DNA from: Actibacterium sp. XHP0104
GTDB lineage: Bacteria > Pseudomonadota > Alphaproteobacteria > Rhodobacterales > Rhodobacteraceae
Reading direction: 5' to 3'
DNA: 64,000 nucleotides
Assembly: GCF_025751515.1 (NCBI RefSeq)
Contig: NZ_JAOWLE010000004.1
Span: 124,001-188,000 of the forward strand
This document shows positions 1 through 64,000 of this stretch, one piece after another; the first letter of the stretch is position 1, and each line of letters starts with the position of its first letter. The notes beneath the pieces were generated by a model. That model searched no databases, was not told the origin of the DNA, and worked only from the letters and a program-made list of their open reading frames with translations. Both the position numbers and the translations under genes were made by a program.

Positions 1-1218
1 GGCCCGCGATTGGCTTAGGCGCTGCACCGGGCCCGACTGGTCGCGCAGTTCCCAGTTGCGGTTGTCGATCGTCGCCACGGTGCCCGTGCGCATGATGCGC
101 TTCAGCTCGAACCCCTGCAATTCGGTGACCTGCGCCACCGCCTGTTCCAGCGCGATCTGGATCTCGGCCAGCGCCGGGATCGGCACCCAGACCGGCAGGT
201 CGTCGTCCAGCACGTGATCTTCGCGCAGATAGGCATGGGCCAGCACGAAATCGCCCAGCCGCTGCGAATTGCGCAGCCCCGCGCAGTGCCCCACCATCAT
301 CCAGGCATGGGGGCGCAGCACGGCGATATGGTCGGTCGCGGTTTTCGCATTCGACGGCCCCACCCCGATATTGACCAGGGTGATCCCGTTCCCGTCGTCG
401 CGTTTCAGGTGATAGGTCGGCATCTGCGGCAGCTTGGCTGGCACCGGCAAGGGCGCCTGCGCATCGCGGATCGTCACATTGCCCGGCCCCACCAGCGCGC
501 AATAGCCGCTGTCCGGGTCGGCCAGCGCATCGCGGGCGAATTGCTCGAACTCTTCGACATAGAACTGGTAGTTGGTGAACAGAACATGGTTCTGGAAATG
601 CTCGGGCGCGGTGGCGGTGTAATGCGACAGCCGCGCCAGCGAATAGTCGACCCGCTGCGCGGTAAAGGGCGCCAGCGGCGCGGCGCCGTCGTCATACTTG
701 AACCCGTATCCGTTGACGATCTCGTCATGGGTGGTGCTGAGATCGGGCACGTCGAACACATCGCGCAGCGGGAAATCCAGCGCGCCCTCTTGCGGCACGG
801 TGATGCTGGCGTCGCCCGCCACCGCGAAATGCACCGGGATCGGCGTCGTCGACGGGCCGATCGTGACCGGCACGCGGTGGTTCTCGATCAGCAACCCGAT
901 CTGCTGGCGCAGGTAGTTGGCGAACAGGTCGGGCCGGGTGATCGTGGCCGAATACATGCCCGGATCGGTGACATGGCCAAACGACAGGCGGCTGTCGACA
1001 TGGGCAAAGCTGTTCGTGACGAACCGGATCTCGGGGTAATAGGCGCGATAGCGGGCCAAGCGCGGGGCGCCTTCGATCGTGTGCTCGAACCGGTCTTTCA
1101 GAAAGGCCGTCGCCTGGGCGTAAAGCTCGCACAGCCGGCGCACGGCGGCGGCGGCATCGGAAAACTCCTCGGGCGCGGTCGCGGGGGGCGTTTCAAAGGG
1201 CAGGGTCTGCTCGGCCAT
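1..1218 (-). CDS. amn: AMP nucleosidase, C-terminus cut by window edge
   Basis: Hydrolyses AMP to adenine and ribose 5-phosphate, a cytoplasmic purine-salvage reaction. The frame is open from an ATG at 1218 to base 1, giving 406 codons. The family is usually about 480-490 residues, so about 80 C-terminal residues lie outside. The N-terminal half (VGPSTTPIPVHFAV region) matches the AMP nucleosidase-specific domain. The second half has the nucleoside-phosphorylase-like core with NIGVGPSNAKTATDHIAVLR and GHCAGLRNSQRLGDF. The long open frames on the opposite strand here are shadows. It is divergent from the SDR gene at 1333 across a 114-base gap that must hold both promoters. Confidence 0.9.
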   Translation of the reverse strand, partial: MAEQTLPFETPPATAPEEFSDAAAAVRRLCELYAQATAFLKDRFEHTIEGAPRLARYRAYYPEIRFVTNSFAHVDSRLSFGHVTDPGMYSATITRPDLFANYLRQQIGLLIENHRVPVTIGPSTTPIPVHFAVAGDASITVPQEGALDFPLRDVFDVPDLSTTHDEIVNGYGFKYDDGAAPLAPFTAQRVDYSLARLSHYTATAPEHFQNHVLFTNYQFYVEEFEQFARDALADPDSGYCALVGPGNVTIRDAQAPLPVPAKLPQMPTYHLKRDDGNGITLVNIGVGPSNAKTATDHIAVLRPHAWMMVGHCAGLRNSQRLGDFVLAHAYLREDHVLDDDLPVWVPIPALAEIQIALEQAVAQVTELQGFELKRIMRTGTVATIDNRNWELRDQSGPVQRLSQSRA

Positions 1219-1332
1219 GGGGTCACTCGTTTTGGCGCTGTATCGCGCGGGGTTGCTCAAATAGTGACCATCCCGCGCCAAGGCGCAAGCCCGGCCTTGC
1301 GCCCCGCCGCCCAAGATCGGATGATCGCGGCC

Positions 1333-2169
1333 ATGAACACACTGCTTTCCATCGGTCACGGCTATAGCGCCCGCGCGCTGGCCAACATCCTGCCCGCCGG
1401 CTGGCGGGTCATCGCCACCACCCGCAGCCCGGAAAAGGCGGCGCAGATGACGGTTGATCAGGCCGTAATCTGGCCCGGCGGCGATCTGGCGGGCGCGCTG
1501 GCGCAGGCCACGCATGTGCTGTCATCCGTCGCGCCCGATGATCAGGGCGACCCGGTTTTGCGCGAGATCAGTGACGCATTGGCCCGCGCCGATCACCTGC
1601 AATGGGTGGGCTACCTGTCGACCACGGGCGTTTACGGCGACCATCAGGGCGGCTGGGTCGACGAGGCCACGCCCCTGACCCCCGCCACCGAACGCGGGCG
1701 CGCCCGCGTCGCGGCCGAGGCCGAATGGGCCGCGCTGAACCTGCCGCTGCATATCTTTCGGCTGGCAGGTATCTATGGCCCCGGCCGCGGCCCCTTTGCC
1801 AAGGTCAAATCGGGCAAGGCGCGGCGGATCATCAAACCGGGCCAGGTGTTTTCGCGCACCCATGTCGAGGACATCGCGCAGGTGCTGCTGGCCTCGATCC
1901 AGCGGCCCAACCCCGGCGCGGTCTATAACGTCTGCGACGATGACCCCGCCCCGCCGCAAGACGTGATCGAACATGCCGCAAACCTGCTGGGTCTGCCGGT
2001 GCCGCCCGACATCCCGTTCGATGAGGCGACCTTCACCCCGATGGCGCGCAGCTTTTATGCCGAATCCAAAAAGGTGCGAAACGACCGCATCAAGGAAGAG
2101 CTGGGCGTAACGCTGAGATACCCCGACTATCGCGCCGGGCTGGCGGCGTTGTTAAAGGCGGAAAGCTAG
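1333..2169 (+). CDS. SDR-fold NAD(P)-dependent epimerase/dehydratase-like protein
   Basis: A 278-residue protein of the extended short-chain dehydrogenase type (YeeZ-like). The N-terminus carries a dinucleotide-binding stretch ([17 protein letters not shown]) in place of the canonical GxxGxxG. The middle holds an [16 protein letters not shown] segment and then [13 protein letters not shown], typical of sugar-epimerase relatives. The frame is open far upstream to 214, but that part is antisense to amn. I chose the ATG at 1333 because similarity to the fold begins there; an ATG at 1321 is possible. The stop overlaps the convergent dxs stop. The substrate is unknown. Confidence 0.8.
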
Positions 2170-4094
2170 GCCCGCTTTTCCCCGATCTGCGCGATGCCCA
2201 GAACCTCTAGCACCTTGGCCTCGATATCGGGGGCGTTCAGATGGGCGGCGGCATACATGTCGTCGGGGCTGGCCTGGTCGATGAAACTGTCGGGCAGCAC
2301 CATCGAGCGGAACTTGAACCCTGCGTCAAACACGCCCTCGTCCGACAAGAGCTGCGCCACATGTGAGCCAAACCCGCCCACGGCGCCCTCTTCGATGGTG
2401 ATCAGCGCCTCGTGCGTGGCGGCCAGATCCAGGATCATCTCGCGGTCCAGCGGCTTGGCGAACCGGGCATCGGCCACGGTGGGGGTGATGCCCCGCGCCG
2501 ACAGGGCCTCGGCGGCCTTGGTCACCTCGGACAGGCGCGTTCCAAATGACAAGATCGCCACCCGCGCGCCTTGCTGGACCATCCGGCCCTTGCCGATTTC
2601 CAGAACCTCGCCGCGCTCGGGCATCTCGACGCCCACGCCCTCGCCCCGCGGATAGCGAAATGCAATCGGCCCGTCATTATAGGCGGCGGCGGTGGCGACC
2701 ATATGTACCAGCTCGGCCTCGTCGGCGGCGGCCATCACCACCATGCCCGGCAGGTTGGCCAGATAGGCGATGTCAAAGCTGCCCGCATGGGTCGCGCCAT
2801 CGGCGCCGACCAATCCGGCCCGGTCGATCGCAAAGCGCACCGGCAGACCCTGCAGCGCCACATCATGCACCACCTGATCATAGCCGCGCTGCAAGAATGT
2901 CGAATACATCGCGCAGAACGGTTTCATCCCGCCCGCCGCCAGCGCGCCGCAAAAGGTCACGCCATGCTGTTCGGCAATGCCCACATCGAAACAGCGGCTG
3001 GGATAGCGCTCGGCAAAGAGGCCCAGACCGGTGCCATCAGGCATCGCCGCCGTGACCGCGACGATCTTGTCATCGCGCGCGGCCTCGGCCACCAGCGCAT
3101 CGCCAAAGACCGACGTATAGCTGGGCGCATTCGACGGCGCCTTGTGCTGTTTGCCGGTGACGACATCGAACCTGGCGGTGGCGTGGCCCTTGTCATCGCG
3201 GGCCTCGGCGGGGGCATAGCCCTTGCCCTTTTTGGTGATCGCATGAATCAGGATCGGCCCGGTGGCGCGCGCCTTGACGGTGCGCAGCACGGCCAGCAGC
3301 TGTTCCATGTCATGGCCGTCAATGGGCCCGAGATAGCTGAAGCCCAGCTCTTCGAACAGGGTGCCGCCGACGGTCATGTGCTTCAGCATGTCCTTGGCCC
3401 GGCGCGCGCCTTCCTGAAAGGGCGAGGGCAGCAGGCTGACCGCACCCTTGGCGGCGGCCTTCAGCTCCTGGAACGGATCGCCGGCATAAAGCCGCGACAG
3501 ATAGGACGACAGCGCGCCCACCGGCGGGGCGATCGACATGTCGTTGTCATTCAGAATGACGATCAGGCGGCGGCCCAGATGGCCGGCATTGTTCATCGCT
3601 TCGAAGGCCATGCCGGCGCTCATCGAGCCGTCACCGATTACGGCAATCGCGTCGCCGATGCCATGCTCGGTCGCGCCGCCCAGATCGCGCGCCACGGCAA
3701 AGCCCAGCGCGGCGGAAATCGAGGTCGAACTATGCGCGGCGCCGAACGGGTCATAGGGCGACTCGCTGCGCTTGGTAAAACCCGACAGCCCGCCCTTTTG
3801 CCGCAGCGTGCGAATACGGTCGCGCCGCCCGGTGATGATCTTGTGCGGATAGCACTGGTGCGACACGTCCCAGATCAGCCGATCCTTGGGCGTATCGAAC
3901 ACCGCGTGCAGCGCCACGGTCATTTCGACCACACCCAGACCCGCACCCAGATGGCCACCGGTTTCGGACACGGCGGCGATGGTCTCGGCGCGCAACTCGT
4001 CCGCCACCTGACGCAGCTCGGCATCCGAAAACTGTTTCAGATCGGCCGGAACGTTCACACGGTCCAGCAGGGGGGTGTCTGGTTTGGCGCTCAT
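2166..4094 (-). CDS. dxs: 1-deoxy-D-xylulose-5-phosphate synthase
   Basis: Condenses pyruvate and glyceraldehyde 3-phosphate into DXP with thiamine diphosphate, the first step of the MEP isoprenoid pathway and also a source for thiamine and pyridoxal. The 642-residue length is normal. The ThDP/Mg motif GDGSMS is near residue 154 with NNAG near 168. The catalytic glutamate sits in VGIAEQHG near 375, and the [15 protein letters not shown] transketolase motif near 424. It lies 20 bases downstream of ispA and is the last gene of a minus-strand run starting at the MarR gene, so DXP and prenyl-diphosphate synthesis are probably co-transcribed. Confidence 0.97.
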
Positions 4095-4114
4095 GGCTTG
4101 CCCTCCCCGGGCGC

Positions 4115-4984
4115 TTACATCTCGCGCGAGATAACGAAACGGGCGGCTTGCCGCAAGTTTTCCGCGCTTGTCCCGTAGGGGTCAAGGGATGTGCAGGCCT
4201 GATCGACCAATTGTCGCGCCCGCGCCTTGGCCCCATCGAGGCCCAGCAAAGACACGAACGTGGCCTTTCCGGCCTCGGCATCCTTTTGCAGCCGCTTGCC
4301 CGCCTTTTCCGCGTCGCCCTCGACATCGAGAATGTCATCGGCGATCTGAAACGCCAGGCCCAGCGCATCGGCATAGGCACCCAAGGGCGCCACATCGGCC
4401 CCGGCCAGACGCGCGCCCGCCTCGGCCGACCAGCGGATCAACGCCCCGGTCTTGCCCGCCTGCAACTCGGTGATCTGATCCAGCGTCAGCGGCTGGTCGG
4501 CGGTTTCGGCGGCGATATCCAGCGCCTGACCGTAAACCATGCCCCGCGCCCCGGCCGCCAGCGCCATAGACGCCACCAGATCGGCCCGCACCGCGCCATC
4601 GGGGTGGGTGGCCGGATCGGCCAGCAGGCCGAAACACAGGGTCTGCAACGCGTCCCCCGCCAAAACGGCGGTGGCCTGATCCCATTTCACATGCACCGTG
4701 GGCAAGCCGCGGCGCAGGTCGTCGTCATCCATGCAGGGCAGATCGTCATGCACCAGGCTATAGGCATGCAGCGCCTCGACCGCCGCCGCCGCGTTCAGCG
4801 CGCGGGCCACGGGCACGTCATGCAGCGCCGCGCCCTCGATCACCAGAAAGGCGCGCAGCCTCTTGCCGCCCGCCACCGCATAGCGCATCGCCTGCACCAC
4901 GCGCTGATCGGGGTAGTCTGCCAGAATGTCATCCAGATGCGCGGCAACCTGCGTTGCCACGTCGGTAAGGCGCGCCTCGAACAT
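4115..4984 (-). CDS. ispA: Polyprenyl synthetase, farnesyl/geranyl diphosphate synthase
   Basis: Elongates dimethylallyl diphosphate with isopentenyl diphosphate to the C10/C15 prenyl diphosphates used for quinones, undecaprenyl phosphate and carotenoids. The 289-residue protein has the first aspartate-rich motif [14 protein letters not shown] from about residue 80 and the second ([13 protein letters not shown]) in the C-terminal third. The GGKRLR motif is near residue 39. Its ATG overlaps the xseB stop by one base (TGATG), implying translational coupling. The xseB-ispA-dxs order is widely conserved in proteobacteria, which supports FPP synthase over a longer-chain enzyme. Confidence 0.95.
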
Positions 4985-5226
4985 CAGACCTCGTCTAGCG
5001 GACGGGTGCCGGTGGGCGTGCCGCTGGCATCGGTGGTGATGGCGGCAACCTTTTCCTCGGCCTCTTTCAGCTTGGCCTCGCAGCGTTTCTTCAGCTCGGC
5101 CCCGCGCTCATACAGCGTGATCGATTCCTCAAGCGGCACGTCCCCGCGCTCTAGCTGGCCGACAACCTGCTCCAGCGCGCGCATGGCCTCTTCAAAGCTC
5201 ATCTCATTCACCGGTTTGTCGCTCAC
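4984..5226 (-). CDS. xseB: Exodeoxyribonuclease VII small subunit
   Basis: The small subunit of exonuclease VII, a single-strand-specific nuclease that needs several XseB chains per XseA. It is 80 residues with the family pattern MSFEEAMRALEQVVGQLERG, then an LEESITLYERGAELKKRC helix and an acidic/lysine-rich coiled tail. The start is GTG at 5226, which overlaps the upstream HDAC-family stop as GTGA. XseA is not in this window. The short threonine/proline-containing tail (DASGTPTGTRPLDEV) is less conserved in the family. Confidence 0.93.
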   Translation of the reverse strand: MSDKPVNEMSFEEAMRALEQVVGQLERGDVPLEESITLYERGAELKKRCEAKLKEAEEKVAAITTDASGTPTGTRPLDEV

Positions 5227-6158
5227 GATCCCCGCTCCATCAGAACCTGCACATGCGCGGCCGTGCTGGCCGCCAGCGCATCCAGATCATATCCGCCCTC
5301 CAGTGTCGAGACCACCCGCCCCCCGGCATGGGTCTCGGCAAGGTCGCAGATCTGTTGCGTGGCCCAGACGAAATCATCCGTGCCCCAGTTCAGCTCGGCC
5401 AGCGGATCGGCCATATGCGCGTCGAACCCGGCCGAAATCAGCACCATCTGCGGTGCGAAAGCATCCAGCCGCGGCAGCGCATAGTTTTCGAACACCATGC
5501 GCAATTCACGCCCCGTCGATCGCGGCGGCAGCGGCAGGTTGATGATGTTGTCGCAGCCGCCCTTGTCCGTCAGCGCGCCAGAGCCGGGCCAAAGCGGCGA
5601 CTGATGCGTCGATACGAACCGCACCCGGCCCTCGTCCCACAACAGATCCTGCGTGCCATTGCCGTGGTGCACGTCGAAATCAACGATGGCGACGCGATCC
5701 AGCCCGTGGTGATCAAGCGCATATTTGGCTGCAATAGAGACGTTTCCGAATAGGCAGAACCCCATCTGCTGGGCCTTTTCGGCGTGATGCCCCGGCGGGC
5801 GGCAGGCGACAAAGGCATTCTGCGCCTCGCCCGTCATCACCATATCAACGGCCCGCATGTTGCCGCCCACCCCGCGCAGCGCGGCGGTAAAGCTGCCCGG
5901 CGACACGAACGTATCGGCATCCAGCGCGGCAAAGCCGTCGGCAGGAATGGCGCCCTTGATCCGCGTCAGGTAGTCGGCGCTGTGACAGCGCAGCACCTCG
6001 GCCTCGTCGGCCAGGGGGGCGTCAACGCGCAAAAGCGGCTCGAACTCGGCTGAACTAAGCCGTTTCAGAATGGTTTCCAGCCGCGCCACGCGTTCGGGGT
6101 GGCCCGACGGGGTCAGGTGGTTCAGGCAGTCGGAATGGGTGATCAGCGCAGTGGTCAT
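5223..6158 (-). CDS. Histone deacetylase-family protein (AcuC/acetylpolyamine amidohydrolase type)
   Basis: A zinc amidohydrolase that removes acetyl groups from lysine or polyamine-like substrates; the bacterial substrate is not evident. The 311-residue protein starts at ATG 6158, where homology (MTTALITHSDCLNHL) begins; the open frame runs 46 codons further up inside the petR region. Active-site elements are RPPGHHAEKA near 120, FDVHHGNGTQD near 161 (zinc ligands Asp162 and His164) and SAGFDAH with Asp246. It starts one base after petR ends and overlaps xseB by 4 bases, so it sits inside a six-gene transcription unit. Confidence 0.92.
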   Translation of the reverse strand: MTTALITHSDCLNHLTPSGHPERVARLETILKRLSSAEFEPLLRVDAPLADEAEVLRCHSADYLTRIKGAIPADGFAALDADTFVSPGSFTAALRGVGGNMRAVDMVMTGEAQNAFVACRPPGHHAEKAQQMGFCLFGNVSIAAKYALDHHGLDRVAIVDFDVHHGNGTQDLLWDEGRVRFVSTHQSPLWPGSGALTDKGGCDNIINLPLPPRSTGRELRMVFENYALPRLDAFAPQMVLISAGFDAHMADPLAELNWGTDDFVWATQQICDLAETHAGGRVVSTLEGGYDLDALAASTAAHVQVLMERGS

Positions 6159-6159
6159 G

Positions 6160-6867
6160 TCAGAGATCCGGTTGCAGCATGTAACCCGCCCCGCGCACGG
6201 TTTGCAGGTATCGCGGTTGTTTAGGGTCTTTTTCGATCTTTTTGCGCAGCCTGGTGATCTGCACATCGACCGCTCGTTCCTGAGCCTGCCCCCCATCGCG
6301 GCCCAGCTCCTCGACCAGGCGCGACCGCGCGATCGCCTGCCCCGGCTCGGCCGAGAAAATCCTCATCAGCTGCGCCTCGGTGGCGGTCAGCCGCACCAGA
6401 GCATCACCCTGCCACAGCTCGCCCCGATCAATGTCATACCGCACCGCGCCCAGATGCAGCACGGTCGGCCCCGAGCTGGGCTCGGCCGCCTGCGGCACCC
6501 GGCGCAAAATGGCGTTGATCCGCAGCAACAGTTCCTTGGGCTCGAACGGCTTGGCCAGATAGTCGTCGGCCCCGGCCTCAAGCCCCATGATCCGGTCGGG
6601 GGTCTCGCCCCGCGCGGTCAACAGCATGATCGGCGTGGTGATATCCTTGCGCAGCTCGCGCGTCAGGGTCACGCCATCCTCACCCGGCATCATCACGTCC
6701 AGCACGATCAGGTCGAATTCCAGCCCGCTCAACAGCCGCCGCGCATGGGCCGCATCGCGCGCCGCGCTGACCAGAAAGCCGTTGCGCATCAGAAATTTCT
6801 GCAACAGCCCGCGAATGCGTTCGTCATCATCAACGATCAGCAGGTGAATATCCTGGCCCGCGCTCAT
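6160..6867 (-). CDS. petR: OmpR-family response regulator, PetR-like
   Basis: A 235-residue two-domain response regulator. The receiver domain has acidic VDDDER at 12-17, the phosphoacceptor Asp57 in LIVLDVMMPGEDG and the conserved lysine in LAKPFEP. A winged-helix trans_reg_C domain fills about residues 130-232 and ends RYLQTVRGAGYML. No histidine kinase lies nearby. A MarR gene overlaps its start by 4 bases (ATGA), the arrangement of petP-petR of Rhodobacter capsulatus, whose PetR is needed for respiratory and photosynthetic growth. Here the pair is followed by HDAC-xseB-ispA-dxs, not bc1 genes. The family call is firm; the name rests on recalled similarity and context. Confidence 0.82.
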   Translation of the reverse strand: MSAGQDIHLLIVDDDERIRGLLQKFLMRNGFLVSAARDAAHARRLLSGLEFDLIVLDVMMPGEDGVTLTRELRKDITTPIMLLTARGETPDRIMGLEAGADDYLAKPFEPKELLLRINAILRRVPQAAEPSSGPTVLHLGAVRYDIDRGELWQGDALVRLTATEAQLMRIFSAEPGQAIARSRLVEELGRDGGQAQERAVDVQITRLRKKIEKDPKQPRYLQTVRGAGYMLQPDL

Positions 6868-7376
6868 TGGCCGCCATCCCGCATCGAGGCATATTGCCGG
6901 CGCATCTCGGGATCCATCATCGCCTCTAGCACCTGGCGAAAGCCTGCCACGGCCTCGGGGCCGGCGGCGCGAAAGGCGCTGCGCATCCGCGCGCGCTGGG
7001 CATCCGACAGCTCTTGTTCCAGCGCGGCACCGACGGGGGTCAGATACAGGTGCCGTTCACGCTTGTCGCGCTTGCCGACCCGGCTTTCGACCAGCCCATC
7101 CTCGATCAGCGCCCGCAGCACCCGGTTGAGAGACTGTTTCGTCACCCCCAGAATCGCCAGCAGGTTATTCACCGTCGTGCCGGGCGCGCGATGGATGAAA
7201 TGCACCGCCCGGTGATGCGCCCGGCCATAGCCATGCTGTTCAAGAATGCGATCGGGATCGGACGTGAAGGCCCGATAGGCAAAAAACATTGCCTCGATCC
7301 CCTTGCGCAGCTGCTCGTCAGTCAGGAACAATAGGCTTTCGCCATGCTGGATAGGCCCGGTGCCGGTATCGGCCAT
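6864..7376 (-). CDS. petP: MarR-family transcriptional regulator, PetP-like
   Basis: A 170-residue winged-helix regulator and first gene of the minus-strand unit. The DNA-binding part spans roughly residues 60-120 with TTVNNLLAILGVTKQSLNRVL as recognition region and a beta-wing RVGKRDKRERHLYLTPVG. The N-terminal helices (EQLRKGIEAMFFAYRAFTSD) probably form the dimer interface. The stop overlaps the petR start by 4 bases. It faces ilvE across a 183-base region with an 11-bp repeat and a GTTGCGCAAC palindrome, a plausible autoregulatory operator. MarR membership is sure; the petP name is inferred from the pairing. Confidence 0.82.
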   Translation of the reverse strand: MADTGTGPIQHGESLLFLTDEQLRKGIEAMFFAYRAFTSDPDRILEQHGYGRAHHRAVHFIHRAPGTTVNNLLAILGVTKQSLNRVLRALIEDGLVESRVGKRDKRERHLYLTPVGAALEQELSDAQRARMRSAFRAAGPEAVAGFRQVLEAMMDPEMRRQYASMRDGGQ

Positions 7377-7476
7377 ATTGCGCGTCCCTTGTGTTCACGT
7401 ATTATGTTTCAGGCACCGATTTTATGTCAGTCTTGTTGACATTCCAAGAATCAATTACTAGGAATGCCTCAATTTC

Positions 7477-7519
7477 GCGCAACATTATGTCCGAACCGGC
7501 CCTAAGTTGCGCAACATTA
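7477..7519. promoter_or_regulatory. Two 11-bp direct repeats, candidate operator between petP and ilvE
   Basis: GCGCAACATTA occurs at 7477-7487 and again at 7509-7519, 32 bases apart, close to three helical turns. The second copy is embedded in the perfect palindrome GTTGCGCAAC (7506-7515), a plausible MarR-type half-site pair. A separate inverted repeat CATTCC/GGAATG (7440-7445, 7461-7466) follows a TTGACA at 7436. The protein that binds is unknown; PetP is the nearest candidate. Confidence 0.45.
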
Positions 7520-7559
7520 GAAAAACGGGCCCGGCCCGACGCTTGGAAAGGACAAACCG

Positions 7560-8426
7560 ATGACCGGCTATGATGACCGCGACGGCAAGATCTGGATGGA
7601 TGGCAAGCTGATCGAGTGGCGCGATGCCAAGGTGCATATCCTGACGCATGCGCTGCACTATGCCTCGTCGGTATTCGAGGGCGAGCGCGCCTATAACGGC
7701 AAGATCTTCAAAAGCGTCCAGCACTCAGAGCGCCTGCGCCATTCGGCCAAGCTGCTGGATTTCCAGGTGCCCTACTCGGTCGAAGAGCTGGAAAAGGCCA
7801 AATATGACGTTCTGGCCGCCAATGGCTGGTCGGACGCCTATGTGCGCGCCATCGCCTGGCGCGGTGCCGGCGAAGACATGGGTGTCGCCTCGCGCCGCAA
7901 CCCGGTTCGCGTGGCCGTTGCCGCCTGGGAATGGGGCAACTACTACGGCGACGCCAAGATGAAAGGCGCCAAGCTGGACATCGCCAAATGGCGCCGCCCC
8001 GACCCGGCCACCATCCCGTCCGAAGCCAAGGCCGCGGGCCTTTACATGATCTGCACCATGTCGAAACACGCCGCCGAGGACAAAGGCTGTTCCGACGCGA
8101 TGATGTTCGACTATCGCGGCTATGTGGCCGAGGCGACCGGCGCCAACATCTTTTTCGTCAAGGACGGCGAGGTGCACACGCCCAAGCCCGATTGCTTCCT
8201 CAACGGGCTGACCCGTCAGACCGTGATCGGCATGCTCAAGGAAAAGGGCATCACCGTGAACGAACGCCACATCATGCCCGAAGAGCTGGAAGGCTTTGAG
8301 CAATGCTGGCTGACCGGCACCGCCGCCGAGGTTACCCCGGTGGGCCAGATCGGCGAGTTCAACTTCGAGGTCGGCGCTCTGACGCGCGACATCTCGGACA
8401 GCTATGAAAAGCTGGTGCGCGCCTAA
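7560..8426 (+). CDS. ilvE: Branched-chain amino acid aminotransferase
   Basis: A PLP-dependent class IV (D-fold) aminotransferase that makes valine, leucine and isoleucine from their 2-oxo acids. It has 288 residues. The catalytic lysine is Lys157 in IPSEAKAAG, preceded by the WRRPDP loop. The cofactor-binding YRGYVAEATGANIFFV and the LTGTAAEVTPV phosphate-binding segment follow. The start is supported by AAAGGA nine bases upstream. It is monocistronic and ends at a strong terminator. Other class IV enzymes (D-amino acid transaminase, ADC lyase) are less likely given length and motifs. Confidence 0.95.
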   Translation: MTGYDDRDGKIWMDGKLIEWRDAKVHILTHALHYASSVFEGERAYNGKIFKSVQHSERLRHSAKLLDFQVPYSVEELEKAKYDVLAANGWSDAYVRAIAWRGAGEDMGVASRRNPVRVAVAAWEWGNYYGDAKMKGAKLDIAKWRRPDPATIPSEAKAAGLYMICTMSKHAAEDKGCSDAMMFDYRGYVAEATGANIFFVKDGEVHTPKPDCFLNGLTRQTVIGMLKEKGITVNERHIMPEELEGFEQCWLTGTAAEVTPVGQIGEFNFEVGALTRDISDSYEKLVRA

Positions 8427-8454
8427 GCGTTTTCGGCTGAAACAGTCTCGAATG

Positions 8455-8478
8455 CGGCCCCCTCGTGGGGCCGTTTTT
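8455..8478 (+). terminator. Intrinsic terminator of ilvE
   Basis: A perfect 7-bp stem CGGCCCC/GGGGCCG with the 5-base loop CTCGT, immediately followed by five T. It begins 28 bases after the ilvE stop. Its last base touches the stop codon of the convergent DMT gene. Confidence 0.9.
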
Positions 8479-9401
8479 CATCCCAGCGGGGTCTGCGCCT
8501 TACGCTGCTTGTCGCGCTCGAGCCCCAGCTGGCGTTCGCGCCAGATGATCACCACCCCAGCCCCGATCACCAGCGCCGCGCCGCCCACCATCGGCCGCGT
8601 CGGCAGTTCGTCAAAGAACACGTAGCCGATCGCCACCGCAAACAGCATCGACGCATAGTCAAACGGCGCCACGACCGAGGCATTGGCAAACCGATAGCTT
8701 GAGGTCAGGAAAATCTGCGCCACCCCGCCGATGAACCCGGCCAGAACCAGCATGACCGCCACATCCCAAGTGGGCATCACCCAGCCAAAGGGCAGCGTCA
8801 GCAGCGACAACAGCGTCGCCGAGATCGAGAACCAGAACACGATGGCCGAGGTCTGTTCGGTCTGCACCAGCTTGCGGATGAACACCTGCGCCAGCGCCGC
8901 GCAGCCCGCCCCGGCCAGTGTGATCACAGCGCCCAGCGCCAGACGGGCATCCATTTCATGATTGGTCAGCGCCGTCAGCCGCGGCGATAGCATGATCAAC
9001 ACCCCGATCAGCCCGACCATGACCAGCCCAAGGCGAAACAGCCGCACCTCTTCGCCCAGGAACATCGCGGCAAAGATAACCACCAACAGCGGCGTGGCAT
9101 AGCCGATCGCCGTCACCTCGGGCAGGGGCAACAGCGCCAGCCCGGCAAACATCAGCCCCATCGCGCTGGTGCCAACAAAGCCCCGCCAGAAATGCCCCAT
9201 CGGGTTGGCACTGCGCAGCCCGGTGCGCAGATCGCCCCGCGCCGCCAGCCACAGCACGATCACCGGCACCGCAAAGAGCGACCGGAAAAACACCGCCTGC
9301 CCCGCCGGCACCTGGTCCGACGCGGCCTTGATCAGCGACGCCATGATCACGAACAGGGCGACGGACAGCAGCTTGAACAGAATGGCGCGCAGGGGATTCA
9401 T
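8478..9401 (-). CDS. DMT-superfamily transporter with two EamA domains
   Basis: A 307-residue inner-membrane protein with about ten hydrophobic helices in two EamA repeats, the layout of drug/metabolite exporters. The charged C-terminus (WRERQLGLERDKQRKAQ) is probably cytoplasmic. I chose the ATG at 9401 (MNPLRAILFKLLSVALF) because the first helix starts there. A GAGGAGG lies about 15 bases upstream, slightly far, and the frame stays open 16 codons above it. The substrate cannot be told from sequence; metabolite efflux is usual for the family. Confidence 0.88.
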   Translation of the reverse strand: MNPLRAILFKLLSVALFVIMASLIKAASDQVPAGQAVFFRSLFAVPVIVLWLAARGDLRTGLRSANPMGHFWRGFVGTSAMGLMFAGLALLPLPEVTAIGYATPLLVVIFAAMFLGEEVRLFRLGLVMVGLIGVLIMLSPRLTALTNHEMDARLALGAVITLAGAGCAALAQVFIRKLVQTEQTSAIVFWFSISATLLSLLTLPFGWVMPTWDVAVMLVLAGFIGGVAQIFLTSSYRFANASVVAPFDYASMLFAVAIGYVFFDELPTRPMVGGAALVIGAGVVIIWRERQLGLERDKQRKAQTPLG

Positions 9402-9461
9402 AAGGAGTCTCGCTTGATCCTCCTCATCTCGATCAGCTTTGGCGCGCAAGCAAGACCAACG

Positions 9462-9656
9462 TCAGGTCAGATAACCTTTTTCAATCCGCAGATACTCGGC
9501 CATGCGCATCGATCTCTCATCGACATTGGTGGGCCGCCGCTGCGCCGCAACCGCCGCCCGATGCGGGGCAGTCTGCCGTTCGATCCGGGCGAACTGCGCG
9601 GCGCGCTTGGTCACGTCATAGTCACGCAGATGGTCAAAAAAGCTGCGTTCGGTCAT
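9462..9656 (-). CDS. Small conserved-looking hypothetical protein, 64 residues
   Basis: I do not recognise this protein. It has an excellent ribosome-binding site (AGGAGG, 8 bases before the ATG at 9656), while the longer upstream open frame has none. The product is hydrophilic, rich in Arg and Glu and probably helical: MTERSFFDHLRDYDVTKR, a Pro/Ala/Arg middle, and MAEYLRIEKGYLT at the C-terminus. No signal peptide or membrane helix is seen. It lies 53 bases after the HupE-like gene and 60 bases before the DMT gene on the same strand, so it may be a cytosolic partner of either. Confidence 0.6.
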   Translation of the reverse strand: MTERSFFDHLRDYDVTKRAAQFARIERQTAPHRAAVAAQRRPTNVDERSMRMAEYLRIEKGYLT

Positions 9657-9709
9657 GTCTGATCCTCCTATTGGGGCGATCATACCACAGCGCGGGGCGC
9701 TTTTCGCCC

Positions 9710-10852
9710 TTACAGCAGCGTCCGTTCCACAACCCACCACGCCCCGACCAGCGCAATCGCCGCCGATCCGGGCACCACGATGGCCGCGCGATACCAGGGC
9801 TTGCGGCCAAACCACAGCCCGACCGCCAGATAGGCCAGGGCAATCACCGTCAGCTGCCCGATCTCGACCCCGATATTGAACCCGATCAGATCGGCAACAA
9901 ACCGCGCGGGGTTCAGCCCGATCTCGCCCAGCACACTGGCAAAGCCCAGCCCGTGCAACAGGCCAAAGGCAAAGACCACAGCCACCCGCCGCCAGCCCAA
10001 CTTGCCGCCGATGATGTTTTCAACCGCCACGAAAACGATCGACGCCGCGATCAAAGGTTCGACGATTTCCGCTGGAACAGTGACGATTTTCAGGCTTGCA
10101 AGCGCCAGTGTCACCGTATGCGCCAGGGTAAAGGCCGTGACCTGCAACAGCAGCGGGCGCATCTGCAACGAGAACAGGAACAGCCCCAAAACGAACAGGA
10201 TGTGGTCCAGCCCCTTGGGAAGGATATGTTCGAACCCAAGCACCACATAGCGCCCGAATTCCGTGATCGCGCCCACCTGCGCCACACCCTCGCGCGGCAG
10301 CGGGTCAGACAGCGCGCCCCCCGTCAGATAGCCCGAATACAGGTCGTCCCCCTGCCCCATCTGCCGCAGCACCAGCGGGCCGTTGGTCGCGGCCCAGCCG
10401 ATCTGCACCGGGGCATCGCCCGTCGGCAGCACAGCGGTCAGCACCAGAACCGAATCGCGCGGCAGGGCGGTGTCGCCCACTTCGGGAATGCGCAGCCCGG
10501 CCAGGTCAGGCACAATACGCGTGTCACCCACCTGAAATACCAGCCCCTGTGCGATACGCGGCCAGACCTTGTCAAAGGCTTGCTCCAGCTCTTGCGGAGG
10601 CAGCGCGCGCAGGCGGTCATAATAGCCCGACAGGGGCGATTCATTGGTGTCGCTCAGCCCAGCCATGTCGATCCCGGCCACCAGCGCCTCTAGCGTCACG
10701 GTCAGATCGACGCGCACCTGCTCGGCCGTAACCGTGACATCGCCAACCGCCGGCCGCACCTCATGCGCCTGCCCGGGCAGCGTCATCACAAACAAGACAA
10801 CCGCCGCCAGGACGCTTGACCGCCCACAGATCCGGTTCACATTGAATATCAT
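9710..10852 (-). CDS. HupE/UreJ-family membrane protein with periplasmic N-terminal domain
   Basis: A 380-residue protein from ATG 10852. A signal peptide (SSVLAAVVLFVMTLPGQA) would be cut before HEVRP, followed by a periplasmic beta-rich domain of about 170 residues. About six hydrophobic helices then carry GFEHILPKGLDHILFVLGLF, TLAHTVTLALA and LLHGLGFA, the conserved-histidine helices of HupE/UreJ proteins, which handle nickel or other metals. It is divergent from a DUF4198 gene, a domain also found in periplasmic nickel-transport components. Metal import or sensing is inferred. The mature N-terminus would be histidine, as in the neighbour. Confidence 0.82.
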   Translation of the reverse strand: MIFNVNRICGRSSVLAAVVLFVMTLPGQAHEVRPAVGDVTVTAEQVRVDLTVTLEALVAGIDMAGLSDTNESPLSGYYDRLRALPPQELEQAFDKVWPRIAQGLVFQVGDTRIVPDLAGLRIPEVGDTALPRDSVLVLTAVLPTGDAPVQIGWAATNGPLVLRQMGQGDDLYSGYLTGGALSDPLPREGVAQVGAITEFGRYVVLGFEHILPKGLDHILFVLGLFLFSLQMRPLLLQVTAFTLAHTVTLALASLKIVTVPAEIVEPLIAASIVFVAVENIIGGKLGWRRVAVVFAFGLLHGLGFASVLGEIGLNPARFVADLIGFNIGVEIGQLTVIALAYLAVGLWFGRKPWYRAAIVVPGSAAIALVGAWWVVERTLL

Positions 10853-10856
10853 CGCT

Positions 10857-10868
10857 GAAAGGCCCCTC
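10857..10868. promoter_or_regulatory. 12-bp site carrying the ribosome-binding sequences of two divergent genes
   Basis: GAAAGGCCCCTC lies between two start codons only 16 bases apart. Read on the plus strand, GAAAGG sits 6 bases before the DUF4198 ATG (10869). Read on the minus strand, GAGGGG sits 10 bases before the HupE-like ATG (10852). No room is left for promoters between the genes, so each promoter must lie inside the other coding sequence. Confidence 0.5.
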
Positions 10869-11675
10869 ATGCGTTTGCCCATATTACTGATCACTGCCCT
10901 ACTTAGTGCACCCATGGCGCTGGCCCATGAATTCTGGCTGTCTCCGCAAACCTATCAGGTTGATCCCGGCGCGCCAGTCATTGCCGACCTGCGGCTGGGG
11001 CAGAATTTCAGCGGCGCGCCCATGTCGTTTTTGCCCGGTCGGATCACCCGGTTCGAGCTGTTTCAAGGTGAAACAGTGACTGAAATCACCAGCCGTATCG
11101 GTGACCGCCCCGCCATGTCTCAGCCCGCCCCGGCCCAGGGCCTGGCGATCATCGTACATGAAACCACCGATCAACGGCTGACCTATACGGAATGGGCCAA
11201 GTTCACTGATTTCGTCACGCACAAGGCCTTTGACGGCCTGCCAGACACTCATACCGCGCGCGGCCTGCCGCAAACCGGGTTCGACGAAACCTATCGCCGC
11301 TATGCCAAATCTCTGGTCGCGATCGGCGACGGCCAAGGTCAGGATCGCGCCATCGGCCTCGAGACCGAGATCGTCGCCCTGCGCAACCCGTATACCGATG
11401 ACCTGACCGGCGGCCTGCCCGTTCGGGTGCTCTATCAAGGCCACCCGCGCAACAACGCCCAGCTCGAGCTGTTTAACCGCGCCCCGGGCGGCCAGATCGA
11501 GATACAGCGCCTGCGCACCGATCAAAATGGTGAAGTATCCGTGCCGGTCGCGCCGGGGCATGAATACCTTCTCGACGCGGTGATCTTGCTGGATACAGGG
11601 CAGAATGACCCCGCACTGGGGCCTGTCTGGCATTCGCTATGGGCCAGCCTGACCTTCAGAGTTCCGCTGGAATAG
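10869..11675 (+). CDS. DUF4198-domain periplasmic protein
   Basis: A 268-residue exported protein. The signal peptide MRLPILLITALLSAPMALA ends in ALA, so the mature protein starts HEFWLSPQTYQ. The rest is a beta-rich domain like the DUF4198 family, some members of which (NikK-like) work with nickel/cobalt uptake systems. An NPYTDDLTGGLPVRVLYQG segment and the terminal FRVPLE strand fit this family. A mature N-terminal histidine could serve as a metal ligand, but this is inference. It is divergent from the HupE/UreJ gene and convergent, three bases apart, with the PQQ dehydrogenase gene. Confidence 0.8.
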   Translation: MRLPILLITALLSAPMALAHEFWLSPQTYQVDPGAPVIADLRLGQNFSGAPMSFLPGRITRFELFQGETVTEITSRIGDRPAMSQPAPAQGLAIIVHETTDQRLTYTEWAKFTDFVTHKAFDGLPDTHTARGLPQTGFDETYRRYAKSLVAIGDGQGQDRAIGLETEIVALRNPYTDDLTGGLPVRVLYQGHPRNNAQLELFNRAPGGQIEIQRLRTDQNGEVSVPVAPGHEYLLDAVILLDTGQNDPALGPVWHSLWASLTFRVPLE

Positions 11676-11678
11676 AGC

Positions 11679-12833
11679 CTATTTCAGCGACAAACGCAGA
11701 ATACCGCCATCATCGGCATCGACCAGCACCAGGATCGACCCGTCCGGGGCAACCTCGACATCGCGCACCCGCGTGCCGGTCAGCATCCGCTGTTCGCCCA
11801 CAACCCGACCATCGCGCAGACGCAGCCGCACCAACCCGCCGGGCCGCAGCGACGCGATCAACAGATCACCGCGCCATTCCGGGAACATCGCGCCGTCATA
11901 GAACACCATCCCCGAAGGCGCGATCACCGGATCCCAGTAATACACCGGCTGCTCCATCCCCGGCGCCTGGGTCAGCCCGCGCCCAACCGGCGTGCCGCTG
12001 TAATTCTCGCCATAGGAAATCACCGGCCAGCCGTAATTGGCCCCGCGCGTGATCTTGTTCAGCTCATCCCCGCCCTTGGGGCCGTGCTCGATCGCCCACA
12101 GCTGTCCGGCCGCGTCAAAAGCCGCACCCTGCACGTTGCGATGACCCAGCGACCAGACGGCATTGCCGAACGGGTTATCCGCCGGCAGCGCGCCTTCGGG
12201 CGACAGGCGCAGCACCTTGCCGTAATCGACACCCTTGTCCTGCGCCAAAAGCCGGTTCGCGGGCGAAAACCTCTCTCCCGTGGTGATGAACATGTGGCCC
12301 CCGCCAAACACCACCCGCGACCCGAAATGCGCGGCGTTCCGGCTGGGTCGATTCTGGAAATAAACGTCTCTAATATCGCCCAATTCGGTCATATCATGTG
12401 ACAACTGACCGCGTGCCACCGCCGTTACCGACCGCCCCAGACCCACCGGTTTCGCATAGCTCAGATAGATCGCGCGACTACTGCCAAAATCGGGCGCCAA
12501 AGCCACATCCAGCAGCCCGCCCTGCCCACGGGCCACAACCTCGGGCACGCCCAAGATCGCCGCTGAAACAGCCCCATCCGCACCGACATGGCGCAACCGC
12601 CCGTCGCGCTCGGTCACCAGAAAGCCGCCTCCAGGCAGCGCTGCAATCCCCCAGGGATGCGCCAGACCCTGGGCAAAGATCGTGACATCCAGGCCATCAA
12701 TCGCGGCCATTTCGGGCGCACGGGTCTGCCCAGCGAATGCGGGCGCGAACTCTGGCACATTGGGAGCGCCCTGCGGCACCTCGCCCCAGGAAATCGACGG
12801 AATCAGCAGGAATAGTGACAAAACTCGGCGCAT
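11679..12833 (-). CDS. PQQ-dependent aldose sugar dehydrogenase (YliI-like), exported
   Basis: A 384-residue soluble quinoprotein of the six-bladed beta-propeller type that oxidises aldoses in the periplasm. ATG 12833 gives a signal peptide (MRRVLSLFLLIPSISWG). Propeller motifs include LAHPWGIAALPGGGFLVTERDG, GHRNVQGAAFD and AIEHGPKGGDELN, the last containing residues that contact PQQ and calcium in characterised relatives. No PQQ biosynthesis genes are in the window, so the cofactor must come from elsewhere. It ends 3 bases from the convergent DUF4198 gene. Confidence 0.9.
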   Translation of the reverse strand: MRRVLSLFLLIPSISWGEVPQGAPNVPEFAPAFAGQTRAPEMAAIDGLDVTIFAQGLAHPWGIAALPGGGFLVTERDGRLRHVGADGAVSAAILGVPEVVARGQGGLLDVALAPDFGSSRAIYLSYAKPVGLGRSVTAVARGQLSHDMTELGDIRDVYFQNRPSRNAAHFGSRVVFGGGHMFITTGERFSPANRLLAQDKGVDYGKVLRLSPEGALPADNPFGNAVWSLGHRNVQGAAFDAAGQLWAIEHGPKGGDELNKITRGANYGWPVISYGENYSGTPVGRGLTQAPGMEQPVYYWDPVIAPSGMVFYDGAMFPEWRGDLLIASLRPGGLVRLRLRDGRVVGEQRMLTGTRVRDVEVAPDGSILVLVDADDGGILRLSLK

Positions 12834-12843
12834 TTGGCCTCCC

Positions 12844-13869
12844 TTATCGCAGCCGCCCAACCGCCCAGCACGCCGCATCGGCCACGGTGTCATCCTCATC
12901 CTCGCACAAACCCTGCGCCACCGCCATAAGCGCCGGATCACCGGAATTGCCGATCGCATACAGCACATTCCGAACGAACCGGTTGCGCCCTACCCGCTTG
13001 ACCGGCGAGCCCGAAAACAGCGCCCGAAACGCCGCATCGTCCAACACCGCCAACTCGGCCAGACGGGGCGCAACCAATTCAGGCCGGGCCGCATAGCGCG
13101 CCTCACTCGCAGTCTGGGCAAACTTGTTCCACGGGCACACCGCCAGGCAATCATCGCAGCCATAGATCCGGTTGCCCATCAACGGGCGCAATTCTTCCTC
13201 GACGGGTCCGTGATGTTCGATCGTCAGATAGGAAATACACCGCCGCGCATCCAGCTGATTGGGCGCAGGAAACGCCGCTGTCGGACATACATCCAAACAC
13301 GCCCGGCACGACCCGCAATTGCCGTTTTCAGGCGGATCAGGCTCTAATTCAATCGTCGTAAAAATCGCTCCCAGAAAGAACCAGCTCCCCAGATCACGCG
13401 ACAACAGATTGGTATGCTTGCCCTGCCAGCCCAACCCCGCAGCAGCGGCCAGCGGCTTTTCCATCACCGGCGCGGTATCCACAAACACCTTGATTTCGTC
13501 ACCCGGCGCCTGCTCCAGCAACCAGCGCCCCAGCCGTTTCAGCCGCTTCTTGACCAGATCGTGATAGTCCCGGTTCTGCGCATAAACCGAAATCGCCCCA
13601 CGATCGCGCTGCCCGATCACCTGCATCGGATCATGCGCGGGCGTGTAAACCTCGGCCAGCATGATCACCGATCGCGCCTCGGGCCACAGCGCCGCCGGAT
13701 TCCCGCGCCAACCCATCCGCTCAGCCATCCAGCCCATCTGCCCATGCCGCCCCTGCGCCACGAACTCATCCAGCCGCGCCGGCAATTCCGGCACCGCATC
13801 GGGCCGTGTCACCCGGCACTTGGCGAACCCCTCTTCAAGGGCACGCGCCATCAAACGATCTTTCAACAC
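12844..13869 (-). CDS. queG: Epoxyqueuosine reductase
   Basis: Reduces epoxyqueuosine to queuosine at position 34 of tRNAs with GUN anticodons, using cobalamin and two [4Fe-4S] clusters. The 341-residue length is normal. Cluster ligands are [12 protein letters not shown] (Cys185, 188, 191, 195), Cys211 and CDDCLAVCP (Cys238, 241, 245). The C-terminal HEAT-like repeat is present (residues about 275-340). The start is GTG at 13869 with GGAGGGGG just upstream; the next codon TTG is an alternative. It is 10 bases upstream of the PQQ dehydrogenase gene and downstream of the GST gene, separated by an unusual repeat-like spacer. Confidence 0.95.
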
Positions 13870-13950
13870 AGCCCCCTCCCTTCTTCTTTGGAAAAGTATC
13901 CTCGGGGGGGAATTCGCCGTAGGCGAAGGGGGGGCAGACAGCCCCCCACC
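13870..13950 (-). repeat. Rhodobacterales-type intergenic element with two hairpins
   Basis: Read on the minus strand, this 81-base spacer has a 7-bp stem GGGGGGC/GCCCCCC (13929-13947), then a perfect TTCGCC/GGCGAA stem (13913-13927), then CCCCCGAGGATACTTTTCC and AAGAAGAAGG. I recall very similar stretches between many Rhodobacteraceae genes, so it is probably a dispersed element. There is no clean T tract after either stem. The purine-rich end doubles as the queG ribosome-binding region. Confidence 0.5.
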
Positions 13951-14616
13951 CTAGAAATCCAGATCGGCATAATGCGCCGGCGGCGGAAAGCCCGGCACCT
14001 GGTCGGCCAGCAACCCGCGAAAGGCCGGGCGAGATTTGATCTTGGCATACCAGTCCCGCACCGTCGCATTGCGGTTCCAGTCGACATCGGAAATGTAATC
14101 CAGGCACGACAGATGCGCGGCGGCGGCGAAATCGGCCATGGTCATCACATCACCCGCCAGCCAGCGGCGCTGATCCAGCAACCAACCCATATAGTCGAGG
14201 TGATACTTGATCTTCTGCGCGCCCGCCTTGACGTGCTTGCTTTCGGGATAGCCCAGCCCCATGACCTTCTTGTTCACCCGCTCATACAACAGCTTCGACG
14301 TCACCTCGGCGTGAAACTTGTCATCGAACCACGAGATCAGCCGCCGCACCTCGTAGCGGGCTGCGGGGTCGCTGGGCAGCAGCGGCGGGTTGGGGTTGGT
14401 TTCCTCGATATACTCGCAGATCGCCTGGCTTTCCGACATGGTACGCCCGTCCAGCCGCATCACCGGCACCTTGCCTGCGGGGTTACGGCGCATGAATTCG
14501 GCGGATTGCTCCCAATAGCGCTCTTCGATCAGCTCGACCTCGATCTTCTTTTCGGCCAGCACCAGGCGAACCTTGCGGCAATACGGAGACAGGGGAACGT
14601 GATAAAGGCGGTTCAT
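13951..14616 (-). CDS. fzlA: Glutathione S-transferase-fold protein, probable FzlA
   Basis: A 221-residue GST-fold protein. The thioredoxin-like N-terminus reads LYHVPLSPYCRKVRLVLAEKK, followed by NPAGKVPVM and the SESQAICEYIEE binding segment. An all-helical C-terminal domain ends with the tail PPPAHYADLDF. Alphaproteobacterial FzlA proteins bind FtsZ filaments and promote constriction, have this short conserved tail and are not active glutathione transferases. I infer FzlA from the tail and the queG neighbour. An ordinary GST is the alternative. ATG 14616 marks the start of homology; the frame extends 20 codons above it. Confidence 0.75.
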   Translation of the reverse strand: MNRLYHVPLSPYCRKVRLVLAEKKIEVELIEERYWEQSAEFMRRNPAGKVPVMRLDGRTMSESQAICEYIEETNPNPPLLPSDPAARYEVRRLISWFDDKFHAEVTSKLLYERVNKKVMGLGYPESKHVKAGAQKIKYHLDYMGWLLDQRRWLAGDVMTMADFAAAAHLSCLDYISDVDWNRNATVRDWYAKIKSRPAFRGLLADQVPGFPPPAHYADLDF

Positions 14617-14672
14617 AAGGGGGCCACGACTGATTTGATTGCCCCCTGTCTTGCCGTGCCGCGCAGGGTTTT

Positions 14673-15410
14673 TCAACCTTCGAAACAGGATGCGCGGCCG
14701 TCTGCCTGTATCGTTGCGGCCCCATCGACCACCCCGTCGACCCGGCGCAGCATCCGGCGTGACAGATCTGCGGCGTTGCGATTCTTGGGGTCGGGCAGGA
14801 TGGCGGCCAGCCGCGCCGCCTGGCGCGCGGTCAGCTTGTCGGGCGTGGTCTTGAAGTAATGCCAGGCCGCGGCCTCGATCCCGAACACGCCAGTGTCGAA
14901 CTCGGCCACGTTCAGGTAAACCTCAAGGATACGCCGCTTGGGCCAGGCGGCCTCGACCATCGGGGTCAGCATCGCCTCTAGCGCCTTGCGCAGCCAGCTG
15001 CGCTCTTGCCACAGGAACACGTTCTTGACGGTCTGCTGGGTGATGGTCGACCCGCCCCGGCGCGCACCCTCGCGCAGCGCCGCCCGGATCGCGCCCATGT
15101 CGAACCCCCAGTGGTGACAGAAGTTGGCATCCTCGGCCGCCACGACCGACCGCACCATCACCGGCGCGATGTCGTCGATATCGACCCAGTTGCGCTCGAT
15201 CCGGCCCAGCCGCCGGCCCTCGGACCAGATGGTGTGGGTGATCGGCGGATTGACGACCCGGTAAAGCAGCACCAGCCCCAGCACCAGCAACACCGCCGCC
15301 CCCAGCCCTCGCAGCGCCCAGCGGCGAATGCTCCGCCAAGGCACCAGCCATTGCCAGAGTGTGCGCTCGTCGCGCTTGGGTTTCCTTGCCTGTTTCGTCT
15401 TCTTTGCCAC
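14673..15410 (-). CDS. mtgA: Monofunctional biosynthetic peptidoglycan transglycosylase
   Basis: Polymerises lipid II into glycan strands at the outer face of the inner membrane (GT51). The 245-residue protein has a basic cytoplasmic N-terminus (MAKKTKQARKPKRDER), one membrane helix (about 36-52), and the GT51 motifs VAAEDANFCHHWGFD with the catalytic glutamate, then GGSTITQQTVKNVFL and the RRILEVYLNVAEF segment. The start is GTG. It lies 56 bases upstream of the fzlA-like gene on the same strand, a sensible cell-wall and division pairing. Confidence 0.94.
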   Translation of the reverse strand: MAKKTKQARKPKRDERTLWQWLVPWRSIRRWALRGLGAAVLLVLGLVLLYRVVNPPITHTIWSEGRRLGRIERNWVDIDDIAPVMVRSVVAAEDANFCHHWGFDMGAIRAALREGARRGGSTITQQTVKNVFLWQERSWLRKALEAMLTPMVEAAWPKRRILEVYLNVAEFDTGVFGIEAAAWHYFKTTPDKLTARQAARLAAILPDPKNRNAADLSRRMLRRVDGVVDGAATIQADGRASCFEG

Positions 15411-15449
15411 GGCGGCACAATATCCGCCCGCGCGGCGGCGACAAATGAA

Positions 15450-15477
15450 AAAGGCCGGGCAACGGGGCCCGGCCTTT
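15450..15477 (-). terminator. Intrinsic terminator of gltB
   Basis: An 11-bp perfect stem AAAGGCCGGGC/GCCCGGCCTTT with a 6-base loop. On the minus strand it ends in five T. It begins 20 bases after the gltB stop and precedes the mtgA GTG. Confidence 0.9.
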
Positions 15478-15496
15478 GCAATTTATCGTGCGGCGA

Positions 15497-18400
15497 TTAC
15501 TCGGCCGGCACGGCGGCGCTTTCCACCGACAGCGGATGCGCGATCTTGTCCAGCATCTCTTTCGGGCAGACCTGAACAAAGTTCGCCAGCTCGAGATCCC
15601 AGTGCTGCAGGATGTTCCGCGCCTTGGCGCTCTTGGTTTCCAGGGCGTGCCGCTCGATCAGGTCTTTCAGCTGGTTCTCCCAGTGTTCGACCGTAACCGG
15701 GCAGGTCACCAGCGTTTCCAGGTTCATCATGTCGGCGGCCTTGCCGTCGGGGTCATAGAGATAGGCCATGCCCCCGGTCATACCGGCGCCAAAGTTGGCC
15801 CCGATCGACCCCAGGATCACCGCGACACCGCCGGTCATGTATTCACAACCGTTGCTGCCACAGCCCTCGATCACCACCTTGGCGCCCGAGTTCCGCACCG
15901 CGAACCGTTCACCCGCACGGCCGGCGGCAAACAGATAGCCGTCGGTGGCGCCGTACAGAACGGTGTTGCCGATGATGGTGTTTTCGGCGGCGACCAGCGG
16001 GCTGGCCATCGGCGGACGCACGATGACGATACCGCCCGACAGACCCTTGCCGACATAGTCGTTCGCATCGCCCGACACCTCGATCTTGAGGCCCGGCGCG
16101 GCGAACGCCCCCAGCGACTGCCCGGCCGAGCCGGTCAGCTTTACCGTCAGGTGGTCGGGCTGCAGACTGTTGCGCATGCCGAACCGTTTCACGATATGGC
16201 TGGAAACGCGGGTGCCCACGGTGCGGTCGGTGTTCTGCACCGCATAAGACAGCTGCATCTTTTCGCCGTCTTCCAGGAAGCGGTGACCGTCTTTGACGAT
16301 CTGCGCATCCAGCGTGTCGGGCACCGCGTTGCGCGGCTTGTAGCGGTCATAGGTGATCTGGGCCGAGCCATCCACGGTCAGCAGCAGCGGGTTCAGGTCC
16401 AGGTCATCCAGATGCGCCGAGCCACGGCTGACCTGGGTCAGCAGGTCGGCACGCCCGATCACCTCGTCGATGCTGCGGGCACCGATCGAGGCCAGGATCT
16501 CGCGGACCTCTTGCGCGTAGAAGGTGATCAGGTTCACCACCTTGTCGGCATTGCCGGTGAACTTGTCACGCAGGCGCTCGTCCTGGGTGCAGACGCCCAC
16601 CGGGCAGGTGTTCGACTGGCACTGACGCACCATGATACAGCCCATCGCGATCAGCGCGGCGGTGCCGATGCCGTATTCCTCGGCACCCATCATGGCGGCC
16701 ATGACGATGTCGCGGCCGGTGCGCAGGCCACCGTCGGTGCGCAGGGTCACGCGGTCGCGCAGGTTGTTCATCGCCAGAACCTGATGCGCCTCGGTCAGGC
16801 CCATCTCCCACGGCAGACCCGCATATTTGATCGAGGTCGCGGGCGACGCGCCGGTGCCACCGTTGTGGCCTGAGATCAGGATGATGTCGGCCTTGGCCTT
16901 GGCCACGCCGGCGGCGATGGTGCCAACGCCCGAGGACGCCACCAGTTTGACCGTCACCTTGGCCTTGGGGTTGATCTGCTTGAGGTCGTAGATCAGCTGC
17001 GCCAGGTCCTCGATCGAATAGATATCGTGGTGCGGCGGCGGCGAAATCAGCGTCACGCCCTTGGTCGAATGGCGCAGCTTGGCGATCAGGTCGGTGACCT
17101 TCATGCCGGGCAGCTGACCACCCTCGCCGGGCTTGGCGCCCTGGGCAACCTTGATCTCCAGCTCTTCGCAATGCAGCAGGTATTCGGCGGTGACGCCAAA
17201 GCGACCCGATGCCACCTGCTTGATCTTGGCCGACGCGTTGTCGCCATTGGGTTCGGGGGTGAAATCCTCGGGGCTTTCGCCGCCTTCACCCGAATCCGAC
17301 TTGGCGCCGATACGGTTCATCGCGATCGACAGGGTGCGGTGCGCCTCGGGCGACAGCGCGCCCAGCGACATGCCCGGCGTCACGAACCGCTTGCGGATCG
17401 AGGTGATCGATTCGACCTCTTCGATCGGCACCGGCTTGCCCAGCGGTTTGATGTCCAGCAGGTCGCGCAGGTGGATCGGCGGGTTCGCCCGCATCGCGGC
17501 CGAGAACCGTTTCCACATCTCATACGAGGCACGATCACAGGCCGATTGCAGCATATGCATGGTCTGCGCTTCCCAGGCGTGTTTCTCGCCCGAGCGACGC
17601 GCCTTGTAGAAACCGCCGATCGGCAGAACATCGGTGCCGGCTTTCCAGCCCTTGGCGTGCACCTCTTCCAGCTTGTGCTGGATGCCGTGCACACCGATGC
17701 CCGAAATGCGGCTGTGCATGCCGGGGAAGAACTCGGCGCACAGCGCGCGCGACAGGCCGACGGCCTCGAAGTTCAGACCGCCGCGATAGGACGAGATCAC
17801 CGAGATGCCCATCTTGGACATGATTTTCAGCAGGCCGTAATCCACCGACAGGCGATAGTTTTTCACCGCTTCGGTCAGCGACATGTCCAGCAGGCCGCGC
17901 TCGATGCGGTCGGCCAGGCTGTCTTCGGCCAGATAGGCGTTCACCGTGGTGGCGCCACAGCCGATCAGCACGGCGAAATAATGCGGGTCGATACATTCGG
18001 CCGAACGCACGTTCAGCGAACAGAAGGTCCGCAGCCCCTTGCGGGTCAGCCAGGAATGCACGGCCGAGGTGGCCAGGATCATCGGCATCGCGACCTTGCT
18101 GGCGCTTTGATGCTGATCGGTCAGCACCAGGTGGCCGGCACCCGAACGCACGGCGTCTTCGGCCTCGGCGCGGATGCGGGTCAGCGCGTCATGCAGCGCC
18201 TCGGGCCCGCCATTGGCGGGGAAGGTGCAGTCGATCACCGACACTTGCGCGTTGAACTGGCGCACCAGCTCGTCGAACTGGGCGTTGCCCACGAACGGGC
18301 TTTCCAGCACGAAAATCTCGGTCTGGCTGCCGTCTTCATCCAGCACGTTCTTGAGGTTGCCGAACCGCGTCTTCAGCGACATCACGCGATATTCGCGCAG

Positions 18401-20035
18401 GCTGTCGATCGGCGGGTTGGTCACCTGGCTGAAGTTCTGGCGGAAGAAGTGGCTAAGCGGGCGATACTGCGTCGACAGAACCGCCGACGGGGTGTCGTCG
18501 CCCATCGAGGCAATCGCCTCTTTGCCATCCTCGGCCATCGGTGCGAGGATCTGTTCCAGCTCTTCGATGGTGTAACCGGCGGCAATCTGACGCTTGCGCA
18601 GCTCGGCGCCCGAGAACATCGGCTGTTCGGTCACCTCGGCCAGCACGTCGTCCAGCTCGTTGATCTTGCCGACCCATTCACCAAAGGGCTGGGCGGCGGC
18701 CAGCTTGTCCTTGATTTCCACATCGTGGAACAGCTTGCCCTCTTTGGTGTCGACGGCAATCAGCTGACCCGGACCCAGGGCGCCTTTTTCACGCACGGTC
18801 GACTCGTCGACGGGCACCATGCCCGCCTCGGAACCGGCAATCAGCAACCCGTCGCCGGTGACGACATAGCGCATCGGGCGCAGGCCGTTCCGGTCAAGAC
18901 CGGCGCAAACCCAGCGGCCATCGGTCATGGCCAGCGCGGCGGGGCCGTCCCAGGGCTCCATCACGCTGTTGCAATAGGAATACATGTCGCGCCAGGCCTC
19001 GGGCAGTTCGACGGCCTGTTTCGACCACGATTCCGGCACCAGCATGGTTTTCGCCATCGGCGCCGAGCGACCAGCACGCACCAGCACCTCGAACACCGCG
19101 TCCAGCGCGGCCGAGTCCGAGCTGCCCTGCGGCACGATCGGCTTGATGTCATCGGCCAGATCGCCAAAGGCGGCCGAGGTCATGCGGATCTCGTGGCTCT
19201 TCATCCAGTTCAGGTTGCCCTTAAGCGTGTTGATCTCGCCGTTATGGGCCAGCATGCGGAACGGCTGAGCCAGCCACCACTGCGGGAAGGTGTTGGTCGA
19301 ATAGCGCTGGTGATAGATCGCGAAGGCCGATTCAAACCGGACATCCTGAAGATCGGGATAGAACACGGCCACCTGTTCGGCCAGCATCATGCCCTTGTAG
19401 ATGATCGACCGGCACGACAGCGAACAGACATAAAGGTTGTTGATACCTGCGGCGATCGCGGCCTTTTCGATGCGGCGGCGAATGACATACAGCTCGCGCT
19501 CAAACGTCTCTTCGTCCACGCCCTTGTTGTTCGAGATCAGGATCTGCTCGATCTCGGGGCGGGTGGCGTTGGCCTTTTCACCCAGGCAGGTCACATCGAC
19601 CGGCACGTGGCGCCAGCCATAGATGTAATAGCCCATGCGCAGCACTTCGGCCTCGACGATGGTCCGGCATTTTTCCTGGGCGCCGAAATCGGTGCGCGGC
19701 AGGAACACCTGGCCAACAGCGATCAGCCGATCCATCTGCGGCTCGTGGCCGGTGCGGCGGATCTGGTCGTAAAAGAACGGAACCGGGATCTGCACGTGAA
19801 TGCCCGCGCCGTCGCCGGTCTTGCCGTCGGCGTCGACAGCACCGCGGTGCCAGATCGCCTTGAGCGCATCAATGCCGGCCTCGACAACCTTGCGCGACGG
19901 CTTGCCGTTGACCGACACAACCAGGCCCACACCACAGGACGAATGCTCGTCCTCGTCACGATACAGGCCATTCTCGGCCATGAAGGCGCGCTTTGCCTCT
20001 TCGGCGGCGACCCAAGCGTCATCGTATTTCGTCAT
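15497..20035 (-). CDS. gltB: Glutamate synthase (NADPH) large subunit
   Basis: The large subunit of GOGAT, which transfers the glutamine amide to 2-oxoglutarate. It has 1512 residues. A 33-residue propeptide precedes Cys34 (HSSCGVGLVV), the N-terminal nucleophile of the class II amidotransferase domain. The central domain, the FMN-binding synthase domain (GEGGESPEDF; HNGGTGASPATS) and the [3Fe-4S] cysteines (VRQCQSNTCPVGVC) follow, with the GXGXG beta-helix at the C-terminus. It is 81 bases downstream of gltD, and the two genes form an ammonia-assimilation operon. Long opposite-strand frames here are shadows. Confidence 0.98.
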   Translation of the reverse strand: MTKYDDAWVAAEEAKRAFMAENGLYRDEDEHSSCGVGLVVSVNGKPSRKVVEAGIDALKAIWHRGAVDADGKTGDGAGIHVQIPVPFFYDQIRRTGHEPQMDRLIAVGQVFLPRTDFGAQEKCRTIVEAEVLRMGYYIYGWRHVPVDVTCLGEKANATRPEIEQILISNNKGVDEETFERELYVIRRRIEKAAIAAGINNLYVCSLSCRSIIYKGMMLAEQVAVFYPDLQDVRFESAFAIYHQRYSTNTFPQWWLAQPFRMLAHNGEINTLKGNLNWMKSHEIRMTSAAFGDLADDIKPIVPQGSSDSAALDAVFEVLVRAGRSAPMAKTMLVPESWSKQAVELPEAWRDMYSYCNSVMEPWDGPAALAMTDGRWVCAGLDRNGLRPMRYVVTGDGLLIAGSEAGMVPVDESTVREKGALGPGQLIAVDTKEGKLFHDVEIKDKLAAAQPFGEWVGKINELDDVLAEVTEQPMFSGAELRKRQIAAGYTIEELEQILAPMAEDGKEAIASMGDDTPSAVLSTQYRPLSHFFRQNFSQVTNPPIDSLREYRVMSLKTRFGNLKNVLDEDGSQTEIFVLESPFVGNAQFDELVRQFNAQVSVIDCTFPANGGPEALHDALTRIRAEAEDAVRSGAGHLVLTDQHQSASKVAMPMILATSAVHSWLTRKGLRTFCSLNVRSAECIDPHYFAVLIGCGATTVNAYLAEDSLADRIERGLLDMSLTEAVKNYRLSVDYGLLKIMSKMGISVISSYRGGLNFEAVGLSRALCAEFFPGMHSRISGIGVHGIQHKLEEVHAKGWKAGTDVLPIGGFYKARRSGEKHAWEAQTMHMLQSACDRASYEMWKRFSAAMRANPPIHLRDLLDIKPLGKPVPIEEVESITSIRKRFVTPGMSLGALSPEAHRTLSIAMNRIGAKSDSGEGGESPEDFTPEPNGDNASAKIKQVASGRFGVTAEYLLHCEELEIKVAQGAKPGEGGQLPGMKVTDLIAKLRHSTKGVTLISPPPHHDIYSIEDLAQLIYDLKQINPKAKVTVKLVASSGVGTIAAGVAKAKADIILISGHNGGTGASPATSIKYAGLPWEMGLTEAHQVLAMNNLRDRVTLRTDGGLRTGRDIVMAAMMGAEEYGIGTAALIAMGCIMVRQCQSNTCPVGVCTQDERLRDKFTGNADKVVNLITFYAQEVREILASIGARSIDEVIGRADLLTQVSRGSAHLDDLDLNPLLLTVDGSAQITYDRYKPRNAVPDTLDAQIVKDGHRFLEDGEKMQLSYAVQNTDRTVGTRVSSHIVKRFGMRNSLQPDHLTVKLTGSAGQSLGAFAAPGLKIEVSGDANDYVGKGLSGGIVIVRPPMASPLVAAENTIIGNTVLYGATDGYLFAAGRAGERFAVRNSGAKVVIEGCGSNGCEYMTGGVAVILGSIGANFGAGMTGGMAYLYDPDGKAADMMNLETLVTCPVTVEHWENQLKDLIERHALETKSAKARNILQHWDLELANFVQVCPKEMLDKIAHPLSVESAAVPAE

Positions 20036-20116
20036 CGTCGTTCTCCTGCTTTCGGCGGCGGGGCGGTTCTGGGCCCTCGGCCACCACAGTCCGGGCGTGG
20101 CCCGGAAATCCTTGTC

Positions 20117-21550
20117 TTACTCGGCGGCGGCCTGAGCGGGCTGCGCCAGATATTCCAGAATGCTGTCGGCGGCTTCGCGGCCATCGCGGATCGCCCAGAC
20201 CACCAGCGAGGCACCGCGCACGATGTCACCCACGGCATAGACGCCGGGCAGGCTGGTCTGGTGGCTGCGGAAATCGGCCTTGATGGTGCCCCAGCGGGTC
20301 ACTTCCAGCGCCTCTTCGCCCCACAGCGTCGGCAGATCCTCGGGTTCGAACCCCAGCGCCTTGATCACCAGATCGGCGGGCTCGGCATAATCGGCGCCTT
20401 CGATCACCTCGGGCGACTGGCGGCCGCTGGCATCGGGCGCGCCCAGGCGCATCCTTTGCACCAGCACGCTTTCGACATGGTCACCGGCAAAGCCCTTGGG
20501 CGCCGACAGCCAGACGAATTCGACGCCTTCTTCCTCGGCGTTCTGGGTTTCGCGCTGCGAACCGGGCATGTTGGCGCGGTCACGGCGATAGAGGCATTTC
20601 ACGCTGGTCGCACCCTGGCGGATAGCGGTGCGCACACAGTCCATCGCGGTATCGCCGCCACCGATGACGATCACGTTCTTGCCCTCGGCGTTCAGCTCAC
20701 CGCTGTCATATTCGGGCACGTCATCGCCAAAGCTCTTGCGGTTGCTGGCGGTCAGATAGTCGATCGCATTCACGATGCCCTGCGCGCCCGAACCGGGGCC
20801 TTGCAGGTCGCGGGTCTTGTAAACGCCGGTGGCGATCAGCACCGAGTCATGCTTGCCGCGAATGGCGTCGAAGGAAATGTCCTCGCCCACGTTGCAGTTC
20901 AGCACAAACTCGACGCCGGCTTTTTCCAGCTGCTCGATGCGGCGCATGACCACGTCTTTTTCCAGCTTGAAGCCCGGAATGCCATAGGTCAGCAGACCGC
21001 CGGCGCGGTCATACCGGTCATAGACCGTGACCTGCACACCGGCACGGCGCAGACGATCGGCGGCGGCCAGGCCACCGGGGCCGGCCCCGATGATGCCAAC
21101 GCTTTCGCTGCGCTCTTCGGCGGGGGTGATCACCTGCACCCAGCCTTCGTCCCAGGCGGTGTCGGTGATGTATTTCTCGACCGAGCCGATGGTCACGGTG
21201 CCGTGGCCCGACTGTTCGATCACGCAGTTGCCTTCGCACAGGCGATCCTGCGGACAGATGCGGCCGCAGATCTCGGGGAAGGTGTTGGTTTCCTGACTCA
21301 GCTCATAGGCTTCTTTCAGGCGGCCCTCGGCAGTCAGGCGCAGCCAGTCGGGAATGTTATTGTGCAGCGGGCAATGGGCCTGGCAATAGGGCACACCACA
21401 TTGCGAACAGCGGCTGGCCTGGGTCTTGGCCTTTTCCGCCGCGAATTCCGCGTAGATCTCGTTAAAGTCCTGTTTGCGCGCCTCGGCGTTCCGCTTTTGC
21501 GGCATTTCCCGTTGCACATCCACGAACTGGAGCATCTGCTGCTTTGCCAT
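20117..21550 (-). CDS. gltD: Glutamate synthase (NADPH) small subunit
   Basis: The electron-input subunit of GOGAT, passing electrons from NADPH through FAD and [4Fe-4S] clusters to GltB. The 477-residue protein has N-terminal cysteine motifs CSQCGVPYCQAHCP and CGRICPQDRLCEGNC. The FAD site is GIIGAGPGGLAAADRLRRAG and the NADPH site VIGGGDTAMDCVRTA. ATG 21550 has GAAGAGG upstream with good spacing; a start five codons earlier is possible. It faces uppP across a 217-base AT-rich gap with a paired 21-bp element. Confidence 0.97.
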   Translation of the reverse strand: MAKQQMLQFVDVQREMPQKRNAEARKQDFNEIYAEFAAEKAKTQASRCSQCGVPYCQAHCPLHNNIPDWLRLTAEGRLKEAYELSQETNTFPEICGRICPQDRLCEGNCVIEQSGHGTVTIGSVEKYITDTAWDEGWVQVITPAEERSESVGIIGAGPGGLAAADRLRRAGVQVTVYDRYDRAGGLLTYGIPGFKLEKDVVMRRIEQLEKAGVEFVLNCNVGEDISFDAIRGKHDSVLIATGVYKTRDLQGPGSGAQGIVNAIDYLTASNRKSFGDDVPEYDSGELNAEGKNVIVIGGGDTAMDCVRTAIRQGATSVKCLYRRDRANMPGSQRETQNAEEEGVEFVWLSAPKGFAGDHVESVLVQRMRLGAPDASGRQSPEVIEGADYAEPADLVIKALGFEPEDLPTLWGEEALEVTRWGTIKADFRSHQTSLPGVYAVGDIVRGASLVVWAIRDGREAADSILEYLAQPAQAAAE

Positions 21551-21606
21551 TGCCAACCTCTTCAATCTCTCAGCCGCGTTGTAATACTTTGGTTGTTCGG
21601 GAAATA

Positions 21607-21702
21607 AAAGTCAGTATGAGTGACCTAAAACAAATATTTTTAGCCCATGCTCGCCCTGATTGCCCTCAAAAGGTGGAAATTTAGGTTATATATACTGACC
21701 TA
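21607..21702. promoter_or_regulatory. Two oppositely oriented 21-bp elements between gltD and uppP
   Basis: The minus strand of 21607-21627 and the plus strand of 21682-21702 share TAGGT, then A, then ATACTGAC with conserved spacing (about 16 of 21 bases match). Each reads in the direction of the gene it faces and lies about 57 bases before gltD and 66 bases before uppP. The plus copy also has dyad arms TAGGT/ACCTA. It could be an operator or part of a promoter. The binding factor is unknown. Confidence 0.4.
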
Positions 21703-21767
21703 TTAATCGGCTTTTCTTTAAAAAACATTGATTTAGTATCTGCACAGGAAAATGAGGCCCTCAAACG

Positions 21768-22571
21768 ATGTCCTGGCTCTATCTTCTTGCCGTTGCTGCG
21801 CTTCAGGGCGTGACAGAGTTCCTGCCCGTGTCGTCATCGGGTCATCTGATTCTCTTGCCGGCGCTGACAGGGCATGCGGATCAGGGCCAGATCATCGACG
21901 TCGCGGTGCATGTCGGCACCCTGCTGGCGGTGATGCTGTATTTTCGCCGCGACGTGGCCATGGCGGCCGGCGGCATTCCGCGGCTGCTGACCGGGCGGAT
22001 CGACACGCCGGGCAGCCAGCTGGCGTTTTTCCTGGCCGTGGCGACCGTGCCGGTGGTGATCGCCGGGCTGATCCTCAAGATGACGGGCCTAAGCGACGCG
22101 ATGCGGTCGATCGCGGTGATCGGATGGGCGATGCTGCTGTTCGGGCTGGTGCTGTATTGGACCGACCAGAAAGGCCCCGCCCGGCTGGAAGCCCGCGACT
22201 GGACGCTGCGCGACGCCATTATCATGGGCCTGTGGCAGGCGGTGGCGCTGATACCGGGCACCTCGCGGTCGGGCATCACCATCTCGGGCGCGCGGGCGCT
22301 GGGATACAAACGTCAGGATGCCGCGCGGCTGTCGATGCTGATGTCTATTCCGACCATCATCGCCTCGGGCACCCTGCTGGGGCTAGAGGTCGCCGCCACC
22401 GCCAATGCCGCCGTCGCCCGTGACGGGGCCATCGCGGCGGTGTTCGCCTTTCTGGCGGCGCTGCTGGCACTAAGCCTGATGATGCGGCTGCTGCGGTCGG
22501 TCAGCTTTACGCCCTATGTGATCTATCGCGTGATCCTGGGCGTGGTGCTGCTGGTCATCGCCTATACCTGA
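21768..22571 (+). CDS. uppP: Undecaprenyl-diphosphate phosphatase (BacA type)
   Basis: A 267-residue inner-membrane enzyme that dephosphorylates undecaprenyl diphosphate to recycle the lipid carrier for peptidoglycan and O-antigen; it also confers bacitracin tolerance. Both signatures are present: LQGVTEFLPVSSSGHLIL near residue 12 and IPGTSRSGITISGARALG near 160, with about eight hydrophobic helices. It is transcribed alone from an AT-rich upstream region and is convergent with the NDUFA9-family gene. Confidence 0.96.
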   Translation: MSWLYLLAVAALQGVTEFLPVSSSGHLILLPALTGHADQGQIIDVAVHVGTLLAVMLYFRRDVAMAAGGIPRLLTGRIDTPGSQLAFFLAVATVPVVIAGLILKMTGLSDAMRSIAVIGWAMLLFGLVLYWTDQKGPARLEARDWTLRDAIIMGLWQAVALIPGTSRSGITISGARALGYKRQDAARLSMLMSIPTIIASGTLLGLEVAATANAAVARDGAIAAVFAFLAALLALSLMMRLLRSVSFTPYVIYRVILGVVLLVIAYT

Positions 22572-22574
22572 ACG

Positions 22575-22601
22575 AAAAAGGCCGGGCGCAATGGCCCGGC
22601 C
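22575..22601 (-). terminator. Intrinsic terminator of the NDUFA9-family gene
   Basis: An 8-bp perfect stem GGCCGGGC/GCCCGGCC (22580-22601) with a 6-base loop. On the minus strand it is followed by five T (22579-22575). The plus-strand side lacks a T tract, so it mainly serves the minus-strand gene, though the hairpin may also slow uppP transcription. Confidence 0.8.
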
Positions 22602-22621
22602 CCTATTCGATTGTCACCCGA

Positions 22622-23605
22622 TCAGGCCTTGAGGTTCTTGGCCGAGTTGGTGATCGCGTCATACTGACCCTGCGGGCGATAGCGATACAGGTATTCCGGC
22701 ACGACCGCCTCGGACGGCGTCGGCGTGATGCCCAGATCGGCGAACCCCTTGGCGCCTTCGGATACAACATTGTCGTTGCGCAGATCGCGCACCTGGTTGC
22801 CGGTCAGGATCTTGTTGGTGATCAGGCCGCCAGTGACGAACTGCATGAAATCAAAGCCCATGGCGAGCGCGCGGCCAACAAGGAACGGCGCGTTGATCAC
22901 CAGGCGGCGGCGATGCGCGACCTTGGCGATGCCCTTGACGATATCGCCCAGGGTTTCGACATCGGGACCGCCCAGCTCATAGATACCCGCCTGGGCCTTG
23001 CCCTGCGCGGCGGCGACGGCGGCGCGGGCCACGTCATCAACATAGACCGGCTGGAACTTGGTGTTGCCACCCACCAGCGGAATGATCGGGCTGAACCGGG
23101 TCATGCTGCCAAAGCGGTTATAGAACTGGTCCTCGGTGCCGAACATCACCGACGGGCGCAGGATCACGGCGTTGGGGTGGCCGGCCTGCACGGCAGCCTC
23201 GCCTTCGCCCTTGCTGCGGCTGTATGCGCTTTTCGAGTTCGCATCCGCGCCGATGGCCGACACATGCACCATATAGCCAATGCCCAGCTCATGAGCGATG
23301 CGGGCGATACGGCCGGCGCCTTCGGCCTGAACGGCGCCGAACTTGTTCTTGCCGACCTCGTTCATGATGCCCACGCAGTTGATCACCGCATCGGCGCCCT
23401 CGGCCACCGCACGCACCGAGGCGTCATCGCGGATGTTGCAGAACACCGGCTCTACCTGACCAACGCGGCCATAGGGTTTTACATGCAGCGCCTCGTTGGG
23501 GCGGCGAACGGCGACACGCACGCGCCAGCCATCCTGTGCCATGCGCCGGGCGATATACTTACCCAGGAAACCCGAACCGCCGTAGATCGTAACAAGCTTG
23601 GACAT
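22622..23605 (-). CDS. NDUFA9-family NAD(P)-binding protein (complex I accessory type)
   Basis: A 327-residue atypical SDR. The Rossmann motif is TIYGGSGFLGKYIARRMA at the N-terminus, and VHVSAIGADANSKSAYSRSKGEGE carries the YxxxK-like region. The C-terminus follows mitochondrial NDUFA9. Alphaproteobacterial members associate with, or are annotated as accessory subunits of, NADH dehydrogenase; a role in quinone or lipid metabolism is also possible. GGAGG precedes ATG 23605 with a 7-base spacing. No nuo genes are in the window. Confidence 0.85.
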   Translation of the reverse strand: MSKLVTIYGGSGFLGKYIARRMAQDGWRVRVAVRRPNEALHVKPYGRVGQVEPVFCNIRDDASVRAVAEGADAVINCVGIMNEVGKNKFGAVQAEGAGRIARIAHELGIGYMVHVSAIGADANSKSAYSRSKGEGEAAVQAGHPNAVILRPSVMFGTEDQFYNRFGSMTRFSPIIPLVGGNTKFQPVYVDDVARAAVAAAQGKAQAGIYELGGPDVETLGDIVKGIAKVAHRRRLVINAPFLVGRALAMGFDFMQFVTGGLITNKILTGNQVRDLRNDNVVSEGAKGFADLGITPTPSEAVVPEYLYRYRPQGQYDAITNSAKNLKA

Positions 23606-23750
23606 CTTCAAGCCTCCATGCCTTTCGTTACTGCCCTGAATAGCTTTCCAAGCCGCCACAAACAAGCCGATATGCAGTTTGTGAAAAAACTGTGCGAAAG
23701 CCCGTTGACACTATCTGCACCCGCCTATAAATCCCCGCTCCACGACACCT

Positions 23751-23837
23751 GCCCAGGTGGCGGAATTGGTAGACGCGCTAGCTTCAGGTGCTAGTGTCCG
23801 TATGGACGTGGAGGTTCGAGTCCTCTCCTGGGCACCA
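23751..23837 (+). tRNA. tRNA-Leu (anticodon CAG)
   Basis: A type II tRNA with a long variable arm. The 7-bp acceptor stem is GCCCAGG/CCTGGGC, the D arm contains GGAATTGGTAGA, the anticodon stem is CTAGC/GCTAG around TTCAGGT with CAG at 23785-23787, and the T arm carries GGTTCGAGTCC. The CCA end is encoded. It reads CUG, the dominant leucine codon in this genome. No integrase or att duplication is seen beside it. Confidence 0.97.
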
Positions 23838-23862
23838 ACCCCTTCTCAACACAGGGGCCACC

Positions 23863-24474
23863 GTGGCGAATATCCTTTACAAGAACGACCTGCCCGCCGA
23901 TCTCGACCTTGGTCCGATCGTTGCGATTGATTGTGAAACCATGGGTCTCAACCCGCATCGCGATCGCCTGTGCGTGATCCAGATGTCGGGCGGCGACGGA
24001 AATGCCCATCTGGTGCAGATCGAAAAGGGCCAGACCAGCGCCCCGAATCTGTGCAGGATGCTGGCCGATCCGACCGTGCTGAAACTGTTTCATTTCGGCC
24101 GGTTCGACATTGCGGCGATGCATCACGCCTTTGGCACGCTGGCCGCGCCGGTCTATTGCACGAAAATCGCCTCCAAGCTGATTCGCACCTATACCGACCG
24201 GCACGGGCTGAAATTCCTGTTGCAGGAACTGGTGGGCGTGGACATTTCCAAACAGCAGCAGATGAGCGACTGGGGCGCCGAAACCCTGACCGATGCCCAG
24301 CTGGAATATGCCGCTTCTGACGTTCTGTATCTGCACCAGCTGAAAGAGGCGCTGGATGCCCGCCTGGCCCGCGAAGGCCGCACCGAACTGGCGCAAGCCT
24401 GTTTTGATTTTCTGCCGACCCGTGCCAAGCTTGATCTCGAAGGCTGGCCCGAGATCGACATTTTTGCGCACTGA
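23863..24474 (+). CDS. RNase D-like 3'-5' exonuclease
   Basis: A 203-residue single-domain DEDDy exonuclease: IVAIDCETMGL holds the first acidic pair, LKLFHFGRFDIAAM the second, and LEYAASDVLYLHQL the third with tyrosine. It lacks the C-terminal HRDC domains of full-length RNase D, so it is the short alphaproteobacterial type, presumably acting in tRNA or stable-RNA 3' processing. The start is GTG 23863 (VANILYKNDLPADL) with AGGGG upstream; the longer frame overlaps the tRNA-Leu and is not credible. kdsD follows after 3 bases. Confidence 0.9.
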   Translation: MANILYKNDLPADLDLGPIVAIDCETMGLNPHRDRLCVIQMSGGDGNAHLVQIEKGQTSAPNLCRMLADPTVLKLFHFGRFDIAAMHHAFGTLAAPVYCTKIASKLIRTYTDRHGLKFLLQELVGVDISKQQQMSDWGAETLTDAQLEYAASDVLYLHQLKEALDARLAREGRTELAQACFDFLPTRAKLDLEGWPEIDIFAH

Positions 24475-24477
24475 GAC

Positions 24478-25443
24478 ATGAGCACTGAAACCTTCCTGAC
24501 CGTCGGCCGCCGCGTCGTCACCCGCGAGGCCGAGGCCCTGACCCTGCTGTCCGAGGCGCTGGGCGACAGCTTTGCCCAGGCCGTGCAGCTGATTCTGGAC
24601 GCGCCCGGCCGGGTGATCGTGTCGGGCATGGGCAAATCTGGCCATATCGGGCGCAAGATCGCGGCGACGCTGGCCTCGACCGGCACGCCCGCGCATTTCG
24701 TCCACCCCGCCGAGGCCAGCCATGGCGACCTGGGCATGCTGGCCAAGGGCGATGTCACGCTGGTGCTGTCGAACTCGGGCGAAACGCCCGAACTGGCCGA
24801 TATCGTTGCCTATACCCGCCGGTTCTCGATCCCGCTGATCGGGGTTGCGGGGCGCGAGGGCTCGACCCTCTTGCGCGAATCCGACGTGGCCATTCTGCTG
24901 CCCGCCGCGCCCGAGGCCTGTGAAACCGGCATCGTGCCGACCACATCCACCACGATGACCCTGGCATTGGGCGACGCGCTGGCCATCGCGCTGATGGAAC
25001 ACCGCAAGTTCACCCCCACCGATTTCCGCCAGTTCCACCCCGGCGGCAAGCTGGGCGCGCAGCTGTCCAAGGTGCGCGACCTGATGCATGGCGCCGACGA
25101 ACTGCCGCTGGTGGCCGCCGACGCGCCGATGGCCGACGCGCTGCTGACGATCAGCCAAAAGGGCTTTGGCGTGGTGGGTGTCACCGACGACACAGGCGCG
25201 CTGGCCGGCATCATCACCGACGGCGACCTGCGCCGCCACATGCAGGGCCTGCTGGATCTGACCGCATCGCAGGTCATGACCCGCGCCCCCAAAACCATCG
25301 AACCCGACGCCCTGGCCGAAGAGGCGCTGGCGCTGATGAATGACCGCAAGATCACCTGCCTTTTCGTCACTGATCCTGCAGAAAACGGCCGTGCCTGCGG
25401 CATTCTGCATATTCACGACTGCCTGCGCGCCGGGGTAGCCTGA
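24478..25443 (+). CDS. kdsD: Arabinose-5-phosphate isomerase (KpsF/GutQ family)
   Basis: Interconverts ribulose 5-phosphate and arabinose 5-phosphate, the first step to Kdo. It has 321 residues: an SIS sugar-phosphate domain with VIVSGMGKSGHIGRKIAATLASTG-type residues from about 42, then GDVTLVLSNSGETPEL, and two CBS domains from about 205 (LPLVAADAPMADALLTI; VMTRAPKTIEPDALAEEAL). It is followed by lptC-lptA-lptB, so Kdo supply and LPS export are linked here as in other proteobacteria. Confidence 0.95.
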   Translation: MSTETFLTVGRRVVTREAEALTLLSEALGDSFAQAVQLILDAPGRVIVSGMGKSGHIGRKIAATLASTGTPAHFVHPAEASHGDLGMLAKGDVTLVLSNSGETPELADIVAYTRRFSIPLIGVAGREGSTLLRESDVAILLPAAPEACETGIVPTTSTTMTLALGDALAIALMEHRKFTPTDFRQFHPGGKLGAQLSKVRDLMHGADELPLVAADAPMADALLTISQKGFGVVGVTDDTGALAGIITDGDLRRHMQGLLDLTASQVMTRAPKTIEPDALAEEALALMNDRKITCLFVTDPAENGRACGILHIHDCLRAGVA

Positions 25444-25447
25444 GGCC

Positions 25448-26059
25448 ATGGCCTCGTATGACAACAGCTATTCGCGCTTTATCGCCTGGGCAAAGGTGAT
25501 CCTGCCGCTTGCGGCGCTGGCGCTGTTGTCGACGCTGTTCCTGTTCTCGCGCACGCTCGACCCGACGGCGGCCATTCCCTACGCGCAGGTCGACGTCGAG
25601 GAACTGGCCCGCGAGCAATCGGTGTCCTCCGCCGAATATGCCGGTGTCACCGAAGACGGCGCTGCGATCTCGATCTCGGCGGCGCGGGTCGATCCCAGCA
25701 ATGCCGACCGCCCCGACACCCTGGCCCGCGACATGACCGCCCGGCTGGAATTCCCCGACGGCTCTTACGCCGTGATCCGCGCGCCGCAGGGCCAGGTCGA
25801 CGCCCGCGCCTCGGTCGCGACACTGGGCGGCGGGGTCGAGATGGACAGCTCGACCGGCTATCACATCACCGCGCCGCAGATCGACACGGCGCTGGACCGC
25901 ACCGAGGTGCAGGCCGACGGCCCCGTCGACGCCACCGGCCCCGCCGGCACGCTGACCGCGGGCCAGATGCAGATCACCACCCAAACCACCGATGACGGTG
26001 ACAGCCACGTTCTGGTTTTCAACCAGGGTGTGAAGCTGATATATCAACCCCCGAATTAG
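25448..26059 (+). CDS. lptC: LPS export periplasmic/anchor protein LptC
   Basis: A bitopic protein that hands LPS from LptBFG to the LptA bridge. The 203-residue protein has one N-terminal membrane helix (AWAKVILPLAALALLSTLFL) and a periplasmic beta-jellyroll part (OstA-like), ending in VKLIYQPPN. Primary conservation is low in this family; identity rests on the membrane anchor, the size and the position between kdsD and lptA. Confidence 0.88.
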   Translation: MASYDNSYSRFIAWAKVILPLAALALLSTLFLFSRTLDPTAAIPYAQVDVEELAREQSVSSAEYAGVTEDGAAISISAARVDPSNADRPDTLARDMTARLEFPDGSYAVIRAPQGQVDARASVATLGGGVEMDSSTGYHITAPQIDTALDRTEVQADGPVDATGPAGTLTAGQMQITTQTTDDGDSHVLVFNQGVKLIYQPPN

Positions 26060-26060
26060 G

Positions 26061-26582
26061 ATGGATTTTCGGTTGATGCGGTTGCGTTTTGTTCTTGTGG
26101 CCTTGGCACTGGCGCTTTCCCCTGGTCTGGCCACGGCGCAGGGCACGGATATCTCTCTGGGCGCGCTGGTCGTCGACAGCAAGCTGCCGGTGCAGGTAAC
26201 GGCCGATCAGCTGCGCGTGGCCCAGGCCGATGGCACCGCCACGTTTGACGGAAATGTTCTTGTTATTCAGGGTGATATGCGCCTGTCGGCCGATCGGGTC
26301 GGGGTTGAATACGTGCTGGAAAACGGCCAGCCCACCCGCCGCATCGCGCGCATGCAGGCCGAGGGCAAGGTGCTGTTGGTCAATGGCTCCGAGGCCGCAG
26401 AGGGCCAGCGCGCCACCTATGACATCGAGGCCTCGACCCTGGTCATGACCGGCGACGTGTTGCTGACCCAGGGCGGCAACACCGTGTCGGGGCAATCGCT
26501 GTCGATCAACCTGAAAACCGGCGCCGGGCAGATGCAGGGCCGGGTAAAGACCGTGTTTTCCCCGCAGGGGGGCGCCGAATGA
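26061..26582 (+). CDS. lptA: LPS transport periplasmic protein LptA (OstA-like)
   Basis: A periplasmic bridge protein that shuttles LPS to the outer membrane. It has 173 residues with a signal peptide ending ATAQ ([20 protein letters not shown]) and the OstA fold: [21 protein letters not shown], then [19 protein letters not shown]. It begins 1 base after lptC and overlaps lptB by 4 bases (ATGA). An ATG five codons downstream is an alternative start. Confidence 0.9.
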
Positions 26583-27340
26583 GCAAGGCCCCCAAACTGA
26601 CCGTCGAACAGGGTGACGCGGGCCTTAAGGTCGTGAACCTGCGCAAAAGCTATCGCCGCCGCCCCGTGATCCGCGATGTCAGCCTGGAGCTGAACCGGGG
26701 CGAGGTCGTCGCCCTGTTGGGCCCGAACGGGTCGGGCAAGACGACGTGCTTTTACAACATCGCCGGGCTGATCCGCCCCGAGGGCGGGCAGGTGCTGATC
26801 GACGGGCGCGACGTGACCAACCTGCCGATGTATCGCCGCGCCAAGCTGGGCATCGGCTATCTGCCGCAAGAGGTCAGCATCTTTCGCGGCCTCAGCGTCG
26901 AAGACAACATCCTGGCCATTCTCGAAGTGGCCGAGCGCGACCCGCACAAGCGCCGCGAACGGCTAGAGGAGCTGCTGTCGGAATTCTCGATCAGCCACCT
27001 GCGCCGCGCGCCCGCTCTGTCGCTGTCAGGCGGGGAACGCCGCCGGGTGGAAATCGCCCGCTGCCTGGCCGCCAACCCGAAATACCTGCTGCTCGACGAA
27101 CCCTTTGCCGGGGTCGACCCGATCGCCGTGGGCGAGATCCGCCACCTTGTGCATGACCTCAAGGATCGCGGCATCGGCGTGCTGATCACCGATCACAACG
27201 TGCGCGAGACGCTGGAAATTGTCGATCGGGCCTATATCCTGAACGATGGCACGGTGCTGATGAGCGGCACCACCGACGAGGTGATCCGCGACGAGAACGT
27301 GCGCCGCGTCTATCTGGGGCAATCCTTCCGCATCTCATAG
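26579..27340 (+). CDS. lptB: LPS export ABC transporter ATPase
   Basis: The ATPase of the LptB2FG complex that extracts LPS from the inner membrane. It has 253 residues with Walker [10 protein letters not shown] near 49, signature [16 protein letters not shown], Walker [14 protein letters not shown] and the switch histidine in [11 protein letters not shown], all typical of LptB. The start overlaps the lptA stop. lptF and lptG are elsewhere. Confidence 0.97.
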
Positions 27341-27348
27341 GAACGCGC

Positions 27349-28659
27349 ATGGCGGCTCGGCAGACCCTTACCGCGACCCAGACCCAGCGCCTGAGCATCA
27401 CGCCGGGCTTGCGGCAGGGCATGTCGCTGTTACAGCTCAGCACCGTCGATCTCTGGGCCGAAATCGCCCGCGTCGCCGCCGAAAACCCGCTGCTTGATTA
27501 CACCGAGGGCGGCGAGCGTCAGCTGCCCGATTTCGACACCGCCACCCGCACGATCAGCGAATCTCAGACCCTGGCGCAGAACCTGACCAAGCAGATCACC
27601 CTGATGGACCTGCCCAAACAGGTGTCATTGCTGGCGCAATACCTGGCCGCCGACCTGACCGAGGACGGCTATATCGAACACAGCGACGAAGATATTTCCG
27701 ATATGCTTGACCTGTCGCTGGTCACGGTCGAACGGGCCATCGACGCGTTGCAGGCCTGCGAGCCCACCGGCATCGCGGCGCGCAATCTGGGGGAATGCCT
27801 GGCATTGCAACTGATCGAAAAGGGCGTGCCCGGCCAGGCCGCGCACCTGGCCTGTCAGCATCTCGACCTGCTGGTCGAACAGCAATGGCGCCGCGCCCAC
27901 CGGGTGACCGGCCTGGCGATCGAGGCCCTGCAAGACATCGCCCAGCTGCTGCCCGGGCTGAACCCTCATCCCGGCCGCGACTATGCCCCCCTGGCCGCGC
28001 CCATGATCCCCGAGATCGAGGTCGAGCTGGATCGCGGGGGCAACCTGAACGTCGTTCTTATTCGGGACGTGCAACCCCGGCTGCAACTCGACGATCAGCT
28101 GCTGGCGCAGATGAGTCGGGACTCGGCCCTGCGGCGGCAATTCCGAACACCGGCGCAGGCGATGATCGGCGCATTGGCTTTCCGCAACGAAACTTTGCTG
28201 AAAGTTGCCCAGGTTCTGGTGCGCCGGCAAACCGCCTTTTTCACCCGCGGCCCCGACCACATGGCGCCCCTGACTCGCGCCGATCTGGCCGCCGATATGG
28301 GCCTGCACCCGTCGACCATCGGCCGGGCAATCTGCGGCAAGGCTTTGATTTTCAACGGTATTACTCATCCGCTTTCGGGCTTTATCTCGTCCGCGGTTTC
28401 AAACGGGACGGGCGCGCAGGTTTCGGCCTATTCGGTGCAGCGCCGCATTCGCCGCATGATTGAGCACGAACAGCCCGACGCGCCGCTGTCAGACAGCGAA
28501 ATTGCTGCGGTGCTGCGCAGCGAGGGCGTTGACATCGCCCGTAGAACTATCGCCAAATACAGGGGATGCATGAACATTCCATCATCATTCGAGCGTGGCC
28601 GTTTGGGGGCCATGCGTCGAAATCGCCCGGCACCACCGGGCAGCGGTTCTCCCGAATAA
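27349..28659 (+). CDS. rpoN: RNA polymerase sigma-54 factor
   Basis: Directs RNA polymerase to -24/-12 promoters that need an AAA+ activator, classically for nitrogen metabolism. The 436-residue protein has the Gln-rich activator region I (TATQTQRLSITPGLRQGMSLLQL), the core-binding middle, the helix-turn-helix region (LAADMGLHPSTIGRAI) and the RpoN box ARRTIAKYRG near the end. It follows lptB by 8 bases and precedes hpf and ptsN, the standard proteobacterial order. The tail after the RpoN box (about 25 residues) is somewhat long. Confidence 0.96.
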   Translation: MAARQTLTATQTQRLSITPGLRQGMSLLQLSTVDLWAEIARVAAENPLLDYTEGGERQLPDFDTATRTISESQTLAQNLTKQITLMDLPKQVSLLAQYLAADLTEDGYIEHSDEDISDMLDLSLVTVERAIDALQACEPTGIAARNLGECLALQLIEKGVPGQAAHLACQHLDLLVEQQWRRAHRVTGLAIEALQDIAQLLPGLNPHPGRDYAPLAAPMIPEIEVELDRGGNLNVVLIRDVQPRLQLDDQLLAQMSRDSALRRQFRTPAQAMIGALAFRNETLLKVAQVLVRRQTAFFTRGPDHMAPLTRADLAADMGLHPSTIGRAICGKALIFNGITHPLSGFISSAVSNGTGAQVSAYSVQRRIRRMIEHEQPDAPLSDSEIAAVLRSEGVDIARRTIAKYRGCMNIPSSFERGRLGAMRRNRPAPPGSGSPE

Positions 28660-28722
28660 TCAACATGCCCAAGTATGCCCGCGGGCAGCTAGGGGCGTGA
28701 CTTTAACACTAGAGGAGGCGAT

Positions 28723-29286
28723 ATGCGCTATCAGATCACTGGCAAACAGATCGACATCGGGGATGCCCTGCAAACCCACGTCAAGCAAGAGCTTGGCGCC
28801 GTCGTGGACAAGTATGCCGAACGGCCGACCGATGCTATGGTGATTTTCTCGCGCAGTGCCCACGAGTACGTGTGCGAAGCCACCGTGCACCTGTCGACCG
28901 GTCTGACGGCTCAGGCCAAGGCCCATGCGAACGAAATCTACGCCGCATTCGACAGCTGCGCCGAGAAAATGGAAAAACAGCTGCGCCGCTACAAGCGCCG
29001 GCTCAAGGACCACCACCGCGACCGCTCACAGCCTGTTGAACTGTCCGGCGCATCCTCGTATATCCTCGCCGCGAACGACGGGGCCGAAGATGTGGAACCG
29101 GATTCGCTGGCGCCGATTATCATCGCCGAGATGGAAACCAGGATTCCGTCTTTGTCGGTGGGCGAGGCAGTGATGCAGATGGAACTTGCCGGCGCACCGC
29201 TGTTGGTGTTCCGCAACGAAAAAACCGGGGGCGTCAATGTTGTCCACCGCCGCGATGACGGCAATGTGGGCTGGATCGACACCTGA
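28723..29286 (+). CDS. hpf: Ribosome hibernation-promoting factor, long form
   Basis: Binds the decoding region of idle ribosomes and pairs them into 100S dimers. The 187-residue protein is the long form: an N-terminal S30AE domain (MRYQITGKQIDIGDALQTHV), a variable linker, and a C-terminal dimerisation domain (about 125-187) with PLLVFRNEKTGGVNVVHRRDDG. A strong AGAGGAGG precedes the ATG. The 63-base gap after rpoN holds the palindrome TGCCCGCGGGCA. Confidence 0.95.
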   Translation: MRYQITGKQIDIGDALQTHVKQELGAVVDKYAERPTDAMVIFSRSAHEYVCEATVHLSTGLTAQAKAHANEIYAAFDSCAEKMEKQLRRYKRRLKDHHRDRSQPVELSGASSYILAANDGAEDVEPDSLAPIIIAEMETRIPSLSVGEAVMQMELAGAPLLVFRNEKTGGVNVVHRRDDGNVGWIDT

Positions 29287-29337
29287 CCGAAAACGGGATC
29301 AGCCTGCGCGCAGGCGCAGGAAAGGCAGAGCGGATAC

Positions 29338-29805
29338 ATGGAACTTTCGAGCATTCTTAAGCCCGAAGCGGTAAAGGTATTCGGCACCCTTACCAGCAAG
29401 AAGCGTCTCTTCCAGGACCTGGGAGAGATCGCCGCCAGCTGTTACGGCCTGCCCGCGTCCGACGTTGTGGACGCCCTGCAAGAGCGTGAAAGCCTGGGCC
29501 CGACCGGCGTCGGGCAGGGTGTCGCCCTGCCCCATGCCCGCCTCGAAGGCCTCGACCACGTGGTCGGCGCCTTCCTGCGGCTCGACAAGCCGATGGATTT
29601 CGACTCGGTCGACCGCCAGCCCGTCGATCTGATCTTTGCCCTGTTCGCGCCCAAGGATTCGGGCGTCGATCACCTGAAAGCGCTGGCGCTGGTCTCGCGC
29701 ACGCTGCGCGACACGACCGTCTGTGCGAAACTGCGCGCCAATGACGACCCGGTCACCCTGCACGCCCTGCTGACCGAGGCGCCCAGCTCGACCAAGGCCG
29801 CCTAA
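29338..29805 (+). CDS. ptsN: PTS IIA-like nitrogen-regulatory protein
   Basis: The EIIA-Ntr protein of the nitrogen phosphotransferase system, which signals carbon/nitrogen state to targets such as potassium transporters and stress regulators. The 155-residue protein has the phosphorylatable His66 in TGVGQGVALPHARLEGL. It closes the rpoN-hpf-ptsN block. A CCTGCGC/GCGCAGG hairpin (29303-29320) stands in the spacer before it. Its stop overlaps the stop of the convergent sulfotransferase gene by 4 bases. Confidence 0.95.
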   Translation: MELSSILKPEAVKVFGTLTSKKRLFQDLGEIAASCYGLPASDVVDALQERESLGPTGVGQGVALPHARLEGLDHVVGAFLRLDKPMDFDSVDRQPVDLIFALFAPKDSGVDHLKALALVSRTLRDTTVCAKLRANDDPVTLHALLTEAPSSTKAA

Positions 29806-31208
29806 GCCCAGGCGCCGTAGCCGAACACCATGTAATCTCGCTGATAGACATCGCGCACCGCGGCCTCGACCTGGCTGTCATAGATGCTGCGCAGCGCCTC
29901 GGCCATGTCATCGCCCGCAGGCGCCTCGGGCGCCGCAACGCCCACCTGCCCCGCCAGAACCGCCCAGTCGCCCGGCAGACGTTCCTCGCGCAGGATCAGG
30001 TCGGGCAGGGTGAATTGCGCCATGCCCTGCACCAGCGCGTCCTGGCTGGCCCAGGCCTGATCGACCCGAATGCTGGTCTGCCCGGCAAGGTTACCCTTGA
30101 GAAACCCGACAAAGCCCAGAAACGCTGCGCGGCGATCGGCATCGCTGATTTCCGGGTCGGTCGGGATGGGCAGCTTGTAGCGCCGGGCCAGAACCTCGCG
30201 GATGGCGGCAAACCCGCCCTCGCCGGGGTTGAGGATATGATTGGCAAAGCTGCGATAGATCCGCAGTACCGGGTGGCTGACGATGGTAAACCCGCGATGG
30301 CCCGTGTTCTGGCGTTTCCACTGGCGCAGGGTCTTTTGGGTAAAGCCGCGCTGCAACGCGCCCTCGGGCGCCAGCGCCTGCAACCAGGCCTCGGCCAGCG
30401 TCACCGGCCCGCCGCGCACCGGCATATAGATCAGCGGCGCATTGGCAGCGGCGACATAGCCCGGCACGGCGGGGCCGCGACGCGGCTCGAAATTCGGGGT
30501 GCGGGTCAGGTCGAACCGGTCATAGCCCGCCAGCGCCTCCTGCATCTCGTCGAAATTTTCCACCTTGTCCGACAGAGGCTCGGGGTTTTGCTTTTTCAGA
30601 TCGCCGTCCAGCTTTTCCAGCTTTTGCTTACAGCCCAGATAGCGCCCCAGCCCGTTGATCACATCCAGATCGTTGATGTCGTCATAGCCGATGTAAAACG
30701 CCGTCTGACCACTGGCCTGCAAGCCATGCATGACCTGCACCTGAAACTCTTGCAGATCGGCCAAAAACGTCTCGAACACAGCCGGATCGAACCGAACCTG
30801 CGCGTCGCGGCGGTGCTTCATGTCCGACAGTTTCCACTGCCCGGTCTGGGCGGCGATCTGTAGCGACACGAAACTTTCAACCGGGTTGCGGGTCAGGATG
30901 ATCTTGGCGCAGCGCCGGTCCGACAGCACATGCGCGATCACGCGCGGGTCATGGTCGTGAAACAGCCGAAACCCCGGCATCGCGTGGCCATCACCCTGCA
31001 TCGCCTCCAACAGCGCCAGCGGATCGGCCTCGCGCTGGGGCAGGGTCATACCCAACAGCTGGGTGTCGTTCTTTTTGCCGATGAAATGCGGGTTGAAGGC
31101 CTCGCCATAGCTGTGCACGCCCTCGAACCCGTTCAGGTTCGCCTCGAGAAAATTCGACCCGGTGCGCATCTCGGCCAGAATGACGAAATAATCGAACCTG
31201 CCTGCCAT
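29802..31208 (-). CDS. Two-part sulfotransferase-family protein
   Basis: A 468-residue protein that I read as two sulfotransferase-like halves. Residues 1 to about 230 have the 5'-phosphosulfate loop LAEMRTGSNFLE and the 3'-phosphate segment IILTRNPVESFVSLQ, like NodH/Stf0-type carbohydrate sulfotransferases. The second half resembles the Golgi-type family 2: YMPVRGGPVTLAEAWL, then TIVSHPVLRIYRSF, ending IYDSQVEAAVRDVYQRDY with MVFGYG. The second PAPS loop looks degenerate, so it may bind the acceptor. It lies 3 bases after the GT14 gene. Role inferred: PAPS-dependent sulfation of a surface glycan. Confidence 0.78.
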   Translation of the reverse strand: MAGRFDYFVILAEMRTGSNFLEANLNGFEGVHSYGEAFNPHFIGKKNDTQLLGMTLPQREADPLALLEAMQGDGHAMPGFRLFHDHDPRVIAHVLSDRRCAKIILTRNPVESFVSLQIAAQTGQWKLSDMKHRRDAQVRFDPAVFETFLADLQEFQVQVMHGLQASGQTAFYIGYDDINDLDVINGLGRYLGCKQKLEKLDGDLKKQNPEPLSDKVENFDEMQEALAGYDRFDLTRTPNFEPRRGPAVPGYVAAANAPLIYMPVRGGPVTLAEAWLQALAPEGALQRGFTQKTLRQWKRQNTGHRGFTIVSHPVLRIYRSFANHILNPGEGGFAAIREVLARRYKLPIPTDPEISDADRRAAFLGFVGFLKGNLAGQTSIRVDQAWASQDALVQGMAQFTLPDLILREERLPGDWAVLAGQVGVAAPEAPAGDDMAEALRSIYDSQVEAAVRDVYQRDYMVFGYGAWA

Positions 31209-31211
31209 GCG

Positions 31212-32909
31212 CTATTTCACCAGATAGGGCCGGCGACGTTCGCGCGGCGGGGTGCCGGGGTCTTCGCCGACGGGGAAATCGCCCATCAGATAGGGGTGCA
31301 TGCCCTGGTTCTTGAGGTTTTGCAGAAACTGCCCGAACCCGCGCAAATCGGCCATCACCGGCGCCTCGGTCAGGCGGTGCTGCCCGCGCGGGGCGATCTC
31401 GTCGATGATGATTTGCAGCGGCTCCATCGGGTTTTGAACGAAATCGGCCATCGACCAGATCCGCACCCGCGCCTTGGTGAATTGCGAGCGCAGGATGTCG
31501 ACATGCCGCGCCTCGATCTTTTGCAGGGCCGCCGCTTCGCGCCGGATGGTCGAGAAATTGCGGTTCGACTGGAACAGCCGCACCGCCCAAGCACCTGTGA
31601 TCACAGAGATCTGGGCATTGGGGTCGCAGGCAATGAACCAGCTGATATCCTGCTGGTCATAGGGGCCGAACTGAAAGCACTGTCTTTCGCCCCGCGTGTT
31701 CCAGATCAGATTGGTCAGAAAGGCGCGCGGGTTATAGTCGCGCAGCGGCGCGCCATTGCCGAGCGAGCCGTTATAAACCTGCTCGTCCCCGGCAAACTGC
31801 ACCTGTTCGGGGTGGAATAGATGCCCGTGCACCCGCCCGCCAACCGAACGCGCCAGCCAGGTTTCAAAGTTCTCGAACAGATCGCTGAACCCTTCGAACA
31901 CCGAATACTGCCCTGCCGTGCGGCCATTTTCGAACCCGTCGATGGGAAAGCGACTTTGCATATACAGCCCCGCCCGGCCCAGCGTGCGCCGTTCGACCGC
32001 CTTGGTGAACAGCCGGTCGATCTTGGCCGGGTTAGGCTCTGCATTCTTGGTGACGGCCGGGTCATTCGACAAAAACGCCGAATACAGCCGCCCCGCCTGC
32101 GGCCAGATCTTGCGCGCGACAAAGCAATCCGACCGGCGCAGCAGCTGCAGGTGGTCGTCATAGAAAATATGCGGTTTGCCCTGGTGATCGAACTTCGACA
32201 GGGTCAAAGACCGGCTTTGCATATCCTGGCTGTAAAGCCGCGCCAGCGTCTGGAAATAGCTTTCATCCGGAATCCAGACCCGGCGGAAATAGGCGTCATA
32301 GGTGGCGCGGTCGGGATCTTCGAGAATGGCCGACAGGGTTTGCCGAGTCAGGCACCACCACTGCGACCCCAGATGCGGCACGATGCCCGGCGGCACCTTG
32401 CGGCGGTATTTCACCCGGCGCTGGACTTTCACATAGGCGTCGAACAGGCGGCGGTGGCGTTTCCAGCTGAACGGAAAGCGCATGGTGAACCGCTCGCGGT
32501 CCAGCCCGCCGACCGTCCAGGGCACGTCAGACGTGGTGACGGATTCGATGAAATCGGTGCGCGGGCGCGCCGCCAGATAGGCGACCAGTTCCTGCACCGG
32601 GCGCAGCGGCAGACAGGCGCCCGAGGCCAGGTAAACATGGCGGATATCGGGAAACTCGGCCAGGGCCATCTCGGCCGCCGATTGCGTCGCGGCAACCATC
32701 GACCAGGTGCCCCATTCGACCCTGTGCCGCCTGCAAAAGCGCACATTGTCCAGATCAGCCAGGCCCTGCGCGAATTCGTCATAGTCAGACCGCGCGACGT
32801 TGCGATCGACATGGATCACCACCGGGCAACCGCTGCCGGCCCAGTGCCGCGCCACGGCCGTAGCCCGATCCAGCGCGGTATGCACCAGCATGATGAACCC
32901 GACGCTCAT
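31212..32909 (-). CDS. GT14 beta-1,6-N-acetylglucosaminyltransferase-like protein with DUF5927 tail
   Basis: A 565-residue protein. The first ~300 residues are a core-2/I-branching (GT14) fold: VGFIMLVHTALDRATAVARHW, VVIHVDRNV, HVYLASGACLPLRPVQELVAYL and the GSQWWCLTRQTL acceptor-site stretch with a downstream DESYFQTL. The C-terminal ~250 residues match the DUF5927 type seen attached to bacterial GT14 enzymes; its function is unknown to me. ATG 32909 overlaps the GT2 stop as ATGA; the frame's 26 upstream codons are rejected. No signal peptide, so cytoplasmic action is likely. Acceptor and donor are unproven. Confidence 0.8.
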   Translation of the reverse strand: MSVGFIMLVHTALDRATAVARHWAGSGCPVVIHVDRNVARSDYDEFAQGLADLDNVRFCRRHRVEWGTWSMVAATQSAAEMALAEFPDIRHVYLASGACLPLRPVQELVAYLAARPRTDFIESVTTSDVPWTVGGLDRERFTMRFPFSWKRHRRLFDAYVKVQRRVKYRRKVPPGIVPHLGSQWWCLTRQTLSAILEDPDRATYDAYFRRVWIPDESYFQTLARLYSQDMQSRSLTLSKFDHQGKPHIFYDDHLQLLRRSDCFVARKIWPQAGRLYSAFLSNDPAVTKNAEPNPAKIDRLFTKAVERRTLGRAGLYMQSRFPIDGFENGRTAGQYSVFEGFSDLFENFETWLARSVGGRVHGHLFHPEQVQFAGDEQVYNGSLGNGAPLRDYNPRAFLTNLIWNTRGERQCFQFGPYDQQDISWFIACDPNAQISVITGAWAVRLFQSNRNFSTIRREAAALQKIEARHVDILRSQFTKARVRIWSMADFVQNPMEPLQIIIDEIAPRGQHRLTEAPVMADLRGFGQFLQNLKNQGMHPYLMGDFPVGEDPGTPPRERRRPYLVK

Positions 32910-33916
32910 GCCCAGTTCCCCTTGGACATCAGGCCCAGAATTTCCAGCTGACGCCAGTTGATGTATTTCTCGGACCACTTGTTCCACAGAACCGGGCTGT
33001 TCTGCATCTGGCGGACATAGGCCTTGTATTCACGGCTTTCGCCGTAATGTTCCTTGCGCTCGATTTCCTCTTCGCTCTTGTCGATGAACGTGTCGAGGAA
33101 CTTGGCATGCAGCAGAACGCCGCTGGCCTTTTCGCCGCCGCGGTCGTCATAGACCAGGTTCAGCCCGCGCGGCAGCAGCATGTGGGTCGAGTTCACGAAC
33201 GTATAGCTGCGGTGCCATTTGATCAGCGGGATCTTGTTCAGCGCCGGCGCCTCTTGCGGGCGGTCGGGGAAGAACAGCCGGGCACGCGGCCCGCCCTGAA
33301 TCCACAGGTTCCGGTATTCGGGGTTGCGGCTGATGATGTAATTGCCGCTGTCGAACCAGGCGGCGATATCAAAGGGGTTCTGACCCTCGACATAGGTTTC
33401 GGCCTGCACCGGCCCGCGCGGATACATATCCAGCATCATCGTGCCGAAACTGCGCACGCCGCTGCTGTCCAGCCAGTCGGTCAGCGCGGCGATGGGGCGG
33501 GTGTCGCAGAACGGATAGACCAGGAATTCATCAACATCGACCACCACGCACCAGTGATCCTGGCCGTATTTACGCAGCAGCCAGTTCATCCAGTCGACCC
33601 CAAAGCGCGACCGTTTATAGCTGGCCGTGGTCGACCACAGCGACACATCGGGCTGCGCCTCCAGAAACTCGCGGCTGCCGTCGTCTGACCCGTTGTCGAC
33701 AAACAGGAAATGCTGCACGCCCTGCTGGCGGTAATATTGCAGGAAATACGGCAACCGCCGCTTTTCATTGCGCAGCGTGCAGAACAGCAAGATATCGTTG
33801 GGTTTTATCTGACCGGTGCGCCCGGCAACGGCACTCAGCTCACGCCGCTTGCGCAAGGCCCGAATCCGGAGCCTTCGGCGGGCAAGCCGCAACTTGTATC
33901 GCTGCCAAAGACCCAA
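32906..33916 (-). CDS. Glycosyltransferase family 2 protein (copy B)
   Basis: A 336-residue GT-A enzyme of the Glyco_tranf_2_4 type. A basic N-terminus (LRLARRRLRIRALRKRRE) precedes DILLFCTLRNEKRRLPYFLQYY, the HFLFVDNGSDDGS donor region and the metal-binding VVVDVDEFLV. The C-terminal half has IKWHRSYTFVNSTH and GVLLHAKFLDTFIDKS, shared with the neighbouring gene. It is the first gene of the GT2-GT14-sulfotransferase unit, after a 118-base gap that should hold its promoter. The sugar specificity is unknown. Confidence 0.85.
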   Translation of the reverse strand: MGLWQRYKLRLARRRLRIRALRKRRELSAVAGRTGQIKPNDILLFCTLRNEKRRLPYFLQYYRQQGVQHFLFVDNGSDDGSREFLEAQPDVSLWSTTASYKRSRFGVDWMNWLLRKYGQDHWCVVVDVDEFLVYPFCDTRPIAALTDWLDSSGVRSFGTMMLDMYPRGPVQAETYVEGQNPFDIAAWFDSGNYIISRNPEYRNLWIQGGPRARLFFPDRPQEAPALNKIPLIKWHRSYTFVNSTHMLLPRGLNLVYDDRGGEKASGVLLHAKFLDTFIDKSEEEIERKEHYGESREYKAYVRQMQNSPVLWNKWSEKYINWRQLEILGLMSKGNWA

Positions 33917-34034
33917 CTGCGCCTCGTTTTTGCGTTATCTTGCGCGACAGGGCGTAAACATTGCCTAAACCGCGTGAATTGGGCCGAATCATACGCAATG
34001 CGCCGCCGCAGGTAAATCGCCCAGTTGCATAGAC

Positions 34035-35078
34035 TTAGCGCCAGTCACCGCGCGTCATCAGGCCCAGGTCCTCGAACTGCTGCCAATCGCGCAATTCGCA
34101 CGAGTCCGGCCCCCACAAAACCGGGTCGGCGGCAAGGTGGTCGTAATAGGCATCATAGCGCGCGGCATGGGTGAAATGCTCGGCCCGGGTCTTTTCCTCG
34201 GTCGATTTGGTGACGACCTCGGGCAGGAACTTGCTGTGCAGCAGCACGCCCGTCGGCAGACCCAGCCGCGCATCCAGACCCCGGTTCAACCGCCGGGGCA
34301 ATGCGATATGGGTCGAGCTGATATAGGCATAGGACCGGTGCCACTTGATCAGCGGCGTCTTGTGCAGATGAGGCGCAAAATCGGGTTTTCCGCTGAAATA
34401 GAGCCTTTTTCTGACCCCGCCCCGCACGGAAATATTGCCGTATTTGGCCTGTTGCTCCCAGGTATGGCCCCAACCGTCGAACCAGCGTAGCGCCTCTTGC
34501 GGGGGCTGGCCGGGGGTGATCTGGGTCTGGCTCAGCCGGCCTTTGGGGTACAGATCGACCATCACCGCGGCAAATACCTCGGCCCCGCGCGCATCCAGCC
34601 AGGCGGTCAGGTCGCGCAGATCGCGCGCGCCGTGATGCGGCAGCATCAACAGCTCGTCCGCGTCGGCGGTCAGGCACCAATGCCCGTGGCCATAGCGCCG
34701 TTGCAGCCATGTCAGCCAATCGACCCCGAACCGCGAGGCGCGATAGCTGGCCCCGGTGCGCCACAGCGAAACATCGGGCTGTTGGGCAAGAATAGAGACT
34801 GTTTCGTCACTGCTGTCGTTATCGACGAACAGGAAATGCGCCACGCCCAGCGCGCGGTAATGGCGCAAGAAATAGGGCAGGCGCGCGGCCTCGTTCCGGA
34901 TGGTGGAAAACAACAGGATGTCATCGGGCATGATCCGCGCGGTGCGGTCATGCAGCCGCGTCACCTCGCGCCGTTTGCGAAAGGCCCGCCACAGCAGACG
35001 CTTGCGCCGCCAGCGCAGCCGCAGGGCCTGCGCCGGGTCAGCGGTCGTAATGTCCGGTTTGGTGCCAGCGCCAGGCAT
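34035..35078 (-). CDS. Glycosyltransferase family 2 protein (copy A)
   Basis: A 347-residue paralogue of the next gene: DILLFSTIRNEAARLPYFLRHY, HFLFVDNDSSDETVS, LTADADELLM and IKWHRSYAYISSTHIALPRR line up along the whole length. The only ATG before the conserved core is at 35078, inside the end of galE, giving a 41-base overlap in another frame; no ribosome-binding site is obvious, so coupling to galE translation is likely. With galU and galE it forms a UDP-sugar-to-transfer unit. Confidence 0.83.
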   Translation of the reverse strand: MPGAGTKPDITTADPAQALRLRWRRKRLLWRAFRKRREVTRLHDRTARIMPDDILLFSTIRNEAARLPYFLRHYRALGVAHFLFVDNDSSDETVSILAQQPDVSLWRTGASYRASRFGVDWLTWLQRRYGHGHWCLTADADELLMLPHHGARDLRDLTAWLDARGAEVFAAVMVDLYPKGRLSQTQITPGQPPQEALRWFDGWGHTWEQQAKYGNISVRGGVRKRLYFSGKPDFAPHLHKTPLIKWHRSYAYISSTHIALPRRLNRGLDARLGLPTGVLLHSKFLPEVVTKSTEEKTRAEHFTHAARYDAYYDHLAADPVLWGPDSCELRDWQQFEDLGLMTRGDWR

Positions 35079-36021
35079 CGGCGATCATGATCTCCAGGGT
35101 TGACCGTTGGGGCGTCCAGCCCAGTTCGGTCTTAGCCCGGCTTGACCCCGAAACCAAGCACACCGCGTCACCCTCGCGCCGGGGGCCGATCTCGAACGGC
35201 ACCTCGCGGTTGGTGACGCTGCGCGAATGGTCAATCACCTCGCGCACCGAAAAGCCGGTGCCGGTGCCCAGGTTGAACGCCCGGCTGCCCTTGCCATCGG
35301 TCAGCCATTTCACCCCCAGCACATGCGCATCGACCAGATCCATCACATGCACATAGTCACGAATGCAGGTGCCATCAGGCGTGGGATAATCGGTGCCGAA
35401 CACGGTCAGCGCCGGGCGCTTGCCATCGATCGCATCCAGCATCAGCGGAATCAGATGGGTCTCGGGCTGATGAAACTCGCCCACCTCGGCGTCAGGGTCT
35501 GCACCGGCAACGTTGAAATAGCGAAAGATCACCGATTGCAGGCCGTGGCTGGCCTGGAAGTCGTGCAGGATATCCTCGATCGCGCGTTTCGATGCGCCAT
35601 AGGCGTTCAGCGGCATCTGCGCGCTGTTTTCATCCAGCACCACACCATCCTGGTCGCCATAGGTGGCGCAGGTCGAGGAAAACACGAAATTCAGGCACCC
35701 GGCCTCCACCGCCGCCTCGATCAGGGTCAGCGATCCGGCCACGTTGTTGCGCCAGTATTTGCCCGGCTCGCGCATGGCCTCGCCCACCTGGCTGAAGGCG
35801 GCGAAATGCATCACGGCGGCGGGTTTGTGCTTGGCGAAAACCTCGTCCAGGCGGGCGCGATCCATCAGGTCGCCCTGTTCGAACGGGCCGAATTTCACCG
35901 CATCGGCCCAGCCCGTGGACAGGTTGTCATAGGTGACAGGGGTATAACCCGCCTTGCGCAAAACCTTGCAGGCGTGCGAGCCGATATAGCCCGCGCCGCC
36001 TGTCACCAGAATGGTCGTCAT
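35038..36021 (-). CDS. galE: UDP-glucose 4-epimerase
   Basis: Interconverts UDP-glucose and UDP-galactose (or the N-acetyl forms). The 327-residue SDR has TGGAGYIGSHACKVLRKAGY at the N-terminus, SSTCATYGDQDG and the catalytic NAYGASKRAIED with the YxxxK motif. The C-terminus is normal (PQRSTLEIMIADAW). It lies 15 bases after galU and overlaps the next glycosyltransferase by 41 bases. The context points to supply of galactose-type donors for the surface glycan. Confidence 0.94.
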   Translation of the reverse strand: MTTILVTGGAGYIGSHACKVLRKAGYTPVTYDNLSTGWADAVKFGPFEQGDLMDRARLDEVFAKHKPAAVMHFAAFSQVGEAMREPGKYWRNNVAGSLTLIEAAVEAGCLNFVFSSTCATYGDQDGVVLDENSAQMPLNAYGASKRAIEDILHDFQASHGLQSVIFRYFNVAGADPDAEVGEFHQPETHLIPLMLDAIDGKRPALTVFGTDYPTPDGTCIRDYVHVMDLVDAHVLGVKWLTDGKGSRAFNLGTGTGFSVREVIDHSRSVTNREVPFEIGPRREGDAVCLVSGSSRAKTELGWTPQRSTLEIMIADAWRWHQTGHYDR

Positions 36022-36036
36022 AAGTCGTCTGCCTTG

Positions 36037-36933
36037 TTACTGCGCGGCCTTGTCCAGCATGACCATCTCGCGCAGATAGTCACCGAATTCCTCGCGCAGA
36101 TCATCGCGCGCCAGGCCAAAGGCCACGGTGGCCTGCAGGAACCCGGCCTTGGAGCCGCAGTCGAACCGCTGCCCGCGGAAGCGGAAGCCGTAAACCCCGC
36201 CGTTGGGCTCGTTGATCTGCTGGGCGATGGCGTCGGTCAGCTGAACCTCGCCACCGGCGCCTTTCTTCAGCTTGCCGATATCGTTCATCACCTTGGGCGA
36301 CAGGATATAGCGGCCGATCACCGCCAGGTTCGACGGAGCCTTTTCGGGCGCGGGCTTTTCGACCATGCCCTTGACGGAAACCAGCTGGCCCATGTCCTCG
36401 GCCACGTCCAGCACACCATAGGCGCCGGTCTTTTCCTGCGGCACTTCCATCGCGGCGACCATGTTGCCGCCGGTCTCGGCATAGGCCTCGACCATCTGCT
36501 GCAGACAGGGGGTTTCGGCGGCGATCACGTCATCGGGCAGGATGACGGCAAAGGGTTCGTTCCCGACCAGACGGCGGGCGCACCACACGGCATGGCCCAG
36601 GCCCAGCGCCTTTTGCTGGCGGATATAGGCAATCGCGCCGCTTTCCATGTTGGTTGCGCGCAAAATCTCTAGCAGGTCGGTCTTGCCGGCGCGGCGCAGC
36701 TCGGCCTCGAGGATGGGCGCGGTGTCGAAATAGTCTTCCAGCGCGCTTTTGCCGCGCGCGGTGACAAAGATGAATTCCTTGATGCCGGCGGCACGGGCCT
36801 CGTCGATCGCGTATTGGATCAGCGGGCGGTCGACCAGCGTCATGATTTCCTTGGGAACGGACTTAGTGGCGGGCAGAAACCGCGTACCCATCCCGGCGAC
36901 GGGAAAAATAGCTTTGGTAACCTTACGCTTCAT
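36037..36933 (-). CDS. galU: UTP--glucose-1-phosphate uridylyltransferase
   Basis: Makes UDP-glucose, donor for polysaccharides and substrate for GalE. The 298-residue protein has KAIFPVAGMGTRFLPATKSVPKEIM, the nucleotide-binding signature, and later VILPDDVIAAE and VEKPAPEKAPSNLAVIGRYIL. I prefer ATG 36933 (MKRKVTKAIFP) with GGGTGAG upstream; a GTG four codons earlier is possible. The 211-base region upstream, back to kdsB, should hold the promoter and contains a CCGAC/GTCGG dyad (36961-36975). Confidence 0.95.
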   Translation of the reverse strand: MKRKVTKAIFPVAGMGTRFLPATKSVPKEIMTLVDRPLIQYAIDEARAAGIKEFIFVTARGKSALEDYFDTAPILEAELRRAGKTDLLEILRATNMESGAIAYIRQQKALGLGHAVWCARRLVGNEPFAVILPDDVIAAETPCLQQMVEAYAETGGNMVAAMEVPQEKTGAYGVLDVAEDMGQLVSVKGMVEKPAPEKAPSNLAVIGRYILSPKVMNDIGKLKKGAGGEVQLTDAIAQQINEPNGGVYGFRFRGQRFDCGSKAGFLQATVAFGLARDDLREEFGDYLREMVMLDKAAQ

Positions 36934-37144
36934 ATCAACACTCACCCTTTAACTTGGTTGCCGACTCTGCGTCGGGCCTGCTCTTGTTTCATACGCTGTG
37001 GGTTTCGCCCGCAAGATGCAATTGTTCAGCCCAGCAACGATATCGATTATCGCACCATTGTAACACTACAGGCAAAGATGCCCTATTTTAGGCGGCTTTG
37101 GTATCAAATCGTGACATGCTCAGCCGACCTTTGCCGATGGGGGC

Positions 37145-37945
37145 CTAATCAACCCCCATCTGCGCCAGCATCGACTCGATGCGCGGCACGTCTGATGGGT
37201 TGTTCAGCTCCCAGAACTGGCGGCCTCGGCCTTCGACCTCGACGCACAGAACCGGGCGCTCGCGTTCCAGGAACCGCAGCTGTTCCAGCCCCTCAAGCGT
37301 CTCCAGCGGGCCGGCATCCCAGCGCGGATAGGCGGCCAGCGCCGAAGGCCGGTAGGCATAGCAGCCCACATGGTGAAACACCGGAGTTTCGGCATCATCG
37401 GCATAGGTCTTTCCGGTATAGGGAATGACCTCTTTCGAGAAATACAACGCCTTGCGATCATTGCCGAAAACCGCCGTTGTGCCGCCCACGCGACCGGCGC
37501 GGCGGTCGGCCAGCAGCGCGTTCAGCGTCTCGCCATCACAGCGCAGCACCGGGGTCGCGACCTCGGCCACCGGATCGGCGCGCAGACCCGCGACCAGTTC
37601 ATCCACGAACCAGGCGGGCGTCAGCGGCGCGTCGCCTTGCAGGTTGACCACCACGTCATAGCCACCGCCCAGCGTATCGAACGCCTCGGCGCAGCGCTCG
37701 GTGCCATTGGCGCAGGATTCACTGGTCATCACCACCTCGGCGCCAAACCCTTCGGCCGCCTCGCGGATGCGGTCATCATCGGTGGCCACAACCACGCGGG
37801 GGCTGCCCGGCACGGCAACCGCGGCCTCCCACGACCGGCGGATCAGAGACTTTTCCACCCCGCCGGCGCCCTTGAGCCCGACAAGCGGTTTGCCCGGATA
37901 GCGGGTCGAGGCATAGCGGGCGGGGATGACAATCAGAAAGGACAT
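37145..37945 (-). CDS. kdsB: CMP-Kdo synthetase
   Basis: Activates Kdo with CTP for transfer to lipid A. The 266-residue protein starts SFLIVIPARYASTRYPGKPLV and has VVNLQGDAPLTPAWFVDELV, VFHHVGCYAYRP and LEQLRFLERE, all typical. Its ATG overlaps the cysQ stop by one base. A GATGGGGG/CCCCCATC hairpin spans its stop codon (37136-37160) without a T tract. Together with kdsD at 24.5 kb it shows Kdo-containing LPS. Confidence 0.95.
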   Translation of the reverse strand: MSFLIVIPARYASTRYPGKPLVGLKGAGGVEKSLIRRSWEAAVAVPGSPRVVVATDDDRIREAAEGFGAEVVMTSESCANGTERCAEAFDTLGGGYDVVVNLQGDAPLTPAWFVDELVAGLRADPVAEVATPVLRCDGETLNALLADRRAGRVGGTTAVFGNDRKALYFSKEVIPYTGKTYADDAETPVFHHVGCYAYRPSALAAYPRWDAGPLETLEGLEQLRFLERERPVLCVEVEGRGRQFWELNNPSDVPRIESMLAQMGVD

Positions 37946-38742
37946 CAGGCGCTCTTGAGTTCGACACCAGGGGCATAGACGATAAAGAACGGGTTCTCGT
38001 AGATCGGCTTGCCATAGGTCAGGTCGGAATGGTCGTCAAAGCGCACAACGCGCCCGCCCGCGCCCAGCACAACGGCGTGGCCGGCGGCGGTATCCCATTC
38101 CATCGTGCGGCCCACACGCGGGTAAAGATCGGCCTCGCCCGTGGCGACAAGGCACAGCTTCAGCGACGACCCGGCGCTGGTCATGTCCTTGACGTTATAC
38201 TTGGCGATATAATCGTCGGTGGCCTGATCCCGGTGCGATTTCGACGCCACCACCACCAGCGCGCCATTGTCGGGCGTCGCGACCGAGATCGGCGCAACCG
38301 GCCCGGCCTGATCCAGCGCGAAATCACCGGTCTCCTCGACCGACTGGCCGCTGGCATCGGTATAGAACAGCCGGTTCTTGGCGGGCGCATAAACCACGCC
38401 GCGGATCGGCACGCCGTTTTCGACATAGGCGATGTTCACGGTGAACTCGCCCCGGCGCTTGACGAATTCCTTGGTGCCGTCCAGCGGATCGACGATCAGA
38501 AAGGTATTGGCGGTTTCCGAATGGCTGTCGGCCTGTTCCTCGGTCACGATCAGCGTGTCGGGGAAGGCATCGCGCAGAATGTCGGTGATGATCGCATCGG
38601 CGGCCTCGTCGGCCTCGGTCACCGGGCTGGCATCCGACTTGGTTTTCACCTCGAAATCGTCCGAATTGTAGATTTCCATGATCTTGGCGCCCGCTTCCAG
38701 CGCCGCACGACGGGCGATTTTCTCAAGCTTCTCGAAATCCAA
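37945..38742 (-). CDS. cysQ: 3'(2'),5'-bisphosphate nucleotidase (PAP phosphatase)
   Basis: Hydrolyses PAP, the by-product of PAPS-using sulfotransferases and of phosphopantetheinyl transfer, to AMP. The 265-residue inositol-monophosphatase-fold enzyme has VTEADEAADAIITDIL, the metal-binding glutamate in VTEEQ, VDPLDGTKEFVKRRGEF and the late WDTAAGHAVVLGAGG. I prefer a TTG start at 38742 (LDFEKLEKIARRA) with GGAG 8 bases before it; a GTG at 38772 adds ten codons. Kdo synthesis (kdsB) follows directly. In this locus it could clear PAP made by the sulfotransferase seven kilobases away. Confidence 0.92.
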   Translation of the reverse strand: MDFEKLEKIARRAALEAGAKIMEIYNSDDFEVKTKSDASPVTEADEAADAIITDILRDAFPDTLIVTEEQADSHSETANTFLIVDPLDGTKEFVKRRGEFTVNIAYVENGVPIRGVVYAPAKNRLFYTDASGQSVEETGDFALDQAGPVAPISVATPDNGALVVVASKSHRDQATDDYIAKYNVKDMTSAGSSLKLCLVATGEADLYPRVGRTMEWDTAAGHAVVLGAGGRVVRFDDHSDLTYGKPIYENPFFIVYAPGVELKSA

Positions 38743-38877
38743 TACCTGTACTCCGTCTCGCGAGGCGCGCACACGCGGCCCCGTCGTTGTAAGAATTTGC
38801 TAATTCCCTTATGATCCGCTGCAACAAGAACAGCAAGCCGGGCAAATGGTTCCGGCGTCACGCGATGCAGGCACCCC

Positions 38878-39699
38878 ATGTTTGAGGCACAGCGCACCAC
38901 CAACAGCCTGACAGGCGCGTTCCGCCTGTTCGCGCTGATCTATCACGCGACCGTGCGCAACATCCGGCGCAGCCATGGCAACGCGCTGATCGGGCTGCTG
39001 ATGAACATGCTACAAACGATCATGTTCGTGGCGGCGTTTTACTTCATGTTCGAGTTTCTGGGCCTGCGCGGCGTCGCGATCCGGGGCGATTTCATGCTGT
39101 TCATCATGTCGGGCATCTTTCTGTTCCTGACCCATAACAAATCGCTGGGCGCGGTGCTGTCGTCCGAGTCCTCGACCTCGCCCATGATGCAGCACGCGCC
39201 GATGAACACCATCGTCGCCATCAGCGCCGCTGCGCTGTCGTCGCTGTATATCCAGGTGCTGTCGATGGTGGTGGTGATGTTCATCTATCACGCCGCCATG
39301 ACGCCCATCACCATCTATCAGCCCATCGGCGCCTTTGGCATGGTGCTGCTGGCCTGGGGGTCGGGCGTGGCGATCGGGCTGATGCTCTTGGCGATCAAGC
39401 CGTGGTTTCCGGGCCTCGTCAGCATTATCAGCCTGGTCTACATGCGCGCCAACATGATCGCCTCGGGCAAGATGTTCGTGGCCAACATGATGCCCGGCTA
39501 TATCCTGACCATGTTCACCTGGAACCCGCTGTTCCACACCATCGACCAGGCACGCGGCTTTGTGTTCATCAACTACAATCCGCATTTCTCGAACACCACC
39601 TACCCGATTCTGCTGTCTCTGATCCTGGTGCTGATCGGCCTGATGGGCGAGTTCTATACACGCAAACACGCCTCGAAAAGCTGGAACGCCAAACGCTAA
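38878..39699 (+). CDS. ABC-2 type polysaccharide export permease without adjacent ATPase
   Basis: A 273-residue inner-membrane permease with about six helices, like KpsM/Wzm capsule exporters: NIRRSHGNALIGLLMNMLQTI at the first helix, LSSESSTSPMMQHAPMNTIV, and the C-terminal TWNPLFHTIDQARG with VFINYNPHFS and EFYTRKHASKSW. Such permeases normally sit beside their ATPase and export proteins, but here none lie on either side. The subunit may pair with an ATPase coded elsewhere. It is 135 bases from the divergent cysQ. Confidence 0.82.
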   Translation: MFEAQRTTNSLTGAFRLFALIYHATVRNIRRSHGNALIGLLMNMLQTIMFVAAFYFMFEFLGLRGVAIRGDFMLFIMSGIFLFLTHNKSLGAVLSSESSTSPMMQHAPMNTIVAISAAALSSLYIQVLSMVVVMFIYHAAMTPITIYQPIGAFGMVLLAWGSGVAIGLMLLAIKPWFPGLVSIISLVYMRANMIASGKMFVANMMPGYILTMFTWNPLFHTIDQARGFVFINYNPHFSNTTYPILLSLILVLIGLMGEFYTRKHASKSWNAKR

Positions 39700-39874
39700 G
39701 CCGTTGAAATCACGCAATCTGGCGCGCTGTTATCGACTATCAAAGCCGTTTCATGCCTTGTGATCGTGGTGGTGCGGGGCCGATTGGTCGTGCCCACCGG
39801 CAGGGCACAAATGCATTGACGAGTGTTCCGCTTTATTAGTCCCCGCTGGGCCGTCCCCATGATTAACGGCCCAT

Positions 39875-39903
39875 TGCCCCGGCGCAGTCCCCGCGCCGGG
39901 GCA
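39875..39903 (-). terminator. Strong hairpin abutting the alkB stop
   Basis: An 11-bp perfect stem TGCCCCGGCGC/GCGCCGGGGCA with a 7-base loop, starting right after the alkB stop codon. No T tract follows on either strand, so it may act as an mRNA 3'-end stabiliser or weak terminator for the convergent alkB and permease genes. The rest of the 204-base gap (39700-39874) shows nothing I can name. Confidence 0.5.
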
Positions 39904-40542
39904 TCAATCAACCACCCGCAGCGTCAGGTTGATCCGCCCGCCCTGGGGCAACAGCGACGACGACCCGGCCCGGATGCGATCGACCCCGTGATAGATCAGC
40001 CGCGCCTCACCCCCCATCACCACCACGTCGCCCGAGTGCAGCCACAGGCTCTCGGTTCGGCCACCCCGCGTCAGGTTGCCGATGCGAAACAGCCCGTCAT
40101 CGCCCAGCGACAGTGACACAACCGGGTAGGAAAAATCGGCCTCGTCGCGATCCTGGTGCATGCCCATCCGCGCGTCGGACCCGTAGAAATTGATCAGACA
40201 GCAATCGGGCGCGCGGCTTAGCCCGGTGATCTGGTGCCACATCTCGGCCACCGCGCCCGGAATGGCCGGCCAGGCCGCGCCGCCGGGATGGTGCGGCTGA
40301 TACCGGTATCCGCGCCGGTCCGACACCCAGCCCACGCGCCCTGCCGAGGTCATCCGCACGCTCATCGCCTTGCCCGAGGGCGTGACCGGCGAAAACAGCG
40401 GCGCGGCCCGCACCACGGCGCGCAGATCCTCGACCAGCGCCGCCTGCGCCTGCGCGTTCAGCCAGCCGCGAAACACGCCCACACCGCGCACAGACAGGTC
40501 GGGAACCGGCATTTCGCCCGCTTTAAGTCGGGTTTTTGGCAT
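39904..40542 (-). CDS. alkB: AlkB-type 2-oxoglutarate/Fe(II) DNA-repair dioxygenase
   Basis: Removes alkyl groups such as 1-methyladenine and 3-methylcytosine by oxidative demethylation. The 212-residue protein has the iron-binding HxD in MGMHQDRDEADFSYPVVSLSLG, the substrate-lid DCCLINFYG, and the distal iron-site histidine and 2-oxoglutarate arginine in MGGEARLIYHGVDRI and RINLTLRV. It stands alone on the minus strand; no ada gene is adjacent. Confidence 0.93.
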   Translation of the reverse strand: MPKTRLKAGEMPVPDLSVRGVGVFRGWLNAQAQAALVEDLRAVVRAAPLFSPVTPSGKAMSVRMTSAGRVGWVSDRRGYRYQPHHPGGAAWPAIPGAVAEMWHQITGLSRAPDCCLINFYGSDARMGMHQDRDEADFSYPVVSLSLGDDGLFRIGNLTRGGRTESLWLHSGDVVVMGGEARLIYHGVDRIRAGSSSLLPQGGRINLTLRVVD

Positions 40543-40571
40543 TTCTCCTCACATTTCCGTCATGCGCGCCG

Positions 40572-40600
40572 CTTGCAGCGTCCCTGACCCCTCCTTATAT
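40572..40600 (+). promoter_or_regulatory. Heat-shock (RpoH-type) promoter for dnaK
   Basis: CTTG at 40572-40575 and CTTATAT at 40594-40600 are separated by 18 bases, fitting the alphaproteobacterial sigma-32 pattern CTTG-N17/18-CYTATNT. It lies 112 bases upstream of the dnaK ATG on the correct strand. Confidence 0.65.
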
Positions 40601-40711
40601 ACGCCGGGAAGCCTGATCGGGGCATACCCGGTCAACAATCTGGGATCGGGGGCAGAAGCCTTATAAGGGTCTGCACCCCATATCATCGCCTAAAGAAGAG
40701 GTAGAGTAATT

Positions 40712-42625
40712 ATGGCCAAAGTCATCGGGATCGACCTCGGGACGACCAACAGCTGCGTTGCCATCATGGATGGTTCGCAACCCCGTGTGATCGAAAATGC
40801 CGAAGGGGCGCGCACCACGCCCTCGATCGTCGGTTTCACCGACAATGAACGCCTTGTGGGCCAGCCGGCAAAACGCCAGGCGGTCACCAACCCGTCGAAC
40901 ACCGTTTTCGCGGTCAAGCGCCTGATCGGGCGCCGCGTCGACGACGCCGAAGTCACCAAAGACAAGGAACACGTGCCCTATTCGATCGTCGATGGCGGCA
41001 ACGGCGATGCCTGGGTCGAGGTGAAAGGCGAGAAATACAGCCCCAGCCAGATCTCGGCCTTCATCCTGCAGAAGATGAAAGAAACCGCCGAATCCTATCT
41101 GGGCGAAAAGGTCGAACAGGCGGTCATCACCGTGCCGGCCTATTTCAACGACGCTCAGCGCCAGGCCACCAAGGACGCCGGCAAGATCGCCGGTCTTGAA
41201 GTGCTGCGCATCATCAACGAACCGACGGCCGCCGCGCTGGCCTATGGTCTGGACAAGAAAGAAACCCGCACCATCGCCGTTTACGACCTTGGCGGCGGTA
41301 CCTTCGACATCACCATCCTGGAAATCGACGACGGCCTGTTCGAAGTGAAATCGACCAACGGCGACACCTTCCTGGGCGGCGAAGACTTCGACATGCGCAT
41401 CGTCCGCTACCTGGCTGACGAGTTCAAGAAAGAGAACGGCACCGACCTGACCAAGGACAAGATGGCCCTGCAGCGCCTGAAAGAGGCCGCAGAGAAAGCC
41501 AAGATCGAACTGTCCTCGTCGCAGCAGACCGAGATCAACCAGCCGTTCATCGCGATGGACCCGAACTCGGGCGCACCGCTGCACATGGTGATGAAACTGA
41601 CCCGCGCCAAGCTGGAAAGCCTGGTGGGCGACCTGATCAAGGCCTCGATCAAGCCGTGCCAGGCCGCGCTGAAAGACGCGGGCCTGTCGACCTCGGACAT
41701 CGACGAGGTGGTTCTGGTCGGCGGTATGACCCGCATGCCGCGCGTCATCGAAGAAGTGACCAAGTTCTTTGGCAAGGAACCCCACAAGGGTGTGAACCCC
41801 GATGAGGTTGTCGCCATGGGCGCCGCCATTCAGGCCGGCGTGCTGCAGGGCGATGTCAAAGACGTGGTTCTGCTGGATGTGACCCCGCTGTCGCTGGGTA
41901 TTGAAACCCTGGGCGGCGTCTTCACCCGCCTGATCGACCGCAACACCACCATCCCGACCAAGAAGAGCCAGATCTTCTCGACCGCCGAAGACAACCAGAA
42001 CGCCGTGACCCTGCGCGTGTTCCAGGGCGAGCGCGAGATGGCCGCCGACAACAAGCTGCTGGGCCAGTTCAACCTGGAAGAAATCCCGCCGGCGCCGCGC
42101 GGCATGCCGCAGATCGAAGTGACCTTTGACATCGACGCCAACGGCATCGTGTCGGTGGCCGCCAAGGACAAGGGCACCGGCAAGGAACAGTCGATCACCA
42201 TCCAGGCATCGGGCGGTCTGTCGGACGACGAGATCGACCAGATGGTCAAGGACGCCGAGGCCAACGCCGAGGCCGACAAAGAGCGCAAGGAACTGGTCGA
42301 AGCCAAGAACCAGGCCGAAAGCCTGATCCACTCGACCGAAAAGTCGATGGAAGAGCACGCCGACAAGGTTGACCCGACCACGATCGAGGCCATCGAACTG
42401 GCCATCGCTGCCCTCAAGGACACGATGGAAACCAACGATGCCGGCAAGATCAAATCGGGCATCCAGAACGTGACCGAGGCTGCGATGAAGCTGGGCGAAG
42501 CCATCTACAAGGCTCAGCAGGCCGAAGCCAGCGACGGCGATGCCGGTGATGACGAGCCCCGCGGCGTCGATGACGACATCGTGGATGCCGACTTCGAAGA
42601 CCTCGACGACGACAAGCGCTCGTAA
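40712..42625 (+). CDS. dnaK: Molecular chaperone DnaK (Hsp70)
   Basis: An ATP-driven chaperone working with DnaJ and GrpE. The 637-residue protein has the ATPase signatures [32 protein letters not shown] and [17 protein letters not shown], the substrate-binding domain from about 390 ([14 protein letters not shown]) and an acidic tail [16 protein letters not shown] polymerase would start at the heat-shock promoter 112 bases upstream. grpE is not in the window. The big opposite-strand frame here is a shadow. Confidence 0.99.
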
Positions 42626-42641
42626 GGGCTCAACCCGTGCC

Positions 42642-42672
42642 AGGGCCGGTCCGGTAATTCCGGGCCGGCCCT
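42642..42672 (+). terminator. Hairpin between dnaK and dnaJ
   Basis: A 13-bp stem AGGGCCGGTCCGG/CCGGGCCGGCCCT with one T-G mismatch and the loop TAATT. No T run follows, so it is more likely a processing or attenuation element that sets the dnaK:dnaJ ratio than a true terminator. Confidence 0.5.
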
Positions 42673-42699
42673 CGCATTCCCCCTCAGAGGGATCCTGAC

Positions 42700-43857
42700 A
42701 TGTCAAAACGTGACTTCTATGACGTCCTGGGTGTTGCCAAAGGCGCCTCGGCCGAAGAGCTGAAGAAAGCCTATCGCAAGAAGGCGAAAGAGCTTCACCC
42801 CGACCGCAATTCCGACAACCCCAATGCCGAGGCCCAGTTCAAAGAGGTGAACGAGGCCTATGACATTCTGAAGGACCCCGAGAAAAAAGCCGCCTATGAC
42901 CGGTTCGGCCACTCCGCGTTCGACGGTGGCATGGGCGGCGGCCCCCGTGGCGGCCCGCGCGGCGGAATGGGCGGCCAGGGCGATTTCGCCTCGGCCTTTT
43001 CCGACGTGTTCGACGACCTGTTCGGAGACTTCATGGGGGGCCGCGGTGGCGGCGGCGGACGTTCGCGCGCCGCACGTGGCGCCGATCTGCGCTATAACCT
43101 GCGCATTACCCTCGAAGAGGCCTATGCCGGCCTGCAGAAAACCATTCACGTGCCGACCTCGGTCTCGTGCTCGGGCTGTAACGGCACCGGTGCCGAAAGC
43201 GGCGCCGAACCCGCCGCCTGCCCCACCTGCTCGGGCATGGGCAAGGTGCGCTCGCAACAGGGCTTTTTCACCGTTGAACGCGCCTGCCCCACCTGTGGCG
43301 GCCTGGGCCAGATCATCAAGAACCCGTGCAAATCCTGCGGCGGCGCCGGCCGCGTCGAGAAAGACCGCACGCTGAACGTGAACATCCCCGCGGGCGTCGA
43401 AACCGGCACCCGCATCCGTCTTGCCGGCGAGGGCGAGGCCGGGCTGCGTGGCGGCCCGACGGGCGATCTGTACATCTTTATCGAGGTCGCGCCGCACCCG
43501 ATCTTTGAACGCGAAGGCGTGCACCTGTCGTGCCACGTGCCGGTGCCGATGACCACCGCCGTTCTGGGCGGCGATATCGAGGTGCCGACGATCGACGGCG
43601 GCCGCTCGCGCGTCAAGGTTCCCGCAGGCAGCCAGTCGGGCAAACAGATGCGCCTGCGCAGCAAGGGCATGCCCGCCCTGCGCGGCGGCGGCACCGGTGA
43701 CATGTTCATCGAGCTGGCCGTCGAAACGCCCGTGAACCTGACCTCAAAGCAAAAAGACCTGCTGCGCGAGTTCGAGCGCCTGAGCGAGAACAACAACCCC
43801 GAAAGCAGCGACTTTTTCGGCAAGGTCAAAAGCTTTTGGGACCAGATGAAAAGCTGA
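42700..43857 (+). CDS. dnaJ: Chaperone protein DnaJ (Hsp40)
   Basis: The co-chaperone that delivers clients to DnaK. The 385-residue protein has the J domain with the HPD motif (AKELHPDRN), a Gly/Phe-rich linker, and four zinc-finger repeats [24 protein letters not shown] and CKSCGGAG, then the C-terminal peptide-binding domain. The Gly-rich linker is long (about residues 75-125). It is 74 bases from dnaK with an intervening hairpin. Confidence 0.98.
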
Positions 43858-43858
43858 T

Positions 43859-43905
43859 AGCCAAGGCCCGCCGTTTCCGCCACGGCACAATGGTGGGCCT
43901 CGGCT
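43859..43905 (+). terminator. Probable hairpin terminator after dnaJ
   Basis: Outer arms AGCC-A-AGGCCC and GGGCCT-C-GGCT enclose an inner GCCG/CGGC stem. It starts at the dnaJ stop. Only CTTGC follows, so Rho-independent function is uncertain. Confidence 0.35.
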
Positions 43906-43966
43906 CTTGCAGCGGGCTTTAGCGCTCTGTCTGGAACGCCACCGGCATCTGTGGCACGCTGCCTGA

Positions 43967-44590
43967 ATGACCGGCAAAACCGCCCATGACACGCGTCGCT
44001 ATGACCTTGTTGCCCCCCGCTGGGGCGACAAGATGCGCGCGCTTGGGTATTACGACGGCTATCTGGGCTTTCTCACTGCCGCAGGGCCGCGCCCCGATCC
44101 GCAGCAAAGCGTGATCGACATCGGCGCAGGCACCGCCGCCTTTTCCGAAGCCTGGGTCGCCGTTCATGGCCCGCCGCGCAACCTTACCCTGCTGGACCCA
44201 AGCCGCGAGATGCTTGATCGCGGCCTGGCCGCGCTGCGCGCCCACGGGGTTGATCCGATCCCCGTTCAGGCGCTCTTGGGCGACCATGCCGCACCGCCCG
44301 TTGACGTGGTTCTGGCCGCCCATGTCATCGAACACTGCCCCGATCCGCTGGTGGCACTTGGGCAGATGCGCGATCTGCTAAGGCCCGGCGGGCGGCTTTA
44401 CCTTGTCGTGTCCAAGCCGCATTGGTGCAATGCGATCATCTGGCTGCAATGGCGGCACCGAACCTTTCAACAGGAAGAGATCGTCGACCTGCTGCACAAG
44501 GCCGGCTTTGACGTTGAACAGATCCACGATTTCCCCGCGGGGCCGCCCTCGCGAACCAGCCGGGGGATCGTTGCGGTCTCACGGCATTAA
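43967..44590 (+). CDS. Class I SAM-dependent methyltransferase
   Basis: A 207-residue methyltransferase. Motif I is VIDIGAGTAAFSEAWVA, motif II NLTLLDPSREML, and VVLAAHVIEHCPDPLVALGQMRDLLRPGG covers motifs post-II and III. It resembles UbiE/COQ5-like enzymes, but the substrate cannot be assigned. It lies between dnaJ and radC, in the same direction, and is probably transcribed on its own. Confidence 0.82.
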   Translation: MTGKTAHDTRRYDLVAPRWGDKMRALGYYDGYLGFLTAAGPRPDPQQSVIDIGAGTAAFSEAWVAVHGPPRNLTLLDPSREMLDRGLAALRAHGVDPIPVQALLGDHAAPPVDVVLAAHVIEHCPDPLVALGQMRDLLRPGGRLYLVVSKPHWCNAIIWLQWRHRTFQQEEIVDLLHKAGFDVEQIHDFPAGPPSRTSRGIVAVSRH

Positions 44591-44626
44591 CCTGTTCTTT
44601 ACCAAGCAACGCGCAGATTGCCGGGT

Positions 44627-45388
44627 ATGAACACGCCCCGCGCCTTTCACGAAGCCCCCCTGCCGCTCTTCGAGCCGGATGAATGCGCCGTGCCCCCTCC
44701 GGCGGCGGGCAAGCTGCCCTCATACATCCGCGATCATCGCAGCCGCCTGCGCGCCCGGTTCATCGCCGGCGGCGCCGGGGCCATGCCCGATTATGAATTG
44801 CTTGAACTGGTGCTGTTCCGCGCCATCCCGCGCCAGGATGTCAAACCGCTGGCCCGCGCGCTGATGGATCAGTTCGGCGATTTCAACCGGGTCATCTCGG
44901 CCCCCATCCCCCGCCTGCGCGAGGTCAAGGGCGTGGGCGACGCGGTGATTTGCGAGCTAAAGATCGTCGAAGCCGCCACCCACCGCATGGCCCGCGCGCG
45001 GGTGATCGACCGCCCGGTGATTTCCGGCTGGGATGCGGTGATCGACTATTGCCATACCACCATGGCGCACCGCGATACCGAACAGTTTCGCGTGCTGTTC
45101 CTGGATCGCAAGAACGTGCTGATCGCCGACGAGGAACAGGGCCGCGGCACCGTCGATCACGTGCCCGTCTACCCGCGCGAGGTGGTCAAGCGGGCGCTTG
45201 AACTGAACGCCTCGGCGCTGATCCTGGTGCATAACCACCCCTCGGGCGACCCCACGCCGTCGGAATCCGATATCACCATGACCACACGCATTGATGAGGC
45301 CTGCCAGGCGCTGGGCCTGACGCTGCATGATCACATCATCGTCGGCAAATCGCGCGAGGTCAGCTTTCGCGCGGGCGGCTATCTTTAA
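44627..45388 (+). CDS. radC: RadC-family JAB-domain protein
   Basis: A 253-residue RadC/YicR protein: an N-terminal helix-hairpin-helix region (DYELLELVLFRAIPRQDVKPLA, EVKGVGDAVICELKI) and a C-terminal JAB1/MPN metalloprotease fold with HNHPSGDPTPSESD holding the zinc-binding histidines and aspartate. Its role in DNA repair is no longer accepted as proven, and its substrate is unknown. I start at ATG 44627; an upstream TTG at 44618 is weaker. The stop overlaps the convergent OmpA-fusion gene by 4 bases. Confidence 0.9.
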   Translation: MNTPRAFHEAPLPLFEPDECAVPPPAAGKLPSYIRDHRSRLRARFIAGGAGAMPDYELLELVLFRAIPRQDVKPLARALMDQFGDFNRVISAPIPRLREVKGVGDAVICELKIVEAATHRMARARVIDRPVISGWDAVIDYCHTTMAHRDTEQFRVLFLDRKNVLIADEEQGRGTVDHVPVYPREVVKRALELNASALILVHNHPSGDPTPSESDITMTTRIDEACQALGLTLHDHIIVGKSREVSFRAGGYL

Positions 45389-46935
45389 CGCAGCCAGACC
45401 TCGACCCGGCGGTTCACCCGTGTGCCCCAGTCGGTGTCGTCACAGGCCATCGGCATCGCCGGCCCGTATCCGGCGACCCTCAGCCGAAACCGCGATTTGT
45501 CGGCCGCAAAGGCCGCGCGCAACACCAGCGCCCGCATCTGTTCGGCGCGTTTCAGCGAGGCCCGCTGCGCCGTCTGCCAATCCGCGCCGCCCTCGGCAAA
45601 ACCCACAAGGATCAGCTCTCGGCCGTCGAAAACACCGCTTTCCAGCGCCCGCGCCAGATCGGCCAGATCGCCAGCCGAATGCACATCCAGCACCTCGGCC
45701 CCGGGCCGGAACCGAAACGCATAGGTCAGACGCTGCGCGCCGTTCAGGTCGTTCAGCATGGATTGAACTTCGTTCAATGGCGCCCCGCCATCCGCCCCAC
45801 GCAGCGCGTTGGCCAGGCGCAGCCCCTGGTCGTTCAGCGCGATCACCTCGCGCCCGCGATCGACAAACCCGGCCTTGCGGATCACCACCTGCGCCGCCGG
45901 GGTCGACAGAAAGGCCAGGAACTCGCGCGCGAAAAGCGGCAGTTTCTGCGACGACGTATACAGCAACAGCGGCGCGCTGAACGGATAGTCGCCGGTTTTC
46001 AGCGTCCGCCGATCCAGCGGCAGCGCCATGCCGCAACCGCCCGTCAGCGCGATTGGCACCGCATTGCCCAGCTCAGACAGCCGCGTCACGCCCAGCGCCA
46101 GAGGGTCAGCCGCAACCCGGTCAACCAGATCGGCATCACGCAGATGGCGGGCGGAGGCGGGCTTCAGCGCCTGCCCGTGCAGCAGCTGGTCGCTGATCAC
46201 CTGCGCCAGCCCGTTGTGGTCATCGGGCAGATGCAGCGACACCGGCGCGGCTTGCGGCCCCCAATCGGTGGTCTCGCCGGTCAGATAGGCCGCCAGTTCC
46301 GGCACGGTCATCGCCGTCACCGGATTGCCCCGCGCCGTGACCGGCACCAGCGCATCCAGCGCCACGATCCGCGCCCGCGCCGGGTCGGCCAGATCGCCCA
46401 GCCCGGCCTCGGCGGCAAGGCGGGCCTCGTGCGGGCGCACCTCGCGCATGGCCATGACGATATCGGCCTCTTCGGCGATCAGATCGGCAAACCCCTCGGC
46501 GGTCGAGCTGATGCGAAACCCGATCCGGGCCAGCGGCTGGCGCGTGGCCTCGTCCAGCAGGTCGATGCGGAAATCGCTGTCACTGCTGACCACGCGGCGC
46601 AGCAACAGCCCACGGCGCGTGGCATAGGCCTCGACCAGCGCGGGCAGCAGCACCTCGCCCAGCGCGGGGGCGCCGGCAAAGGTGAACTCGGCCACGTAAT
46701 CGGCCAGATCGGGGCAGCCCGCCCCGGTGCAACGCACACCCTGCCCATCCAGAACCAGCGGGCCATAGGGCGTATCAACGCGGTAAAACTCGCCGTCAAA
46801 GCCCAGCAGCGTGCCGTGCAGCGTGATCCCGCCATCGCGCGAGGTCAGGGTGACATCTTGCGCCAGAGCGGCGGAAGAGAGGCCAAGAAAGCCAAGCGCG
46901 GCGAAAACCGCCGCGCCAAGAAATGTCCGGATCAT
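45385..46935 (-). CDS. Periplasmic solute-binding (PstS-like) and OmpA-domain fusion
   Basis: A 516-residue exported protein: signal peptide to ALA (residue ~25), a short N-terminal region (DVTLTSRDGGITLHGTLLGFDGE), a type II periplasmic-binding domain of phosphate-binder type from about 75 to 350 with FADLIAEEADIVMAMREV and LVPVTARGNPVTAMTVPELA, and an OmpA peptidoglycan-binding domain from about 400 ending WGTRVNRRVEVWLR. The combination suggests a cell-wall-anchored ligand binder. No ABC permease or kinase lies nearby, so its partner is unknown. Confidence 0.85.
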   Translation of the reverse strand: MIRTFLGAAVFAALGFLGLSSAALAQDVTLTSRDGGITLHGTLLGFDGEFYRVDTPYGPLVLDGQGVRCTGAGCPDLADYVAEFTFAGAPALGEVLLPALVEAYATRRGLLLRRVVSSDSDFRIDLLDEATRQPLARIGFRISSTAEGFADLIAEEADIVMAMREVRPHEARLAAEAGLGDLADPARARIVALDALVPVTARGNPVTAMTVPELAAYLTGETTDWGPQAAPVSLHLPDDHNGLAQVISDQLLHGQALKPASARHLRDADLVDRVAADPLALGVTRLSELGNAVPIALTGGCGMALPLDRRTLKTGDYPFSAPLLLYTSSQKLPLFAREFLAFLSTPAAQVVIRKAGFVDRGREVIALNDQGLRLANALRGADGGAPLNEVQSMLNDLNGAQRLTYAFRFRPGAEVLDVHSAGDLADLARALESGVFDGRELILVGFAEGGADWQTAQRASLKRAEQMRALVLRAAFAADKSRFRLRVAGYGPAMPMACDDTDWGTRVNRRVEVWLR

Positions 46936-46953
46936 GTCACCAGCTGTGTTGTC

Positions 46954-47994
46954 TTAGTTGCTGGCGACTTTCAGGTCTCGCAGCAGGTTTTTCAACACCA
47001 GAAATTCACCTGCGGCATCACATCCCGGCACCGACAGGTTGATCTCGCTGGCAGTCAGCGTGCCATCGGCCGCCGGTTGCAGGGTTTCGGCGATCAGGTC
47101 GCGCCCGCAATTGGCGGCGGTGACCTCGGCCTCGATGTTCAGGCGCACGACACCGTCCAGACGCTGCGGCCCGCGCGGATGGCTGTAAACCTCGGCCATG
47201 CGCGGATCGGCCAGGGTTTCGTCGCCCAGCCGCACCATGAATCCACCCTGCGCAGCCTCGGCGCGGGCGGCATCATGGGCGTTGCCCGCCCAGACATGGC
47301 CGGCGTCATCGTAATCGGCACCCATTTCAAACGCGTGAATCTGCACCCCGCTATGCCCCTGCCATTGCAGCGCGACACGATCATAGGCGGCGGCCTCGGG
47401 CATCTGGGCGGTGGCGGTCAGCAAGGGGCCATCTTCGACCTCGACGATAAACACCGGCAGGGTCGACAGCGCCGGCACATCGACGCTCAGGTCGCCCGTC
47501 ACCGAGTTGCGCAGGGCAAAACGCAGCCGATCCTGCACCACTTCAAGACGTGCCAGCGGCGCGCAAGAGGCCGTGATCGACAGGCGCACCATGCCACCCT
47601 CGATCGGGGTAGCGCTGAGTGCGTTTTCACAAGGCAGGCCGAATTCATTCAGGCCCAACCCGGCCCCACGCGGGGTGTTATAGCGCGGTTCCAACCCGGC
47701 AAGGCGCGTCGCCAGGGCAGAGGTCTGAGGGTCGAACCCAAGGGTTGCCGTGGCGAAACCCGGCTCGGCCGGCATTTTGACCGGCGCGGCACCGATCACG
47801 TCGGTATTTACGGGACGATTAAAATTGGCCTTGACGGCCGGACGGGCCACCGTGGCCGGTTGCTGCGATTTGACAGAGGCTTGCGGCACCACATTGCTTT
47901 GGGTGGCCCCGGCCTGAGATTGCACGAAATGCCCGGCCACAAAGGCCACGGCCATGGTCATCCCGGCGGAAATCAATCTGCGTTTAATCGTCAC
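46954..47994 (-). CDS. Hypothetical exported or membrane-anchored protein
   Basis: A 346-residue protein I cannot place in a named family; similar genes beside secA in Rhodobacterales are often called translocase only by proximity. Residues 9-27 (AGMTMAVAFVAGHFVQSQA) are a signal or anchor helix, followed by a Ser/Gln/Pro/Val-rich linker. The body is beta-rich with two cysteines (GLPCENALSA and SITASCAPLAR) that could pair, a further pair later (ANCGRDLIAE, SVPGCDAAGE), and QWQGHSGVQIHAFEMGADYDD. It is 18 bases upstream of the OmpA-fusion gene on the same strand. Confidence 0.65.
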   Translation of the reverse strand: MTIKRRLISAGMTMAVAFVAGHFVQSQAGATQSNVVPQASVKSQQPATVARPAVKANFNRPVNTDVIGAAPVKMPAEPGFATATLGFDPQTSALATRLAGLEPRYNTPRGAGLGLNEFGLPCENALSATPIEGGMVRLSITASCAPLARLEVVQDRLRFALRNSVTGDLSVDVPALSTLPVFIVEVEDGPLLTATAQMPEAAAYDRVALQWQGHSGVQIHAFEMGADYDDAGHVWAGNAHDAARAEAAQGGFMVRLGDETLADPRMAEVYSHPRGPQRLDGVVRLNIEAEVTAANCGRDLIAETLQPAADGTLTASEINLSVPGCDAAGEFLVLKNLLRDLKVASN

Positions 47995-48071
47995 AACACG
48001 ACCCCTTTCTTAACCTTTGGGGTCGAAATACCCGCGATTCTGGGCAATTGGATGGCGAATTCAGGGATTGT

Positions 48072-48096
48072 TGCGGCAGCCCGAACAACTGCCGCA
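48072..48096 (-). terminator. Hairpin after secA
   Basis: An 8-bp perfect stem TGCGGCAG/CTGCCGCA with a 9-base loop, 7 bases after the secA stop. No T tract follows, so termination is only suspected. Confidence 0.45.
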
Positions 48097-48103
48097 GCCT
48101 GAG

Positions 48104-50794
48104 TCAGATACGTCCGTGGCAATGCTTGAACTTGGTTCCAGAACCGCAGGGGCAGGGATCGTTGCGGCCCGGATTGCCCCAGGTGCTTTGATCGGTCTCG
48201 TCGAAACCATCGACCAGCGGCGCGGGCGCCTCTTGCGGGCCGGCATCGACAGGCGCCTGCGCGGCCTGCTGCTGAGCCATCATCTGGGCCATCATCTGGG
48301 CCTGTTCTTCCTCGGTCAGCGGGCGCACGCGGCCCAGCTGCTGGGACACCTGCTCGCGCAGGGCGTCCAGCATCGATTCGAACAGGGCAAAGGCCTCGGT
48401 CTTGTATTCGTTCAGCGGGTCACGCTGGGCATAGCCGCGGAACCCCACGACCGAACGCAGGTGATCCAGCGTCAGCAGATGCTCGCGCCACTTGCCGTCG
48501 ATGGTTTGCAGCAGCACCTGCTTTTCGATGTTGCGCATGGTCTCGGGGCCGAACTGTTCGGTCTTTTGCGCCATGGCGTCATCGCTGATCTGTTCCAGAC
48601 GCTCGCGGATCTCGTCGCCATCGACGCCCTCTTCGTCGGCCCAGTCGGCCACGGGCGCGTCGATGTTCAGACGGTCGATGATCGCGGCGCGCAGCCCCTC
48701 GACATCCCACTGATCGGCATAGGAGCGTTCGGGGATATATTCGTCGACCAGATCGTCGATCACCTGGTGGCGCATATCCTGCACGATCTCGGCCAGGTCG
48801 TTCGATTCCATGATCTCGCGGCGCTGGCCAAAGATGACCTTGCGCTGGTCGTTCATCACGTCGTCGAATTTCAGCAGGTTCTTGCGGATGTCAAAGTTGC
48901 GGCCCTCGACCTTGGCCTGCGCCTTTTCCAGCGACTTGTTGACCCAGGGGTGAACGATGGCCTCGCCTTCCTTCATGCCCAGCGTCGACAAGACCTTGTC
49001 CAGCCGTTCCGACCCAAAGATGCGCATCAGGTCATCTTCGAGCGACAGAAAGAACGACGACCGCCCCGGGTCGCCCTGACGGCCCGAACGACCGCGCAGC
49101 TGGTTGTCGATGCGGCGGCTTTCGTGACGCTCGGTGGCCAGAACGAACAGCCCGCCGGCATCCTTGACCGCCTGTTCATCGGCGGCGTGCTCGGCCTCGA
49201 TCCGGGCGCGGATCTCGTCGGGGTGCGCCTCGGGGTCGGCGGCGATGGCCTCCATCACCTTGAATTCGACATTGCCGCCCAGTTTGATGTCGGTGCCACG
49301 ACCGGCCATGTTGGTGGCGATGGTCACCGCGCCCAGCTTGCCGGCATCGGCCACGATCTGAGCCTCTTGTTCGTGGTGACGCGCGTTCAGCACGTTATGC
49401 GGCACGCCGGCCTTTTTCAGCAGGCCCGACAGCATCTCGGATTTCTCGATCGAGGTGGTCCCCACCAGGATCGGCTGACCCTTGGCGTTCGACTCTTTGA
49501 TCGCCTCGACGATGGCGGCGTATTTCTCGGCGGCGGTGCGGAACACCTGGTCATGATCGTCGATCCGCGCCACGGGACGGTTGGTCGGAACCTCGACCAC
49601 GCCCAGGCCATAGATCTCGGCAAATTCGTCCGCCTCGGTGACGGCGGTGCCGGTCATGCCGCCCAGCTTGGAATACAGGCGGAAATAGTTCTGGAAGGTC
49701 ACGCTGGCCAGCGTCACGTTCTCGGGGTGGATATGCACGCCCTCTTTGGCCTCGATCGCCTGGTGCAGACCGTCCGACAGACGCCGCCCGGCCATCATCC
49801 GGCCGGTGAATTCGTCGATCAGCATCACCTCGCTATTGCGGACGATGTAGTCCTTGTCTTTCTGGAACAGCACATGCGCCTTCAGCGCCTGCGTGGCGTG
49901 GTGCACGATGGTCGTGCTTTCGGGGTCATAGAGCGACTGGCCCTCGGGCAGGATGCCCAGGCGCGCCAGTTCCTGTTCCATGAACTCGTTGCCCTCGTCG
50001 GTAAAGGTGACGTTGCGGGACTTTTCATCCTTGGTGAAATGCGCGTCGGTCAGCGAGGGAATGACCTCGTTCAGCGTCACATACATCTCGGACCGGTCCT
50101 GGCTGGGCCCCGAGATGATCAGCGGCGTCCGGGCCTCGTCGATCAGAATACTGTCGACCTCGTCAACGATGGCAAAGTTATGCCCGCGCTGCGACATCTG
50201 CGACAGCTCGGCGCGCATGTTGTCGCGCAGGTAATCAAAGCCCAGCTCGTTGTTGGTGGCATAGGTCACATCGGCGGCATAGGCGGCCTTTTTCTCTTCT
50301 TCGGGCTGCTGCGGATAGACCACGCCGCAGGTCAGGCCCAGCTGGGCGTAAACCTTGCCCATCCATTCGGCGTCACGCTTGGCGAGGTAATCGTTGACGG
50401 TGACGATATGCACGCCCTTGCCGGTCAGCGCGTTCAGATAGGCCGGGAAGGTGGCGACCAGGGTCTTGCCCTCGCCGGTCTTCATCTCGGCGATATTGCC
50501 CTCATGCAGGAAAATGCCGCCCATCAGCTGGGTGTCGAATGCGCGCAGGCCCAGCGCCCGTTTCGCCGCCTCGCGGCAGTTGGCGAAGGCCTCGGGCAGC
50601 AGGGCGTCCAGGCTTTCGCCGTCCTGCGCGCGCTGCGCCAGCTCGCGGGTTTTTTCCTTCAGACCCTCATCGCTCAGCGCCACGAAATCTGGCTCTAGCG
50701 CGGTGATCTTGTCCACGATCGGTTTGGTGGCTTTGACTTTACGGTCGTTCGGTGTGCCAAATACCTTTTTGGCGATGGTTCCGATGCCCAGCAT
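48104..50794 (-). CDS. secA: Preprotein translocase ATPase SecA
   Basis: Pushes unfolded preproteins through SecYEG using ATP. The 896-residue protein has [21 protein letters not shown] (Walker A), the DEAD-like [38 protein letters not shown] in NBD2 and a C-terminal zinc-binding SEC-C motif [14 protein letters not shown] that contacts SecB. A promoter-like TTGACA-N17-TACATC and a hairpin with a T tract sit in its leader. Opposite-strand frames of similar length are shadows. Confidence 0.99.
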
Positions 50795-50878
50795 GTTTAC
50801 TCCGCGTGGTGGTCTTTGTCGGGATCGTGAAAGCGAACGCCTTGCCCACCCCGGCTGCCCCGCTTAGGTAGGGCAATG

Positions 50879-50943
50879 AAAAAAGGGCGGTCCGGCACTT
50901 TCGGACCTTGAAGCGATGTAAGCGCCCACCCATAGAGTGTCAA
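50879..50943 (-). promoter_or_regulatory. secA promoter and leader hairpin
   Basis: On the minus strand TTGACA (50943-50938), a 17-base spacer and TACATC (50920-50915) form a fair sigma-70-type promoter. Right after the expected start lie a 6-bp stem GGTCCG/CGGACC (50907-50889), GCCC and then six T (50884-50879). The hairpin and T run look like a short terminator, but it is very close to the RNA 5' end, so function is uncertain. Confidence 0.45.
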
Positions 50944-50981
50944 CGCCGCCGGGTCAGGTGGCCGGAAAAGGAGTTGCCAAG

Positions 50982-51827
50982 ATGCCGAATCTGATGAAAT
51001 CCGCGATGGTTGCCACGCTGGCGGTCGGCCTTGCCCTGCCCGCCCTGGCCGACGAGCCCACTGCAGACACCGTGATCGCCAGCGTCGGCGGCACCGATAT
51101 CACCCTGGGCCAGATGATCGTGATGACCGCGCAGCTGCCCGGCGAATACCAGGCCATGCCCGACGACGTGCTGTATCAGGCCGTGCTGGACCAGCTGGTG
51201 CGCCAGACCGCCGTCGCCCAGACCATCGAGGGCCAGCTGAGCCGCGAGGCCGAACTGGCGCTGGCCAACGAACGCCTGTCCTTCATGGCCAGCGAGGCGC
51301 TAAGCAAGATCGTCGCCGATGCTGTCACCGAAGAGGCCGTGCAGGCCGCCTATGACAAGGAATTCGCCGATATCGGGTCTGAAACCGAATACAACGCCTC
51401 GCATATCCTGGTCGAAACCGAAGACGCCGCGAAAGAGCTGAAGGCCGCGCTGGATGGCGGCGCCGATTTCGCCGAGCTGGCCAAGGAAAAATCGGTCGGG
51501 CCGTCCGGCCCCTCGGGCGGCGCGCTGGGCTGGTTCGGCGAGGGCGCGATGGTGAAACCCTTCGAAGACGCGGTGCTTGCGCTTGAGGTCGGGCAGATCT
51601 CGGAACCGGTGCAGACGCAGTTCGGCTGGCATGTCGTAATTCTGAATGAAACCCGTGCCAAAGAGGCCCCGGAACTGGACCTGGTGCGCGATCAGCTGGT
51701 CGCCCAGATTCAACAAGAGGTCGTCACGCAGGCCATTGATGAAATCGTTGAAAAAGCAGATGTTGTGCGCAACGAGCTAGAGATCGACCCCGCGCAGCTG
51801 CGCAACCGGGATCTGCTGGCCGAGTAA
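50982..51827 (+). CDS. Periplasmic parvulin-type peptidyl-prolyl isomerase
   Basis: A 281-residue PpiC-family foldase. The signal peptide (MVATLAVGLALPALA, cut before DEP) is followed by a SurA-like N-terminal helical part and the parvulin domain (about 130-230: YNASHILVETEDAAKELKAAL, GGALGWFGEGAMVKPFEDAV and FGWHVVILNE). ATG 50982 has AAGGAG upstream; the longer frame starts in the secA promoter region. It is divergent from secA and 17 bases upstream of argJ. Confidence 0.92.
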   Translation: MPNLMKSAMVATLAVGLALPALADEPTADTVIASVGGTDITLGQMIVMTAQLPGEYQAMPDDVLYQAVLDQLVRQTAVAQTIEGQLSREAELALANERLSFMASEALSKIVADAVTEEAVQAAYDKEFADIGSETEYNASHILVETEDAAKELKAALDGGADFAELAKEKSVGPSGPSGGALGWFGEGAMVKPFEDAVLALEVGQISEPVQTQFGWHVVILNETRAKEAPELDLVRDQLVAQIQQEVVTQAIDEIVEKADVVRNELEIDPAQLRNRDLLAE

Positions 51828-51844
51828 CTTGTTAGGGATAGAGC

Positions 51845-53224
51845 ATGCCCAAGAAAGACAAATCCAAATCCAAGTCCGTCACCAAACGCGAGGTCGAAGC
51901 CTTTGAGCGCGAAGTCGCCAAGCTGAGCAAGAAGGTGAAGACCAAGAAGAAGGCCAAGGCCAAAGTCGAGGCGCCCAAGGAAAAGCTGCAGATCATCTCG
52001 CCGCTGGCCCCCGCCGGCATGCCCGATCTGCCGATCATCAAGGGCGCCGAGTTTGCCGCCATCGCCGCCGGTGTGCGCTACAAGGGCCGGGTCGACGTGA
52101 TGCTGGCACGGCTGGCGCCCGGCACGCAGATGGCCGGGGCCTTTACCCGCTCGGCCACCCGCGCCGCGCCGGTGCTGGATTGCGAATCCAAGATCGGCCT
52201 GGCCGATGACGGCGCGGGCGCCGCGATCATCGTCAACGCGGGCAACGCCAACGCTTTTACCGGCGACAATGGCCGCAAGGCGGTCGAGGCCGTCACCGCT
52301 GGCGTCGCCGCCGCGACCCAGGTGCCGCAAAGCCGGGTGTTCTCGTCCTCGACCGGCGTGATCGGCGAGCCGCTGCCGCATGACCGCATCACCGCCGCGC
52401 TGGAAGACCTGACCGCCAACCTGTCGGAAACCGCCATGGCCGACGCCGCCCGCGCGATCATGACGACCGACACCTTCCCCAAGGCCTCGACCGCCAGCTT
52501 TGAGATCGACGGCAAGACCGTCAATATCGCCGGCATCGCCAAAGGGTCGGGCATGATCGCGCCCGACATGGCGACGATGCTGGTCTATATCTTTACCGAC
52601 GCGAAAATCGCCCGCGCCCCGCTACAGCGCATCCTGTCGCGCCTGACCAACGAGACCTTCAACAACATCACCGTCGACAGCGACACCTCGACCTCGGATA
52701 CGCTGTTGCTGGCCGCCACCGGCCAGTCCGAGGCGCCCGAAATCACCGACATGCGCGCCAAGCCGGCCCGTGATTTCGCCGCCGCGCTGAAATCCGTGAT
52801 GATGGACCTGGCCCACCAGGTGGTGCGTGACGGCGAAGGCGCCACCAAGTTCATCGAGGTTGCCGTGACCGGCGCCGCCAGCAATGCCGACGCTCGCAAG
52901 GTGGCCATGTCGATCGCCAACTCGCCGCTGGTGAAAACCGCCGCCGCCGGCGAAGACCCCAACTGGGGCCGCATCGTCGCCGCCGTGGGCAAGGCCGGCG
53001 CCAAGGCCGACCGCGATACTTTGTCGATCCGGTTCGGCGATCTGGTCGTGGCCGAGAAGGGCTGGGTCTCGTCCAGCTATTCCGAGGCCGACTGCGCCGC
53101 CTACATGAAGAACCCCGACCTGGTGTTCGGCGTCGACATGGGCCTCGGCCGCGGCAAGGCCACCGTGTGGACCTGCGACCTGACCCATCGCTATATCGAC
53201 ATCAACGCGGATTACCGGTCGTGA
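51845..53224 (+). CDS. argJ: Glutamate N-acetyltransferase/amino-acid acetyltransferase with lysine-rich N-terminus
   Basis: A bifunctional or monofunctional ornithine acetyltransferase of the arginine pathway. Homology begins near residue 51 (ISPLAPAGMPDLPIIKGAEFAA). The self-cleavage site is in KGSGMIAPDMATMLVYIFTDA, where the threonine becomes the N-terminal nucleophile of the beta chain. The family is usually about 400-415 residues; here 459 because of about 50 extra N-terminal residues, roughly 40% Lys (KDKSKSKSVTKREVEAF, KKVKTKKKAKAKVE). An AGGGA precedes the ATG at 51845, and no later ATG could give a complete enzyme. It is flanked by the parvulin and mutT genes. Confidence 0.93.
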   Translation: MPKKDKSKSKSVTKREVEAFEREVAKLSKKVKTKKKAKAKVEAPKEKLQIISPLAPAGMPDLPIIKGAEFAAIAAGVRYKGRVDVMLARLAPGTQMAGAFTRSATRAAPVLDCESKIGLADDGAGAAIIVNAGNANAFTGDNGRKAVEAVTAGVAAATQVPQSRVFSSSTGVIGEPLPHDRITAALEDLTANLSETAMADAARAIMTTDTFPKASTASFEIDGKTVNIAGIAKGSGMIAPDMATMLVYIFTDAKIARAPLQRILSRLTNETFNNITVDSDTSTSDTLLLAATGQSEAPEITDMRAKPARDFAAALKSVMMDLAHQVVRDGEGATKFIEVAVTGAASNADARKVAMSIANSPLVKTAAAGEDPNWGRIVAAVGKAGAKADRDTLSIRFGDLVVAEKGWVSSSYSEADCAAYMKNPDLVFGVDMGLGRGKATVWTCDLTHRYIDINADYRS

Positions 53225-53619
53225 AAACGGTTCTGGTCTCGGCGGTTGCGCTGATCGACATTGACGGGCGGGTGCTGCTGGCGCAGCGCCCCGAGGGGAA
53301 ATCCATGGCTGGTCTGTGGGAATTTCCCGGCGGCAAGGTCGAACCCGGCGAAACCCCCGAGGCCGCGCTGATCCGTGAGCTGCAAGAAGAGCTGGGCATC
53401 GACACCTGGCAGAGCTGCCTGGCGCCGCTGACCTTTGCCAGCCACAGTTATGACGACTTTCACCTGCTGATGCCGGTTTTCGCCTGCCGCAAATGGCAGG
53501 GAATCCCCCAGGCCCGCGAAGGCCAGGCGCTGAAATGGGTGCGCCCCAATGATCTGCGCAACTATCCTATGCCGCCAGCAGACGAGCCCCTAATTCCCGT
53601 ATTGCGCGACTGGCTGTAG
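53221..53619 (+). CDS. mutT: MutT-type 8-oxo-dGTP diphosphatase (Nudix)
   Basis: Removes oxidised guanine nucleotides before incorporation. The 132-residue Nudix protein has the box GKVEPGETPEAALIRELQEELGI (residues about 38-60) with catalytic glutamates intact. The start is GTG 53221, overlapping the argJ stop as GTGA, so it is translationally coupled to argJ. The upstream open frame inside argJ is rejected. Confidence 0.93.
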   Translation: MKTVLVSAVALIDIDGRVLLAQRPEGKSMAGLWEFPGGKVEPGETPEAALIRELQEELGIDTWQSCLAPLTFASHSYDDFHLLMPVFACRKWQGIPQAREGQALKWVRPNDLRNYPMPPADEPLIPVLRDWL

Positions 53620-53765
53620 CGCGCTCGCCGCAATTTCTTACGTTTGCAACGATTTCATGGGCGGATTCCCCAGATCTGCCCAAATAATCGGATGATTTTT
53701 CGCAGATTTTGTGTATTGTCTCCAAACTGTCACAAATCTTCATGTTTGCGAAAGTGGGGTCGCAC

Positions 53766-53906
53766 ATGATCAGAACGATCACGATCGGAAGCTGTGTTTC
53801 GATACAAGGGGCTTTCGTACGCAAGATGGCCAACGGCAACATTCAGGTGCGCGTTGGCGAAAAAATATACGAGGGACGCCCCGTAAAAGGCCGGTCTGCG
53901 GCCTGA
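53766..53906 (+). CDS. Small conserved-looking protein, 46 residues
   Basis: Function unknown. MIRTITIGSCVSIQGAFVRK starts the protein, followed by MANGNIQVRVGEKIYEGRPV; it looks like a compact beta-rich domain with a single Cys. GGGG sits 7 bases before the ATG at 53766, and a terminator follows within 25 bases of the stop. I recall close relatives of about 40-45 residues in many Rhodobacterales genomes. The 5' region has a long imperfect hairpin (GATTTTGTG 53705-53713 with CACAAATC 53731-53738, outer TTCGCA/TGCGAA), which may regulate it. A longer frame from 53709 is unlikely. Confidence 0.72.
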   Translation: MIRTITIGSCVSIQGAFVRKMANGNIQVRVGEKIYEGRPVKGRSAA

Positions 53907-53928
53907 GGCATTACCACTCATGGAAGAC

Positions 53929-53958
53929 AAAAAGGACGGCCGCGGGGCCGTCCTTTTT
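53929..53958. terminator. Bidirectional terminator between the small gene and infB
   Basis: A 13-bp perfect stem AAAAAGGACGGCC/GGCCGTCCTTTTT with a 4-base loop. It has five A on one side and five T on the other, so it can terminate both the plus-strand 46-residue gene and the minus-strand rimP-nusA-infB operon. Confidence 0.92.
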
Positions 53959-53981
53959 CATGTCTGCACTGAGGGCTGCGA

Positions 53982-56489
53982 TCAGTCGAGCTGACGCTCG
54001 ACCTCTTCGCGCTCGAAAATCTCGATGACATCGCTGGGGCGGATATCGTCGTAGTTTTCAAAGGCCATGCCGCATTCCTGGCCCGACTGCACCTCTTTGA
54101 CTTCGTCCTTGAAGCGCTTGAGCGTTTTCAGCGTGCCTTCGTGGATCACGACGTTGTCGCGCAGCAGGCGCACACCGGCGCTGCGGCGGGCGACGCCCTC
54201 GGTCACCAGACAGCCGGCAACCTTGCCGACGCCCGACACCTTGAAGACCTCTTTGATCTCGGCGTAACCGATAAAGTTCTCGCGGATCTCGGCCGACAAC
54301 AGGCCAGACGCAGCGGCCTTGATGTCATCCACCAGGTCATAGATGACCGAGTAATAGCGGATTTCCACGCCCTTCTGGTTGGCAGCATTCCGCGCGGGCG
54401 CATTGGCACGCACGTTGAAGCCCACGATCGGCGCGCCCGACGCTTCGGCCAGGCCGACATCGGTTTCGGTGATGGCACCCACACCGGCATGCAGCACGCG
54501 CACGCGCACCTCTTCGTTGCCGATCTTTTCCATCGCCTGAACGATCGCCTCGGCCGAACCCTGCACGTCGGCCTTGACCAGCACCGGCAGCTCGGAGACG
54601 CTTTCGTCTTCCTTGGCCTTGGCCATCAGCTGATCCAGCGTGGTGGCGGCACCGGCAGCGGCACGTTTGTCCTTGGCCGCCTGGTGGCGGTATTCGGCGA
54701 TCTCGCGGGCCTGCGCCTCGGTCTCGACCACGTTCAGAACATCGCCCGCCTCGGGCGTGCCGTTCAGGCCCAGAACCTCGACCGGAACCGACGGCCCGGC
54801 CTCTTGCACACGGTCACCCTGATCGTTGACCAGCGCACGCACCTTGCCCCACTGCTCGCCGACGACAAAGATGTCGCCCTGGCGCAGCGTGCCGTTCTGA
54901 ACCAGAACGGTGGCAACGGGGCCGCGGCCCACGTCCAGCTGAGCCTCGATCACGGCACCCAGCGCGGCGCGCTTGGGGTTGGCCTTGAGCTCGAGGATCT
55001 CGGCCTGCAGCGCGATCGCTTCCAGCAGTTCGTCCAGGCCCTGGCCAGTATGGGCCGAAACCTCGACATCCTGCACTTCGCCCGACATGGCCTCGACGAC
55101 CACTTCGTGCTGCAACAGCTCGGTCCGCACCTTCATCGGGTCGGCCTGGGGCTTGTCGCATTTGTTGATCGCCACGATCATCGGCACACCGGCCGCCTTG
55201 GCGTGGTTGATGGCCTCGATGGTCTGCGGCATGACGCTGTCATCGGCCGCAACCACCAGAACCACGATATCGGTCACCTGCGCACCACGGGCACGCATCG
55301 AGGTGAACGCCGCGTGGCCGGGCGTATCGAGGAAGCTCAGCACCGCGCCGCTGTCGGTTTTCACCTGGTAAGCGCCGATATGCTGGGTGATGCCGCCGGC
55401 CTCGCCCGCGACAACCTTGGCGTTGCGGATCGCATCCAGCAGCGAGGTCTTGCCGTGGTCGACGTGACCCATGATGGTGATCACCGGCGGACGCGATTCA
55501 AGATCTTCGGGCTTGTCCTCGACCGAGTCGATGACCTGTTCCACATCGGCATCCGACACGCGCACGATGCGGTGGCCGAATTCCTCAATGATCAGCTCGG
55601 CCGTATCGGCGTCGATCGACTGGTTCTGCGTGACCATCATGCCCATTTTCATAAGCTCTTTGACCACGTCAGCCACGCGTTCGGCCATGCGGTTGGCCAG
55701 TTCCGAGACCACGATGGTTTCGGGAACCTGCACATCACGCACGATCTTTTCGCGTTCCTGCGCGCCGCCCATGGCCTTTTGGCGCATGCGCTCTTGCTTG
55801 CGTTTCATCGCGGCCATCGACCGCTGACGGCCACCCTCGCCCGACAGGGCCTGGTTGACGGTCAGCTTGCCCGAGCGGCGGTTATCGTCGCGGGCCTTGT
55901 TGCCACGCGGACGATCATCGGCGCGCTCGCGCTCGACCTTGCGCGGCGCGGCCTTGGCAGCAGCGCCACCACGGCTGGCCTCGGCTTCGGCATCTGCGGG
56001 CGAAGCGGGCGGCTGCTGCGGCTCGGCCGCCTTGGGGGCGGCTGCGGCACGCTTGCGGGCCTCTTCGGCCTCGCGCTTTTCGCGCTCTTCTTCCTCGGCC
56101 TTGCGGCGCGCGGCTTCTTCGATCTCGCGCTGCTCGCGTTCCTTGGCCTCGGCCTCTTCGCGGCGGCGCTGGCGATCTTCCTCGCGGCGCTTTTCATCTT
56201 CGGCGCGCTGACGCGCCTCATCGGCCTCGTTCGCCTTGGCCGCGGCCAGAGCTTTCAGACGGCGCTCCATCTCGGCATCGGAAATGCCTGCGGGGCGCTT
56301 CGAGGGATCCCCCGACTGCGGCGAACCGGCACCGGCCTTTGCCGCGCCCGGCTTGGGCACGACAACGCGCTTGCGCTTGGTCTCGACCACGACATTCTTG
56401 GTCCGTCCATGGCTAAAGCTTTGCTTTACCTGGCCAGACCGCGGACCGCCGCGGATACCGAGAGTTTTTTTGCCGTCACTATCGCTCAT
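53982..56489 (-). CDS. infB: Translation initiation factor IF-2
   Basis: A GTPase that brings fMet-tRNA to the 30S subunit. The 835-residue protein has a charged, helix-rich N-terminal region (Glu/Arg-rich stretch about 80-150, then a basic R/G region), the G domain from about 335 with [29 protein letters not shown] and NKCDKPQAD, and C-terminal domains ending [11 protein letters not shown]. The ATG overlaps the ylxR stop by 4 bases. It is the last gene of the rimP operon. The long opposite-strand frame is an artefact. Confidence 0.98.
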
Positions 56490-57118
56490 GTGGTCTTAAC
56501 ACCCTTCCCGGAGGCCTTGCCCCCGCTCACTTTGCGAACGCCCGCAAGTTTGGCAGCATCCTCTACAACACGTCGTGTGAGTCCGCCAGCCGCAAGCGCG
56601 CCATGTATCACATGTTCCCGTCCGAAAGCCAAACCCAATTCATCGGCAGTCAGACAGCCTATAAAAACAGACGTATCCGAGGGCAGCCGCAGCTTGGACT
56701 TGCCCCTTTCGGACCCGTCACTGGCCTGGATCAGAACGTCGGCGTTCCCCCCCATCAGCCAGTTTTTAACCTTTTCATACCCGGCCACCGCCAGCCCGGC
56801 CTTGCGCGCCAGCGAGATCCCCTCGACCACGCGCTTGGCCAGCCCGGCCTCGACCTGGGCAAACAGATCCTCGGGCACGTTGACCGCCTGTTTGGCGCCG
56901 CGCGCGAACAGCCGCTTTTTGATCGCGGTTTCCAGCGCGGCACGGTCGGCGGCCACCCAGATGCCCCGGCCGGGCAGCTTGCCCAGCAGGTCGGGCACGA
57001 TCACGTCGCCCGGGCCAACCACGAAACGGATCAGCCCGGCCTTGGGCTGCACCTCGCCGGTGGCGATACAACGCCGCTCGGGTTCGTCGTGCTTGTTATG
57101 TTGGCCACCGCGGCTCAT
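56486..57118 (-). CDS. YlxR-family RNA-binding protein fused to an L7Ae-like domain
   Basis: A 210-residue protein in the conserved nusA-ylxR-infB order. The N-terminal YlxR (DUF448) domain (residues about 12-90) has [24 protein letters not shown] and [12 protein letters not shown]. The C-terminal half (about 95-190) resembles ribosomal L7Ae-type folds ([43 protein letters not shown]). YlxR-type proteins are linked to RNase P or ribosome biogenesis; for the fused form the role is inferred. It starts 23 bases after nusA. Confidence 0.88.
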
Positions 57119-57141
57119 GTTCGTGCCCTCCGGACCTGAGA

Positions 57142-58761
57142 TCAGGCCTCGGCCTCCTCGGTTTCGTCACCCTCGGCCTCGGCATCGTCCTCGGACACCA
57201 GATCAGCCGGATCGACCCAGCCCAGCGCGATGCGGGCATTCATGACCAGATCCTGGGCCTCTTGCAGCGACACGTCGAATTTTTCCAGGATGCCGTCATC
57301 CTTGGTGCGCTCGCCGTTCACCGTGGTCCAGCCGCCGGCCAGTTCCCAGTCGGCGCAGGTGGCAAAGTCTTCCAGCGTTTTCACGCCGTCTTCGGCCAGA
57401 GCCTCTAGCATCTGGGGGGTCAGGCCTTCGAATTCAACCAGGCTGTCCTCGACACCCAGTTCGCGGGCGCGTTCCATCGCCTTCTGGTTCAGTGCGTCGA
57501 TATGATCGCGGGCGCGGGCCTGCAGCTCTTCGGCGGTGCCTTCGTCGACACCGTCGATCACCAGCAGCTCGTCCAGGTCGACATAGGCGACCTCTTCCAG
57601 GCTGGTAAAGCCTTCGGACACCAGCAGCTGGGCAAAGAATTCGTCCAGGTCCAGGCTGTCCATGAACAGCTGGGTGCGCTCGGCGAATTCGGCCTGGCGG
57701 CGCTCGGATTCTTCGCTTTCAGTCATGATGTCGATATCAAGATGCGTCAGCTGGCTGGCCAGACGCACGTTCTGACCGCGGCGGCCGATGGCCAGCGACA
57801 GCTGCTCGTCGGGCACGACAACCTCGATGCGCTCGGCCTCTTCGTCCAGAACCACCTTGGAAACCTCTGCCGGCTGCAGCGCGTTCACCAGGAAGGTCGG
57901 CTGGTCCTCGTTCCACGGAATGATGTCGATCTTCTCGCCCTGCAGCTCGTTCACGACGGCCTGCACGCGGCTGCCGCGCATACCAACGCAGGCGCCCACG
58001 GGGTCGATCGAGTTGTCATAGCTGATCACGGCGATCTTGGCGCGCGAACCCGGGTCACGGGCGACGGCCTTGATCTCGATGATGCCGTCATAAATCTCGG
58101 GCACTTCCATCTTGAACAGCTCGGCCATGAACTCCGGCGCGGTGCGCGACAGGAAGATCTGCGGGCCGCGGGCCTCGCGGCGCACATCCTTGATGTAGCA
58201 GCGGATGCGGTCATTCGGGCGATAGCTTTCGCGGCCGATCTTTTCGTTGCGGCGCAGGATGCCTTCGCCACGGCCGATATCGACGATGACGTTGCCGTAT
58301 TCCTCGCGCTTGACGACACCGTTGATGATGGTGCCGGCACGATCCTTGAACTCTTCGAACTGGCGGTCGCGCTCTGCTTCGCGAACCTTTTGCAGGATGA
58401 CCTGCTTGGCCGACTGGGCGGCGATCCGGCCCATTTCCACCGGCGGCACCTCGTCGCTGATCTCGTCACCGATCTGGGGATTTTCGAGATACGGCTTGGC
58501 CTGCTCGACGGTCAGCTCTGCCTGATAGTTTTCCAGCTCGTCATCGGCGACAACGGTGCGCACGCGGGTAAAGGTCGCCTTGCCGGTCTTGCGGTCGATC
58601 GACACGCGAATGTCCATCTCGGCGCCGTAGCGCGACTTGGCGGCGCGGGCCAGGGATTCTTCCATCGCCTGAACCACCAGATCGGGGTCGATCATCTTTT
58701 CGCGGGCCACGGCCTCGGCGGTTTGCAACAGCTCAAGCTGGTTTGCAGAGGTAATCGCCAT
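57142..58761 (-). CDS. nusA: Transcription termination/antitermination factor NusA
   Basis: Binds RNA polymerase and modulates pausing, termination and antitermination. The 539-residue protein has the N-terminal polymerase-binding domain, an S1 domain, two KH domains ([50 protein letters not shown]) and acidic C-terminal repeats, ending in the tail [24 protein letters not shown] precedes ATG 58761, which follows the rimP stop by 3 bases. NusA may control its own operon through the leader hairpin upstream of rimP. Confidence 0.98.
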
Positions 58762-58764
58762 CAC

Positions 58765-59349
58765 TCACTCCTCCTCGGAAGCGTCGGTTGTTTCAATCTC
58801 GTCGAATTGGTCTTCGTCCACGATGCCGGCGGCCTTGCGGGCGCGCAGCATGTCGCGGATCAGATCGTCGGTCAGCACCAGCTTGGCATCCGACAGCCAG
58901 TCGAATTTCAGCCCGATGGTCACATCGTCGCCCTGATCCTCGATGGTGATCAGAACCTCGTCGCCCTCGGTGCCGGCCAGCGCGCCCTTGAAGCGGCGGC
59001 GCCCGTCGATCAGCTCGGAAGTCTCGATCTTGGCCTCATAGCCGCTCCAGGTGTCGAAATCCTTGAGCCGGGTCAGCGGGCGGTCGATACCGGGGCTGGA
59101 CACCTCAAGGGTATAGTTTTCCTCGATCGGGTCCTCGACGTCCAGCACAGCCGATACGGCGGTCGAAATCTCGGCGCAATCGTCAACCTCGATCCCGCCC
59201 TCGGGACGCTCGGCCATGATTTGCAGCGTATGGGTCTTGCCACCCATCAGACGCAGGCGCACCAGCTCATAGCCCATGCCCTCTAGCACGGGCTGGACAA
59301 TCTCGGCGAGGCGCCGGTCAATGGCGGCTTTGGCGATCAGGTCGTTCAT
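58765..59349 (-). CDS. rimP: Ribosome maturation factor RimP
   Basis: Assists 30S subunit maturation. The 194-residue protein starts at ATG 59349 ([18 protein letters not shown]) and has the family segments [24 protein letters not shown] and [25 protein letters not shown]. The frame is open further up through a terminator-like hairpin, so the upstream part is excluded. The ribosome-binding site is weak (GGA 6 bases away) and partly overlaps the T tract of the leader hairpin. Confidence 0.95.
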
Positions 59350-59362
59350 ATGGTCCAAACAC

Positions 59363-59386
59363 AAAAAAACGGGCGCGCGGCCCGTT
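59363..59386 (-). terminator. Attenuator-like intrinsic terminator in the rimP leader
   Basis: On the minus strand, the perfect stem AACGGGC/GCCCGTT with the 5-base loop CGCGC is directly followed by seven T (59369-59363). It lies 13 bases before the rimP ATG and downstream of the putative promoter, so polymerase entering rimP must read through it. A smaller stem CTCC/GGAG (59393-59403) precedes it and might compete. Confidence 0.7.
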
Positions 59387-59440
59387 GAAACTCTCCGGTG
59401 GAGCGTCGGGGTGGAAACCAACGCACCGCTGTTGAAGGGG

Positions 59441-59469
59441 GATATACGCCCGATGCCCCGAGTCTGCAA
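59441..59469 (-). promoter_or_regulatory. Putative promoter of rimP-nusA-ylxR-infB
   Basis: TTGCAG (minus strand 59469-59464), a 17-base spacer and TATATC (59446-59441). The predicted start near 59434 gives an 85-base leader. It overlaps no coding sequence, being just after the pip stop at 59479. Confidence 0.55.
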
Positions 59470-59478
59470 GGGGCAATC

Positions 59479-60468
59479 CTAGAACCCCAGCAACCCCGCC
59501 TGGCGTTGCACCGCACGGGTGGCGCGGATCAGTTCGGCGGTGATGCCCGGCTCGCTTAGCGCGTGGCCGGCCAAGGGCACCAAGCGCAACTCGGCGCGGC
59601 TCCAGCGTTCCGACAGTTTCCACGACGCGGCCGGCGGGCAGACCATGTCATAGCGGCCCTGCACGATGGTCGCCGGTATGTGGCTGATCAGCGGCACGTT
59701 GTTCAGGATCTGCTGGTCATGTTCCAGCCAGCCCTGATGGCGGAAATAGTGGTTTTCCAGCCGGGCAAAGGCGCGGGCATAATCGGCCGGGGCCTCGCCC
59801 ACGGGGCCGTCATGGTCGATCGTGGCCAGCGCGTTTTCCCAGCCGGCCCAGGCGCGGGCAAAGCGGGTTTCCAGCATCCGGTCGCCGGAAAACAGACGCT
59901 TGTGATAGGCGCCGATCATATCGGATTGCTCGTCCAGCGGGATCATGCTGGCGAACCGCGACCAAAGATCGGGCCAGAACTGCCCCGCGCCGCCGCCATA
60001 GAACCAGTCGAGCTCGGCCCGGGTCATCAGGAACACGCCCCGCAGGATCAGATGCGCCACCCGTTCTGGGTGCGCCTGCGCATAAAGCAGCGACAGCGTC
60101 GCGCCCCAGCTGCCGCCGAATACGACCCAGCGGTCGATGCCCAGCGTCTCGCGGATCAACTCGATATCGCGCACCAGGTGCCAGGTGGTGTTGTCGTCGA
60201 CGCTGGCATGCGGGCGCGAACGGCCACAGCCGCGCTGATCGAACAGCACGATGCGATATTCCTTGGGGTCGAAATAGCGCCGCATCGCCGGGCTGCACCC
60301 GCCGCCGGGGCCGCCATGCAGCACCACGACCGGTATGCCGCCGGGGTTGCCGCATTGCTCGACATAAATCTGATGACCGCCGCCAACATCCAGCATCCGC
60401 TTGTCGAAGGGCTCGATCGGCGGATAAAGGAGTTGCGTTGCGCTCTTTTGGCCTGCGGACTTGTCCAT
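59479..60468 (-). CDS. pip: Proline iminopeptidase
   Basis: Releases N-terminal proline from peptides (S33 alpha/beta hydrolase). The 329-residue protein has the oxyanion motif [20 protein letters not shown], the nucleophile [14 protein letters not shown] and the C-terminal catalytic histidine in [16 protein letters not shown] 60468 is chosen because homology starts there ([17 protein letters not shown]); the frame extends 53 codons upstream. It faces ubiG across 67 bases. No clear terminator follows before the rimP promoter. Confidence 0.94.
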
Positions 60469-60535
60469 AACAAATCTATATAGTGCCTCGAAACGCCCGC
60501 ACAGGGGTGAAACGCGCAAAACCGCGGAGACAGAC

Positions 60536-61288
60536 ATGACCACCACGCAAACCACCGTCGATACCGCCGAGGTCGCCAAATTCGAGGCGATGGCCGCCGA
60601 ATGGTGGGATCCGCATGGCAAGTTCAAACCGCTGCATATGCTGAACCCCTGCCGGCTGGATTACATCACCCGCCAGATCGCCGCCGAGTTTGGCCGCGAC
60701 CTGACCGCGCCCAAACCCTTTGCCGGGCTGCGCCTGCTGGATATCGGCTGTGGCGGCGGGCTGTTGTCCGAACCGATGGCCCGGCTGGGCGCCACGGTAA
60801 TCGGCGCCGATGCCGCCGGGGGCAATATCCCCGTGGCGCGCATTCATGCCGAACAATCGGGGCTGGACATCGACTATCGCCACACCACCGCCGAGGCCCT
60901 GGCCGCCGACGGCGAACGGTTCGACGTGGTGCTGAACATGGAGGTGATCGAGCACGTGGCCGACCCGCTGGCCTTTCTGACCGCCTGCCGCGACCTGTTG
61001 AAACCGGGCGGGCTGCACCTGTGTTCGACCATCAACCGCAACGCCAAAAGCTTCATGATGGCGATTGTGGGGGCCGAATACGTGATGCGCTGGCTGCCCA
61101 AGGGCACCCATGAATGGAACAAGTTCATCACCCCCGACGAATTGTTCGATCTGCTGAAAAGGGCCGGGCTTGATCCGGTCGATCGCAAGGGGTTCGTGTT
61201 CAACCCGGTCAGCTGGCAATGGTCGATTTCCGACCGCGACCTGGCCGTGAACTATGTCACCGCCAGCCTGCGCCGGGCCGAGGCCTAG
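60536..61288 (+). CDS. ubiG: Ubiquinone biosynthesis O-methyltransferase UbiG
   Basis: Performs both O-methylations of ubiquinone biosynthesis. The 250-residue protein has the family start [22 protein letters not shown], motif [20 protein letters not shown], and [22 protein letters not shown] precedes ATG 60536 with 7-base spacing. The 4-base overlap with the convergent MarR gene leaves no terminator space. Confidence 0.96.
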
Positions 61289-61731
61289 CTGTCGCTGGTG
61301 CCCAGTTTCTGACGCAGCGCCCGCAACACCGGCAGCGCGGCGCGCACCTTGTCGGCGCCGATATCGTCGACCACCTCGGAAATCAGCGGCGCGATCGCCT
61401 GAATCGCCACGTTGCGCGCCTGGATGCCGGCCGGGCTGACCGATACCAGCTTGCGCCGCGCATCGTCCCAGTCGGGGCGGATATGCACGTGGCCGGCCCA
61501 TTCCAGCTTGTTCAAGGTGTTGGTCATCGCCCCGCGCGTCACGTGAAAGTTCTGCGCCAGCTGCGCGGGGGTGCGTTCCTCGCCCAGGCGGGCCAGATGA
61601 TTGAGCACCGAGAAATGGCTTAGCTCCATCCCGCGCGGCAGCGCCTTGGTCAGCCGCGACCGTGCCAGCTGATCCGCCATGAACAATTCGCTGAACAGCG
61701 AAACGGCTAGATTTTCAGATTGGTCGTTCAC
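61285..61731 (-). CDS. MarR-family transcriptional regulator
   Basis: A 148-residue winged-helix regulator. HTH region: [23 protein letters not shown]; wing: [14 protein letters not shown]. The N-terminal helix [24 protein letters not shown] suggests a dimer interface. The start is GTG, overlapping the nitrilase stop. It is the last gene of the comF-grxC-nitrilase-marR run. Its target is unknown. Confidence 0.87.
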
Positions 61732-62564
61732 AACTGGGGCGCCTTGAAATCGTGATCATGGTTCAAAGAGGGCACGCGGCCCCGCGCTTTGTCTACGTTC
61801 GCGGGGTCGAGGTCAACGAAAACCACGCCCTTCTCGGTGCCCGCATCGGCCAGAACCTCGCCCCAGGGCGAAATTGCCAGGCTATGCCCATAGGATTGGC
61901 GCGGCCTGCCCTGCCGGATCGCATGATCGCCGGTCTGGGCCGGGGCCAGCACGTAACAGCCGGTTTCGATCGCCCGCGCCCGCAACAGCACATGCCAATG
62001 CGCGGCACCCGTCACCGGGTGAAAGGCCGACGGCACCGTCAGTATCCGCGCGCCCGCATGGGCCAGGGCGCGGTAAAGATAGGGAAAACGCAGATCATAA
62101 CAGACGCTCAGCCCCAGCGCGCCAAAGGGCGTATCGGCTACAACGGCCCGATCACCGGGCCGATAGGCATCAGATTCGCGAAACACCTCGCCATCGCCGA
62201 TATCGACATCAAACATGTGAATCTTGTCATAACGCGCGGCAATCGCCCCATCCGGCCCGATCAGGAACGACCGGTTAGCGAACCGCCCGTCGGCGTCATC
62301 GGTCTTTAGCGCCAAAGACCCGATCAACACCCAGATGCCCAGCGCCGCCGCCTGGTCACGCAGTGCATCCAGGGTGGCATCGTCGGATTCGTGCCGCAGC
62401 ACTTCATTCTGAACACTGCGGCTGGTCGAGATACAGTTGGTCGCCTCGGGCGTCAGCACGAAACCGGCACCGCCCTCGGCGGCCCGGCTGATCATCGCCT
62501 GGGTCTCGGCCAGATTGGCGACAGGATCGTCGCCCGATGTCAGCTGTATCAGCCCGGCCCGCAC
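61728..62564 (-). CDS. Carbon-nitrogen hydrolase (Nit2/omega-amidase-like)
   Basis: A 278-residue nitrilase-superfamily amidase with the Glu-Lys-Cys triad: FVLTPEATN (Glu), ARYDKIHMFDVDIGDG (Lys) and GLSVCYDLRFPYL (Cys). Close relatives hydrolyse deaminated glutathione or omega-amides, but the substrate here is only inferred; the adjacent glutaredoxin gene agrees loosely with glutathione metabolism. The start is GTG. It is 3 bases after the grxC stop and overlaps the MarR start. Confidence 0.9.
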   Translation of the reverse strand: MRAGLIQLTSGDDPVANLAETQAMISRAAEGGAGFVLTPEATNCISTSRSVQNEVLRHESDDATLDALRDQAAALGIWVLIGSLALKTDDADGRFANRSFLIGPDGAIAARYDKIHMFDVDIGDGEVFRESDAYRPGDRAVVADTPFGALGLSVCYDLRFPYLYRALAHAGARILTVPSAFHPVTGAAHWHVLLRARAIETGCYVLAPAQTGDHAIRQGRPRQSYGHSLAISPWGEVLADAGTEKGVVFVDLDPANVDKARGRVPSLNHDHDFKAPQL

Positions 62565-62567
62565 CGA

Positions 62568-62825
62568 TCAGGCGGCCAGGATCGGGTCAAGCTTGCCAGC
62601 CCGGTCCAGCGCATACAACTCGTCGCAACCGCCGACATGCTGCCCGTCGATGAAAATCTGCGGCACGGTGCGGCCACCAAGGGCGCGCTGCGTCATCGCG
62701 GCACGCTTGTCGGGGTCGCCGGCCACATCGATCTCGACATAAGACACGCCCTTTTCGGCCAGCAGGATCTTGGCGCGGCGGCAATAGCCGCAGGTGGGGG
62801 TGGTATAAATCTCGATGGTTTTCAT
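62568..62825 (-). CDS. grxC: Glutaredoxin 3
   Basis: A dithiol glutaredoxin that reduces disulfides and mixed disulfides with glutathione. It is 85 residues: IEIYTTPTCGYCRRAKILL with the CGYC active site, then GGRTVPQIFIDGQHVGGCDEL with the cis-proline and glutathione-binding GG. ATG 62825 is preferred; the frame extends upstream into the spacer after comF. It lies 37 bases after comF. Confidence 0.95.
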   Translation of the reverse strand: MKTIEIYTTPTCGYCRRAKILLAEKGVSYVEIDVAGDPDKRAAMTQRALGGRTVPQIFIDGQHVGGCDELYALDRAGKLDPILAA

Positions 62826-62862
62826 CTCGGGTATCCTCTGCTTCGCGCCAAGATATAGGGCG

Positions 62863-63585
62863 TCAAAGCTCTTTCGCAACGCGCGCCAAGACCAGAACCG
62901 ACACATTTTTCGCACCTGCGGCAAAACAGGCGTGGCTGGCGGCCGTCATCGTCGCGCCAGAGGTCATCACATCGTCGATCAACAGCACATGCCGCCCCGC
63001 CAGCCGCCCGATACGACGCGGATTCGCCCGGATCGCCCCGGCCAGATTGGAAAAACGGGCGTCATGGCCCTTGCCGTCCTGGCTCTCGGTGCGGCGCGCG
63101 CGAATCAGCAGGTCGGGGCAATGCTCATAGCCCGTGCCCGCCGCGATCCGCGCCGATAGCAGGGCGGACTGGTTATACCGCCGCCGCAACAGCCGCCAGC
63201 GATGCAGCGGAATCGGCGCGACCAGCATGCCATCCTGAAAAATCGGCGCCCCCGCCCGCAGCATCCACCCCGCCCCCGGCCGCGCCAGATCGGCCCGGTC
63301 GCCATGTTTCAGCGCCAGAACCAGCCGCCGCGCATTGTCCTTATAGACCAGCGCCGCCCGCCCCCGCGCCCACGGGCGATCAAACGTCATGCAATCATCG
63401 CAACGCACAGATGTGTCACTATCCTCGCCCGGCAGGGGCACGCCGCAGCAATCACACACCAGCCCGTTGATGAAATGCGTATCGCGCCAACATGGCCCGC
63501 ACAGGCCGAACGCGCCCTCGACCAGCGCGCCGCAGGAAATGCAGGTCGGCGGATAGATCATCTCAAGCGCGCTTTGCAAATTCAT
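62863..63585 (-). CDS. comF: ComF-family phosphoribosyltransferase-like protein
   Basis: A 240-residue protein with a zinc-finger-like start (CISCGALVEGAFGLCGPCW; CDCCGVPLPG; CDDCMTFDRP) and a phosphoribosyltransferase-type domain ending with the PRPP motif HVLLIDDVMTSGATM. Linked to DNA uptake in transformable bacteria, but also common in others where its role is unclear. It is the first gene of the comF-grxC-nitrilase-marR group and is divergent from the methyltransferase at 63623 with only 37 bases between starts. Confidence 0.92.
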   Translation of the reverse strand: MNLQSALEMIYPPTCISCGALVEGAFGLCGPCWRDTHFINGLVCDCCGVPLPGEDSDTSVRCDDCMTFDRPWARGRAALVYKDNARRLVLALKHGDRADLARPGAGWMLRAGAPIFQDGMLVAPIPLHRWRLLRRRYNQSALLSARIAAGTGYEHCPDLLIRARRTESQDGKGHDARFSNLAGAIRANPRRIGRLAGRHVLLIDDVMTSGATMTAASHACFAAGAKNVSVLVLARVAKEL

Positions 63586-63622
63586 GCGATGCCTTCTACA
63601 TAGCGGTCAAAGGACATTGCCG

Positions 63623-64000
63623 ATGACCCAAAGCCCCACCCTGACCGACCGCGCCGCGCTGGCCCGGTTTCGCGCCCGCGCCCAGCGCCGGGCCGAGCCC
63701 GCCCTGTTCCTGCATCAGGACGCCGCCGACGAGATCAAGGAAAGACTGACAGAGGTTAACAGAACCTTTACGGCCCCCGCCGTCGTGTCGGGTTTTCCGC
63801 AGGTCTGGGCCGATCTCATCCCCGGCGCGGTGCATGTGGCCGATGACGACATCCTGGCGCTGGAACCCGGCGCGCATGACCTGGTCATTCACGCCATGGG
63901 CCTGCACTGGGCGAATGATCCGGTCGGGCAGCTGGTGCAATGTCGCCGCGCGCTGCGGCCCGACGGGCTGTTTCTGGGCGTGCTGTTCGGCGGCCATACC
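63623..64000 (+). CDS. SAM-dependent methyltransferase, C-terminus cut by window edge
   Basis: The first 126 residues of a class I methyltransferase. Recognisable are FLHQDAADEIKERLTEVNRTF near the N-terminus, then LEPGAHDLVIHAMGLHWANDP and the LRPDGLFLGVLFGG strand. This resembles the BioC-like/NDUFAF5-like group found beside comF in Rhodobacterales. AAAGGA precedes ATG 63623. The rest lies beyond base 64000. Confidence 0.8.
   Translation, partial: MTQSPTLTDRAALARFRARAQRRAEPALFLHQDAADEIKERLTEVNRTFTAPAVVSGFPQVWADLIPGAVHVADDDILALEPGAHDLVIHAMGLHWANDPVGQLVQCRRALRPDGLFLGVLFGGHT

Follow-up and report, generated by a model that had tools for sequence, protein, structure and literature searches.

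The region analysed here is a window of 64,000 nt from Actibacterium sp. XHP0104 (contig NZ_JAOWLE010000004.1, positions 124,001-188,000; assembly GCF_025751515.1), and all coordinates are given as positions in this window. Four tightly packed genes on the minus strand, whose identity was given by Pfam, are organised in the order rimP-nusA-ylxR-infB. These are rimP, the first gene of the operon (58765-59349, with the ATG at 59349-59347; PF02576, 1.9e-26), nusA (57142-58764; PF08529, 1.4e-34, and PF13184, 8.3e-29), ylxR (56486-57118; PF04296, 2.8e-22), and infB, encoding IF-2 (53982-56489; PF11987, 1.2e-41). Upstream of rimP, on the same strand and separated from it by approximately 130 bases, lies pip, whose product corresponds to an alpha/beta hydrolase according to Pfam. 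Elsewhere in the window, a strong Rfam match to Cis2_sRNA (RF02645, 97 bits, gathering threshold 50) was found at 39441-39594 on the minus strand; this is a Ruegeria sRNA, present here in a related but different genus. The sole tRNA gene of the window, tRNA-Leu (cag), is located at 23751-23837 on the plus strand.

The promoter claimed in the original prediction, TTGCAG-N17-TATATC, is present between pip and rimP (59469-59441, minus strand) and is conserved in the family. The -35 element TTGCAG occupies positions 59464-59469 and the -10 element TATATC positions 59441-59446, with a spacer of 17 nt as read from the sequence. A TATAT(G/C)-like -10 element was found in 122 of the 136 non-redundant Rhodobacteraceae leaders, and all 122 possess a TTG 17 nt upstream of it, mostly inside CTTGCA. 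The gap between the end of the -10 hexamer and the sequence CAACAG is 5-6 nt in 114 of these 122 leaders. From the spacing to the -10 element, transcription would start at 59434/59433, at or near CAACAG. The sigma-70 promoter scan of the window did not report this promoter, which falls short of its threshold.

Between this promoter and rimP, the terminator scan detected an intrinsic terminator at 59368-59386 (minus strand), formed by the arms AACGGGC (59386-59380) and GCCCGTT (59374-59368) around the loop CGCGC. It runs into a tract of seven T (59369-59363), the first two of which double as stem-closing bases. The hairpin begins about 48 bases past the likely start, and 13 bases (59362-59350) separate the T tract from the rimP ATG. 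Reading of the minus strand thereby confirmed the terminator, its T tract and its position ahead of rimP as claimed before. The stem had also been described as a perfect GC stem of 7 bp; the length is correct, and the composition is five G-C and two A-T pairs. The terminated RNA, for which 80 bases had been given, is predicted to be about 71-72 nt long from a start at 59434/59433. The window alone is unremarkable, with three terminators found by the scan against 1.7 expected, which is near expectation, and with a leader fold that, for the window sequence alone, is no better than that of shuffled sequences (z -0.90). The element is judged to be real because it is conserved, and the terminator sits within the transcript of the conserved promoter, as an attenuator requires.

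Searches with RimP gave a match in 142 of 149 genomes of the same family, and the nearest of the 80 named RimP loci belongs to Actibacterium atlanticum (89% identity). The 170 leaders compared comprise the own genome, 29 search loci, the 80 named loci and 60 more, with some duplicates. A strict script, requiring a stem of 6 or more pairs without mismatch that includes GGGC, and a tract of T4 or more, detected a GGGC-type terminator ahead of rimP in 166 of the 170 leaders. Dinucleotide shuffles of the same leaders (20 rounds) contained 1.1 terminators on average and 3 at most, and the reverse strand contained one. A regular expression recovered the terminator in 167 of the 170, and the remaining three (L025, L124 and L134) show it by eye. 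Of the 167 leaders matched by the regular expression, 165 have the terminator 9-73 nt from rimP; the other two are L137, with 0 nt, and L133, with 132 nt and a doubtful start, which was removed ahead of de-duplication.

The leader as a whole follows a common order in two alignments, A1 and A2, which hold 84 and 116, respectively, of the 136 non-redundant segments; odd segments were excluded, and the covariation counts therefore favour regular members. It starts with CAACAGCGGC, continues through stem I, whose sequence varies, to (U)CCACCGG and, beyond a linker, reaches ACGGGCCGC...GCCCGU and a T tract. In the window, the 5′ motif CAACAGCGG is located at 59426-59434 (minus strand), at or just after the likely start; a match of 9/9 was found in 86 of the 136 leaders and one of at least 6/9 in 132. 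Stem I is a sequence-variable hairpin at 59400-59427 (minus strand), detected by covariation and RNAalifold. On its 3′ side lies the CCACCGG motif (59395-59401, minus strand), which is nearly invariant in A1 and A2. In the terminator state, its CC is paired with GG from the 5′ motif.

Covariation was found for stem I plus the terminator, in line with the earlier suggestion that leader covariation be checked in relatives. Seven of the nine pairs of stem I have changes on both sides, and 92.3% of its cells are paired. Together, stem I and the terminator have 139 both-side cells vs 45.7 in row shuffles (0/500). Row-shuffling ignores relatedness; the control in which the pairing partners were slid does not, and it abolishes the covariation. 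Searched with a covariance model of the leader (R1), the own genome shows a single strong match (E 1.4e-23), the second-best having E 0.03. In the last 48 family loci, fetched once the features had been defined and used as a hold-out, the terminator and the 5′ motif were each found in 47 leaders, and the strict promoter pattern and CACCG/CTACCG in 42 each; the pattern is absent from the hold-out leader L364. Conservation in the 170 leaders and the 48 held-out ones strongly supports a promoter plus attenuator with operon expression dependent on read-through. The earlier prediction went this far, overlooking stem I, the two conserved motifs (CAACAGCGGC and CCACCG) and a possible antiterminator. 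L136 and L137, two deep branches assigned to the family (RimP identity 41% and 33%), keep the GGGC terminator, but neither the CAACAGCGGC motif nor stem I can be recognised in them; both were omitted from the antiterminator permutation and sequestration tests described below.

Two other roles for the leader were considered and rejected. A GTG frame crosses the leader of the window, but by eye the GTG is absent from most relatives, and a leader peptide was discarded. The 5′ sequence CUCAACAG resembles the NusA-binding RNA of M. tuberculosis. However, a start at or near CAACAG would leave part of this resemblance untranscribed, and a NusA KH site at this position was discarded.

Folding and permutation tests point to a candidate antiterminator. 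Its strand 1 (59425-59429, minus strand) is GCGGU here and GCGGC in the consensus, and its strand 2, CGGGCCGC, covers sequence of the terminator 5′ arm and loop (59377-59384, minus strand). Pairing probabilities were obtained from the 116 sequences of A2, each folded only as far as the terminator loop. In these folds strand 1 pairs with GCCGC (59381-59377) at a mean probability of 0.82-0.85 per pair, and the CCG of CCACCGG is paired to CGG in the 5′ arm of the terminator at 0.39. The two helices, with stem I between them, form a predicted three-way junction that would hold the terminator 5′ arm and whose pairing explains most of the conserved blocks of the leader. The 5′ arm is sequestered at 0.91 in native Rhodobacteraceae leaders vs 0.73 in shuffled ones. 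A pairing of loop I with GGGCC was also considered and rejected; the loop is variable, and it accounts for 0.01 of the 5′-arm pairing in the folds to the terminator loop.

The GCGGC-GCCGC pairing is intact in 96.7% of cells and has three both-side cells, few variants being available, and the CCG:CGG pairing is nearly invariant, hence uninformative on covariation. Among 134 leaders, the duplex energy of own strands is -11.78 vs -11.49 (sd 0.06) when strands are swapped among leaders (0/5000 permutations), and the permutation on the 25 variants alone gave 36/10000; these tests ignore relatedness. Clear compensated cases are L002 and L047, in which AGAGG faces CCUCU. In the hold-out, the strand-swap permutation was marginal (466/10000), and L325 and L344 are uncompensated, with weak pairing. 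Pairing of the antiterminator is also weak in the GGGCCTGT clade (L020, L050, L103 and others). In full-length leaders the terminator state is more stable by 3.3 kcal/mol on average, a comparison in which the terminator energy is understated for rows such as L097, where the terminator exceeds the alignment columns. Full-length leaders and their shuffles are alike in the probability of the terminator (0.55 vs 0.54). Taken on sequence, the compensatory changes moderately back the GCGGC-GCCGC antiterminator, and we give a candidate antiterminator around stem I in Rhodobacteraceae leaders about an even chance or slightly less.

A group of nine leaders (L014, L020, L025, L050, L056, L103, L110, L128 and L344) has the terminator loop CCTGT or CCTCT. 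Mostly, these leaders carry CTACCG in place of CCACCG, and their antiterminator helix is weak. For most members, a pairing between CUGU and the ACAG within the 5′ motif would be possible.

Outside the family, rimP leaders were compared from other families of the Alphaproteobacteria. The set numbers 107, of which 80 were retrieved and 27 were already among the search loci, and was drawn from 203 genomes of the class in which RimP had a match; L208 and L209, which belong to the same family, were taken out before the class counts. A GGGC terminator was found in 58 of the 107 leaders, compared with a mean of 0.6 in shuffles and 3 on the reverse strand, and typically takes the form GUGGGCC...GGCCCAC-T6. 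This stricter count is preferred over the 76 class terminators of the sequestration test, which include apparently spurious ones by eye (such as L212, L228, L234 and L272). In that test, sequestration of the 5′ arm was 0.67 vs 0.65 in shuffles, without excess, and a class-wide antiterminator was therefore rejected. Model R1, searched in 240 class genomes, gave three same-family matches at 2e-20 or better and 36 other, weak matches (E 2e-8 to 0.009). By eye, rimP directly follows twelve of these weak matches; the remaining ones lie elsewhere, or their rimP position is absent from the listing. Judged from these sequences, the terminator is class-wide and the Rhodobacteraceae 5′ part is not. Strong pairing of the terminator 5′ arm with RNA upstream of it (0.75-0.99) occurs in five leaders of other families (L231, L233, L238, L244 and L258). 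It involves different sequences, and lineage-specific antiterminators are possible there.

The terminator is the form that the published rimP-leader attenuator takes in Alphaproteobacteria, and attenuation at this operon is of an already known kind. Naville and Gautheret (2010, PMC2965389) describe the rimP-leader as an attenuator with a GGGc...gCCC terminator and NusA as the best candidate, termed the most ubiquitous transcription attenuator in 2010, with the sensor unproven. Similar to the rimP-leader, the element of strain XHP0104 precedes rimP-nusA-infB, confirmed here by Pfam, and possesses the corresponding stem and T tract (CGGGC...GCCCG-T7). It lies 13 nt from the gene start, within the published distance of 4-130 nt. 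In its general form, the rimP-leader was reported without an antiterminator or any larger conserved element (PMC2965389), in contrast to the present leader, where the promoter, the 5′ motif and CCACCG are conserved and stem I covaries. The gammaproteobacterial form has a second terminator and an antiterminator, and differs from the present leader (PMC2965389). The remainder of the leader beyond the terminator looks new. Rfam family RF01770 (rimP) shares the gene context by name, but it gave no match at the locus, its best match in the genome being 22.8 bits elsewhere, against a gathering threshold of 47. No other Rfam family matched at the locus, and the matches near it were all below gathering. 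A search by title and beginning of abstract, in a collection that mostly leaves out subscription journals, returned no paper on an alphaproteobacterial rimP leader.

Control of nusA operons through the leader has been described in other bacteria. In B. subtilis, NusA controls its own synthesis by stimulating termination in the nusA leader (Mondal 2016, as summarised in the review PMC12288461). The present leader is similar in that intrinsic termination in the 5′ leader would govern entry into the operon, whereas the dependence on NusA is reported for B. subtilis. The S. agalactiae operon gbs0413-gbs0418 produces a short terminated RNA and a long transcript from one start before rimP-nusA-infB (PMC4448216); termination occurs there 31 nt past the start, which leaves no space for a leader like the present one. 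Autoregulation of NusA in E. coli has also been reported, as cited in PMC2965389 and PMC4448216.

Plain NusA-stimulated termination in the style of B. subtilis might account for the leader with terminator strength and NusA setting the read-through, no working antiterminator, and a stem I that merely keeps upstream RNA aside. This would agree with the general form of the published rimP-leader, which shares the terminator motif and has no visible antiterminator (PMC2965389). The class-wide occurrence of the terminator, not accompanied by a class-wide excess of 5′-arm sequestration, and the preference of the full-length fold for the terminator are also in its favour. However, plain termination leaves unexplained the 5′ GCGG, the CCG and the terminator-loop GC conserved in Rhodobacteraceae, as well as the compensated variants L002 and L047, and we consider it rather unlikely.

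The terminated RNA of 71 nt could instead act mainly in trans, as a small RNA made from the rimP promoter. A precedent is UpsM from the dcw leader of R. sphaeroides, likewise a short RNA from a Rhodobacteraceae 5′ UTR with a Rho-independent terminator; it belongs to another operon, has a 5′ UTR of 268 nt, and its action in trans is proposed (PMC5089854). Conservation of the 5′ motif and CCACCGG would suit such a function, yet pairing within the leader explains most of the conserved blocks, and the main text of an R. pomeroyi sRNA survey contains no mention of nusA, rimP or leader, so that a principal role in trans seems very improbable. The position of pip upstream on the same strand, with only the short intergenic region between the genes, would also allow the hairpin to be the terminator of pip, with read-through or an undetected promoter then accounting for rimP transcription. 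A conserved promoter is located between pip and the hairpin, however, and among 108 loci with at least 1.2 kb of upstream sequence, 72 carry pip upstream in the same orientation and just 28 have its end within 270 nt of rimP. The attenuator is assigned to rimP because the element is kept with rimP where pip is not adjacent, and the pip reading, to which we give hardly any credence, was rejected on this basis.

The element is taken to be a real, conserved attenuator, and we lean towards a reading in which it controls the whole rimP-nusA-ylxR-infB operon through competing pairings in the leader together with NusA feedback. Transcription from the single conserved promoter would begin at or near CAACAG and pass through stem I and the conserved blocks, after which the rimP-leader-type terminator would end an RNA of approximately 71 nt unless RNA polymerase reads through. 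The fraction of read-through would be set during synthesis of the leader, by competition between the terminator hairpin and the helices that would otherwise engage its 5′ arm (GCGGC with GCCGC and CCG with CGG). More tentative, and in our opinion possible rather than probable, is the specific reading in which GCGGC, within the first transcribed bases, and the CCG after stem I capture the terminator 5′ arm, with NusA or another product of the operon deciding the outcome. By analogy with other bacteria, abundant NusA would favour termination, and thereby exert negative feedback on NusA, RimP and IF-2; such feedback is plausible as the likeliest use of the attenuator.

The genes rimP, nusA and infB connect transcription elongation, 30S maturation and translation initiation. 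If the capture of the terminator 5′ arm is true, the leader would be an antiterminating rimP-leader differing from the published forms. Shared across the family, with its promoter fixed, its stem covarying and its predicted two-state pairing open to experiment, the leader offers a compact system, in culturable relatives of Rhodobacter and Ruegeria, for studying how the level of NusA is sensed and whether an antiterminator was gained by the rimP-leader in this family.
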